Source: Gavia stellata (lineage: Eukaryota > Chordata > Aves > Gaviiformes > Gaviidae). Taken from it: 64,000 nt of DNA. The position numbers and the translations under genes are program-made. The notes beneath the pieces were generated by a model. It was given only the letters and a program-made list of their open reading frames with translations. It was not told where the DNA came from and made no database searches. The stretch spans positions 24,249,943 to 24,313,942 of the forward strand of contig NC_082600.1 of the NCBI RefSeq assembly GCF_030936135.1. Reading direction: 5' to 3'. Positions 1 to 64,000 of the stretch are shown piece after piece (the stretch's first letter is position 1; each line of letters begins with the position of its first letter).

Positions 1-2117
1 TTGTTCACTGTAGTTTATTGAAACAGGGAGATTATTTTTGTTTTGCATAGAAATTTGGGGATCGTTAGCCAAGGGATGTGGGGAATTCTTCTAGCCTCAA
101 ATTTGTCAGTATTACACACCCACGAGTCAATTATTTCACTTTGCTGTCATACAATGAATGCAGGCTCTTAGAAGGTGCCAGACTGACAGCTTTGAAGTCT
201 ACAGAACAGGTTTTGCAGAGGCATCAGCAGTCCCAGTTCTCCTCGTGCACTTCGATCTTTCTGAACCACTGTGGCTTGACTATAAGACAGCCTCAGTTAT
301 ACCCAGAATTTAGGTATAACTTGACATCTCTCAGGATATTCTGTTCTTTCCCTGTCCAGAAGTGTCCCAGTTATATGGCCTTTTTCTTCCTTAGTTCATT
401 TGAGTACTGGCTCAGTTTGGCATCTATTGGATGAAACGACCTCTAATTGTAGTGCTGCCTTGTGGACTGAGTGGGCAGTGAGGCTGGCTTCCTTTTCCTG
501 CTCTGGGGACTCCCCTCAAAATTGCCGTGGAGAGCTGCTCCAGTGGGCAGTTTGCATTCTCACTACCTGTACTCAGCCCCACTGCAAATAAACTGGAGGA
601 ATCAGGTCTTCTGGGCTATTAAATCAGCACCTCTCCCAGCTGCCAGTTTCACAGAATAATCAACTTTCAGTTATGCAGCATAATGGCAGTGGTAGAATAA
701 CCCAAATAAAACAAAACTGAGGCTGATACAAAAGGTAAATAAATTAGGCAGTAAGGATATATTTAGCGTGCTCACCTTTGAAAGGCTGGTAAGCGGATTC
801 CTGTAGAGAACAGAGGCAGCTTTAAGCAGGCAGAATGGGGCTGGGTGCCAGCGGATGAACGTTGCTCCATTCAGATGCGGTGCTGCGGCCAGGAGTGACG
901 GAGGAAGGCAGGGCCTGGTGAATCCACGCCGTGGGTAATCCATCCAGGTATCACTGAGACTTGCCTGAAAAATTTTATTTTTCATTGAAGATATTATTTC
1001 TTTAAGAAAATATGCTACTGATCCTAATCAAAAAGTGGAAATAGAAAGTCAGTCAACACTCCATGGCATTTTAAGTGAGGGAATTGTTGCTGAGAGAAGG
1101 GGGAGATTTTTCTCTTTTGGCAAAGAGAAAAAAATGCAGTTTTATGAAAGGTACAAATTCTTGTTTGGTTGCAATAAACAAATTTTGCCCAGGGCCAGGG
1201 AGGCAAAGCTAAGCTAAACTTTCTCGTTCCCATCTCTAGCCATATCACTCTGCAGCTGCGCAATTCTCCAGGGATAAGCTCATGGACACACTAACTAGCT
1301 CTCAAACAAAAAGCTTCATTCTTTGTTTTTGGCAGTGAAAGCAGTGAGAAGCAGCAAGGCAGGCACACAGGTTGTGCTGAATCCTTTGGGATGATCTCTC
1401 CCATGAACCTCCTGGGGGTAGGACAGGAGCAGCAGCCTTGCTTGCCTGTCACTGTGAGGTACCCTTTCCCAGCTGTGTTGCAAAGAGTAACTGCATTCAA
1501 AATGGTCTTGCTTAGTCTGAGAAAATAAGGCTGAGTAACCAAAATATCAATCAGTCTGCTTGTTTTGGGCTTTAAGGTCTTGCATTTAGGTACCTAGATA
1601 CAGTGCGACTGAGTACCATGACAGCTTAACAGGTAGTTCAGCCACAAAGAAGTACAGACCTACACAACCAGCTGAAGGCTGTAAAATACACTATCTGACA
1701 TGCAGAAAGCTAGTATGGATCCACTATAAATTGAGATCAGAGAAAGTGGCCTGAGCAGTAGTAACTCCACCTCAAATTTCCTGTGTCTAGGCACAGTTAT
1801 CAAGAGAGTTGCAGTAAACAAACTTACTAGCTTCCCGTGTCCTAATCTTCATGCTACTGTGGTTGAAACTGGGAAGAAACACGAAGCTATGCATGGATAC
1901 AGTTTTGATGGCACTGATTTCTATAAACATTACAGAATATGAACATCTATACCGATACTGTTGACTTTAGCCACATACAAGGTCTAGTAACAGTGAATGC
2001 TTTAATGTTGTTGGCTTTGCTCATTCCACCTTGACAAATTATGGATGATATGTTTAATTTCCCATTACTGAACCTGACTGCTCCTTAGATTACGGGAGGA
2101 CTTTTATTTTCTTTTGC

Positions 2118-2186
2118 TGATGGAGAACTGAGGTACATTGTAGGGCTGTGCCCAAATTATATAGGAAGGTATGGCAGAGCAGATAA
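2118..2186 (-). repeat. MIR/CORE-SINE-like relic
   Basis: By eye this follows the reverse complement of the MIR core: a GAACTGAGG-type segment, then a degraded 'GTGCCCAAATTA' stretch in place of the usual GCCCAAGGTCACA, then GGCAGAGCAGA. It is short and strongly diverged, so the family name is tentative. Confidence 0.4.
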
Positions 2187-3249
2187 CTGAAATGAGCTTT
2201 AGCTGAACCCTATCTCAGTTCTTTCACGTGTATCTTCAACCCTGCCTAATTCTTCCTCACTTATCAAATTCACCCAGTTTTCCTTCAAGAGAGTAAACGC
2301 TCTCTTAATGCCTCAAGGTATAAAAGATCTAGCCTTTCTTCCTTGCTTCTTGAAGGTCTGCAGGGAAATAAGAGACTGTTGGCTTCAACACTGAGATTAT
2401 GCTGCAGATACCCGCCTTGCACAAAAGATGCAAATAGTGGTTTCCCTTGTGTTTTTGATGTCTGAGAGAAATAAACACAGGGATGAATTGTTTCAGCCAA
2501 GAAGGAGAGAAGCCATTTCAACAAGAAGAAGCAGGGATTATGCTTTCCTTCTCTGTTGAAGACTGCTGTACCCTGACTGTCAAGCTGAGAACCAGTGCTT
2601 GTGCCCTGCAGGGACAGACTGCTTCTGAAGACAGCCATGGCAAAAAATGTCTTTTTACATTTCTATTTAGTCAAAAGACTTTTGTCTTTATGGTTGGATT
2701 AGGTAGCTATCAGGATCTCTTGACTGAAGCTCTCAAACACACAATCTGAGGTAGTCCTGTTTAACTCAACACACACACTCTGCTTTATAGGCAAGGAAGA
2801 CGATGTAGTAAATATGAAAGACCATCTCACACTAGTGCTCCATGGGCTTCCTGCTCAGCTCTGATGCACTTCAAAGCTCCATAGCTGTCTGGTCTCCAGC
2901 TGTCTTACAAACAACCTCTTCACCCGTGAAGCATGCTGTGGGTAGGGGCAGTTGTTTCACAGGAACCCAGAATACATTGTGTTCCCAGCCTAGGTTCTCG
3001 CCTGACTTTACCTCTGGGGAACAGGAAGAGCCTGAGCTGGACTGTCCTCAGAGCTGTTTGCAAACTGTTCTCAGAAACAATGGCTGATGATTCATCTGGC
3101 ATCATCATCAACAATCTCCAGGCCTGCCTTTTAACAAACCTTCCCAAAATAAAGAAAGGGGACCTACCCAGACAGAATCATGTATGTTTTAGTGATGGAT
3201 CTACAGAAGAGTAATCTAGGTTTAAGAGTGCTTGTAATCAAGTGATTAC

Positions 3250-3322
3250 ATATGCTTGCCTGAGGTCAGACAGTAAGCTAGTTTAGCAGCTCTGGGGACC
3301 CTTGTTCCTGTGTTGTGCTCAC
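3250..3322 (-). repeat. MIR/CORE-SINE-like relic
   Basis: The order CTTGCCTGAGGTCAGACAG, then GCTAGTTTAGCAGCTCTGGGGACCC, matches the reverse complement of the MIR core region (CTTGCCCAAGGTCACACAGCTAG ... GGCAGAGCTGGGA). It is one of several such relics near DIO2. Confidence 0.55.
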
Positions 3323-4079
3323 ATGACATGAGCATGCTGACTCATCCATGTGTGGGGATATATAAATGCCTGCTTATAACGTGTTTTTGCAAGTTTTAGT
3401 AATAAAGCCAGATCTGTGAGGTTGCAATCCTTTCTATGGCAACAGAACACTGTCATCACCAACATTTTGACTTAAAAATTGTTATAGTTTGAAAAAGAAA
3501 CTCAGTTCTTTTTTTTGTTTATGCTAGTAACACAGAAGGTCACTGGTTTAATGTGCGTAACCTTTTAAAGTTATTTCTTTGAGTAAACATTTGCTGGAAG
3601 ATATCCTGTCTGGGTGATATCTTTGGCAGATGCCTGATATTATGCTACCTAAACAAACTTTTCTTTGGTGAGCCCAAGGCAAGACATGAGGTGGCCTTTC
3701 TAGAGGTATGCATCCTAGTATAATGACAGCCCAAGTGGTGTTACAATATTTGAAAATGAAAGACCCCAGAGCAGGGAAGATTGATGGTGTTTACTTTCTA
3801 CAGTTGCTAGCAGTGAAAGGATAGTGACGACTGATGAAGACTAAGATATATTAATGAAGGAAGCTTGTACTACTCATCAAGGATGTGAGTTGACAGAGCT
3901 TAGGATATCATGCTGGCATCTCTGGGAATGAAATATATATGCTGAGGAGAGCCTACATAAGCACATAGGGAAGACATCCACTCAAAACCAAAATTATGGA
4001 TGTCCGCAACATGAAATATTTACCTAAGGAAGTTAGAACCATGCTAAAAAAAACCCAAACAAAATGTGTCTACTGTACC

Positions 4080-4096
4080 AAAAAAAAAAAAAAAAC
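4080..4096. repeat. Poly-A tract
   Basis: Run of 17 A within an A-rich stretch. No upstream LINE or SINE body was recognised, so a retroposed origin is not supported. Confidence 0.85.
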
Positions 4097-4922
4097 CTTG
4101 TGGAAAGAGGACTAAATGTCGGACTAAAAAGGTGAAACAAAGAGAAGTGCAAATGAACAAAGCAAACCTTCATCATAGGGCTGCGGGGGATGCTTGTGGT
4201 TGTTAAAGTACATATGTCTCTGCCAGAGGAAACTTCTTTCTTTTTTAATAAGCTTTTAACCAAAAGTTAGTTATCCTTATTAGACTAGTGGATGTAAATA
4301 GTTATCATAGGGGAATATGAAAGTCCTTGAAGCTCAGTTGATTAACAGCATTTAAGGCTGTTAAAATAATATTATTTTTAAGCAGGGAACTTTAGCTTAA
4401 AACCCCCAAACCTTCAAAAACTTTTTCTCTCTTTCCTATCTTCTTCTCTTACACATCAATAGATGAAGTCAGTGCTAGGTGTTCACTTATGTTTCCTTAA
4501 ATACCAAGAAGACAACAGAAGATATTTAAACACTATACATGTTGTACTTCACGGAGGTGGGAGGAGAATGTACAGAAATGTGCCCTTTCTTGGGATGCAT
4601 CAACACACACACCTTCCTGGAAGAAACAAAAAAGCAAAGTTAAAAAAACAGCCATGAGAAAAAAACCATTGACAACAGAAGCCTGCGTTGCTGTGTCACC
4701 TTCCATGTCATATGAAAATACTTTTTCCGAAATTTGAAAGCATTTTGTAAGAGCAGTCAGAAGCATTGTTTTTTTTCTTTTTCCTTTTCAAAGCAAAGCA
4801 AAGTTCCACCCTTGCTGTCTGTCTCTCTTTTTTCTCCTCTCTCTTAAAAAAAAAAAAAAGTTTTGAGAATTTCATTTTTCTATTCACTGCAGTCCTGGCC
4901 AAAGTAAAGCCCTCTTTTACAT

Positions 4923-4930
4923 TGACGTCA
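4923..4930. promoter_or_regulatory. Consensus cAMP response element (CRE)
   Basis: The full palindromic CRE TGACGTCA lies 58 bp upstream of the TATA box, so about 90 bp upstream of the expected start site. Mammalian DIO2 promoters are known to carry a functional CRE at a comparable position, which drives cAMP and cold/adrenergic induction. The match in sequence and spacing makes this a strong candidate for the same element. Confidence 0.85.
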
Positions 4931-4987
4931 AGATCTTTACTAAGATTAGGGTTTCATTTCTCTATTGCAGCAATTAGCTAGGGAATG

Positions 4988-4994
4988 TATAAAA
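4988..4994 (+). promoter_or_regulatory. DIO2 TATA box
   Basis: TATAAAA sits about 655 bp upstream of the DIO2 start codon. A start site 25-30 bp downstream would fall near 5015-5020 and give a 5' leader of about 630 nt, close to the long leader known for mammalian DIO2. The CRE 58 bp upstream supports this as the core promoter. Confidence 0.8.
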
Positions 4995-5057
4995 GGCTTC
5001 AGGGAAGCAAGCTGGGACTCCAGAGGGGAAAGCACTTTGCACCACAGGCAGATAGCA

Positions 5058-5175
5058 AAAGAGAGGGCGAGAGGAGGAAGGCAGGAATACAGAGAGGCGG
5101 GGGGGGCGGGGGGAGGGAGGGAGGGAGAGAGAGAGGGAAAGAGAGAAAGAGAGAGAGGGAGGGAGGGAGGGAGGA
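5058..5175 (+). repeat. Purine-rich (GA/GGGA)n tract in the 5' UTR
   Basis: About 115 bp of almost pure A/G on the + strand, including a G run at 5099-5105, GGGA repeats and GA repeats. In the transcript this would be a long polypurine stretch. It is simple-sequence DNA and probably varies in length between individuals. Confidence 0.85.
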
Positions 5176-5255
5176 AGGAACAGAAAGTTTGTGTACCTAA
5201 ACCTTTTTCAAAAAAAGTATTGTTGCACCTGGTAGCCAGCTTTACTGACACAGAC

Positions 5256-5616
5256 ATGAGGGGTCTGTTCAGTGCTTAAATAGCTGAGAAACAATGGGAT
5301 AGTGCAGGAAAGTTAAAAATTAACAGCCTCAGCTTAAATTTTGTAACTGCTGGGAACTGGAAACACAGCTGCCTCTCTCTTCAACAAAATCAGGTCTCCT
5401 GGTTAAGGGAAGAATTTTTGTTAACGTCTTAGTTTCTGAAAAATAAGCAGCTCTGAGTTGAATGAGTATCACGCAGTTATGGTTTTACCCAGCCTGCTCA
5501 TATTCAACTATCTCTGCTCATTTTAAAGAGAGCGGCTGAGAGAGGGGTAAGGAGGCTTTTGAAATGCTTTTTACTTTACTTTTTAAATGAGGGTACAGAG
5601 CAAAAAAAGGAGCTGA
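5256..5616 (+). promoter_or_regulatory. Cluster of six upstream ORFs in the DIO2 leader
   Basis: Six ATGs precede the DIO2 start, each closed by a stop before it: 5256-5279 (7 codons plus stop), 5294-5302 (ATG GGA TAG), 5462-5539 (25 codons), 5479-5526 (15 codons, nested in another frame), 5564-5590 (8 codons) and 5587-5616 (9 codons). The last two overlap as ATGA, the stop of one lying on the start of the next. The 25-codon uORF has T at -3, a weak context. Upstream ORFs are known to repress translation of DIO2 mRNA in other vertebrates, and that is the inferred role here. Confidence 0.75.
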
Positions 5617-5648
5617 AGGTATCCGGCTGAAGAGAAGCAGCAAGGAAG

Positions 5649-5870
5649 ATGGGTCTGCTAAGTGTGGATTTGCTGATCACGCTTCAGATCTTGCCGGTCT
5701 TTTTCTCCAATTGCCTCTTCCTTGCGCTGTATGACTCTGTGATCCTCCTGAAGCACATGGTGCTATTTCTGAGCCGGTCTAAATCTGGGCGCGGTGAGTG
5801 GCGGAGGATGCTGACCTCGGAGGGGCTGCGCTGCGTCTGGAACAGCTTCCTCCTGGACGCCTATAAGCAG
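5649..5870 (+). CDS. DIO2: DIO2 coding exon 1 (type 2 iodothyronine deiodinase, N-terminus)
   Basis: This exon encodes residues 1-74 of type 2 deiodinase, the selenoenzyme that removes the outer-ring iodine from thyroxine (T4) to make active T3. It starts MGLLSVDLLITLQILPVFF, with a strong start context. Residues about 9-35 form the hydrophobic N-terminal segment that anchors the enzyme in the ER membrane with the catalytic domain facing the cytosol. A basic linker (SRSKSGRGEWRR) and the conserved LLDAYKQ follow. The exon ends at CAG followed by the donor GTGGGT, in phase 0. The open frame runs on to 5918 inside the intron but loses similarity to the family at the donor. Identity is very secure from the N-terminus and the join to exon 2. 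Confidence 0.97.
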
Positions 5871-6067
5871 GTGGGTACACGGCGATGGGGATGGGGACGG
5901 GCAGGTCGGGGTGGGTAAACTGTGATGAACATCCCTGTTGTCAACGGAGTAGGGAAGGGAATGACTCTGTGCGGTGCAGACTATCTCCTATTCGATGTTG
6001 TGTGTGATGGGAGAGGTATAAACTGAAAGGAGCGGTACTTTTAAGTCAGGGCTAAGGGTTCACGAGA

Positions 6068-6215
6068 TTCAGGAGCTGCTCTGCCACTAACTCGCTGTGC
6101 AGCCATGGCCATGTCACTTAGTTTAGCTGTACCTCAGTTTCCCCACCAGTACGAATAATAATCTTCATGTTTATAAAGTATTTCAAGATCTTTGTGTGAT
6201 AGTAATTGTAAAATA
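6068..6215 (+). repeat. MIR-like SINE relic
   Basis: The clearest MIR-like copy in the window. In order it reads GCTCTGCCACTAACTCGCTG, a degraded GTGACCTTGGGCAAGTCACTTA equivalent (GCCATGTCACTTAG), CTGTACCTCAGTTTCCCCA, then AATAATAAT and a TATAAAGTATTT tail. All parts are in consensus order on the + strand. MIR/CORE-SINE copies are ancient and rare in birds, so survival here is noteworthy. Confidence 0.75.
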
Positions 6216-6629
6216 CTCTAGATGTTTTCACAGCTGTTGTTTAATTGTTTGCCATGTGAGATCCTCAGAGATTATACGAAGACTGCATCTTCAAATAGAG
6301 CTCTACATTGATGGACATCATCTATGTAACATAGAACTGTTTTAATTAGAGTAAAAGATAGAAATGAACCTTTGTCATTACACTGGCATTTTCTATTACT
6401 TATATGTTAGTTTTTATATTGGAGGAAGCATCCAGGTAATAGTAAAACTGTGCACAGAGTAAACCAGCCTTTTTTCTTCATGAAATCAGTGACAGAGGGA
6501 CATGTCAGAGGTTAAAAATGAACTTGACTAGCTGAGCGACAGCTGCCTGGTGATTTAAGTTAATAAAGCCAATAGCAGTTATGCAACATGTACTTTTTTT
6601 TCCTTTTAAGTTTTGTACAAACATTACCC

Positions 6630-6785
6630 AGTGGTACTGCCCAGGTCTCATGAGGTAGTTATAGTTCCCTTTTATAGATTGAAAAGGTGGACCCAAAAAG
6701 ATTAAATTTCTTGCACAGGCCACCCAGTTAGTAAGTAGAAGAACTGGATTCAGAGCTCTGTGGCTTCCAAAACAGTGCTTAGTCT
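6630..6785 (-). repeat. MIR-like SINE relic
   Basis: This follows the reverse complement of MIR: CCCTTTTATAGATTGAAAAG (for CATTTTACAGATGAGGAAAC), then TTAAATTTCTTGCACAGGCC, CACCCAGTTAGTAAGTAG, AACTGGATTCAGAGCTCTG and GGCTTCCAAAACAGTGCT. The order is intact and divergence is moderate. Confidence 0.7.
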
Positions 6786-7261
6786 GTTAATGTGTTGTCT
6801 TATTTAGACCATCTAATTTAACATATGCCATGTGATGTCATGAGGTCATAGGGGTCCTATCCAAATGATATCTCTGCATCTTCTGAAATATTTCTTTTTG
6901 TACCACCTTCCCCCCAGTCCCCTTTTGCTCCCCCACAATGGCTTTTGTATTTGCTCTTACCTAGAGATGTGAAAAGTTGGTGGTGCTGGTGTTTGCTGGC
7001 TTTGTGATACGGGATACAAGCTGCTTAGCCTGAAACCCAAGCCACAGGGACATTAATTTTCAGTGCAAGACAAATATAAATAACATCAGCTTTTGCCAAA
7101 TGGGTCAACCTCTTACTGCCACCCTAGGAATCAGCCAGCTGGCTACTCAAATAAAGTAATGCTGAATGAAGCTCACTATTCTCCTAGCCCTTCTAGTTTC
7201 TGGTTTTAGTCTCTTCACATACATTAAGTAAGTAAATTTTACAGTGGTCTTGTTAAATGGG

Positions 7262-7380
7262 CTGGTGAACACAATTGTTCCCATTTTACAGCCAAGGTAA
7301 GGCAGGACAGTTAACACATGACTTGGTCAAGGCTCCGGTGGAAGTTGGTAGCATGGCTCTGAAACAGCCAAGTTTCCAGT
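7262..7380 (-). repeat. MIR-like SINE relic
   Basis: Reverse-complement MIR core: TTCCCATTTTACAGCCAAGG, ACAGTTAACACATGACTTGG, TCAAGGCTCCGGTGGAAG and GGTAGCATGGCTCTGAAA in consensus order. It lies about 500 bp after the previous relic in the same orientation. Confidence 0.65.
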
Positions 7381-8377
7381 TCCCACATTTGCAACCTCTA
7401 TGTGGCCCAGTGTCCAGAGAAGGTGTGGAGGAACCTTATATCCATGAGATATTTTCAATCTCATTTTGCTTAAATAACACAAAGTGATTTAAAATAAAGA
7501 TGTCGCATGCCTTTCTGTACTTTCCCAAGTCATACTTTGCCTTTTCCTTAGTACTGTTGATGTCAACCATGGAAGATACAGGGAGGATGACTCTGTGCTA
7601 TTTTTGGTGTTGGCAATGAAACTCACACCCTGAACTTTGGTAATTAAAAACTCTCCCTTATCACCATTAAATGACCTCGGTTGTTCAGGCCAATCAGCCT
7701 TTAAGGTCTCTAGAATGAATCCTGGGCCTCAATGAACTCAGCAAAAAAATGCATATAAACTTAAGCAAATTTTATCACCTTGTTCTAAAAAGGGGAGAAA
7801 ATCCATTCATGCCAGCTATCCTTAAGATGAAACTAATTGACCAACAATTCATGGAAGGACTCTATTTTCCTTAGTAGAATTATGGGACATAAGGACAGAA
7901 GATTATCAGAAACCTTGATTGTCACAGAAAGGTAGATAAGTGTAGAAATCAAATTGTAGAGGGGACACAATAAACTGAGGAGCAATATTAGGAGAAGAAG
8001 AGTCATCACCTCCACAACAGAGGAGAAACTTCTGCTGCTTCTGTAAGGAAGAGAAAGAAACAAAAGTTTCAGCTGGAAAGCTGTACTGGTAGAGTTGAAA
8101 AAAATTGAAATATACCCTGCTTTGTGGCATGTTTAAAAAGCATCAGAAATAGTGAAATATATTAAAGACTGTCCCATAAAGCATCTTTTTCCTTAAATTA
8201 TCTTCTAAATCCTGAATAGGACTGCCCAGTTGTGATATCTTAATCTTAGCCAATTAGTAAGGGTAGGAAATGAAAATGTTATTGAATCAGGGTACTAAAC
8301 AGCATGGCAAAATGCAGTTGATATCATAACAGTGATTTTTTTATTGCTCGCACTTGCTAGCTGAAGTCAGGTATTAG

Positions 8378-8420
8378 CAAAGTACTTAAGCAGGTGCTTA
8401 AGCTCATTCTATTGAGGACT
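8378..8420. repeat. Ancient amniote repeat fragment (TTAAGCA-type)
   Basis: AGTACTTAAGCAGGTGCTTA followed by GCTCATTCTATTGAGG resembles a degenerate element common in bird and reptile DNA, built around TTAAGCAYRTGCTTAA and a 'cattgacttcaatggga' motif. I do not know a secure family name. Related pieces lie at about 15.5, 44.4 and 60.5 kb. Confidence 0.45.
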
Positions 8421-9351
8421 ATTTATGAGATAATCACCATTTTCCAGCTAGCATAGGAGAATTGCAGATGTCTGAGATATACCAAAGCTAGACTGCCAGT
8501 TAGCAGAAGACTGGATTAAAGCAGTAACTATGCTTGGTTTTACTATGTTTTGTGTCACTTATGCAGAACTCTTCCTGCGTACATTTCATAACATTTTTCA
8601 CAAAAGTACTTGATGTAAAATTTCTATTCACAGAAAAATTTACTGGATGCCATTCCAGAAAAACTGTGGGTAGTTACTAGATTTGGGATTAAAGTAAATT
8701 TATTACAAGAAAGGAGCTCTGCCTTGAAAGCGCACAGACTGTCCCAGAATTAAGTGACTTTGTTTCCAGACTAGTGTGTACAAGATATGATCTTGGAATA
8801 GTTAAAGTAGAGTATATTTGAAAATAGCTATTCTGATGCATTTTCCCTTCTAGAAAAGCTTTTGAATGTCTTACTCAAATTTCAAGTTTCTTTTGTTCTG
8901 CTTTTTGTTGTTATTAAGTATTATTGCACATGACTTTTGGGTTAGGGCAATTATTTCATAGGCAAGATTACCTTATTGATATTTTGTTTATTTTTATTTA
9001 CTTATGTAAATTTTATCAATGATTAATATATTTCTTTTTACTTCCTTAGCTCCGAGTTCAGTATCTGTCACACTCAGTGTTGATATTGCCTACACTGCAC
9101 AAGCTTCGTGATTTACAGAACATCCTCTCCCTATTCTTTTCTGAGAGGCAAGCTTGTCTTACATTACAACAAGGGAGTCTTTAGGACCAGATTAATTGTC
9201 ATAACAGAGATAAATAGAACTAGTAGTCAAGTTAGATTAACTTTATATAATTGAAAAAGTGCAGCTATTTTATTTAAATGTTATTTTTCTAATTTACTGT
9301 TGTGCTCTATTTATCTACAGAAATGAGTGGCTTGATTCCTGAAGAGCAAAT

Positions 9352-9595
9352 CATGTATGTATGTGTGTGTAGGTATTTACACTTTTGTATGTGTTTGTAT
9401 GGATACCGATATACCTAAGTGTGTGTATCTGTCTCTATATATGTACATACATATACGTGTATGTGTGTAAAGGCAAATACACACACATAGGCATACATAA
9501 TCTGCTCTTTCAGGAGTCAGTCCTCTCTCATTTCTCTGTATATGTATACACATATATATGTGTATGTATACATATGTATAGATATGAATGCAACC
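9352..9595. repeat. TG/TA alternating microsatellite cluster
   Basis: About 240 bp dominated by imperfect (ATGT), (TG) and (TATA) runs, broken by short unique pieces. It contains a perfect 20-bp palindrome at 9546-9565 (half-site ATACACATAT). Alternating purine-pyrimidine sequence of this kind can form Z-DNA or cruciforms. The open frame through it is a low-complexity artefact. Confidence 0.85.
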
Positions 9596-10976
9596 ACACC
9601 TACTGATAAGAGAGAAAAAACAAAAGAGATTTTTGGGAGGGTGTTAGTGTGCCTTCTGCATGATTTATATAGGCCATCTGTACAAATGCCAGTGAGGCAT
9701 TTGTTTTAGCCCACAGCATGAATACTGAATGTGTCACATATCTTACAGAAATCCAGAGAAAGACCTAGAGAGTTTTGAAAAAACATTGTACTTACTTTTA
9801 AAAGCTTTTTTTACTTGCTAAGTTCCATGCTTTATTTAGCACTGGGATGAATCTGCTTTCTAAGATTCCAAAGATGAGAAATTGTTATCTTAAAATGCTT
9901 TTAAAATGGGTAAAAAAAAGGTTGCACCCATTAGCAGTGCCCAGTGGTAAGGCCTCGTGCTGGGGGCTTTTCCAGTGCCAGATATGAGCTTTGTGTTTCA
10001 GCAATGCAAAGCTACCATTCCTGGTCTCTAGCAGAGAGCTGTAAGGTTATCCTCTTCTCCACCTCAGTGCAGGGTAGTTAGGGAGAAGACCTTCAGGCAT
10101 CTCCCTGAAGCAGCCAAATGCTTAGGAATGCCGTAGTACACCTATGGGGATAACATGCACGTGTGCATGTATGCACATGTGTGTAAATGTACGCTACAGC
10201 CCTCAAAAGGATGCAGCTATCTCAAGCGATGGATGATGATGGGTGTGTGTATGTACTTGTACAGCTTTTTACTGTCTTAGAACAGGCCAGCAGCAAGCTC
10301 TGGCATGACAGACCCAGCACGGAGGGAACGGTTGGCACAGGATCCCAACTTCACAGCATAGGCCCAGCTCTGGATGTAGCAGCAAGTAGACTGGTTCAGT
10401 AAACACCCAGTGGGGTTTTCCTGAGATTTCAGGGAGGCACAATTAAATTATCTTTGGCTACTTCTGCCTGCCTGATAGGCACATTATTTATTCTTAAAAT
10501 GAATCAGTATGCAAAGCAGGACAGCCTGAAAACTGTCATGTTGAGTGCATGTTGCACAGCATTATCACAAAGCTATATGTGAGAGTAATAGAATGGCGTG
10601 ATCCTTTACCTGCTGTTTGGCTGTCCAGTAACTCTTTACTTTTTGGGGAAATCTTTTAAAGGTTGGAACAAAGACATAACCTCTATACTTATTATTTGTA
10701 TTTATTGTGTCTGGCAAGGTCTCTCTCTGCATTTGAGAGAGATAAAGGGAATTTGTGAAATAGAGCGTGTTGTATAGTTTCAAGGTTTAGAACTAGACAT
10801 TGTGTGGTATTAAAAATATTTTATTGGTTTTACAAAGTTCAGCCTTAGCAGAATTGTTTTCATTGACATTTGCAAATGAAAACAATCTTGAAAGAAGTGA
10901 GAAAAACAAAACAAAACCACAATTTAAACCTTTCCTGCAGTGTTTGGAACATAAATTCAACAGGATTTGGGCTTGT

Positions 10977-11016
10977 CATTGTCATTATTATTAAAACATT
11001 GTCATTATTATTAATA
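10977..11016. repeat. 20-bp tandem duplication
   Basis: Two adjacent 20-bp units beginning CATTGTCATTATTATTA (10977-10996 and 10997-11016) differ at a single base near the end. A simple local duplication. Confidence 0.9.
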
Positions 11017-11037
11017 TATAATTATGTTTGTTACAGT

Positions 11038-11170
11038 AGTGTCTGAGGACCAACCTAGACCAGGGACCCATTGTACCAAGCAGTGTCCTAAACAAGAGGA
11101 GCAGACAGTTTGTCCCACGGAGCTTACAGTTCAAACACTCAAGACAGACAAAGGGTAGGAAAAGGAATAT
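11038..11170 (+). repeat. Ancient amniote interspersed repeat
   Basis: The order GGGACCCATTGTACCAAGCA, GTGTCCTAAACA, GAGCTTACAGTTCAAACACT and AGACAGACAAAGGGTAGGAA resembles an old repeat frequent in reptile and bird genomes ('cattgtgctaggcactgtacaaac ... gagcttacaatct'). I recognise the pattern but cannot assign a family name with certainty. Confidence 0.5.
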
Positions 11171-12879
11171 GACAACTCCTCTCCCACATGGGGTCTCATC
11201 CTATCCGTTTCATTTTGCAGATCTAACTTCACTTCTTTCACACCACCTCTTTGCAGTCTTCCTTTTTCACCCTTACGTGCGAAAAACTGACTGAAAGGAC
11301 TGCTTGACTTTTTGTCAAACCCTTGTGAAAACCCTCTTCAGCTGTGGTAGACACGGAAAATAAGTTAATGGGCACCACCCAAGGAAAAGGACCGTACCCT
11401 GTCCTTGTGTCCCAGCTCTGCCTCTCCAATAAAACCACTACTGTGCATTCATACAGTGCTAAAGCTGAGAAAAAAAAACAAACAAAAAATCATCTAAATT
11501 AACTTCAAATGTCCTCCAGGTGCTGACTAACAAAGACTGGTGAAGGCCTCTGTCACCTGTGTCCGCAAGGGCAGCCGGTGGCCCAGAGGCCATGATGTTG
11601 TAGGCCATGCTCCCATCTTGAGGGAAACATAAGCCCTTAAGAAGCTTGCTGTAGGCTCCCTGATTAAGAGGAACTAAAATTATCCATTTTCTTTTATAAG
11701 AGTGCAAGGCAAAACTCTCCTCTATGCTTTCCTCTGCCGTGCATGCTCATTTGTGGGAGTGGCAGTTTTTAAAGAGAGCAGCATTAGACTGGTTATTTTT
11801 ATCTGGACTCTGCCCTTTTAATTTGTCTCTCACTTCCCACCCTCAGCTTCACACACCTGATCCTAAGTAAAAGACACTGGACTCTGGGAGAACTTGAGTC
11901 AATTCCAAATTCCAGGCTCTGCTCTCCAATTTGAGTCACTGAGTCTCTTAAAGCAAGCTGCCGCCTCCCCATGACAAATGAAGCTCCCACTCCTGTATGC
12001 CACTCCAGACAAGGGCCTCCTATAATTTTTATCCACTGCAGAACTCTGGGTCATGTAAATAAAGAAAACAAAAATAATAATTTGTATAATTCTCCTGCCA
12101 GAGTCTGATTATGATTTGGATGAAGCACTGAGAAATATCAGGCTGTGCAGAGTCTATATTTAGCTGAACGGGATCAAATCAAATCAAAGTAGAGAATTTG
12201 AAAAGGAGCAAAAAGCTCCAGGGATTCAGTTCATTACCAATCGCTGGACTCCAGTCCCGAACACAGCATGTCCATATTTCAGTGGCTAATATCACAGACT
12301 GCTAATTGTCTGGCAACACCTATTTTCTTTAGGGGGTTGACACAGCCTGATGAGTCTGCCAAACTGTTTGAAAATCCCTCATGCAGGGAGTGAAAGCTGT
12401 ATTCCAGTGCAAAGGATCCCAGGAGGGTTGTGCTAAAGCTGATAAAAGCAAAATGAGAAAAAAGAAGAGGTAAATGAGAAGGAGATGTTTTGTCCATGGG
12501 GCTTTTCCTAGTCCTTATGGAGAATGTACAACAAAGTTAGCAGTATGTTCTATTTCTAGCCTGTAGTTTATGAATAGGGCTTTATTTCCCGCTCCTAAGT
12601 CTCCTTCATTTTGCAGTCTGCGTGCTAAAGCATCAGCAACCTTGTTCCCTTTTCACTCTGTGTGCAGACTTGGAGAAGGAGATGCAGTACCAAGGCTGTC
12701 AAGCAAACACAAAATTCACACAAATGATGCAAGTCACTGCTTTGGTGTTGGGCTGGTGCTTGCTCTTGCTGATGGCCGGGCTGGCTCTCAGATTTGGTTG
12801 GCCTACCTTGTGTGTCCCAGGCAGGCTGCATGGGAGGGGGTGCCTGTGCGCTGCCCGGTTTCCACCTCATCCAGAAGAC

Positions 12880-13470
12880 TGGCGCAGAATGCCCAAATAT
12901 TCACGCACATGAGTACGTGATTATAGAAATGCTGGATCGCGTGTGAGGGGAATTCTGCTAGTTTGTTTCTCAGAATTTATATTTTGCCTGCCTTTGTGTA
13001 AGATTTCAAAAGCGGTTTGGCTGAATACATGGGGTTTTTTGTTTGTTTTCTCATTGCGTTGATTTTCTTTTCCAAGAGCTATTTTTTCTTTCAATAAATA
13101 ACAACAAAGAAGACAGCCAAGGCCTACAATGCAGATGATCAGCAAGGATGATATTGTCATCCTGTGTCAATCGGTTCCCGAGCCTGGTGAAATAAAGAGT
13201 CCCTTTGGGAACGTCAGCGCTTCATCAAGACCAATTAGTGGAGATGCCGCTGCTTATGTTTAAACATTAACGACTGGGCAGGGCTGCTTTTTGGAGTGCC
13301 TGACACTGGCATGGAACAAGGCACCGACCTAATTACTCCTCTACAAGAGCAGAAAACGCCTAGTGAATGCCTGCTTGGCAAGGATGTCTCATTAAGGGGA
13401 AAAAAACCCAACACAAGCACTCCTAGAAACAAAAATTAAAATGATAGGTAACCTGCGGCCGTGAGACTTA
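12880..13470. promoter_or_regulatory. CpG-retaining intronic block, candidate cis-element
   Basis: At least fifteen CpGs lie within about 590 bp of otherwise CpG-depleted intron, including CGCGTG near 12939, CCGAGC near 13180, ACGTCAGCGC near 13211 and TGCGGCCG near 13455. No repeat or convincing coding frame accounts for it. CpG retention plus ATTA cores (for example GACCAATTAGTGG near 13228) is typical of conserved noncoding elements, but conservation was not tested. The enhancer reading is inference. Confidence 0.3.
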
Positions 13471-14026
13471 CTTCATGGCTGTGGGAAATGAAAAGAAACT
13501 GCTATAAGGTTATGTGGGGCATATTTGTACCTATTTTTTGGTCAATAAGGTATATGAGAGACAGAATGCAAACTTGCATTGTTGGAGAACAGTGAAATAC
13601 GTTGCCACCCTTGGTATCAATGTTAAATAGTACTTGAAGGGCACTCCCATGCTGGTGTTTGATGGGCATTGTTGTGTTGGTCTGTTCCTTCAGGGTTTGC
13701 AAACTTGCCTAGGAAAAGAAGCATTTGGTAGACCTGAGTGAAGAGTTGGTAATGAGGAGCTTACAATATGTAGCCTCTCTTTCCGCTTAAATATGATCAA
13801 GAAGCAAACTGTGGTTTCCCAGTTCAAGAGTGTTGGTTAGAGTATTTTCAGTCATAATAGTTTTGTTAAAACAAAACCAGAAGAGTGAGGGGAAACAGCT
13901 GCTCAGATGTTTCTTGTCTCCTGAGCAGCTCTGTTCATTGCTGAGTTTTAGTTTCTATCCTTTTAACCTTTATTTGTCTTCTCCTCTGAAGAGTGCCAGC
14001 AAATATTAGAAATCGAAGTGTGTTGC

Positions 14027-14064
14027 TTTTATTACTTCTATTATTACTATTATTACTTCTTTTC
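14027..14064. repeat. TTA-type microsatellite
   Basis: Imperfect (TTA/TTACTA)n tract of about 38 bp. It explains the leucine-rich open frame across it, which is not a gene. Confidence 0.85.
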
Positions 14065-15077
14065 TATGACTGGATGAGCGCACACTCCAAAATACTGAGG
14101 TCCATTATTCATCCAGGGAGTGGGTGCAGCACAGATACTTACATGTCAGGCTTTGCCCAAAAGGCACATTTTGGGCAAGCTAGCTCTGAAATAGCATTTG
14201 CTTGGTAGTGCAAGAACAGTTAAGCTTTCTAGGTAAAGAGGGATCTAGTGTTTGTGCAGATGTGCAGATGTTGTGTTTCTTGAGATGTGCCCTTTTTTGG
14301 TAGTTACCAACTTACCACAAAATGCTGAGTTGTCTGGCTGGCTTAGGGATTGAATGCAGCCCTCAGGATGATTATAAGGCCGCCACGTGATCTTGACCTG
14401 TGTATTTCTTTGCTCAAGTCTGGCCCTTTACCTTACTCAGTCCTGCTTTGCCTATCTTACTGCACAGAATGGCAGAGAGAAATGAGATGTGCAACAGCTG
14501 CACAGAAGAGTACCTACTACCTGCTAAGTTATAGGTGGTCTGTAGCACTTCTTAAACACTGCAAGATGCTTAATGCTACTTCTTAAATGCTACAGCCTGT
14601 GTCTCTGGGCTTGCCTCTCTCCAGATAGATACTTTTCTCTCAAAAACTGGGATACAGCTCTTCTCCTTCCTTGAGTTCAATGGACAGGCCACTCACACAG
14701 CAGGTCCTAAACTCAGCTATTTCAAACCTCGCTTGCTTTCAAAGGCAAATGAGCACAAGGCTTGTTTTTTTAACTGTTACCAGGGCTGTAGCAGATAGCA
14801 ATGCTACAGATGCAGGTTTACGGGATGGGGTGCCACAAGGGGCTGTGCTTTCCTGGGGCATCACTTGCTTCCCTTGCCTGTGATGCAGCTGCAGCTGCAC
14901 ATGCCCTACTCCCAGTGGTGTGATCACTATGTGCTTGGCCTGGAGAGATTTGTGAGTCTCGGGCAGTCTTTCTGTGGCTCTCTTCTTTGCTGATCTCCGA
15001 GTGAATGGCAGCACAGTTGTGTCTCTATTTGCCCCATAGAAAATAGTCAAAATTATGTTTATATTGTGTGCCAACAT

Positions 15078-15127
15078 GCTGTGAGACCATCTCATGTAGC
15101 TGTGAAACCATCTCATGTAGCTGTGAA
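15078..15127. repeat. 21-bp tandem repeat, about 2.4 copies
   Basis: Two copies of a 21-bp unit starting GCTGTGA and ending CCATCTCATGTA (15078-15098 and 15099-15119) differ at one base, and a partial third copy follows. Confidence 0.9.
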
Positions 15128-15465
15128 GTCTGGCAGCTTTAAGGACAGTGTCTTAGAAACTTTGCTTTGGTTAGAATCTTGCTTCTGTTGCTATTCTGAT
15201 GAAATAATGCCGAGTCATAAATAACTGTAGATTTGTTCAAGGTAGTCAGGTTTCTCAGGGAGAAATGGAGGATCCCGTACCTACAATATACTTGCCTCTG
15301 GATCTGTGTGTAGCAGCAATTGCATCAGTTGAGTATTCAGCTGTTAACTCAGCTTCTTACTGTATCTGACTCGCCAGGATACCTTGTAATGTAGAATAGA
15401 AGTGCACCAAAAATCAGTTATTTATTATTTATTCAGTTTTTACACAGTTCTCATTCAGCATTAAC

Positions 15466-15546
15466 TTCTATTGACTTCAATTGGAGTGTAGCTTCAGAGA
15501 GAAATATATAAAATATGACATAAAGACTTCAGAATTTGGCCCTGTA
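15466..15546 (+). repeat. Ancient amniote repeat fragment
   Basis: TATTGACTTCAATTGGAGTG followed about 45 bp later by GACTTCAGAATTTGGCCCTG resembles the bird/reptile pattern 'cattgacttcaatgggagtt ... ggacttcaggatttggccct'. No family name is secure. Confidence 0.45.
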
Positions 15547-15859
15547 CATTTCCTTCAAAGCAACACTTCTGAACATGATCAAATATGCAGGAGACAGAGA
15601 GAGATAGAAAGTGTCAGGAAAATACAAAAGGATAATTGCATTGTTGTACTGGAGCTTGATGTTAAAGGCAGATACATAAGAATTGCTGTGGCAGAGCTCT
15701 TTGAAAACTGTCTTATGTAATAGTATTTTGTGGTTCTATAGCAGTTATCAGCTAAGGATCTTGGAGCCCTCTGCAGGCTCCACCTTATTCTGGCAGTCCC
15801 TTCTGTGAGATGCTTATATTCTGTCTTTTTTCTATAGGCAGGGAAATAGAAATGGTCAG

Positions 15860-15925
15860 GCAAAATGACTTTTCCACAATTGCCTGTTGGGTCTGAGTTA
15901 GATCTGGGGTTAGAGCTGAGAACAG
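15860..15925 (-). repeat. MIR-like SINE relic
   Basis: AAAATGACTTTTCCACAATT followed by TGTTGGGTCTGAGTTAGATC and GGGGTTAGAGCTGAG parallels the reverse complement of the MIR core (TGACTTGCCCAAGGTCACAC ... GGATTAGAACTCAG). Confidence 0.45.
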
Positions 15926-16264
15926 TTTGTTTTCACTTCATCCTACTTCGACCATCATATAAACTTTCCCCTTTTCCTGCTGCTTTTCCCCCAATCATCT
16001 TCTAGAGAAACATTGCAGTAGAAGGAAATGTGTCACTCAATTACTGATAAAATTACTGCAAAGTGGCTAGAAAACCCTTTGGAGAGCGCAGTCTTGGATG
16101 GTCCACTGTCAAAACAGAATGATATATTGAGTGGGCATCTGCAGAGATCTTTCTTGTGTTTGCCATTCTGAGTATTTTCATTCTTGGACTGCAGGATGAA
16201 AAAGAATATACATGTATGAAATCTGCAAACCTCTCAAAACTGAGAGGCACTGCATGTGTTGTGA

Positions 16265-16830
16265 AGATCGGGAATACAATGCGGAATGATTTTGGAGAAT
16301 TGGAAAAATGGCTTGAAATGTAAGATGCAGCTCAATGGGGCCAAGTGCAGAGCACCCAATTCAGACTGGACTGATGAAATACCCAAATCCATGATGGGGA
16401 GCAACTAGAAAGGCAGAAAAAGGGACCTAGTCATTATAACTTCTCACTAGCTAACCCCTAGTCAACAGTCTACTGTTTTTCCAAAACAGTCATGATGTTT
16501 CATGAAAAGCAAACATCTGGAATGTATAAACAGGTGTAGCCTGTGAGATACATGAAGTAATTGTCTGATTATTCTGAGAATTAGTAAAAACTCTTTTGAG
16601 GATTTGAACACTGCACTTCAAGGAAGATGTGAACCAAGTGGAGAGAACTCAGAGGATGGCAGTGAAAAAAAAGTCTGGAAAATTTGGCTCACAGAGAAAA
16701 GTTAGAAGAAATTAGAGGTAGGCTGTCTGAAAGCAAATTAGAGTCTGCAAATACATAAGGGTGGACAGGACTATGTGTGTAGTAGACAGGACAAGACAGA
16801 TCTCAGATCAAATTTTCTAACAATAATGAA
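16265..16830 (+). repeat. Decayed CR1/L3-like LINE fragment
   Basis: The fragment keeps the order of the 3' part of a CR1/L3 reverse-transcriptase ORF, though it is riddled with stops and indels. A 'CTCAATGGGGCCAAGTGCAG' segment (the NEAKC motif region) lies near 16332, AAAGGGACCTAGTC (the RDLG region) near 16420, GTCTGGAAAATTTGGCTCAC near 16673, AATACATAAGGGTGG near 16749 and GACAGGACAAGACAG near 16786. It ends about 235 bp before DIO2 exon 2. It is far older than the two recognisable CR1 copies downstream. Confidence 0.6.
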
Positions 16831-17064
16831 GTAGTATACCTGTCAGGAATGTCACATTTCCCTGCATTGTGAGTGGGCATGGTCTAGACGAACTTTTGAA
16901 GCTGCTGCTTTTGATGATTTGCTGTATCTCCATGCTATTGTCCATGCGGGTAATTAGGAACTTTTTTGAACAGGTGACTCTATTTATTTGAAGAGAGTAG
17001 TCATGAGGATACTGGACAAGCAAGTCACACTAACTTGCTATGTTTTAATTTGTTTTGCCATCAG

Positions 17065-17682
17065 GTCAAACTGGGAGGAGAAGCCCCAAACTCCAGTGTA
17101 ATTCACATAGCCAAGGGCAGTGATGGCAGCAGTAGCAACTGGAAGAGTGTTGGTGGCAAGTGTGGAACCAAATGCCACCTTCTGGATTTTGCCAATCCCG
17201 AGCGGCCACTGGTGGTCAATTTTGGTTCAGCTACCTGACCACCGTTCACAAGCCAGCTGTCAGCCTTCAGCAAGCTGGTGGAGGAGTTCTCTGGTGTGGC
17301 TGACTTTCTGTTGGTCTACATTGATGAGGCTCACCCGTCAGATGGCTGGGCTGCCCCTGGAATCTCTCCCTCTTCATTTGAAGTTAAGAAACACAGGAAC
17401 CAGGAAGACCGATGTGCAGCTGCTCACCAGCTCCTAGAGCGCTTTTCCTTGCCACCCCAGTGCCAAGTGGTGGCTGACTGCATGGACAACAATGCCAATG
17501 TGGCCTATGGGGTTTCATTTGAGCGAGTATGCATTGTGCAGAGACAAAAAATTGCCTACCTGGGAGGCAAAGGCCCCTTTTTCTACAATCTGCAGGAGGT
17601 TCGGCTTTGGCTGGAACAAAACTTCAGCAAAAGATGAAATCCATTCTCTACAGAAGCTATATCAACAGATGTGTCCCTTTAA
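17065..17682 (+). CDS. DIO2: DIO2 coding exon 2 (catalytic domain, selenocysteine-containing)
   Basis: Encodes residues 75-279 of type 2 deiodinase, starting VKLGGEAPNSSV after the acceptor. The thioredoxin-fold catalytic domain follows: FANPERPLVVNFGSAT, Sec132 (TGA at 17236-17238), PPFTSQL, then DEAHPSDGW with conserved His164 and FEVKKH with His184 (catalytic-site histidines of the family), and RQKIAYLGGKGPF with Lys236 and Lys243, equivalent to the lysines ubiquitinated in mammalian D2. Residues 91-110 form the variable insertion that confers short half-life; here it is Gly/Ser/Lys-rich. A second in-frame TGA is codon 265. Reading it as Sec adds 14 residues ending TDVSL before TAA; stopping there gives 264 residues. 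The end is drawn at the TAA because vertebrate D2 usually carries this second Sec. Confidence 0.97.
17236..17238 (+). other. DIO2: Selenocysteine UGA codon (Sec132) in the active site
   Basis: The TGA sits in NFGSAT-TGA-PPFTSQ, exactly where all deiodinases have the catalytic selenocysteine. The protein continues in the same frame with full family similarity for 132 further codons. A SECIS element in the 3' UTR supports recoding. Ordinary gene callers would end or split the gene here. Confidence 0.97.
17635..17637 (+). other. DIO2: Second in-frame UGA (codon 265)
   Basis: After NFSKR the frame meets TGA, then 14 sense codons and TAA at 17680-17682. Type 2 deiodinases in other vertebrates have a second UGA at this same place. 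It can be read as Sec or as stop and is not required for activity. With the SECIS present, either outcome is possible. Confidence 0.85.
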
Positions 17683-19617
17683 GGTGATGTAAAAGGGAAA
17701 AAAAGAAAACATATGCTGGTTTGAATAAGGCCTTTCAGATGATTGCAGGAGAACACATTTGATAACAAGGTTAAATGAACATTAACTAGGAAAAGAAAAG
17801 AAAACAAAAAACTAACTCCACAGAAACATTATTGTGTGAAAAAATCCCACTCCTGCACTTGCTATGGGACAGAAGAGGTGAAGAGGCTTCTACGAAAAGG
17901 TGCTGCTGGAGAGCAGGAAGAGTGGTGAGATAAGACCTGTCTCCCAGGAATCTGCCTCATGAGCGTCAGCCCTGGGGTGAGCCAGAAGCGGTTGCCCCAG
18001 AAGTAGTTGCTGCTTGGAACACAATCCATGGAAAGGCAATGCTGTACATTTCATCAGAAATGCTTCTTTACTCTCCTGTGGCCAATGCAAGTGACCTGGG
18101 AGGAGCCAGGGGGCTTGCAATTACTTTGCATAGAAATGCAGTGGAGTGTGGCAATTGTCCTCTCTCTTTATTGTTCAGAGACTACAGGAACTACCATGCA
18201 ATGCATCCTGCAGGCAGACTGGCTGCTCAGATCAAGATGAAACATCGTATGCTGGTATTTGTACTCTCTGTGGATGCCTCTACACAGCATATTAACCATG
18301 TAATTCTATCTAGATGTTTGTATCCAGTATGCAGGCCTGTGCCTGCTGGGAAAGATGTTAAAATCTATGAAGTTGGACCAAAAAGGCAAAGGTGAACAAA
18401 TAAGCCCATTACAATTTGAAAACTAAAAAACCTGGACTATTTGTAATAAAACAGCGAGAATCATCTACAGCGTGCATCATGCAACAAAACTCAGCTGATG
18501 CCAGCCAACTTGGTTCTCTGAGCTGACAACACACATTTATCAATATTCTCTGATTCTCTTCTCTGTTTCTTTACCAGCCTCTCTTTCTGTCTAGCAATAA
18601 GCTTAAAGGTATTTTCATTTTTAGCTTTTTAAAAAAATAACTTATTTCTCTCTTTTATTTTTATTTTATATAATGACCTTACAGATGTATTTTGGGGATG
18701 GGGGAACTTATACACAACTTTACCTCATTGAAATGGAAACCTATCCTGTCAGTTACTCTGTTAAATGTAGTCATGCTGATTTTTGCTATCTTAGATACCT
18801 GCAACTAGTTTATAGCTGCATTAGTTTGTCTGGACGTTAAGTGGTTTGCAGCCTCAGAAGTGATTAACAGCAGTTCTGCTATCAGATGAGCTGAGAGTCT
18901 GTTTCACTCGTGTTCTGAAAAGCCTTCCCAGAGAAACAGGGAGGACAAAGAGTGTGAATTAATGTGAATAAGTGTAAAAGATGGCAGAATTTTCATATTA
19001 ATGGGTCTGAGGAATTATTGATTATGTTTAAAGAGATACTGTCAACTTAGATTATACGTTAGGTTTAGGTATTTCTAAAACTAAAATGACTTAATCAAGC
19101 CTGATGAAAATGCAAGTTTACAGTGAGCTAACCCATTAGAGCTAATAAATGAAAACCCATAAGGAGATGGACTATCCAAGTTTTCTCTCAACTTTGTCAG
19201 AAACATGAAACAGATAAATGGGGTAAGTGGCAAAAATCCAATTAGTTCTTTTAATTTCTCATCCTGCCAGTTGTCAGGAATATGTATTAATACTAACACA
19301 AGAAAGAACAGAAAATACATACATAAATATTTTCATTTTCACAATGTCCCTTTAATATTGTGTATTTCTTTTTGCTTGGATGTTGGTCAACTTAGCCAAT
19401 GTACAAGGCATTTGGAAATGTGTTTTCAAGCACAGATCTGAAGTAATGACAGTAACATGAGTGAATTCTCCCATATTCAGGTTCATGCTTCCCTTCTCAC
19501 ATTTTCCTCCACACACTGTTAAACATATACACACACTTACACAGTTTGGTAACGTGTATCAGAGAAGGGTGTAAAGAATGGTCTTCAGACCTTCTGGTGA
19601 GCCCCACTTCTCAGAGG

Positions 19618-19697
19618 GCATGTGTGTGTGTGTATACGTATGTATGCATATATATGTATATCATATTTTTATGTATGTATATTCATATGCATGCACA
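19618..19697. repeat. TG/TA microsatellite in the 3' UTR
   Basis: A (TG)n run followed by imperfect TATG/TATA repeats over about 80 bp, inside the transcribed DIO2 3' UTR. Confidence 0.85.
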
Positions 19698-19837
19698 CAT
19701 AAGTGGTGTCTAAGACCAATAATAGTAATTATTCTGTCCTCCCATTCATTAAAGTTACTGTAACTCATTGCTCAGTGTGGAAGATTGTTATACATTTTCA
19801 GGACTAACTGGGATATATAACTGAAATTTTTAAACCT

Positions 19838-20040
19838 AGTATCATAGAAACAGTAACATAGACAAACTAAGTGGTTTATTTAATCCAGTGTCCTACCTCT
19901 GACTGTATCAGATGCTTCAGGGGAAGGTGCAATAATTTCTTCTGGATTTTTCATTAGCTTCAGCCCTTATTATTTTTGTCTTGTCTGTGATTGTTGTCTC
20001 ATCATCCCTATGAGAGACTGATCCTGAGTTTTGAGATCTA
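19838..20040 (+). repeat. Ancient amniote repeat in the 3' UTR
   Basis: AATCCAGTGTCCTACCTCTG followed by TCAGATGCTTCAGGGGAAGG and TGCAA closely follows a repeat abundant in turtle, crocodile and bird DNA ('ccagtatcctgtctctgac ... agatgcttcagaggaaggtgcaa'). The remainder is decayed. The family name is uncertain, possibly a CR1-related 3' end. Confidence 0.55.
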
Positions 20041-22030
20041 AATGTTTCTTGAGGCGGAGAATACTAACATAAAAAAATATCACATTTAGGAACAAAGAAA
20101 AACAAATGAAAACAGATTTTTTTTTCAGATTTAAACTGGCTGCTTTTCAATGTCATTCTCATCTCTCGCTCTTGTATGCTAAAAGAGTATAAACAGAAGT
20201 GATCCCAATTTTTCTTCTGTATGTCAGTGATTATATACTCTATATAGAAATCTACACACCTTTTGTTTGTTTCTTAAGCCAAACAGTAATTCACATTCTT
20301 ATACAGGTCCATATTCTTTGCCTGTCTCTGAATCTCTTCTGGTTTTGCTACACTGTCCTTTTACTCAGGTGAGTAAAGCTGTAGACATTACTCCAAGTGA
20401 AAATATGTATTGATATACCCAGCACAACATCTTTTCCTTATTATATCCTATTCTTTGGTCATCTGAAACTTTATTAATCCATAGCAACCCCATAGCCTTT
20501 GTAAAACTTAAACTAATAACTCTTTTCTTCCCTCTTCTTTTCCCCATCATGCAGTTGAAGTCTGAACTGTTTATCCAGGAAATGCTAGCCAAATGTTTAG
20601 CACAGCTGTTGAAACATACCTTTAGCTCGGAGGAGAGAGTCTGAGTTACTAATTCAGTTAGTTAATACCCCTTTGCCTATCTAAAGTTACAGTTATTTTT
20701 CAAGTCCATTTTCTCCTTTTGCATTTACATTATTTTGTCTTGTTATTCTTAGATGCCTGTTCATCACATAGTATAAAGGAATTATAAAATTGGCTCCTGT
20801 AAATGGGAAATCCACAAGGATTTTCCACAAGAAAAAATACACAATAACTTCAGTTCTTTCTTGGCAACATGAATGCATTAGCCTGCCCCAAACTTAAAGA
20901 TAGTTCAGCCTCGCTGATTATCAAGACAGAAATACATTTTGCAAATACTTAATTTTCCCCAGAAAATTTGTGGTCAGAAAGCAGGGGAAGTATTTCAGAG
21001 AGAAATGGGCTTAGAGGAAAAAAAAATCTTTTGTAAGTGGCTGATAGAAATACAAGCTCTTCATTTTTTTGTTGAAAAAATTAGAACATTTTATAGCACT
21101 AACAGTTTTAAATCAAACTTCATGCATTGTCCTTGTTTAATGATAGAAGTGGCCATATGTCAGATACGCAAAATTATTGTAACAGTGGGTTTTTCTGGGT
21201 CCAGGTAGAAATTTTGCTGTCTTGCTAGCATCATACTTCACAATTGGTCTAGTCTGCTGTGAGGCTGGATTTGCTTTGGTCTCTTATTCTCACTCTTTGA
21301 GGGCACTAAACCATATTACTTGAGGTGCTTCAGTGTGACATACATATTGAGCAATAGCTCACAAAATAGGTGCCCAAAAGTATTCTGGAAGGCTACTGTA
21401 TATAAGAAAGACCCCAATACTGTGTCTCAACATTAGTATGGGAAACTTCCAGTACTTTTTGATTTTGAGCAAGCTATTCTGGGCTGTCATTCTACACTGT
21501 TCTGTGTTTAGCATCATTATTTAGCACTGTGTAAAATGAATGTAAAACATTTTGTACAGATGAAAACGATAGCATTTTGCTCTTGCTTGTGTAGACCATG
21601 ACATAAATTTAAGGCAGCAGGAAAACATGCCCTGTCTATTAAAAAGAAAGAAATATATTATGAAATACGTTGTTGAACAACTCTCTGAACACTTTGAAAA
21701 ACAAAATGCAATCATTTTTATGAAGGTGATCTTGGTGGGAAACCCACAAAGCTTCTCAAAAAGGTATCAGTGCTATGCGTTCAGGTGTGTGTGGGGAGGA
21801 AGGTTATGTTTCTGTGTGTGCGAAAGTGACTTTTCTGTGATGTGGTGTATAGGTTTAAGAGTTTTTAAGACTTTCCTTCAGTACTATAACCAAAGCAATA
21901 AGATGTATCAGGCAGGGAATATTGGCCAGTTTTGTTCAACTCTACACCATGTCTGTGCTGGATCTGTATTCAGTGACCTTTGGGCCCAATTTGGAGGCTT
22001 CAGAGAAGAGAGACTGGGGTGAGACAGTGA

Positions 22031-22107
22031 AGGCTTGTGTGCTTATGAAGATCGCTAACAAAAGAGCAATTAACTCAGTTGGCGTTCAGATGCCCTCACA
22101 CTGGCAT
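22031..22107 (+). promoter_or_regulatory. DIO2: SECIS element (form 2) of DIO2
   Basis: All SECIS parts are present. The 5' core ATGA is at 22045-22048 and the 3' core AGAT at 22088-22091, giving the U.U, G.A, A.G, A.A non-Watson-Crick quartet. Helix II pairs 22050-22059 with 22078-22087 (ten positions, one U-U mismatch). Unpaired AAAA at 22060-22063 is the conserved apical adenosine motif. A mini-helix GAG/CTC (22064-22066 with 22074-22076) with a 7-nt loop makes it form 2. Helix I pairs GTGTG 22037-22041 with CACAC 22097-22101 and extends outward, with an internal loop below the core. It recruits SBP2 and EFSec for Sec insertion at the UGA about 4.8 kb upstream. Confidence 0.93.
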
Positions 22108-22319
22108 TCCTACGTGCACCTTAGTGTTTCTGTATTTGAAAGAGGGGTCTCTTTCGGGCCATTAATAAGATCGCCGGGGTGTAGATGCCTGTGTGTACTG
22201 ACTATGTGTGTGTCATTGTTTAAATGTCAAAAATACACTTTGTAGGAGAGTCAGCAAAATTTTGTTACAATATGGTGCTCCATGAAATGTGCTTTCTAGG
22301 TTTGTTTTTCTTGTATTAT

Positions 22320-22332
22320 AATAAACAATAAA
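22320..22332 (+). terminator. DIO2: DIO2 polyadenylation signals
   Basis: Two AATAAA hexamers, at 22320-22325 and 22327-22332, are followed within about 15 nt by a T/GT-rich stretch (TCTTTTGTGTCTTCTT). They lie about 215 nt after the SECIS, a sensible end for the transcript. Cleavage is expected near 22345. Confidence 0.8.
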
Positions 22333-23718
22333 GGAAAATATACGTCTTTTGTGTCTTCTTATTCTAATATTGGTTATTAATATGCAGCAGAATCTTGACA
22401 TTACACCAAGAAAACTTAAAACTGTATTTAATACAATATTCTACGCCACCCTGACTAGATCTTAAGCAATATAAGAAAACCCCTTTATAAATGGTAGGAC
22501 TACTCCTCAACTTTTAAGAAAGGTAAGGGGGAGAGAAACTGAGAGCTACAAGGACAGCAGTTGACTCCACACAGAATTGCCCAGTTCAAAAAAAGTATGT
22601 GCTTGAAGAAAGCATGCTGAGCTGTACGTAGCACATGAAACCTGGATGAATTCCTTATGAATGCATCAGCTATGCATGCAGCTCCCATTTCAATGAACAC
22701 GCAAAAGGCAAAAAGTGAAAAATAAAATTAAAAGCACAAGTGAATAGCTGTTACAGGAAAAAGAAAAATTCAAATGGAAGAATGTTGGGCAACTTCTGAA
22801 ACAAACTCACTTTGTGATTTAGTTGTATTTTAGAAATTTACTCCTCTTTGTCATCTTTTGTTACAGTAAGTTTTATAGGACCCTACATCTGAAAACTGCT
22901 TGTGAATATAGGTAAGAAAGAACAAAACAAATCGCCATAAGGAAAGCAATGGAAAAGGTTACATCTAAGTGTCCCAAGCAGAAATGTTCATTACAGTATG
23001 CCTGACAGGCCCTTGGAACAACCAAACAAATAACTCTCTCTAGATTATCCAGTTCAAGTCACAAAAATAACCCCCAAAAGTACTGAAAGGAGACTTGAGT
23101 TGTGTGCATATTCCTGTAGTATGGATGTTAGTGATTATGACCTTTATATCAGTTGTTGCAATAAGGAGCTACTCAATATTGTGGAAGAAATAAAAACACC
23201 TTTCAGGACTTGCTTCTTATTTCACAGCTGTATAAATCAGGTGAAGGCAGATGTGATGAAATAACAGTTTTTTTAGAAAGTAGGAACATTAATAAATAAC
23301 TTGTTACCAAAAATTAGACTCTGACTACTCCCAAATATTTGTAAGAGTATTTTTTCTGGAATGGACGGTGTCCATGGTACAAGGGAAAAAAAAGAAGAAA
23401 ATGGATTATTTATAGAGCAGTATCTCAAGAGGATTGACCACTGCTCAAGATCCTTCTGACAAAGGAGAGAATTCCTGAGGCATAATAAACCTTTCCCAAA
23501 TATAAACTTCAAACAAAGCACCTAAATGTTGGTTAAAGACTTCGATCACAGACAAATCAACTTCAGCTAAAGTGAATATCGCTTCTATGGTTTGATGCAT
23601 TACTTGAGTCACTGTATATGCCTGTGTGCTTCTAACGTTCATGTTAATGAATCCACTGGCTTAAATCTGTCTTACAGAGCTAATGTGAAGTGGAAACATG
23701 TTGAGTGAGCATCCTGTT

Positions 23719-23744
23719 CAAATCTTTAAGGCCTTAAAGATTTG
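23719..23744. repeat. Perfect 26-bp palindrome
   Basis: Two 13-bp arms, CAAATCTTTAAGG and its exact reverse complement, abut with no spacer; the centre lies between 23731 and 23732. It could extrude as a cruciform or bind a dimeric factor. No matching repeat family was recognised. Confidence 0.9.
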
Positions 23745-26051
23745 CAAGCCTCACTATGTCACTTGACTAGAGAAGGGTCATCCATTTTAGGTCATATGTA
23801 TGAAACATGAATACCTCCAGTGTTTTAGTTCTTTCTAAGATAGTGCCTATTACATAAAATTAAAAAAGAAGGAGCAAGCAGGAAAAAACACTCTTTGTAA
23901 ATCAGTATTTCTCATATTTTCATATGTATATTTGTGTTATTCAGACAAAAGCTACTGTGACTTAGCTGTTGGTTAGGTGTGCAGGTAATAGGAGGGGAAA
24001 TTTTCTCCAAAGCCTTATCTTCTTTAAGAATTAATCGGCCTTTGATTTCCTTTAACCCTGTTCTTTTTCCTTTATACCCTTCCTGCACCTGATTTCCCAT
24101 CTCTTGCTCTTTCCAACCCGTAATACCCTTGGTGATGATTCCCCCATCTCAGCCTTTGGTTTTGTAGAGTTTGCTTAAGGCTACAGATTAGCTGAGGACT
24201 TCATTTCAAGTATGAGTACTCTTAAAAGGATGTCAGTTGTTAGAAAGTCAAGTGAGATATGGGAGAATACAGCATTTTGTTCTGTTTATCTGTGTATCCT
24301 CAGTGCACATCATCTGCATGCAGATTTGTTCTCAAACATCATTTTCCATGTGCCAACCTGCAGAACTAAACACTGGCTTTCTGGGCAGATTATAATAGCA
24401 CAAAGAAGTGTTTAGCTTCCTGCAGTCTGGAAGAGAATGAACATACAGATTTTAATCTCAGTCCTAGCAACCAGAGTTCATACCTCCCCATGTCTGCCAA
24501 CAGTTTGTCAAAACTCATAAAGCCAACGCTCCAGCCTTACACAGGGTGAAGGTCTGAGCACTAGGAGTGCCATACAGTAGACCTGGCCAGATGTCTTATG
24601 AGACAAATCTTTCTCAGTTTCTTTCAGAGACTCACAGGAAATTAGACCAATCCTTCCAAACTAGAAATTGGTGGACTATGGTTGTAAATGAAAAGCACTT
24701 GCTTCCTGAGAAAAGGAAGTCTTGCAGCTGATGCTGCTATGGAAGGAGCAGCAGATTTTTACTAGCTGCAGAAGTTCTCTCTCAGTCATCCTTACAAATC
24801 TTTACAGATGAACCGAATGGCACTAGGGGGGGCTCAGGATATCACAGTGCTAAAACTGTCCGCAGCAGTTCACCTAAACACTGAACACACCTAATGGAAA
24901 ATAGCACAACTTTGCCACTTGTGCTTCCAGGGCATCTCAAAGTACTTGAAAACCAGAAGTACATCTCTACTATAGACTAATTTGACAACAGCTGGTCTGG
25001 ATGCCTTGACTGAAAGTGCATATAAACATCATAGCTATTCTCTCAGGATATTTCTCTTGCCTGTCACCAGCACCTGTGTACCTCAGTATAATGTTGCTTC
25101 TCTGCTGTCCAGTACCATGGCAAACTGTCCAGCATCACACCTAGTTGCTCTTGAGCAGATTGCAATCGCCTCTTAATTTATACTGTGTGACACTGGTGCT
25201 GAGCTGATTTGAAGTCAGGTCATCCTGTTTATTATTGGGATGGATATTTCTGAGACAGTAGATCAACAAATTTCCCAGCACTGTTTTCAGCAGTGGAAGT
25301 AGTGGAAGGCTGGGAGAGAAAGTTCAACAGACCTTTTCTGTTCCAGTGGGACTTACTATATAATGTTAATTGCAAGAGTTTTCTCATTATATGTTTAGGT
25401 ATGTATTAAAATCTCCATGAGGCTTTGTATTTATTTAGATCATCAAACTGTACCTTCAATGGGACTTTCAATATCTGAAATGGAATTTTAGAGGACACAA
25501 GTATGTTTTTCAGGTTTCAGAAACTGTGTAACTGTGTAACTGAGATAGTCCTTGCAGTTTATGATGGCTGTTTGGAGTTGTTTCTGTCAGTTGTAGAGGG
25601 AAGCAGAAAAACAGTCATTATAAGCCCTGTATCACGATCCATGTCAATGTGAGGCAAAAGGAAGATTTTCAGGGCACACAACAGTTCTTCCTGACTCCTA
25701 AAGCTTTCCTTACTCTCATTGCCCCTGTTCTGGAAGCAGATCACCACTCCTTGAGAAGAAACATGCTGGAGTGGCCCAGCGGTGCTATGCAGTCTTTTTC
25801 CTTTAAAGGACAGAATTTCCTCTGAACTGACACTTAAGAGCAACAACAGAAAAAAAAACAAAAACAGGACCATGAGAACTAGGTAAGTTTCCATTCCCAA
25901 ACTGGCTGTGGAGGAGGAAGATTTTCCTGTTGCATTTATGCTGTTTTAATCAATTTCATGTTTTCTTCCGCTATAGAAGGGAATGGGCTGCTTCAGTGAT
26001 TTAAAAATTTACAGTACCAGAGCAGCCTAGGCTAGTTGAATCATTTTAGCT

Positions 26052-26074
26052 CCCCCCCCCCCCCCCCCCCCCCC
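26052..26074. repeat. Homopolymer of 23 C
   Basis: An uninterrupted C run (G run on the other strand). Long G/C homopolymers are prone to length error in sequencing and can form i-motif or G-quadruplex structures. Confidence 0.9.
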
Positions 26075-28638
26075 TTTGTTTAAGTCCAGGTAAATAGAAT
26101 AAGTAAGTCATTACTGAGATCATTGCAGTCTGGATCATTACCCAGAATACTGTCTGCCAGTATTTTGTCAAGCTTCCTTCTATTAAAAAGCCATTAGATT
26201 ACATCTGATGTTCATTTATGGACAGCAAATAAATCAGTTCACTTGGCAAATAAATAGAAACCCAAGTAACTATTTTTTAATTGTGTCTACTGCCATACGG
26301 TGTCACTCATGTTGTATTTAATAATTGATAATATTTTAATTAATTCTATTTTAAATCTGTTTGTCTTGTCAATGGAAGAAAAAAAGAGATGGCATCCCTT
26401 GATAGGGCTTTGAGTTTACTGTAGGCTTATTTTTTCATTGACATGCAATAAAGAATTCAATTTTTAAATATATACATGTTATTAAAATGTAGCATTCATG
26501 CAGGTTTACTTCTGGTATTTAAAGAACAAGAACTGTTGTGTGAAGTTGGTGATACTTGAATTTGGAAGTGAAATTAAGAAGTAACAGTAGTATATCAATG
26601 AAAAGGACTTTCACATACTGTTTGAAAGGTTTTTGTGTGTATTTGTTGGAATAACTATTTTGAATATAGTAGGCAACTAAAATACAGGATATTCCTGTTT
26701 AAGTGTGTATGTATACTGAGACTGCATAATTTTCAGTTTTAACAGAATGAAAGAAAACAATGCTAAATTTCAAACTTAAAGACTGCTTTATATCACCCTC
26801 TTTTTAGTTTTCATATCTTAGTATGTTAAAAAATGCTATGGAGTGTCCTGAGGATAAGTCTACTGGAAATTTAATCACAGTTCATACAAGATCATACTAC
26901 TCAGTTTGCTTTCTCAGTCCTGGCAGCCTGAACCAGAGATGCTCATGAGTCACCACAGAATGCAACAATCAATGTCTCCTTCAGGGCAGTATGTAAATTT
27001 ACAAATAAGTCCATCATGTCATTAACATTTCTTAAGGCTTTATGAGCTTAAAAAAACTAAATGTGGTTAACCTAAATACAACTGATATAATAGAACTTCA
27101 CAGTTCATACTTTCCATTATTCATCACTCTCTTTTGAAATATAATCTGCTGTGATTTTTTTATTTTTTTCAGAAACATTCCAGGCATGAACTCATCCCAA
27201 AGTTGTCAGGTTTTTTGTAACTGCTTTTTTTTTTGTGGAAAATGTCAAGACGTTTTACATTGTTATTTCAGAATGTGCTAAAGAATAGAGATACATCCAC
27301 ACAGAGACACACATATTTTTCCCATAGAGAAAAAAAAAGACATGATCACACTTAAACAAAAGGAGACAGCCATATCAAGCATGACTGGTATGTTGCACAT
27401 AAAAAGTCTTATGCAGGAATCTTCAGGAAAAATAATACTCATGTAAGCTGTTGAAAACTTGCAGATGAGCGTTTTCCTGAGGAAGGCAACCACATAATAC
27501 AAACTGTGATAGTACTTGCCACAGACTAGGACTTTATCAGTTTTCTAATCATAAAGATGAAGGCCTGCATGAACATGGAGGATGACTTCTTTAAAACAAA
27601 TTTTCCAAAAGAAGCCAGGGCATGTTAAAGGAATACTACTGGAAAATACGTGCCATCCAGCGTGTCTGTTTTCAGAAGATCTTTCTTTCCATGGGTAAAA
27701 TCAGGCCCTTGGCCAGCCAAACTCTCGTTATGACTATCTAGCTATGTCTGTAGAGCCTTGCTGAAACTAACTTTTTTTTCTTTATTCTGTGGCCCCCCTG
27801 CATCTCTAAATAGGCAAATGTAATTGCATTGCTCTGACAAAGCACCTTCTTTCATGAGCCTTTGGAGACACATGTACTTCCTTTCCCATCAGCCTTATTC
27901 TGCATGGCTGCCCTACAGGTAATCTGTTTAGTGTGAAAGCCTATGCATGTAGTTCTGGGCACATGCCAACACACCCAGTGTACACAGGGTCTGCATACTC
28001 TGAAGAGCACGTTCTGGCTGTGCCTGCAGTTGTGCTTGTTGGGGCACGTGCAGAAAGTACACAGATCTGGGCCGCAGTGTGGATATGGTCTTTTCTGTCC
28101 AGAATGCCACATGTAACTATTTCTTGCAGAAATATGTGAATAACTTGCTTAGTTTTCTTTCTTCTTCTACATCAGTGTCAAGATGTCATGTCCTAGCTAT
28201 TCCTTTGCTGCCATTGGCCATACCAAGCTAAGTATTAATAAGGCATAGCATACATACAGATCAAAGATCCAAAGACACAAAAAATAAACAAATTTCTTAG
28301 TCCAGATAAAATCTTCTCCTTCATCCAATGGATTGGATGGGAAGAAAGACAGGTCTCGAACACCAGGACTTTCCAGGGCTGTTGAACAAAGGGACAGATG
28401 AGCTCTCAGCACCACCCCATCCCCCACACCCCCCATTCCTGCACACGTACCTGAGGACATGAGCTGCTCAACTCATCTGTTTTCATCTGGTTTTATTTCT
28501 TATGCATTAGAAAATTACAACTCATGTAACCTTAGAAAACAATGTCAGAGAAATTGAAATGTTGCCAGAATATGAAGGAACAAGCAAAAGAAAAGGAAAA
28601 TCCCACAGCTGAAAGTCTCCTTCAAGGCATTGAGAAGG

Positions 28639-28661
28639 GTTCATGGTGGGAATCCATGAAC
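28639..28661. repeat. Short inverted repeat
   Basis: GTTCATGG (28639-28646) and CCATGAAC (28654-28661) form a perfect 8-bp stem around a 7-nt loop. No T tract follows, and there is no sign of an RNA gene. Confidence 0.8.
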
Positions 28662-31359
28662 GCTGTCTGCAGTGGTGTACAGTAACCCTATGACATACGT
28701 TGGCATTTTAATCAAGAAAGAATTCAGATAATTATGACAAAGTTAAGACAGGTAAGCTGTAAAAGATAAAATTTTCAGAAGAAGCTAATCTGACATTCCC
28801 TTCTCATAAGGATAATGATATCTCAAAAGAAAGTCTCAAGTTTAAGCAATAATACTTAAGCAACAATATTTTAGTGATTAATCAACAATTCTCACAAATC
28901 TGATCAGTAAGCTGGCATTAAATGGTTGAATTTCAGCGTGACGTAAACAACTCGATTATTTTTATTGTTACGGTTTGCTGCAAGAAAGTTTGGCTGAACC
29001 TTTCAAAAACTTTTACATTTAATTTAAAGGCTTGAATTTACTGTGTGAAAATACCTGGAACTTAGGCACTAGGTGAATCAGATTTAAGTTAAGCACCTGG
29101 TACCAGTTTGTGTCCAGAGCCAGCACTCTCACCTCTAAGACCAAGACCTGCCTCTATATCCTGAACCATGAGAGACCCAAAATTAAGCGCTGTTTGGCCA
29201 CTGATTTTCGCAGTGCTGCAATGCTAGCATAGTTTCTGCAGATGTCAAGTAGACCCAGTAATATTTTCCACATAGTGAAGTTGTGTGATTGACCTTCATA
29301 GTTCTCAGGTAAAAAGGGCTTACTGTGATATAAAATTATGACTATTGACTAAAACCAAAAGTTTCTCAAGCAAGGAGCAATAACTTCTTGATGTCTTCAT
29401 TCCTAAGGTTGTAAATAAAGCCAGATAGGTATCTGGTAATCTAGTCTCAAGGAAAACAAGTATAACTGAAGACTGGCCCACTTCTACATGCTTAATTATG
29501 CAAACTGACAAACTTACAGTTTTCTGGTTTGTTTTTTTTAACTGGGAAGTTATTACAAAAATATAAGCACAGGACTAATATTCAGAAAAAAGGTAAGAAA
29601 AAGGCAGAAAACAGATGCATTCTATCTGCAGCACTCATCACAAGGTCAGAGTTTCACTTGCCTTCTTCTTGCCTACAGCCCCTTGGAGCTTGTGTTGATC
29701 TGCAGTTTAGGAGGGAGGTGAGTATCAGAGAAGATCAAAGAAGAGAGACAGCCTTGGAATCAGCAGTGGAACAGTAAAATATCTCTCTAATTAGTCCTTT
29801 CTTCACCTCAAATAATTGGATGTCTTATTCCTGTGGACTTACTTATGAGTCTTTGGAGTGTCTCCTTTAAAAAAAAATCATTGCCTTTAACTAACCTCTT
29901 GGGCAGCTCTCCAAGTTTTCTTCAAAAGACCAGACCTTTGCGCGTGCACACACGCACACAAAACAATATCTGAACTTGCCTACGTAGGATAACAATTACA
30001 AGATATATTAGACCTCATATGCCTTTAGGCCCTATCTCACACGGAAGAGCAGGTTTGGGAAAGCAGCTAAAGAATGGTTTTGACTGTTTCCATAATACGT
30101 TACAGGGATTTTGTTCAGCTTTTTCTGAATCACTGGTTGGTATCAGTGAGGGGACAGGAACGCTCAGCTGATCACTGGTTGGTTCTTGTTCATGGTGTCC
30201 CAACACTTCTGCAGTCACAGGTCCAAACCTTTTAGATGTCCTGTTGCAAACTGGCACAGGATTGTCCCTTGCAGTACATTAGCCAGGGCTTTCTCCATTC
30301 CAATTTTAAGTGCTAAGACACTTAACTACTTTCCATTACTATTTACAAGTTCAGTTACCTTCATATGAAGGTTTTTGTTTTTTTTTTTTAACTGGCAGGG
30401 TAAAGCTTTATTTCCCTTTTCTGGATTTTCTGAGACACCCGATCTCCCTTGTTATTAACTGAAAATCATGCAAACAAACCACATGCATTTATCCAGGCTG
30501 TCATCCAACCCAATTCTCCCAAGTTTCCTGTTTCTCAGCCCTTTGCTTTAAACCTTAGACCACACTGCCTAGTCCAAAATCTATTTAAAAAAAATCACTT
30601 ATGTCTAAATAAGGTTTAGAGTAGTCGTAGGATTTTGAAAATCCCAGGTATGAAAACGAATAGCCAACATTCTGTCTTGGTCTTTTGTAAATCCAGGAGC
30701 CATTTGCAAACATAATCCAGGTTTTGCTCATCCAAATTTTGCTTGGGATACATACAGACAGGCACTTTGTGCTAGCCTATCCTCTGTTTAAAGTAAGAAA
30801 AACCAAGATGTGTTAAAGTTGCCACTGTAGGTTTTTGGAGGAAACTGGTAATTCAGATAGAATATTGTATAGTAAATACTTGCTGAATACCTTGTTATAC
30901 TCTGGAAGTTACTTATAGGGTGTTGGTTGATATTGGTAACATTTACAATAAGAATTCAGGTTTTTTGCCTTATTTCCATAAAAGATGAGAATTTTTCCTT
31001 TCCACCACCACTTTAATATTATTCAGGGAAGCAAGAAAAACATATCTGCCTCTTTGGATGACTTAGTTATTTAAAAATAAATTTTTATTTCTTGCAACAC
31101 TAGGTACTTTCTGTTTCAGTACTAATTCTTCCAGGCCTGCCATTATTCCTGGACGATTCATTATGCATTTATATCATTAGGGTTCACCTTTCATGTAACA
31201 GGCATGTGTAGACTTTGTTGTTTAAGTAGCATTCATATCTGTGGGCATTTTTCTAGGAGTTTTTTTTTTTTTCCGAAAAACTGGGCAGCTGCAAGAAGTC
31301 ATATGATCAGTGGCCCAACAGTTAGAGCAGTGCTTGCTGAATTGGTATTGCACTAGAAA

Positions 31360-31680
31360 TCCTCTAACGCAAGTCTGGAGGCTGCGGCCAGACAGGCCTC
31401 GATGACCCTGGGCACTACTGAATTTCTGTTAAGCTTGCACAAGAGTAGTGGTATTTCCCCACTCTCTTTCAAAATATTAGTTTGCGCAAGCCCCTTTTCC
31501 TTCCTTGCATTTGACTAGCTCTCGCCAGGCAGGGGATTCAGTCCTGCTTATTACAAGTTCAGTTCTGTTACTCTGGGCTTTCACGTGAAGCTCGGGCACG
31601 GGCCAGCTCTCGCTGCATTTCTGTAGCAGGTGGTTAGAGGACAACTGCTGATAAGTTGGTTCTGAGTACGCGTTTGATAA
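31360..31680. other. Local CpG cluster
   Basis: About eleven CpGs in 320 bp (for example CTGCGGCC near 31382, CACGTGAAGCTCGGGCACGG near 31582 and TACGCG near 31667), against a CpG-poor background. No exon or promoter motif is evident. It may be a conserved noncoding element or a younger unrecognised repeat. Confidence 0.3.
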
Positions 31681-34234
31681 TGCTGTGCTGAGTGCTGCCT
31701 GGGTGTCATGCACACTGCTGAGCTGTATGTGGAGGAAAGGTCAGAGCAAGTGGAATTGGCATAACCCTGACACAAACCTGGGTAAATAGTGCATCAAAAA
31801 GCATTGCCAACCTAGAGAAGTCGTACCAAGTATGTAGTCCATGGCATAAAAACAAACAGTACTGCCAGGACCTGTGATCACATATACTGACCGAAGTACT
31901 GCTGTTTGTCTTGTGGGTCCTCTATTTGTAAGAACTACAGATTTTGTTATTTTTAACTGACTCTTGTGAAACTGCCTGACAATGCTGCTTTTTTCTTTTT
32001 TTTTTTTTTAAAATTCTGGGCACAACATATTCACACATTACATTCCTTTACTCCTTGCCCTCAAACAGATGTGCACACCCATACATCAAAAGATGTTTCA
32101 TGCCCTTCGTATGTTAAGGGGCTGATTTACTAAAAAGTTCTGCTCCCATACAGGTAACTTCATAAATGACCAGATTCCCAGAAGAGCCTGTCCTGCCAGT
32201 TTTGTGAACTGGAAGTAAACGGGACTGAGATTCTGCTATTAGAGTTTTGGGGGCTTTCTGAGTATGCAAAATCTGAGACCTTTGCTTATTGCTCCATCAA
32301 ACAGACACTAAGCCACAATCAAGAATATTTGGAAATCATATAAGAAGAACCTGGGTTTCAGGTGACGGGCATTAAAGAAAACTCCTTAGGCTTATTCTTG
32401 TCTTCCTTAATACAGGCTAATGCTGCTTGCCTGTCTTTGAACAGCAGCAGGCTCTGGACCTGTCCCTTTTCTGGCTTATGCCAGGCCTGTCTTGAGTTTC
32501 TCCTAATCTGCAGCCCAGAACGTGCGGAAATCTCATCAGACATGTCAAATCCTTGCTTTCCTGTGGGGCTGTTATTCAGTGAATGTCCCTCCCTTTGAGC
32601 AATCCCCTTGACAATTGAATGCTTTCTTCAGGGCAGAAAAGTTTTGTTTTGCCTTTTTTTACTGAAGAGATAAGGTGAAGCTTACACTTAGCCAACCAAA
32701 AGTACTTGCTTGTATTAACCAGGACCTGATCTGACTGCCTTCTGCTGGTTTTCATGAGTAAAAGGAAATGTGTATGCATGACTTTGAGCACATGAGACAT
32801 CCCCAGGTACTAGTGCTGCAGGGTTATTTTTGTTAGACTGGTGCAGTTCACCATGGAAGGACACATGCTGCTTGTTACTAGCCAGCTTTGTATTTAAGCA
32901 GGAAAAAGACCTCATCATTGAATATTGCTGGTAGCTGGGCCAATTATGACTTTTAAAGACAGAAGAAAAGTTTTGAAAGAATGTGGATTTGCACAGCAAA
33001 TTATCAACAACAGCATTAGCAAAGTTGAAAACGGAAGACACTAAGACATCTTTGTAAATCAAAATCGTAAAACTACAAACCTACCCTAGTCTGCTTGGCA
33101 CTCTGTGAGGACAGAAACAACATGCTTAGTTCATCCAGTGCTCAGTTTTTCTCTTGTTTAATAACAGCCTTATTTGAGAGGAAACTCTCCTGCCTTCCTT
33201 AATTTACCAAATAATTGCTAATTACTAAATTAAACCTGAGGCAGGTGTAAATTTACACTGCCCCTGACACAGCAGGTACAAAAGGACTCTGATTCCTATG
33301 CTAGGGCTTCCAGAATGGTGTACCTGAGGGTTTGGTGGTGGAGCTGCCTCTGCAGAGGCATACAAGAAAAGGTTTCATTTTTTAATATCTTCTTGCATGA
33401 AGGTTCTGGATACAGTGCGAGGCATGTGCTCTTAGCAAAGGCTGGGGGTATCCTTTAGGGGGAAAAGGGTGGTAATGGGTACCTTTTAGGCTTATGTTTT
33501 TTTCCAAAATCTGTGAGGATATATTGCTTATACCAGATCAAATCCAAGCATGCCAACATGCTGGCTGAGACCAAGAAATTTAAAGAGGGTAGGAGCTTTC
33601 ACCTGTCTTCATATGTGCGTCCCCAGAATGCATATTTCTACTGCATTCTGTAGTAGAAGCATTTTTTTAGCCTCTGGCTCAAGTATGTTGGTACTTTCAG
33701 TGTTGATGATCCCTTCTGCACTGTAAAGGGAGCTAAAATAACAGTCTTTTAAAGAACATTCGGCATTCAAGTATGAAGAGCCTCAAATACCTCACAACAA
33801 AGAAAATAGTCATTTATCATCCCTATGCTCCAGACTAACTGCCCTCAAAATTCTTCAGCTTAGAGCTGTGATGGTCAGGGCCTGGGGTGTATCACAGACT
33901 TCCTGGCTTTGTCCTCAGTGTTATTGCAAGAGTTGTGCTGTGCTGTGCAGGGACAATGAGATGGTGGGAAAAGGCTCTCAGATCTGGGCTATGACTTCTT
34001 TGCAACGGGTACTTAAGTTTGGAAATCATGTCATGTGAGGAGACTCAGTAATGTGGCTACAGTTAAATGACCGCTTTACCTCTTACATAATAAGTTGTAA
34101 GTGGGGTACTCTGAGAGATGGTCTGGTTGTTGGCTTTAGAGAGTTCCTGAAAGGCCTTCAAAAATCTGGGTGACTCTTGTTTGCATTAGCTAATATTCCC
34201 AATACGTGCACAGGAAAACCTGAGCGCAGAATCA

Positions 34235-34290
34235 ATCACTGGGGACTTTGTCAAGGTTAAACAGTGAGTTAGTTGTAGTGATTAATTACA
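34235..34290 (-). repeat. MIR-like SINE relic
   Basis: GGGGACTTTGTCAAGGTTAA followed by ACAGTGAGTTAGTTGTAG matches the reverse complement of the MIR core (TGACTTGCCCAAGGTCACAC AGTGAGTTAGTGG). Confidence 0.5.
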
Positions 34291-37200
34291 TCTCACCTTT
34301 TAATTCCTGAGCAATTAGAGAATCATACTGCCTTACAAAATAATTTCCATGCCTTCCCTTTATTCCTCCATGCTCTTTTCCCACAGACCTCCTTGAAGGC
34401 TCAAGGGTGGACATGTTGTTTTCCAGCCTGGAGTCAAGACCTGCAAAAAGCCAGCTGTATATTTGATTTCTGTAGTTGCTCTCAGACAGTTAGTGGTTGT
34501 TTAGACTGGGGAGCCAAATAGCTCTGGGGCAAAGTAATCGGTCTCCATGCATGGTTTCCAACTAATTGTAGTACAGAAGAAGCCTGGAGCACTGGATGTC
34601 TCTTTCCAATACTGTGATACTCAAACAAGTAGGGTATGTTTGAGACATGCCAGCTTCTTAACCCCAGGAGTCTAGGGTTTCCACCTTCCCCTTAGAGCAT
34701 AGCGTTTTCACACTCGCAGAGCAGCACATTTTTATAGTATCATATACCTGTAATAGAGAAAGGATTTTTATTTTCTGTTGTCCAAAAGCAGTAGAAGTCA
34801 GAGGGTAAAAACATTTTCAAATTTGTGTGTTCAAATTGAGGCTTCTGCCTTTTCTTTAGCTGGCTAAACTTCGTGATCAGCTTTTTGGAGATGCTCAGCG
34901 TCGGTTTGTTAATGTATGTCTTCATGAGGAAAAAAGGCAGGAAATGCCTGGCTGAGATTGTTCATTACAGTTGTTCCACCTAATTTGGGAAGTCCTAGGC
35001 TGTGGGTTTTACAACCTCTCAAGTCCAGCTCTGTGAAAGAACCCACCTTTAAGCGATATGTCAGTTTTGTCATGTTGGGTTTGATTTATGAGAGAAAATT
35101 CTACATCTGACTTAGTTTAGGGATGCTGAAATAGAAAGATATAACGGTCTGAAAAACTGTGTAATATAACTACCAAGGAGAAAGGGAGCAGGGGAAAGGA
35201 AATATTTAGGATGGTAAGCAGGATAAATATAAGCAAAGGAAAATTGAGATGGAACATCATAAGAAAAATCCTGGAATTAAAATGTGTTCAGCTGAGTTGC
35301 AAGTATAGTTGCATAATCCTAGCTCTTTAGGACACTCAACATTAGATTAGAAATACAACAGAAATGTAACTATATATCTATAGGTTCTACCTGTAGAAGC
35401 TATCTAAAGAATCTGCCTGTGCTTTCTGTGTTTGTCCCCTCTTTCTCCATTGCCTTTTAAAGCACTTCTCACTGCAATAGCAGACAGGAGGTTGGGGGAA
35501 ACCTGCTGAGGCAGCGAAGTGGTCTACATGGCCTATGTACCTGTTCTGAACACAAGGTCAGGAAGCCAGTCCTCTTTAGCAAGTCGCTGTGAGCCCACTC
35601 CCATGTAAATAGTTAGGATTTCCCGGGACCAATCCTTATAAAACCTTTCTTTCACGCCCTCTGATAAAACAATGTTTCCATGTAACCTTACAGCTATCTG
35701 AACCTAAGCTAGATTTTCGTATCTCCAAACATAGTTGAACCTGAATGAAAGTGGCATCACTTCTTTTCCCTCTGCCATGTAGGAGACAGTCCTGGGTCAT
35801 TATATTACAAAGCTAAACATCCCACATGGTTTTCCTATGTGTCCACGAAACCAGATGTATCTTTTACAGTGGTGAGGGTTTGACTTTTCTGCATTGTAAC
35901 TAGTGGGGGCAATAGAACTAAAGTTCTCTCCAATACCAGTGTGCTGTCTAATTATTTTTTTATTATTTTGGTTGTCTTCAAATAGTGGCTTTAAACACAG
36001 GGCAGAAGGTACATTTGGGTCCTTTCCAGCTTTGGATTGCCAGCAGATTTGCTAGACTTGCGTAATTTTTTATTTTTTTTAAGTTATTAAAGCTGGCACA
36101 CAGGATTCAGCCATTACCAGGATTTCGTATAATACTTCTGTTCCCTTACACACTGCCAGTTGCTAACAGCACATGGAGCAAATCCTAGGTGGTCCAGCTT
36201 CTGGAAACTGCAGGCTGAATTAGTTGAAAAGGACTTGAGACACATTGCCCAAATGTGAGGCTTTTTTTAGATGGCAAGTCATCCTGCAGCTTAAAACTCA
36301 AAATGGATCCAGACAAACATCCCTGAACTTGAGGGATACAAGCTTTGAAACTAATATTTTTCTCTACTGGAAAAGAACCCCCTAATTTTCTATTTATCCC
36401 ATTCCTCCTTTCCCTAACAAAGCAGCATTTTTCTGATCATGTGAATTTTATTTACTGACTACCAAGTAATTACATGGTGAGTAATTGGATGGCTTCACAG
36501 GACTGAAAATGGAATACTGACTGCTTAACCTGTAGGTGAGTATTTTGGCTCTGTGCTATGCCAGTAGTGAGCGCAGATCAGTCTCAAATGTCTGCTGCAC
36601 GCCACGTGGTGGGATTCAGCCCAGTGGAGTCAGGTGTGTGCATCGCAAGTAATCACTAGTTCTATCAGCAGCTTTGGGAAAGGAGCAAGGGCAAAATGGG
36701 TCTTATGAAAAATGTCCCTCTAACTTTTATCATTGTCTGCATGGACTGTATCTATTGCTATCTGGAAAACATAGAAGTACTTGTAGTAATCCAAATCTCA
36801 CTTTGTTCATCCTGAGTACCTGCTGAGCTCTGTTATCTTTCACTGACACTAAATGAAAATTAAATATTTGATATAGCTGCAGGATTTTAAGTAACTGTCT
36901 AAATCACTGCTGGAAAAGTAAATATGATTTTAAAATAAAACCTTGTAGTACAGAAACTGCCAGAAGGAATCAGTATACTATGCTACTTTAATTGAGAGAG
37001 GGGAACAATTCCTGCCATTTCACAGCAATGGATCTTTTCTTTCTGACCCAGCAGCAGTTGATTAGTTACCCTGAGCTGTTGTAATCTGCACCAGGTCTCA
37101 CTAATATGCCTGTTTTTTTGCTTAAGAAGGAATGGTGAAAAAATGCAGCCCAGCTGTTACAATATAGAAACTCACAACATGACCAAAGCTTGTGAAAAGA

Positions 37201-40200
37201 AGCCCAGCGCAGAGAGTGCTTTTATTCATATGGATAAAGGCTTTTCTCTTTATTTTTTTTTAATATCCCATGGAACTTTTTCCCCCTATAGCTTTTGTAA
37301 ATCTTCTTCCCCTTGTTGCTGGGAGATGTAAAACAAACAGCCAAACAACCAAGAGTATTTAATGAATTCTGAATTGCCTTGCTATTAACTGAGAGAATTT
37401 CTAGGTTTCCCACTTCCCCAATTGGCCTAAAATCACAAAAATAACCTCATGTTGTTATAATCCTATTTCACAACTCATTTTTCACTGCTTAATTCCACCC
37501 TAGACTGGATTTTCTTTCTTCTTAGCTCTCGTTTTTCCCCTACCACACATGTATCCACTTTTCCTCTCTCTCACAAACAAGCTTGCTCACACACCCCCAC
37601 ACATCCATGCTCACATACATCAGGAGTGGTTTACAGCTCAATTTGAAAGACATTTCTTAAAAAAAAAAAGAAAAGTTTTCATTGTTTCTGATGTGGAGCG
37701 CAACTAACAAAACAAAGGAAACCAGAGTGGGCCGTAAAACCCTTGTGGTCTGTAAGCTCAGTTGTGGGAAATGTGGTGTTAATTTTTCTTATTTTAAAAT
37801 CCACTAATGCCTCTCATGGAACTTGAAAGAACACTTTGTTTACTTAAAAAATACAAAAAAAATCTGATGACTTCGTTATATGGGATTTATTTGGGTTCTT
37901 TCTTTTTCTTAACTAGGAAAGTTTGTAGGAAAACAGGATATTTGTCTCTGAAGAGGTTGTCTGCTACTTATTTCCCACATAAACTTCCTGCTGTTGCTAC
38001 TTCAGAAACTACTGTCTAAACCGCTTGCATCCCAGGCCTTTAACTGTATCACAGTGCACCTGGTCCCCAAAACATGGGCTTTCAAAATGATTTTGCCCTC
38101 TCATATCACCCCTGCCCCTAATTTCTTTAGCATTCACTGACTGGGGCACCTGTCAAGTTTGCCCTCACTCGTGTTTCCCTTTAATAACCATTTTGTTCAC
38201 CTCTGGCCCTCAAATTTCCCTGTTTCCTCTCATGCCATTCTTCATAGTACCTAGATTTGAACGATTACCATCTTCTGTCGCAGCCTGTGGGAAGGAGCAC
38301 CTTCCTTTTGTGGATGCTTCAGCCCTGTCTGACTGCACACAGAAAACACCCGCAGGCTTGCAAATCTCCCTGGAAATTCGACTTCCTGTTTTTCTTTAAC
38401 TTCATATTCACTCCTTTCATCCTCACATTAGCACACTTGTTATGACCTTCCTTTCTTTAGTTTAACTATTCTCTATGGAGTGTGGTAATACCATGCCAAA
38501 ACTTTTGTTTTTTTTTTAAATGTGATAAAATGCCATTTTCTTCAATCAGGGCAGATTACACAGTCAGCTGTGTATTAAAAGGTCAATGTACAAAAACCTT
38601 ATAAAAGTATTGATCAGCCTGGAAGCCAGTGATATTTTTGTAACGTCCTAGTGACACAATGATTAAACTGATTAAGCCATAAACGATGAGGACATCCGCT
38701 CCAGTCAGTTCAGCTCCTGGAATAGCCCTCCAGCCCCCAGTCTCCCAGTGTTCTGGATAAATGTGCTCAGAGTTCATCGTAAAACTCCAGGTCAACGGAC
38801 TGCCGAGTACTCAAACAAAGCAAAATGTTCTGACAAATGTGTGCAAAGCCAGCCCTCCCGCCTGTGCTGCCACAGGTGAACCCATGGTGGGGAAATGTGA
38901 GCAGCTGGCAGACCTACAGCAGATGCCATCTTAATAGACCTGTGATGAAGGTGAGCTATTCCTTCTCACCGGTGACATGCTTTCGTCTCTTGCCTCACAA
39001 TTTGGCTGGCTGCTCTGCACTACTTATTATTATCCAGATAGTCTCAGGTCTGATATAATTTGATTTGGAAAAAGTTTCCAGCTAATTCTTTCTAGAAAAT
39101 AATCACAGTGCAACAGCTTCAAAGAGAAAGCCTGAATGTGTCCAGCACTAACTATTGGGGCTACACTAGTGGCTCTAACAAATGAAGCTAAACCTTGAGA
39201 CCATTTGGAGAGTGTGGGTGGTGGTGGCTTCATTATTAAGCATGGCACTCCAGGAGCACTGCACACCAGCTTTCTACAATCTGGGTGGCGTGCCAGGACG
39301 CAGGGCCAAAACTTAGTCCTAACTGTTTAAGGCCCTGATTACCTGGGAGATGCTCCTTGTTTGCAGTGTCACATACCCAGAGCTGGTGACGAGGGAGCTG
39401 GAGTGGGAATGCGTCAGGACGACGTTTGTGGCAGCACACTCTGTATCGCAGCCTGCGTTGGCTCACTTGCTAGGCAACCTCTGAATGCAGGCTTTCTCAA
39501 GTGTTTGGGAGGAGGTGAGCTGATCTCCTTTTGAGCAGGGCTAGAACCGAGCAGCTCTGATCCTGAATCATTATTCTGCCGCTGATTAATTAACAATGGG
39601 AACAGTTTATTCATTAGCTGAACTTGTCTCTCTTCTCTGCTTTAATTTGGGGAGAGCAATTAAGTACTGAGGTTGATGAACCAGACTGTAAATACACAAA
39701 CATCTAGCCCCAAAGCCCTGTGGCTTGCTTTGTATAAGGAGGATATTAACACACCTGTAATGTAAACTTCTTGCAAGTCTCCTGCTAGAGCTTGTAGGGA
39801 CGAGGCTATGGGGAATGAGCAGCATGGGTGCAGCATTGGCACCCGCACCCTACAGACAGTGGGCACTGGGCCAAGATCAGCGTGCAGACGCAGCTGGTGC
39901 ATCAGGCCCTGCTTGGATTTAGCAGTTGCTGTGCATCTTCGCAACTAGCAATGGTGCACAACAACCTTGTGTGGAAGGGATTTCCTTCTCACCTCTTACC
40001 TTTGTAAAAGCCCTCTTTGGAAGTGCAGCTACTCATACTTGCTGCAGTAGCAGAGAGGATTTGTGGCTGTTTGTGTAAGGATCACTAAATCCATCACTGA
40101 CGTACGTCTGCCTTCTAGATGGAAGGCAGCAGCCTTTATTGCCGTTTCCTGTGTGCTTTATGGCATTGTGGTCCCTTACCCCGCTCCAATTCCTAGCACT

Positions 40201-43200
40201 CAGTATGGATGAGAAAACCACTGCCAGGTGAATGAGCAACTGGTGGTATCCTGCCCAGGCAGTTTAAAGTTGCACGTGATTGAAATCCCCTTCTGGGGAT
40301 CAGCTGGCCAGCTATAGGCAAAAAGTGATTCTAGGTTTGAGATCTTGGCAGCTGGAGGGATAAGCTGTTGAATGGTCATTAACTGATGCAGGCAGACAGT
40401 TGACTCTTAGAAGCTCTAAAGCAAAAGGAAAAGCAACTCAGAGGGGAGCGAGATGTGTGTTTTTTGTTTATTCTTCAGCTGCTGTTTCTTATCATGGCCC
40501 ACTGATTCTGTAGTTAATTTTGTAGTAGAGATTTTCTAGTTAATTTTCAAACTCGGGTCTCATTTTTCCAGAAATGACTTCAATCATTTAAACTTTGTCT
40601 CGGACTCTCATGTGACAGATTAGGCACCTGCATTGTAATTATGACCAGACATCCTCTTTTCCCAAGGACTTTTCTTGGCTCTTTGTCACTGATGCCAGGA
40701 AGAGTATAGTAACAGCTAAAGGGAGTTAATGACTTAGCTACTAACTTACTTTCTTCTTCAGTCTTTGGTGAGATGAGCTTGTGAAACTGCAGACTTGTTT
40801 CACTGTTATGTATTAATAGTCAGAGTGTGGTAGCACCTAGAAGAGAAGACAAGAAAACAAGCTAGGCCTCCATCTGTCAAATGCCCTCCTTCCTTGCTGG
40901 GCAAACTGTGTGTGACATAAGGGAAGAAGTAAGGCAGAAAGCGGTGGAGGTAAGGAGGGAGACAGCAACAAAGATGGGGATAGATATTCAATAAAGAGGT
41001 CGTCCAGGCTTATGCATGAGCCTGCCCTTTCTCTTCAGCCCTTTTAGACAGGATCTTGCTGGCAATCGAATTAGAAGTGGAGGCCAAAGCTTGAGCATGC
41101 AGTGGGACAAAATGGCAGCTTGAAACCTCAAGACACTTCTCCTCTCTCCTGCAGAGAGGAATTGTCACAGGACTGCTGGCAGAAGGATATGGATTGGCCT
41201 CAGAGACCCTGTGCAGAAGGTAACAGATAATGAAGGATCTGAACCTCAGTGACACTTCTGTCGCTGACACAGCTCAGAGAAAGGCAGAGCGTTTAATTAC
41301 AGAGGGTTTCAATTACATGGGTTGCTGGCACAGCGTGTAGTCGAAAGACTGTATGGAATAGGTTCTCCAGGTGGCTGAGCATACTTTCAAGACACGATCT
41401 TAAGGATAGATGAGACATGAATCAAAACTGGTTTTGGTGAAGATGCACCACAGGGCATCTTGCTAAGAGGAAGCTGAAGTTTGTAAATGGGCAAAGGGAG
41501 CATTGACTCTGCTCTGTCTGAGACCCCCCACCACAAATTAGTTTGACTTGTGATAGCCACAAGCTGAAGTAATAAAATAAACTTAAACCCAACCCTGCAG
41601 CCTGTGAACACCTCTCTTCTGGCAGACCAAATGCTTTCAGGTGTTTCTGCTGAGGCAGTTGGTTATTAAAGAGCCTTTTTTAAAAAAAAAGTAAAAAGAA
41701 AAAAGCAAGCTGGTGACATAACCTTTGCATAGGTGAACGAGATGTTCCTCTTCACTTGGATTTTATGACTCCTCTTCCCATTCCCTCTGGTGTTTGTGCA
41801 GCAGACAGCAGCAGAGCTGCCTGCTCACTCCTGCCCTGGAAACACACTGCGTGGAATAAGCTGAGGGAATGAGCAAAGGGAAACTTGAGGTGTAACCAGG
41901 CAGTTGGACTTGAGGAAAATAAAGAATAAATGTTTGTCATAGAGCCTGCATGTTAATGACCAGCCAGAGTTCAGAAAATATCAAGCTCAACAGTCTGATC
42001 AAGCGTAACAAATTCCTCTTTAAGAAGGGAAACCGAGGTCTTACTTTCTCTGGGCCAGATCCAGACCAGGATTTAGGCACCGTGACATTCATTACAGCAA
42101 TTTCTCCCCCCACCTAATTCAAAAGCTTGGTTACAGCACAGGAATGCACAGGGCTGACTTCCGATCATTACGTAACAAATCTAGGTGTCTAAGAATAGCA
42201 GCCACACCGAATGGAGGAGATGAGGAAAAGTCTAATCCAGCCAACTGGCAATGCTGATGAGACCAGGAAATCTTACGTTCTCTATATTGCCTAGATTTAG
42301 AGAGTGATCTCAGAGGTGGCATTTCTGAAATGGAGCTTCAGCTTCAGCTTCTGAAACTGCTTCTGGCCAATAAGTGCCTGGCCTGTGTTTTTTGGGTAAA
42401 CACCACTATTTTCTCAAAAAACTTGTTTGAAGGAGGAGCAACCACCTTTGTTTCTTGGCTAGATGATTCATTCAGGAAGTGTTAAAGATGAGCATAGACC
42501 TTCTGCCTGCAATGATGCCATAAATAACCATCATATGGGAAAACTTTCAGCATTTCTCGAGGTTGGGTCAATGTGCACAATGTGCACAGATTTACTGGAA
42601 AGCAAGCAGGAATATAGTATGAGTGAATAGTACAGAGCACCTTGAAACACTAGGTTGTTCATAGTTTTCAATGGTTTACTTGTTCCACTCATTTTGAAGG
42701 CAGGGGCTATACATTCGTACAGCTTCACGCAAAAATATGGATGGGAAGCTATTAGATGCTGGCATACCAGTAGCTAACAAGTTCAAGATTACTTCCTCAA
42801 TGACAGGTTCCCACTTTGAGTGTTGAGTGAAGGATAAGTGCTGGTTTGTCAACTTATATAGCACTAATAGGACCCCACTGATCGCTCTAGTGGCTGAAAA
42901 TGAGACAGATTAAGGAACAGTTAACATAAGACATAAAATGGCATAGTTATGTCTGTTCTTCTGAGCAGACGATAAGACAAAAGAGAATTCAACAGGAGAG
43001 CAGTAGACCGGCATACAGCTGGTTTGCAACAGTCAAATAGACTGAAAACCATCACACCCTCAAGAGGTGTCATTTTGTTTTAAGTGTGTTGCAGGCCTTT
43101 TTCTGTGCCCAGAAGCAGGGTCTGCAAAGGCATATTAGATTTCTTTTCCATGCCCTTCCCTCTTCTCACTTTCACCTGAGGGGTGATACAGAAACTTGAT

Positions 43201-43404
43201 CATTATGATTTCCAATGACTCATGCTCAGCAACACAAAGTTAAATTGATTACCAAACCATCCTCCAGGAAATACTGGTGGGTATCCTCAGGAATTTAGGT
43301 TAGGTTCAGGTAAACATCTCTCACACTGGTTCTTCTGATGACTGGAGCAATTTGGTCCTTCCTGCTTTCTGTTTCTAACAACAAAGGTCCTGTTCTCAGT
43401 TAAA

Positions 43405-43475
43405 TAAAAAAAAGTATATACTTAGTAATAAAAAAAAAAAAAAAACCAAAAAACCAAAAAACCCAACAAAACCCT
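43405..43475. repeat. A-rich low-complexity tract
   Basis: An A run at 43430-43445, flanked by AAATAAAAAAAA and CCAAAAAACC-type repeats. Simple sequence only. Confidence 0.85.
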
Positions 43476-44349
43476 CCACCAGAAAATATAATGATATACC
43501 AGAAGAACCATTTATGCATTAAAAGCTCTTCTCAATTTTCCAGAAGGCATCCGAAGCTCATTAAAAGAGGCTTTATTCTAGTGTGGTTGTGGTTTTCATT
43601 TTCTCTCTTCTTAAAACAGCTTCTGTCACAGACAAATCACTTTCTCTGGCATTTTCAAGCAGTCATGCTAATACCATCACAGGAGGGAAGCATTTAACTA
43701 TTGCTGTTTCACCTCTGCCTCAGCAGTGAGCAATTCTGTCTTGCAATTGCCATTGATTACAACTTCTGCTGTAGGGAAATGTAGCCACAATACAGCCCTT
43801 CACTTAAATAATAAAACCAATGAACTTACCCAATGACTAATTTCTACACTATGCAAACCTATTCTTCTGCTTGGTTGAATTGGTGGAATAAGAAGAGACC
43901 TCCAAGTCAAGTACTAATGATGTACCCAAGATGCAGCACACAAACTTGAGATTTTGTTGCAGGCTATGTTAAGGATCAGATAGGAATAAGGGGCAGAACT
44001 ATTTGTCTTTGAAGGTGTGTTTGGACAAAGTTGGTTCATTTTATCTGCAATCTTCCTCCAGTGTCTGGGCGTCAATCTGTGGTGGCCTTATCTGCAATGT
44101 TTGCTATGTAACAGTCTTATCCAAAATGTTTTCAAGTCAATGCAAAACTTCTCATTGCTTCTAACAGGTTTTGTGTAAGGCTCTGATTTGAACATACATG
44201 GGAAGCCTCAATTATAGCCTTCATCTCTCTGCTTTGAAAATGCGGCCTTGGCCACCCAGCATGAAGAAGGCTTCCGCAGTCCCAACAGCTGGATTTTTTA
44301 TTGTTGTATCCCTTACAGGCAGTGTCACTCAGTGAAGTCTGGTTTAGCA

Positions 44350-44440
44350 AGGTACTTAAAACACATTCTTAATTTTAAGTCAGCTTATGGGACTGTGTAA
44401 ATCAGGGGGACTACTTGGGTGCTTAAAATCAGGCAGGTTC
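44350..44440. repeat. Ancient palindromic amniote repeat
   Basis: AAGGTACTTAAAACACATTC ... TTATGGGACTG and, after a short centre, GGGGGACTACTTGGGTGCTT AAAATCAGGCA are two roughly inverted arms of the 'ttaagcacatgcttaa ... gggacta' repeat seen in birds and reptiles. Both arms are diverged. Confidence 0.45.
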
Positions 44441-46644
44441 TGTCCCAAGTCCTAAAAAATCCACAGAGTCAAAATAGTCATACACACATCTAGCAATCCT
44501 CCTTGTTACTACCTCTACTAACTAAAACTGTATTATTGGGGAATGAAGATGGGATACTTTTCTCTCTGAGGCATTCTGTTGAAGGAGCTGAAACAAAGCA
44601 CACACTCACTTAGCAGAGGAATGGAAGAAAGAGATGGCCTTGAAGTAGGGAATAGCTGACGGGATTGATGGGGACATAGTCACTGGCAGAAATAAGCCCA
44701 TCAATGGAGAGGAAGTAGTTGAAGAGGACCAGCAGTCCCAGGACTAAATACTAGAACACAAACCTCTGTCTGAGTTATTACTATGGATGCACAAAGTTGA
44801 TAGGAGACTGGAGCTGAATTCCCTCCTGCTGCTATAGCATGTCTGACCCATTGTCTGTGGTGGCATCACACTTAGTGCTTTCTTCATGGGTATCCTGATG
44901 TGAGAAGATGTAGCAGCATTGTCAATAGTCTACCTGGTTTACACAGACTTGGTGTGCTTTCTAGGCACACCAGGGTGAGGTTTTGTAGGACACCGAAGCT
45001 GGCCCACTATCTCATCACTTTTTACAAGAGGTGAGCTTGGTATTTTATTAGCTTTATTATTAGGTCACTTAGCAAGTTGAGTCAGCTCACAAGTTAGACA
45101 AACATCGGGGTGGGTGCAAAGGAAAGGTTAGCAGCTGTCCACAGCTGTGGCAGGGGGATGGACTCTCTCTGCATCAGCCATTAGCCAAGTGCAGCCACTT
45201 CCTGCAAGGTCACCGTTTATCATACCTCTTGGCCCAGCAACACCGCCTGTATCTTCAGAGCTACCGTGGTTCATGTCATCCCTCCCTATGTAGGGTAGTG
45301 CATCAGCAGGACTGAGACACTGAGGATTATTGTGCAGGTGAAGGAAAGTGGTGAGTGAAGCACTTGTGATGGATCCTGAGTACATGTTGGTTAACAAGGA
45401 ACTCCTCATTTACTCTGTGTTCTTATAGAGTCCATGTCAAGTCACTTTGCCTTCATGAGACCCTGTTTTCTTCTCTTTACAGGAAAACAATAGCTTTCTG
45501 CCTTCTAAAAGTACTGCAAGGCTGAATTACTCATTTTCCAGAAAAAGTAGTTGGTTTCAGCTTCAGGCCTATCAGGCATTCTCATGGTTGTTGTGCATAC
45601 ACTTATTTTTAAAAAAAAGTATGGGAGATGAGAAGACTGAAGGGTAGTGCTCCAAAACAAATTTTAGTGGTTATTACTGTAGCAAATAGTTGGATTTGGT
45701 AAACATAAGAACAAGACTTTTTTCTTCTCAGCACTTTTTTTTTCCCCACAGAAGAATGTGAGCCACTCTTTATTAGGTGTAAATTGTGTATTACTGCATC
45801 AAGAGAATGATGTCGATTTACATGGGATCATGGCTTGGCTCACTCAAGCTCTGCTCCACTTTGCTGGACTACTTTGCAACTGTAAAGTCGCATCCTACTG
45901 ATTTCTTCTGCAACCCTATTCCTCACATCTCCCAGACAATGGTGTTTGTGTTTCTTGATTTTAAAGCACAATGCCTTAATTATGGTCAGAGAAAAGACAA
46001 GGAAAGGGAATGTCCTGATCTGTCTTTTAACTGCAGTTCTTACTGGTATTTATTTCAAAGTGTAATTACAGGAACGGAAATGACTATGCAAAAATGACTT
46101 TTCCTACTAACAATCTCTGCTGCTTGTGTACATTTGAGTCAAATCTGCAGACCTTTGTTGACACAAGTTTTATTGCAAGTCATATTTATTTTCCAGTCCC
46201 TATTACAAAATAGCCTTGCAGCAAGGGCTGTCTTCAGGGAGAGGAGAAGGGTAAAGAACCGGAGGGACCAGCAGTGCAAGTCACTTTTGCCGGCTGCTTC
46301 TCTTGTCACAGGCAGCTTTCGCTGCCGAAACTGTTAGCTTCTCCTGCCCCCTCGTGCAGGCATGTAAGCACTGCCAGCGATTTCCTCTTGCAAAAATCTG
46401 TCCAGAGAAACAGCAAAATAGAATAAACAAGCAAAAGAGCTTTGAGATATAGCAGTTATGTTGAACAGTATTTTGTAAAGGTATAGCCATGGGAAGACAG
46501 CTATCTAGTCCTGCACTGAAGAACCTCCCAAGCCATTAGAAAAGAGAACTTGCTTCTTGAAAAGTTGGTTCTCTAGGCTGTAGAATGCAGAAGGTTCTGA
46601 AGATGGTAGATCTGGTGAAAATCTCAGTTTATGCGTTTATGGCA

Positions 46645-47670
46645 CAGAGTCTAGCTGGAGGTCTGTAACAAGTGGTGTTCTCCAGGGGTCAGTACTGGGT
46701 CCAGTCCTGTTCAATAATGACCTGTTCATCAATGTCCTGTTCATCAGTGACCTGGATGAAGGGATGGCGTGTGCCCTCAGCAAGTTTGCTGATGACACAA
46801 AACTGGGAGGAGTGGCTGACGCACCGGAAGGCTGTGCTGCCATTCAGTGTGACCTGGACAGGCTGGAGAGTTGGGCAGAGAGGAACCTTATGAAATTCAG
46901 CAAAGGCAAGTGTAGGGTAGTGCACCTGGGGCGGAACAACCCCATGCATCAGTATGGGTTAGGGGCTGACCTACTGGAGAGCAGCTCTGTGGAAAGGGAC
47001 CTGGGAGTGCTGGTGGACAACAGGATGACCATGAGCCACCAATGTGCCCTTGTGGCCAAGAAGGCCAATGGCATCCTGGGGGGCATCAAGAAGAGTATGG
47101 CAAGCAGGTCGAGAGCGGTTATCCTCCCCCTCTACTCTGCCCTGGTGAGGCCCCATCTGGAGTACTGTGTCCAGCTCTGGGCTCCCCGGTTCAGGAAGGA
47201 CAGGGAGCTGCTGGAGAGGGTACAGCAAAGGGCTACGAAGATGATTAGGGGACTGGAACATCTTTCTTATGAGGAAAGGCTGAGGGACTTGGGTCTTTTT
47301 AGTCTGGAGAAGAGAAGACTGAGGGGGGATCTTATTAATGCTTATAAACACTTAAGGGGTGGGTGCCAGGAGGACGGGGACAGTCTTTTTTCAGTGGTGC
47401 CCAGTGGCAGCACAAGAGGTAATGGGCACAGACTTGGTCATAGGAAGTTCCACCTGAACATGAGGAGGAAATTCTTTACTGTGAGGGTGGCAGAGCACTG
47501 GAACAAGCTGCCCAGAAAGGTTGTGGAGTCTCCTTCTCTGGAGATATTCAAAACTCTCCTGGATGCATTCCTGTGCAATCTGCTCCAGGTGAACCTGCTC
47601 TGGCGGTGGGGTTGGACTAGATGATCTCCAGAGGTCCCTTCCAACCCCTGTCATTCTGTGATTATGTGTC
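46645..47670 (+). mobile_element. CR1 LINE, 5'-truncated, 3' end intact
   Basis: The element enters within the reverse-transcriptase domain ([14 protein letters not shown] near 46674) and runs to a typical CR1 end: GGTTGGACTAGATGATCTCC, then AGGTCCCTTCCAACCCC, then ATTCTGTGATTATGTG (a degenerate 8-bp tail repeat). It has no poly-A and no obvious target-site duplication, both usual for CR1. A small internal duplication (CTGTTCATCA repeated near 46721 and 46736) lies just before the ADD motif. It is the youngest-looking repeat in the window. Confidence 0.93.
46671..47624 (+). pseudogene. CR1 ORF2 fragment: reverse transcriptase C-terminal part
   Basis: Open without interruption from the truncation point to TGA at 47622-47624. 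It reads [15 protein letters not shown], then a duplicated segment, then [20 protein letters not shown], in which FADD is the catalytic RT motif. After it come the LNEAKC-like [22 protein letters not shown], the YCVQLWAP motif, [17 protein letters not shown] and the C-terminal [19 protein letters not shown]. The N-terminal endonuclease and most of the RT palm are missing, so it cannot encode an active transposition protein. Confidence 0.9.
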
Positions 47671-47877
47671 ACATTCAGATTTGAAGAGAACTGTGTCCAA
47701 AAGTTTAATCTGAAGAATAGTATCTTCAGGAATTAAGTGTGGAAAGATCAGCTGAGCCTTTCTGCTTTACTAATTTTCTCCACAGGACAGGTCTCCCACC
47801 CCTGTTCAGCCTCTGTTTGCTGGCATGTTGCTGGGTCCCACTGCCACCTGGTGCTCCTTATCCAATAATCTTGTATC

Positions 47878-47901
47878 CAGATGTCTCAGGCTAGACATCT
47901 G
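47878..47901. repeat. Short perfect hairpin
   Basis: CAGATGTCT (47878-47886) and AGACATCTG (47893-47901) form a 9-bp stem around a 6-nt loop. No flanking T run or promoter was seen. Confidence 0.85.
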
Positions 47902-48824
47902 TTCTCCTGGCCTATGTCTCTCACTACACTGAGCTTTTAAATATTTTTTGAATGCCTGTAATTGAAAAAAATTATCAGGACAAATATCAAACAGTTCCTC
48001 AGAAACAGCATGGTGGTCAAAGGGTGAGAGACACTTCAATACCTAGGTTTTGCACTCATATTTCAATGCACAGTTTTATGTATCTGCACCAATACTGGAC
48101 CATGTTTAGAAGACTTCTTGTTTGTTTTTCTTGGTGTTAACTTAGGCAACATTTCACTAAGGTTAATGGGAGTTCAGCTGAGCAGAGAATGAATACAACC
48201 GGAATCAGGGCTGTGGTATTTGGTCCTTTTTTCTCCTAATGCAGTCAGGGTCAGAGTGGATTCATCTGTGTTCCAAAAACATCACAGCAGAAGATATTGA
48301 ATAACAGCAGCAGCTTCCTCACCTTATTTTTGAGGACCAAAGAGTTCTAGGATGCAGACCAGGTTAGATAACTAATGCTGTTGAGCAAATGCATACCAAC
48401 ATTTGCTGTGGTCTTATATGTCCTTATATTTTGGGTGTAGCTGAACTGCCTTAGAAAAAAGAACAAGCAGTAATACAGGACTGATCAAGAGCAGAGAGAG
48501 GATAAGAGGAATGGTCAGGAATACAAATCCTATTATTCTTTTTCTAGGGGTCCATCTTGTAGGGTTTGGGCCTCTTTCATAATCTTTCTTTGCATAAAAG
48601 AAGTCCTAAGAACCTCCCCTCTCAATTCACAAGAAAAAAAGAGGAAATTGCTGCTGCGATTACTGTGAACAGACCTTTAAGAGCAGATTTGTAGGGTCTT
48701 CTAGTCTCTAAACTGGCTTTGCTTACTGGAAAGCTTTCCTGCAAGCAGCGGGGCAGCATTATATTGTACAACAGGGGAAGCACTCAAATATACAGTCACA
48801 GAAGAAAAATCTGCTAACAGTTGT

Positions 48825-49020
48825 TAAATACAAGGATACAACCTCTGTGTCAAGAAGCCCCTAAACTATGGATTGCTGAAGCCCATAGCTTTCCCAGGGG
48901 AAGTATAACGGTAAGCTTGCTATGCTGCTCCTCTACCTAACTACTTACAGCCACCGCCAGAAAAGAGATAATCAGCTAGATGGATCTTCAGTCTGATCCT
49001 GCAGTTCTGTTCTTATGGGG
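48825..49020 (+). repeat. Old CR1-type LINE 3' end
   Basis: AAGGATACAACCTCTGTGTC AAGAAGCCCCT, then AACTATGGATTGCTGAAGCC, and at the end GCTAGATGGATCTTCAGTCT GATCCTGCAG and TTCTTATGGGG follow the 3' end of an old CR1 group common in reptiles and birds ('gctagatggacctttggtctgaccc ... ttcttatg'). It is diverged and lacks an ORF. Confidence 0.7.
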
Positions 49021-49247
49021 TCTCTTAATCTGAAACCAAATGAGAGCAAATAAGTTGTGATCTACAGGGAAAGAAATTAAGTAGAAAGTAATTTACACAC
49101 TCTTTCCAGCACCAGGCAGACCTGACTACAAATGTACAAGTAACTACGAAAGCAGAGAGTTTAAAAAAAAAAAAAAAAGAAAAAAGATGAGCCACAAATG
49201 GATTTATCAGATCCAAATTTTAAATAATTCAACCTAGAATGATACAG

Positions 49248-49264
49248 TGTTGTTGTTGTTGTTG
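49248..49264. repeat. (GTT)n microsatellite
   Basis: Between five and six GTT units. Short and perfect. Confidence 0.9.
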
Positions 49265-50081
49265 CAGCTTTTTTTAAGACTTCAATTAAGCCTTGAGAAA
49301 AGGAGCCAATGCACCTTTAAAACTTTCTGCTTAATCAACTACGGTGAATGCTCATTTAATGATTGTCTTTTTGTACCAACAAGAAGTAACAATGCTTTTA
49401 GCAAAAGAAATGGAATGAGAGAGAAATTGCCTAATCAGCCCTACTCATGCAGTGCTTTGTGAGAGAGATTATTGAATTTTCAGTCTCTGCAGAATTTTAA
49501 TGAAGCTCCGTCTTGCTGAAAAATCCAGCCCTTTGTCAATAAAGTTCAATAACTCGACCACCCATGTAATAAGATGTACTGCCTGAAATCTTTCACTTGC
49601 CAAAGCCAGAGCCTTGCTGGAATCTCCCTGAAAGTTAGAAGTACACATTTGTGTTATGTATTTTCCTACAGTCTGCATGCAGTGGAATTTGTATTTACTG
49701 TAGTGAAAGTCTATTTACAGTGAGGTAGAGAAAAAATTCAAATTTGTCTCAGTGTGCTGGTTACTATTCTAACAGGAATATTGCCCTGCTGAAAGGGAAT
49801 ACAATCAACCTGTGTTTAGGACTGCATCTGTCACACAAAGAGAACAGCAAAACTCTTCACTGAGTTAAGAAATAAGTAACAAGGTACTGAGAAAGACAGA
49901 ACTATAAGCAAGGGAGGTGAAAGGCGTCTCAGAAAGATCTGAGCTGAGGTGAAAAATGAATAGGCAGAGAGAAAGCCACTGAGTAGCAGAATACCCTTGC
50001 ACCACTGCTGATGGCTGGTGACAGAGGAAAAGGGATACCACTGATCTGCTAAATTGGATAGAGCAAATTCAAAGGGATATT

Positions 50082-50102
50082 CACACACACACACACACAC
50101 AC
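50082..50102. repeat. (CA)n microsatellite
   Basis: About ten perfect CA units; a likely polymorphic marker. Confidence 0.95.
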
Positions 50103-50399
50103 GTTAATTCGCCTGGATGGGTATGGAGTGCCTCTTATGTATACACCAAAACTTAAGGTTTAAAAAAAAATCAGAAAGTGCAGGGGTTTGAACAGGTTTT
50201 TTTATTGAATAACCGGCCACAGTGGGGTCCTCTGTGCATCTAGTTTCAAACAGAAATTCCGTTCTGGGTCTACAAGACCTTTTCTTGATGGAAGTTTCAT
50301 TGTGGCACTAACTTATTGCAGTGAGAAGTTGGTTTTTATTAATTGTCTTTTTCCAGTGGAAAAACTTTTGCTGAAACAATGTCTAAACTGATTACTCTC

Positions 50400-52000
50400 T
50401 AACTCTGGACTGGATTCCAAGGTGAGAAGGAAAGGAATTAAAACTTCTGAAGAGGAATTTGTGTAAAGGAAAATCCATGGACTGCAGTGAGGAGCTGGGA
50501 TTTGATGAAGCCAGGAGAAGAAGGCTCAGTAGTTCAGATGAGAGGACACAAAGTTATCACAGAGGATGTTATCAGAAACCAATGGTGTGATATTCAGAGA
50601 ATATCACAGTGGCAGATTTGCAGCAGCAGGAGAAAACTTCAGAATCAACCCTGACATCAAGGTTGTGATGGAAGTGAGGAGAAGAAACCTGTAGAATATA
50701 TGTCATGGAGAGCAGCAGGGAATGTGAATATCTTCTTGTCCTGGTGCCCATAAATGTCTTCCAGACAACTGTTTAAATGAAACAAAGCTAATACCACAAA
50801 GTTAGATGGACAGAATAGACAGGTATTGTTAGAGATACTCAGCTGATGGAGAACAGGCAGTCAAAGAATAGTAATGCAATGGATAATACCTGCTTTACAT
50901 AGACAGTAGAAGACCAGAAAAGTTTAATGAAGATTCTTATAAGCTATGGAAATCTGTCAATTAAAATAGTGTGAGTAGCTGGAAATGTTGCAGGCTGCTT
51001 TGGAGAAGAATGTTTGTCTACTGCTTAATGCAAAGCCTTGTGGAGGGATGCCAAAAATGCATTAAAAGTTTCATGGTGATTGCCCTGGGGGAAAAAGGAC
51101 TAAAAACTGCTGAACCCTAGTTTTAGGTAGTAGTACAAAGACAATGCTTTTAAGTTGGGTAGGTGTCTGAAGTTCTTGCTACCATGACTAATATCCAAGT
51201 CATCCAGATAAAAGGAGATGTGGGTAACAAAGGACTCCTGTTCCAAAACTGGTCACAGGTAGCATTATGATCCTCTGGGAATTTTATGACATTCAATGGT
51301 AAAAATGGAAAGAAACGAGAAAGAGAACAGGTAAGTGATTTGATAATAAATATCAAGAAACACTGCTAAGGCTGTGGGGACTTGAATCAATGAAAGAATT
51401 AGCGTGTAAATGGAGGAAAGCAGACAGAGAGGGACAGAGAGACTGGGAAAGAGTAAGGGAAAGAGAAATGATTCTGGAAGGAAGCAGAGGTGATGACATT
51501 GCTGAAGAGTGACTTAATAGAATGAAACTGTCCATCATGTTGAACACTAATCTAAGTAGAAAGACAGATTATTAAATACTTGCAGGAGAATTGTTTTCAT
51601 GTCCAGCCAGAGTGAAACACAGAGAGGGATAAGAAGAACATGATCTGCATTTTTAAAAGCAAGGAGACTTTCTTGAGTATTTGCTGGGAAAGAGATTGGA
51701 GTTGGAGTAGCAGGTAATGTATTGGAGAAAGGAAATTTATAAATAAGGTGGTAGGGAGTAGACTTTCAAGGCCTCATTAATAGGCTGGTAAAACAGTGTG
51801 AAGAAAGCAGCTATTTTAAAGGATGTGTGTACCAGGAAAGATCTAAGTGAAAAAAGCTTGGAAAGGGAAAAAGGGAGAAAACACCAGAGGAAGAAACACA
51901 TGAAAGTTAATGTTTGAGGCATAAGACGTGTCCTAATAGCAATGAAGAGAGAAGAAAGGATTGCCATCAGGACTAGGAATCGGAGAGGGTGTGGAGAACA
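50400..52000. other. Purine-biased, strand-asymmetric segment
   Basis: Over about 1.6 kb the + strand is clearly rich in A and G, with many GAGA, GGAA and AGAA words (strongest at 51300-51540 and 51830-51960). No known repeat or coding frame explains it. It may be an old, unrecognised repeat or the footprint of transcriptional strand bias. Confidence 0.35.
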
Positions 52001-55000
52001 ATGAACTTGCATATACCAGTGTTTGTTTCCTGGAGTCAGATAATTGCCAGAGCATTTGTGGTTTATGTCTTAGAACAAATGTCTGGGAAGTGTCCAGACT
52101 TAGTCTTACTGAGTTTACAAACCAACTGAGATTAACTGGTTATTAACAAACGCAAGGTAAGAACCTCTTCCACTGTACTTGCCAAGTGAGACTCTTCCAA
52201 AGGTGGGTGTAGGTTAGCCCAACCTTTTTAAAGTAATTTATTCTCCAACTCTTAAAGTTGTTCAGACAAGATAAAATGTGCCATTGAATGATACATCCTA
52301 GGTCAATCACAAGACATGTTGCTCCGTGCAAAGGTTAGTGGGTAAGATACTGTGCTTTTTGTGGAAGGGAGTCTGAAAAGTGTATCTTAACGGTCTCTTT
52401 TAGTTTTACACTTCATTAGCACAAAGTATTACATCTCATCTTCTTCATATGGAGACTTCATTCTTTATAGAATGGTGTGTTCTCTATGTTCACAGTACAT
52501 AGTGTTTTCTTACAAGCAAGATTTCTTACTGCATCCCTTTCTCTTAGTGTGAATTCTTAATGAAAAGATATTACATTAAGCAGGTCAGTGATTAATCTCT
52601 AGGTGGTACAAGTGATGGCACCTCAGTGAAATGTTTTAAGGGAACTGACTACCAAACAGAGAGGATAAGCCACCTTCAGACCCACCTTATTCATTCCTTT
52701 AATGCACAGCAAATCTATACCATAAGGAGTGGCAATAAAGGGACAGCTAAGCAAAAGTGGAAGCCAGTTACATGTAAAATGCATGGGTTTCTATGAAGCA
52801 GCAATCCCCACTATGGGATGCCAACACTTCCAAGACTGGGATTCAGTCACAGCCTTGCAGATGACATCTATATAGGTCGTCATGGCTAATTATATATCTG
52901 AGAAGCTATTTTCTTTCCTGAAAAGGTGCAAAGAAGCTGCGAATAGCTGAATACATTGCTGAGTTGAAGCTGCAGGAGATAACAAGATTTAATTACACTA
53001 CATGTAAGTTATTGCAACCTTGTTAACAGCCTACAGGAAAGGTAAGAAAAATGAGTTCTATTCCTAGTTTTGCTACAGCATTTCCTTCATTATGAGCAAT
53101 TGTTGAATTTACTCTGGCTGACTAGTACTGTACTTAAGGTACTTTGCACAAAGTGAGGCACTCCTATATGGGTTAAATGTTTGTTCTTTCTTCTCCTGTA
53201 TGCCTCATTGTATATCTGTAAGATGTGGTTTATGTCCTTAATGTAAGATACTAAACGAGCACAAAGATTAGTAATACAATAAAAAATGAGTATGCTAATG
53301 AGTACGCAAAAGTCAATCCTGCTCTGAAAATAAACATATTTGTTAATCTATAGCTAATTGAAGATATAAAAATGTATTTTCAGTATAAAACTGGGCAAAG
53401 CAGCATCTGTGCCAGATACAATATACACCAGGACAGTGTAGGAAGATGAGCTTTACACAAATATAATTTCATCAAAGAAGCAGCACTACTGGAAAAATCA
53501 ACACTGCAGACAAGAGCCCAGAAATACAGTTGACCTTTATGAACTGATATTTTTTGCCTTGGGTTCATTTTGTTTCAGCTCTGAAATAAAACTTTTTCAG
53601 CAGCTTAAGTTTTACAATTAGAAAGTGCTGACAATCATGTCACTCTTCTTAGTTGTTACCATTTTAATTTTCATTTATCTACCATGAAAGGTTATTTTGT
53701 GTTTTTGTGGAAAGAATACTGAGAGATACTTCTACCCACCTGCTCTCATGACATTCTCATGTTCTCCCTAAAAGGGGATATTTCAACTTGCTAGCTAGCT
53801 CTCTCTATGTGTGCAGTACAAGAGCCAAATGAGTCAGAGAGGCTGAAAGCGAGCTCCTTGTTTTTGAAGTTGGTAGGAGTGGTTTCAAGCACCAGCTAAA
53901 GGCTTGGGTTATGTAATAACTACTGGCATACATCATCACAGGTATTTCACATCTTTCATTTCCTTCAGTTCTGTAAGTATCAGAGATTTCAGAGTATACA
54001 AAGTGATGTGAGCTCCATTATGCTGACAAAAGTCCAAATTGCAAACCTCATTCTTTCTCTCTGAATGCCCACCCCCATCTTCCCCACATTATGTAAGGAT
54101 TTTTGTTTTCAAGACACAAAATAAAAGAGTGCTTAAAAAAGTTAGATACTATAACAATGACAAAATCCTACTTGTGAATCTACTCCTTTAAAGTTTGCTC
54201 TCTCTTTTTTCTATTTAGCATATATGTATCTCCAGTGTTGGTTAATGTCTGCCTGTATGATTACCCTTCTTGAAGAAAGTGTGGAAGTGTTAGTTGCCTG
54301 GTGAAAGTGGATGGCAAGGGAACTCAGGGTAGAATCCTGTTATCTTTTTTTTGTATTACATCCCAACTTTTCTGTATTAATCCTGTGCTAAAGCTAGAGG
54401 AGAATCTTTTATTTAGTTGGCCTGACTTCCTCATCCTAAAAGGCACTTTGATTTGCATGGAAGGAATTGCATTGGAAAGATTACACAGAAAGGGGCTTAT
54501 ATGAGGGAAAGCTGATTGAGAAAGCTTCTTTTAAAAAGCCTGGTCCTTTTAGTTTTGTATTATACATTAAATTATTTCCTTACCCTTTTCTGTTATACTT
54601 CTGTGCCTTTGGTATGAAAAAAAAGTAGCATTTTAATATGCCATAAAATCTCAAACACATCTTCTCCAAGAATCTGCAGCTTTAAAGCTAAGGATAGATC
54701 CAGGGAGGAGTTAGATGTCTCTTGTCCTGTTGAGAGCTGGGGAAATGTTAGCAAACCTGACCTCATTCCTGCTGCCCTCCTGGGTGTTAGCAAAGGACAG
54801 CAAGGGGTGGAGCGCACAGAGTAGTTGCTCTCAGCCGTATTGTTGTTGCTTTAGAAGGGAGGTCTTGATGAGGGAGTCCCCGAGGGGAAACAACATGTAT
54901 TAGTAGAAGTAGATAGACCCAATTTTTATAAAAAGCAATGATAGACACTAATGGTGAAATGAGATAAATCACCCTCAGATGGAAGCATTAAAGGTCATTT

Positions 55001-58000
55001 GTGATTTGGCACTCAGAGAAGCTTTGGAAAGGCAATCCTATCCTCTTCATTAATCATTAAAAATCCTGTGTTAGACACCTTCTTTGTCTGCAAAAATTGG
55101 AAGATGCAGAAATTTTTCTGTTTTCCCCCCTCGTTGTATTTAATGTTGTATTTTTCATGCATAAGGCCCAGAGGCATTCTTTCTCCAAAGTTTCTCATTT
55201 CTGATGCTGTTGTAGAATGATATTCCCACCCCCTCCAACCTTTCATTGTATAAATGGCAAAGAGAAAAGAAGAGAAAAGGTGAGAAAAGGAAAAGGAAGC
55301 ATTTTGTGTCACAGGTTTGCATACCACTGAATCTCAGATCTTGTCCTGAGTCTTGACAAGACTTGCTGCTAATGCTTCTTGCTTCTTGCCACAGAAGACA
55401 TTTTTGCTGCTTCAGGGGGTCAGTGGCCTACCTCCAAATTCATACACCTGGTGAAGGACTCTCTTGCAGTCTGTTCCTAGCTGGACAAAGTATATTTTAC
55501 TTCACGAGTAATATACGTAACATATATATTTACACACTGATATGTTTTCTGCCCCCCCTGGGAAAATGTGATACTCATATTTGTCCCACTAACCTGAATT
55601 TCTGCTTAATACTGGATACAATTCAATGGCACAGTAAAAAACCCAGTTTATTCAAATGAAATTTAAAGAAAATAAATTAGCTACTGGATGTGAAAAATGA
55701 AGAGGATATGAATTTCATAATTACCTGAGACTTAAGGTGAGCTTTAGGTCTTCTCTGTTAAGTTCATTTGGCAGAGAGAAAAAGGTAATTGTCACAACTT
55801 GTGAGAATAGGGGCCAATTTCTTTCCAAAATTGAACTTCTGTCTAGAGCTCTGTGCTTCCTTGGGGAACCCTTTTTTCAGTGGTGATAAATATACTCCCA
55901 AAGATTTCCTAAGACTTCTAACTTTGATAAGCAGGTCAATCAAGATACTCAGTTATAACACGTCTTCTAATGAATTAGAGCATTTTTTCACATACTGTTG
56001 GGAGGTGTCTCTTCCTATAAACTGGTTGGAGAGAATAAGCATTTCTGAATTGTCACAACAATTTCATCTAAGTCTGTAAGCTGTTATAGCCTACAATTTG
56101 AGAACAACTTAATTATGTGAACATTGCAAAGGTAATAAGGAAGACTGCTTATTGTTAGCTCACAGCAGAGATTATACATGATAGGTAATGAGAGAAAGCT
56201 GGCAGACAGTAGTAAGCTTGGTCTCGGCAGTTCCCCAGTCTGAATCTGCTGGATTTGGAGAAGCGTGGGCATGTAACTGTTTTTTCATGGCCCTGCGCAT
56301 GCTTATAGATGGAAACCATTCTGGGAGGTGCGAAATGGTGCCATGAAGTCAATGGACATACAATATGCTTTGTGCCTCTTTGGGGCAAGACCCAAAGGAC
56401 ATAAGCCCTTAAACTAATATTTTCATAGAGGGATGTTTGACTTAGCCACTACATCCATATATGCAGTCTCAAAGAAGTGACACAGTGTTAAACTATGAAT
56501 CAGCAGAAGCACCCACAGAGAACAATGGAATTGTACATGCTTTCAGCAGAACCACATTTGGATCATCATGTGTCCTTCTGGCTTATTTCTCTTGTTTCTT
56601 ATGCAGGGCCTTCCACTACTGTGAGAAAAAATGACTCAACATTCCTACCCTCTTCCAAGTGGGCAGGATTAGTGTTTAACACCCCACCTCCCCACCCCAA
56701 CAATAGGTGAATAAGGGTATCACTGGGAAGCTGAAGGGATGCTGATCCCAGGCTACATGTTGGCATCTGATTTAGTCCATTATCCACATCTATGCCATTC
56801 AGGATCATGAAGAGACCAATTTTTTCTCATGTAAAAAGTGATTGATGCAGGACATGTGTCGTAAAGCTCAGTAGTGAGCCTTTTATTTTCATTTCTCTGC
56901 CCAGCTGCTGGTTCTGTACTCCAGGGGGGACTGCCAGTACACAGCCATTTGAATGCATATTTCATAGCTGTATTTTCAGTGGTTGTGTCTCAAAGTGGCC
57001 CTTTCTGACTCTGGTGTTGACAAATACCCCCTGAGCTTTGCACTCCTGGAGTGTGACATCATTGCCAGCCCCTTCATAAAGTAACAGATGTGCTCCAGTG
57101 CCTGCTGGCCTCTTGTGCAATTTCTGTATCAGTAGATGGCTCTGTTTCAGCAGTGGGTGTGAGAATTAGGTCTGACTGCCCTTATTTCATTCTGTCATTG
57201 CCTATTGCACTTTGGAAGGTATACAGGGCATGAGACTATGTGGGTAGCATGCCACTACACCTCCAGTTTCCATTTTTGTACTGTCTAATGTCACCTCTTC
57301 ATCATTTTTTTTGGAGAAAAGTATGTGCAATGAAAGAAGACTTTCCGTTTGCAATGTGATATTCTTGTTCAGAATCCATCTGAGCACTGTGCCTGTCACG
57401 CTGGCTTACATGCTAAATGGAAGAGAATACACTCTTTTCATATCTTCACACTGTCTTTCCATTTTCCCTTTTTTCTGATGTTTTGATGATTCTCAGATTA
57501 GGACATGTTGTAAGTCAGCACTGAAATCCACTGTGCCATGGGGACCACCGTTCAAGAAGGGTAGTTTTAGGCTCTGGCACTGACTTAGCAGAAGAAGGTG
57601 GATACAGCTGCTGTCCACAGAAACAGTAAGCATCTTGAGAAACAGCACACAAAACCAAGCAAGAAGGCAATACAACATATTATTCCTGCAAACGCCTGAA
57701 CTTGGCAGAATGGAGGTCGTGAAAGTAAGCAGCATGCTGAAATAGCACCCATTGCTCATTCAACCATAATGATGAAAACCAGTCCATTTTGCTTCCTTCC
57801 TCCCTCCCTTTCTCTCCCTTTGCAGTGTGACTTTTTCTGTACCTTCCTCTTTGTGACCTCTTTGCAAATTGGTCTTTGCCAAATGAAAATGGTTACACTC
57901 AGGAATAACGTTGCAGGTTGTAATAGCATCCTATGCAGAAGTAAGCCACTATTTTTGAAAATCTGTATTCTGTACAAGGCTGGGTAGTATGTCAAAGCTC

Positions 58001-59099
58001 TTTGCCTCCTCGAATGTAGAACGCTGCTTCTATGTTATCTCCACAATGGCAAAGCAACGATGTGTTGCCACTGCGTATCAAATTCCCTATATTTCTTTCA
58101 TAGTGATCTTTTGATATTTTTTGTAAAAATGCTTCTACTTCCTGTTTATGTCAAACAAAAGTGTCCAGAACTGTAAAATGACTGTAGATGTGTTCTGTTG
58201 TTAGGGAGGAGTATGTTTTTGTCTTCCACTCTGCTTCTAGGTTTTAAGTTCCTTTCAGTGCTCCCTTACTGAGTTGCATTATCTCTGAATTTCATAGATG
58301 TATCATTAAGGCTTACTTGTTTAGATTGCTTTCTGGTCAGACAGAACCTCCAACAGAAACCATCAGCTATATTGTTCAAATCTTCTTTGCTCAGAAAGCT
58401 CATCCTCGTAGCTAACTGTATCAAAGAATTAATTAGCCTGAACTGTGTCACATTTTGCAAAATACACCAGAAAATGGAAATACCGTCCAAATTGAGCTTT
58501 TGTAAATACAGTTTATATGACCTATGTCTCTGGGATTCTTTCCCCACCAAGTCACTGAGTTTGTCAGCCATTCTTCCTAATTTTTGTGCTGTTCACAGTG
58601 TTATTTGCACTGGCGGGAGTTTTCAACCACTTCCGAAAATTCCAAATGGGATTATGGTCCTTCTGTTCTTTATTTGATGCTTATCAGGGCTGGCTCAAGA
58701 CCCACGTGAAGCAGGTTATTGGGCTGGGGAACCAGTGTAGCCCCATTGCCTCCTTTTCCTATGCTAGCGCTCTGTAAAGCCAGATTTCTTGGTGCTGATG
58801 CCACTGTGGCATGACTGTGATCTGTGGCATAGCAGGTATGAATGCCTGTGAGGAATGCAGTCTCCCCAGGGAGCCTAAATTACCCTTCCTGATCATCTAA
58901 CTACTTGGCAGGAACAGAAAGTGTGCTCCTTCAACAGTGCTCAGCCCCAGTAGTCTGTCCCGAGAGCCCTGTCTCTGATACCTCTCTTGCATGCCAAGCA
59001 GTGATTGCCCAGCCCTACCCCTTCACCATGAGACTGCAGAGCTCAGTGTCAGTCATGCTGCCTGACACCATGAGATTATGACCATGATACTCTGCAGTT

Positions 59100-59195
59100 C
59101 CATAAATGACTTGCTTTTTGACTGCAGGCAAGTCACAGCCATTCTCTGTGCCTCAGTTTCCCACACATAAAATGTGAAACGCAGACCTTTCCTTT
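59100..59195 (+). repeat. MIR-like SINE relic
   Basis: GACTGCAGGCAAGTCACAGC CATTCTCTGTG, then CCTCAGTTTCCCACACATAA AATGTGAAA. This is the MIR core in sense orientation (GGGCAAGTCACTTAACCTCTCTGTGCCTCAGTTTCC..TGTAAAATG) and is well preserved. Confidence 0.7.
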
Positions 59196-60452
59196 TTGAG
59201 GGGGTGGTGAAGGCTGGTTAATATTTGATTAATGCTTTCAGAAACAGTGCTAATTATAACCTCCATTCACTTCTTCCCTCTTGTGACAGCACCATGGAGT
59301 GTAATCAGTAACAATCAATCACCTAGAACTGAATAAACAAACCTTAAAGGGTAAAATGTAACTATTTTGGATGCTAGAGGCTAAAAACATTATGAAGAGG
59401 TGGAAGTGAGCTAGTTTTGGTGGGGGGGTTTTGATGATGCTAGTAGAAAAACCATGTACTACATGAATGTAAATGGTAAATATAGCCCTAGGAAAAATAA
59501 TTCAGGAAAAAAGTTCATAAATGTCTATCTCCAGTAGTCCTAAGAAGATGACAGTATGAGAATGATGATGTAGAAAGGAGCTGAAAGGGAGACTCTTAAT
59601 CCCAGAATCAGGGCTGCTTCTGGAGGTGCAAACAGCATGCTGTTAGTCACGCTCTGATGCATATTTTTAACTTCAAGATGAATCTTGCCCCTGAGTGATG
59701 ATTTATTTTTCACTTTGGTAAAAACCACATAAACACATGCAAATAAGTCTTAATTTAAGGTCCCACAAAAGGAATCTCAGTTCTTTTAAATCTCTCTTAC
59801 TGTGTATGCACATGTACATGTGTGAATGTAAACACTGTCCCTGAAATGAATTCAGTGTAAATAGCATGCTTATAGGAAGTCAACAGACATTTGCTGTTGC
59901 TGAGGTGGGTGACAAGAAAATACTTCTGATTTGATTGAAAGAATGTGAAAACCATTTGTCAACTACTGAGTAAGGTGAGTGCTGGAGATACTTAACAATT
60001 TGCTTTGATGGTGGTGTGCATTTTCTAATTTATTGGATGCTTGCTTCTTTCATAAAGTAAATTATGTATCATTAATCTTGCTGGGAGGCTGGTGTCTTCA
60101 AGTTAATTTAGTGATTATTTTCTTAGATAATCTACCTGCTAGGAAAGTGTGATGTGATCAATATGGGGAAGTAATCTGGCTATCAATGATTTATGTATGT
60201 ACATGTACAATATACACGTCACCACACTTGACCTCTCCTCTCATAGGCATTCGCATTTGTTTTTGGGAGTGAAATATTTTATTTCACATCTTTTGGCACT
60301 CGATGTTGATAGCAGCTAAGATTTATAAAGGCAAAGGGAGTATATTGATCTATTCCCACACTCATCTACCTAAACATTTCTAAAAAGTGGGAAATTAGCA
60401 CTGATTCTTCCTTCAATAAGCTCCATGAAACCAAAGCCATGAATCAGTGTGC

Positions 60453-60552
60453 ACTGCAAGATCAGGGCCGTAACCAGTGTTGGAAGGACTGATTGATTCT
60501 TGAGTCAAAAAAGGAATTAAGCATATGCTTAACATCGAGCACATTTTATGCC
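60453..60552. repeat. Ancient amniote repeat fragment (TTAAGCATATGCTTAA type)
   Basis: CTGCAAGATCAGGGCC and AATTAAGCATATGCTTAACA TCGAGCAC match the same old element family as the pieces near 8.4 and 44.4 kb ('gcaggatcagggcc', 'ttaagcatatgcttaact'). Confidence 0.5.
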
Positions 60553-62053
60553 TATGGTAATCAGCTGCCACAAAATCCATATGCCTTTATAGCAGAGCTC
60601 TGGAGCCCTGAGAGGACAGTCCAGAGCCTGTCCTACTCACCTCACATCACATGAGGTTGCTGCAAGAAAGACTGAAATGGGTGGAAGGCAGCAGGCTGAG
60701 CAGGGAGAGCTGGTTCTCATTTACCTGCTAGACAACTGTGTCCATGCCTGCCCCTGCAGCACATGGGTGCCCTGGAACTTTGCTGGAGACTGCTAGGTGG
60801 GATGCTCCGGCGTGCCTAGCCAGTGAACTTGTTCTGAGCCACAGCCTTGAGGCCACTCCTGCAAACACTACAGGGCTGGATATTACAGTCTAAGGATGCA
60901 GCAAAGATGAGATTCAGTGCTTTCCTGAAGGTAGAGACTGTTGAATCAGACCTGGTTCAGCTGACCCTCAGTCAGCTTCAGGCATTAGTAATATTCTTTC
61001 CTTCCAGCTTGGTTGCATTTCTAACTTGATATTCCTGTTACAGTAATAAAAAAGGGAGACAGGATCTATATGAGTTTGGTGGAAACTGTAGCTCAGTGGG
61101 AAAGTGGTTTGGAGAAAGCATGGTTCTGCCTGTGCCTCCCCAGCTGCGAGGTTTTGAAAAAAGCTGAGCAAATAAATGTATCTCTGATAAAGTCCACTTT
61201 CACTGCCTTCTGTGAATTTGCTGGTTCCAATTGGAGCTGGAAATAAAATCAGTAATACTTTCCAGTGGCAGATATTTCTATCATGTTTTTAAACCAAAGG
61301 TATGTTTTGGTTGAAAGTCTGTTCTCAGGAGATGTGCTGCCTGATAAGACCGATAAATCAACTGCGTAATGCTACTGAAATTAAAAGACAAATACCTGCT
61401 CTCTGTTACCCTCATTTATACCATGTAAATGACAGTGGAGCATGCTCTGTTTTCGTATTCCACAGAAGAGCATAGTCCAAAAGTTTAGAGAACTAACTGA
61501 ACTTTGGATTTTCCATCTGGAGTTCATTTCTGAACTTTTAAGGTTTACTTATCACCGAAGCTAATGTGTTCCAGAAGAAGCTGCCTCCCTTTGTGACCTT
61601 CTAATGCCTAACTATTCTGCTCTATTCCATTTTTTATTTCACACCTCTCACCTTTGTATTTGGATGCCATTGAGATGAACACCTTGAAAAGTGATTGAAT
61701 TTAAACGACTCCAACTTTCTCCCTAACTTTACTTTTATTGAAACCTATTTTTTGCTCCAGCTAGCTGGCCTCTTGGAGATTGCTTTCTGACAGTAACCTG
61801 GGAACACTGCAGCCTATTATCCTACAGGATCAAAGGACATGTTTTTTTGTGGTAGAGTCTTTTCTAATCTTATATCAACCATAGTAGCAGAGAATCTGCA
61901 CACACAGAGCTGAACCCATTGGGGCTTTATGATGTAAAGGGTTATTTCATTATTTTTTCACCTTAGAAGACGTAGCCTGAAAGATGGCTTGTGTTATTTC
62001 ACAAGACATAACAGGCGATAAAAATGTGTACATCACTTTGAGATATCTAGACA

Positions 62054-62832
62054 TCATAGAATCATAGAATCATTTAGGTTGGAAAGGACCTTTAAGATCA
62101 TTGAGTCTAACCGTTAACCTAACACCGCCAAGTCCACCACTAAACCAAATCCCTAAGCACCACGTCTATACGTCTTTAAAATACCTCCAGGGATGGTGAC
62201 TCCACCACTTCCCTGGACAGCCTGTTCCAATGCTTGGCAATCCTTTTGATGAAGAAATTTTTCCTAACATCCAATCTAAACCTCTCCTGGCACTTTCTTC
62301 TTGTCCTATTGCATGTTACTTGGGAGAAGAGACCAACACCCACCTCTCTGCAACCCCCTCTCAGGTAATTGTAGAGAGCGATGAGGTCTCCCCTCAGCCT
62401 CCTCTTCTCCAGACTGAACAACCCCAGTTCCCTCAGCCACTCCTCATAAGACTTGTGCTCCAGACCCCTCACCAGCTTCGTTGCCCTTCTCTGGACACGC
62501 TCCAGCACCTCAATGTCCTTCTTGTAGTGAGGGGCCCAAAACTGAACACAGGATTTGAGGTGCGACCTCACCAGTGCCCAGTACAGAGGGTTGATCACTT
62601 CCCTGCTCCTGCTGGCCACACTATTTCTGATACAGGCCAGGATGCCGTTGGCCTTCTTGGCCACCTGGGCACACTGCTGGCTCATATTCAGCCGGCTGTC
62701 AATCAACACCCCCAGGTCCTTTTCTGCGGGGGAGCTTTCCAGCCACTCTTCCCCAAGCCTGTAGCGTTGCATGGGGTTGTTGTGACCAAAGTGCAGGACC
62801 TGGCACTTGGCCTCGTTGAATCTCAAACACTT
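62054..62832 (-). mobile_element. CR1 LINE on the minus strand, 5'-truncated
   Basis: The 3' end is at 62054, with the CR1 tail repeat (ATAGAATC repeated twice on +). Next comes the longer CR1 3' UTR (AGGTTGGAAAGGACCTTTAA GATCATTGAGTC read on +), then the C-terminal half of the reverse-transcriptase ORF. The 5' truncation falls near 62830, after the LNEAKC-like motif, where a 'GAGGCCAAGTG' word is repeated. It belongs to a CR1 subfamily with a longer 3' UTR than the 46.6-kb copy. Confidence 0.93.
62176..62832 (-). pseudogene. CR1 ORF2 C-terminal fragment
   Basis: Open on the minus strand from the truncation point to a stop at 62176. It reads [86 protein letters not shown] and ends [18 protein letters not shown]. 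The open frame extends upstream of the element to 62931 through unrelated host sequence. The catalytic FADD motif is missing, so no enzyme activity is possible. Confidence 0.88.
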
Positions 62833-64000
62833 GGCCTCAGGTAGATAACAAATATTATATGTTCTATAATAGACGTTATGTGGCTTCCTGCTGCCTATTG
62901 TTAGAAGCATGGAGTAAGGTCTTACATTCAAAAAAATGGCTGATTTACCTGGCTGCTTATGGGATCACCTGGTGTTCACTTATATCCAAAACCACACAAA
63001 TTCTCACAACTCCTGTTCACTTGCTTTAGGTGCTTAAATTTTCCTTAATGAAGTTTTCTAGGAAACTAATGTCTCCTGTTGGTCCTGCCTAGCAGTGCCT
63101 TGAACAGAGGGTCAACAGCACTGGGATCTGAAGTATAGCTGTTCCTTCACCTATATGCTCTATAATGTCTTATGTGAGACATATTCCTGGAATACAGCAA
63201 GCATATGGATCCCTGCACCAAGGTGGATATTTTACCCTACATCCTTTTATCCTGTGACTTAGTCATAGCAGCTGTCACTTCAGAGATGGGAGACTGAGAT
63301 TAATTTTCACTCTGCCTGAGAAGGTTTGAAGCTGCATCTCCCACAGTAATGGTCTGAATATCAGTCAATCAAATATCGTGGGATGAATAATCTCTTTTTC
63401 CCCTTGAAACTGTACCAGTTCAAATAATTGACTGTGAAAATCTGGATAGGGAGAAGACAAGGACTTTACTGCTTCACAATTACAAAACTACAGGGAAAAT
63501 GGGAGAAATATTTTGCTTCAGTTAACCTTATGTGTATATTCACTGAAATTATACAGGCACTGGAACTCAGATCTCCCCTTTGCCAGATGGGTGGCACAAC
63601 CATCTGTGTTTCTGTGGATTTCATAAGAGAGCAAAGGCCCTAAAATGTTGGTGTTGCACAATGCTTGATTCTGGTTGCAAGGGCCAACTACCTTTGATAA
63701 TCTAACACTGACTTTTTGCAATAGCTGGATGTTTTATAGTTAGTAATTATGGAAATTATCTATTATAATTTGCATTTTGATATACTCCATTCTCTTAGGT
63801 GAGTAATGATAGCTCAGGATTTAATTATCACAAATGCATAGCCTTCTTGCCTCTAATTTTAGTCTGTTCTGGTACACCTGTCTCTCATCTGCTCTGCTCA
63901 TCTCAGTTGTGCTATGAATGGAATGTATTTGTCTTCTCTACCTTTCCATTCCTAAGATTTCTGTCCTCTGTGTCAGTGGTTATTTTGTTCTCTGAGCTAT
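62833..64000. other. Gene-free terminal stretch
   Basis: AT-rich DNA with only short open frames (about 70 codons). No repeat family, RNA gene or exon was recognised. Confidence 0.55.

What the first reader, a model, noticed from the sequence alone, without database searches (positions are those of the whole stretch)
17236..22107. Complete selenoprotein recoding unit: UGA132 with its SECIS about 4.8 kb downstream
The sequence shows an in-frame TGA inside the deiodinase active site and a full form-2 SECIS near the end of the 3' UTR. Their distance is far larger than in most selenoprotein mRNAs. Automatic annotation would truncate this gene at 131 codons or call it a pseudogene. Known biology: deiodinases need Sec here, and DIO2 SECIS elements sit far downstream.
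Basis: partly seen in the sequence, partly recalled or inferred. Interest (0 to 1): 0.75.

Follow-up and report, generated by a model that had tools for sequence, protein, structure and literature searches.

The report
Bird DIO2 selenoprotein gene, distant SECIS
This is the ordinary bird copy of DIO2, the thyroid-hormone-activating enzyme that reads a stop codon as selenocysteine using an RNA hairpin nearly 5,000 bases downstream, an arrangement already described for this gene.

Summary
The window carries a complete two-exon DIO2 gene from a 1.32-Gb genome, avian by its nearest relatives (inferred). Exon 1 is 5649-5870; exon 2 starts at 17065. The in-frame TGA is codon 132, at 17236-17238, inside FGSAT-U-PPF. 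A SECIS element passes Rfam's curated cut-off at 22037-22101 (38.6 bits, cut-off 35), 4,801 nt downstream; AATAAA follows 219 nt later. A published survey gives Dio2 the longest 3' UTR and, on average, the longest UGA-to-SECIS distance of mammalian selenoproteins (PMC3316567). Turkey and chicken DIO2 mRNAs with a far-downstream SECIS are also published (PMC4466519, PMC11301063). [quoted passage not shown] The 14-residue tail matches two bird-like sequences at 12/14 and 10/14 residues, against 153/155 and 151/155 in the catalytic domain. That fits UGA265 acting mainly as a stop, without excluding some selenocysteine read-through. Verdict: correct, ordinary, low interest.

The parts
4923..4930 (+). 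TGACGTCA (CRE-like palindrome) upstream of the gene
   Evidence: sequence; function inferred
4988..4994 (+). TATAAAA, candidate TATA box; start site would lie near 5.02 kb
   Evidence: sequence; function inferred
5649..5870 (+). DIO2 coding exon 1 (74 codons)
   Evidence: Pfam PF00837 E 2.6e-21
5871..17064 (+). intron, GT...AG, phase 0, 11.2 kb
   Evidence: of the GT donors tried in 5801-5930 three keep the frame to FGSAT-U; this one places Sec at 132 with an intact exon-1 domain, the others give 120 or meet a stop
17065..17682 (+). DIO2 coding part of exon 2, including both UGA codons and the TAA
17236..17238 (+). UGA, codon 132, active-site selenocysteine
17635..17637 (+). second in-frame UGA, codon 265; main stop or occasional Sec
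17638..17682 (+). 14-codon tail NPFSTEAISTDVSL and TAA
18808..18850 (+). stretch homologous to a published chicken Dio2 3' UTR probe with Musashi-1 sites
   Evidence: alignment score 58; none of 100 shuffled probes reached it, maximum 34; probe from PMC11301063
22037..22101 (+). SECIS element, form 2
   Evidence: Rfam RF00031, 38.6 bits, E 3.3e-4; fold
22320..22332 (+). two AATAAA signals (22320-22325 and 22327-22332), likely end of the transcript

Best explanation
A functional avian DIO2 (type 2 iodothyronine deiodinase) gene. Near the end of the long 3' UTR lies a form-2 SECIS about 4.8 kb behind the active-site UGA. The SECIS recruits SECIS-binding protein and the Sec-specific elongation factor with tRNA-Sec, so UGA132 is read as selenocysteine and the enzyme can convert T4 to T3. 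UGA265 most likely serves mainly as the stop codon. Shown here: gene structure, UGA, SECIS match, poly(A) signals. Inferred from established biology of the family: recruitment, Sec insertion, catalysis.
For: Frame and splice sites. Pfam and solved-structure matches. SECIS over the curated cut-off. The own-genome deiodinase search gives six matches at three places, read as DIO3, DIO2 and DIO1, each with a TGA in the active-site motif. The published chicken 3' UTR probe aligns 1.1 kb behind the coding region. Turkey DIO2 has Sec at 132 and SECIS at 6592-6638 of its transcript (PMC4466519, passages). Mammalian Dio2 UTR and distance figures (PMC3316567, passages).
Against: No expression data. SECIS folding energy is ordinary (z 0.17) and a simple motif scan is at chance level. 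The 3' strand of the SECIS core reads AGAU where the model has UGAU. The SECIS candidates behind DIO1 and DIO3 of the same genome score below the cut-off (29.0 and 25.8 bits). The Sec machinery of this genome was not shown: the best tRNA-Sec match (52 bits) is not called by ARAGORN and has three non-standard acceptor-stem pairs, with 53 of 73,551 candidates scored; the SepSecS and elongation-factor searches did not complete.
Confidence: 0.97

Rival explanations
1. UGA265 is also decoded as selenocysteine to a meaningful extent in birds, giving a 279-residue protein with two Sec residues and a short tail.
For: The same 14-residue tail length follows this UGA in the window and in two bird-like clusters whose W at both UGA positions suggests prediction with UGA read as W (12/14 and 10/14 identical to the window). 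PMC3316567 (passage) cites that the second UGA could take Sec in cell culture when the first was mutated.
Against: The tail changes much faster than the domain (10/14 versus 151/155). P0003, a more distant relative, has an unrelated, longer tail. PMC3316567 finds the mammalian tail not conserved and concludes that UGA2 is primarily a stop.
Confidence: 0.12
2. Proximal poly(A) signals (AATAAA at 18445 and 19144) are used in some tissues, giving mRNAs without SECIS that end translation at UGA132, as a switch on enzyme level.
For: The signals are present; published Dio2 regulation depends on the 3' UTR (PMC11301063, passages).
Against: AATAAA is a six-base motif that occurs by chance in A+T-rich sequence (not tested here); no transcript evidence; a chicken Dio2 mRNA construct runs to nt 6094, well past the aligned probe at nt 2582-2625 (PMC11301063).
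Confidence: 0.05
3. Pseudogene: the TGA is a real nonsense mutation.
For: An in-frame TGA is what a standard gene finder would see.
Against: The TGA sits at the family's Sec position; the frame is otherwise intact to the second UGA and TAA; splice sites are intact; a SECIS is present.
Confidence: 0.01

Closest known systems
DIO2 of turkey (KR528570; PMC4466519)
   Same: Sec at residue 132; SECIS far downstream; the turkey exon-1 forward primer occurs exactly at 5839 of the window
   Different: turkey UGA (974-976) to SECIS (6592) is about 5.6 kb by the table's numbers, here 4.8 kb
chicken DIO2 mRNA (construct 33-6094 nt; PMC11301063)
   Same: long 3' UTR with the SECIS behind a deletable 3.6-kb stretch; the Musashi-1 probe region aligns, 36 of 43 positions identical
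   Different: the GUAGU core inside the probe reads GUGGU here
mammalian DIO2 (PMC3316567)
   Same: two in-frame UGA codons, average 3' UTR 5,174 nt, longest average UGA-SECIS distance of the mammalian set (overall range 207-5,207 nt)
   Different: next stop after the second UGA is 9-21 nt downstream in mammals as that paper states, 14 codons here
DIO1 and DIO3 of the same genome (L003/L004, L001; assignments inferred)
   Same: UGA in the same active-site motif, SECIS candidate downstream
   Different: DIO3 UGA to SECIS candidate about 0.82 kb; both candidates fall below Rfam's cut-off

Membership tests
Iodothyronine deiodinase (PF00837), type 2 | deiodinase domain over the curated cut-off | tested here: met
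   76.5 and 271.9 bits, cut-off 27
Iodothyronine deiodinase (PF00837), type 2 | closer to type 2 than to other types | tested here: met
   PDB type II 9h48 329.5 bits versus type III 4tr3 142.4 bits; those were the only two matches, so type I was not compared
Iodothyronine deiodinase (PF00837), type 2 | Sec codon in the active-site motif | tested here: met
   TGA 17236-17238, codon 132
Iodothyronine deiodinase (PF00837), type 2 | outer-ring deiodination of T4 | not testable with these tools
   needs an enzyme assay
Eukaryotic SECIS (RF00031) | covariance-model score over the gathering score | tested here: met
   38.6 versus 35 bits
Eukaryotic SECIS (RF00031) | AUGA and GA core, A-rich apical bulge, mini-helix (form 2) | tested here: met
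   alignment and fold; core 3' strand AGAU rather than UGAU
Eukaryotic SECIS (RF00031) | lies in the 3' UTR of the same mRNA | tested here: inconclusive
   AATAAA lies 219 nt beyond it and chicken homology supports one long UTR; no RNA-seq here
Eukaryotic SECIS (RF00031) | supports UGA recoding | not testable with these tools
   needs a reporter assay

The most novel reading that the evidence does not exclude
In birds the second UGA of DIO2 is regularly read as selenocysteine, giving a double-Sec enzyme with a bird-specific 14-residue tail that changes stability or localisation.
Probability: 0.06. Interest if true: 0.45.

Novelty: already known. Interest (0 to 1): 0.08.

Why it matters
It is a clean example of long-range UGA recoding and of why automatic annotation often breaks selenoprotein genes, but both points are published. 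The only open question touched here is whether the avian tail after UGA265 is ever translated.

Tried and rejected
Considered and rejected: pseudogene; a chance SECIS (rejected on the covariance score and position, although the simple motif scan and the folding z-score gave no support). Low-score microRNA matches at 19.6 kb (mir-297, mir-466, mir-3149 and others) lie in a TG/TA-rich stretch, are below their cut-offs, and were dismissed. ORFs 18039-18395 and 21627-22022 in the 3' UTR have no Pfam match. A scan of viral contigs for relatives gave none (3 pattern matches, none confirmed). A genome-wide SECIS count failed as a count: one match was listed and the window's own SECIS was not, either because 150 of 26,454 candidates were scored or because it missed E 0.001. 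The tRNA-Sec search was not conclusive. A paper search for a second UGA with chicken and deiodinase found one paper (PMC3316567); a wider one listed 15 of 94 and I opened none of them on this point. PMC9599142 (passages) only says DIO2 is not translated in HAP1 cells.

The sort of 144 relatives is a regular-expression sort: 21 with the motif, 62 with both sides but no motif, 29 with only the later part, 32 other. On looking at the 62 one (P0046) does keep a residue, FGSASWPP, and three (P0028, P0030, P0040) lack only the Sec residue, leaving 58 with a longer gap. The 144 are those listed (120 of 182; 120 of 144).

Full report
What is there. The window lies in a 1.32-Gb genome (G000, contig C7). 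Joining 5649-5870 to 17065 onwards gives a 279-codon frame, counting two in-frame UGA codons, ending in TAA at 17680-17682. UGA at codon 132 (17236-17238) sits in FGSAT-U-PPFT; the second UGA is codon 265 (17635-17637). Both exons match Pfam T4_deiodinase, and the best solved-structure match is type II iodothyronine deiodinase 9h48. The two best protein clusters, P0001 and P0002, are 96% and 93% identical over the whole exon-2 product. They look avian because they share residues with named bird rows such as Uria/Chroicocephalus (P0021) and Ficedula (P0025). That label is an inference.

The SECIS. One Rfam match in the whole window passes its cut-off: SECIS_1 at 22037-22101, 38.6 bits, E 3.3e-4. 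The fold shows a basal helix, the open AUGA/GA core, an A-rich bulge and a GAG/CUC mini-helix, i.e. form 2. Two results do not help: the free energy is like that of shuffles (z 0.17), and a hand-made motif scan is at chance level (3 plus-strand and 2 minus-strand sites against a mean of 2.35 per strand in 20 simulations). The case rests on the covariance model and on the position. The distance from UGA132 is 4,801 nt, and AATAAA follows 219 nt after the SECIS.

Context in the genome. The deiodinase search of the whole genome gives six matches at three places: a one-exon gene (read as DIO3), this one, and a multi-exon one (read as DIO1), each with a TGA in the active-site motif. SECIS candidates also lie behind the other two, below the cut-off (25.8 and 29.0 bits). 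For DIO3 the distance is about 0.82 kb. No second DIO2 copy appeared among the eight candidates scored. The genome's Sec machinery was not established: the tRNA-Sec search was inconclusive and the protein-machinery searches did not complete.

Known biology. PMC3316567 (passages seen): Dio2 has the longest average 3' UTR of mammalian selenoproteins (5,174 nt); UGA-SECIS distances run from 207 to 5,207 nt with a mean of 872, and Dio2 is on average the longest. [quoted passage not shown] PMC4466519 (passages): turkey DIO2 has Sec at 132 and a SECIS at 6592-6638. PMC11301063 (passages): a chicken Dio2 mRNA construct spans 33-6094 nt, with a 3.6-kb stretch between coding region and SECIS that was deleted in one variant. 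A 44-nt probe printed there aligns to 18808-18850 of the window (score 58; 0 of 100 shuffled probes reached it, maximum 34), which supports a homologous long 3' UTR. [quoted passage not shown] My own sort agrees with the first part: of 144 retrieved relatives, 61 lack the Sec residue with sequence on both sides and 11 end right before it.

The second UGA. In three sequences (the window, P0001, P0002) UGA265 is followed by a tail of the same length. Against the window it is 12/14 and 10/14 identical, the catalytic domain (residues 36-190 of the exon-2 product) 153/155 and 151/155. P0003 has a different, longer tail. The tail therefore evolves much faster than the enzyme. Only proteins, no DNA of other birds, were available, so a synonymous/non-synonymous test was impossible.

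Verdict. It is a standard ortholog of a well-studied gene, hence low interest.

Noticed in passing
5256-5616: Six short upstream ORFs (2-25 codons) lie between a candidate start region near 5.02 kb and the DIO2 ATG; [quoted passage not shown]
   Followed up: partly
4923-4994: A perfect TGACGTCA, 57 nt before a TATAAAA, a layout that suggests a cAMP-responsive promoter (function recalled, not tested).
   Followed up: partly
18820-18845: A chicken Musashi-1 core site GUAGU in the published probe reads GUGGU here (18841-18845), while the neighbouring AUUAGU (18820) is kept; GUAGU cores occur at 18003 and 18767.
   Followed up: partly
18445 and 19144: AATAAA signals upstream of the SECIS; if ever used they would give mRNAs that cannot insert Sec.
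   Followed up: no
46764-47624 (+) and 62176-62931 (-): Two related long ORFs (286 and 251 aa, both with DLGVL and [15 protein letters not shown] stretches) that look like pieces of a CR1-type LINE reverse transcriptase (recalled; no Pfam match).
   Followed up: partly
L008:1501-1586: A tRNA-Sec-like sequence at 52 bits with a TCA in the anticodon place but three non-standard pairs in the acceptor stem, possibly a tRNA-Sec pseudogene.
   Followed up: partly
L007:1501-1564 (minus strand): Another SECIS over the cut-off (41.3 bits) on contig C44; its host gene was not looked up.
   Followed up: no
19618-19706: TG/TA-rich stretch in the 3' UTR that raises sub-threshold microRNA-family matches on both strands.
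   Followed up: partly
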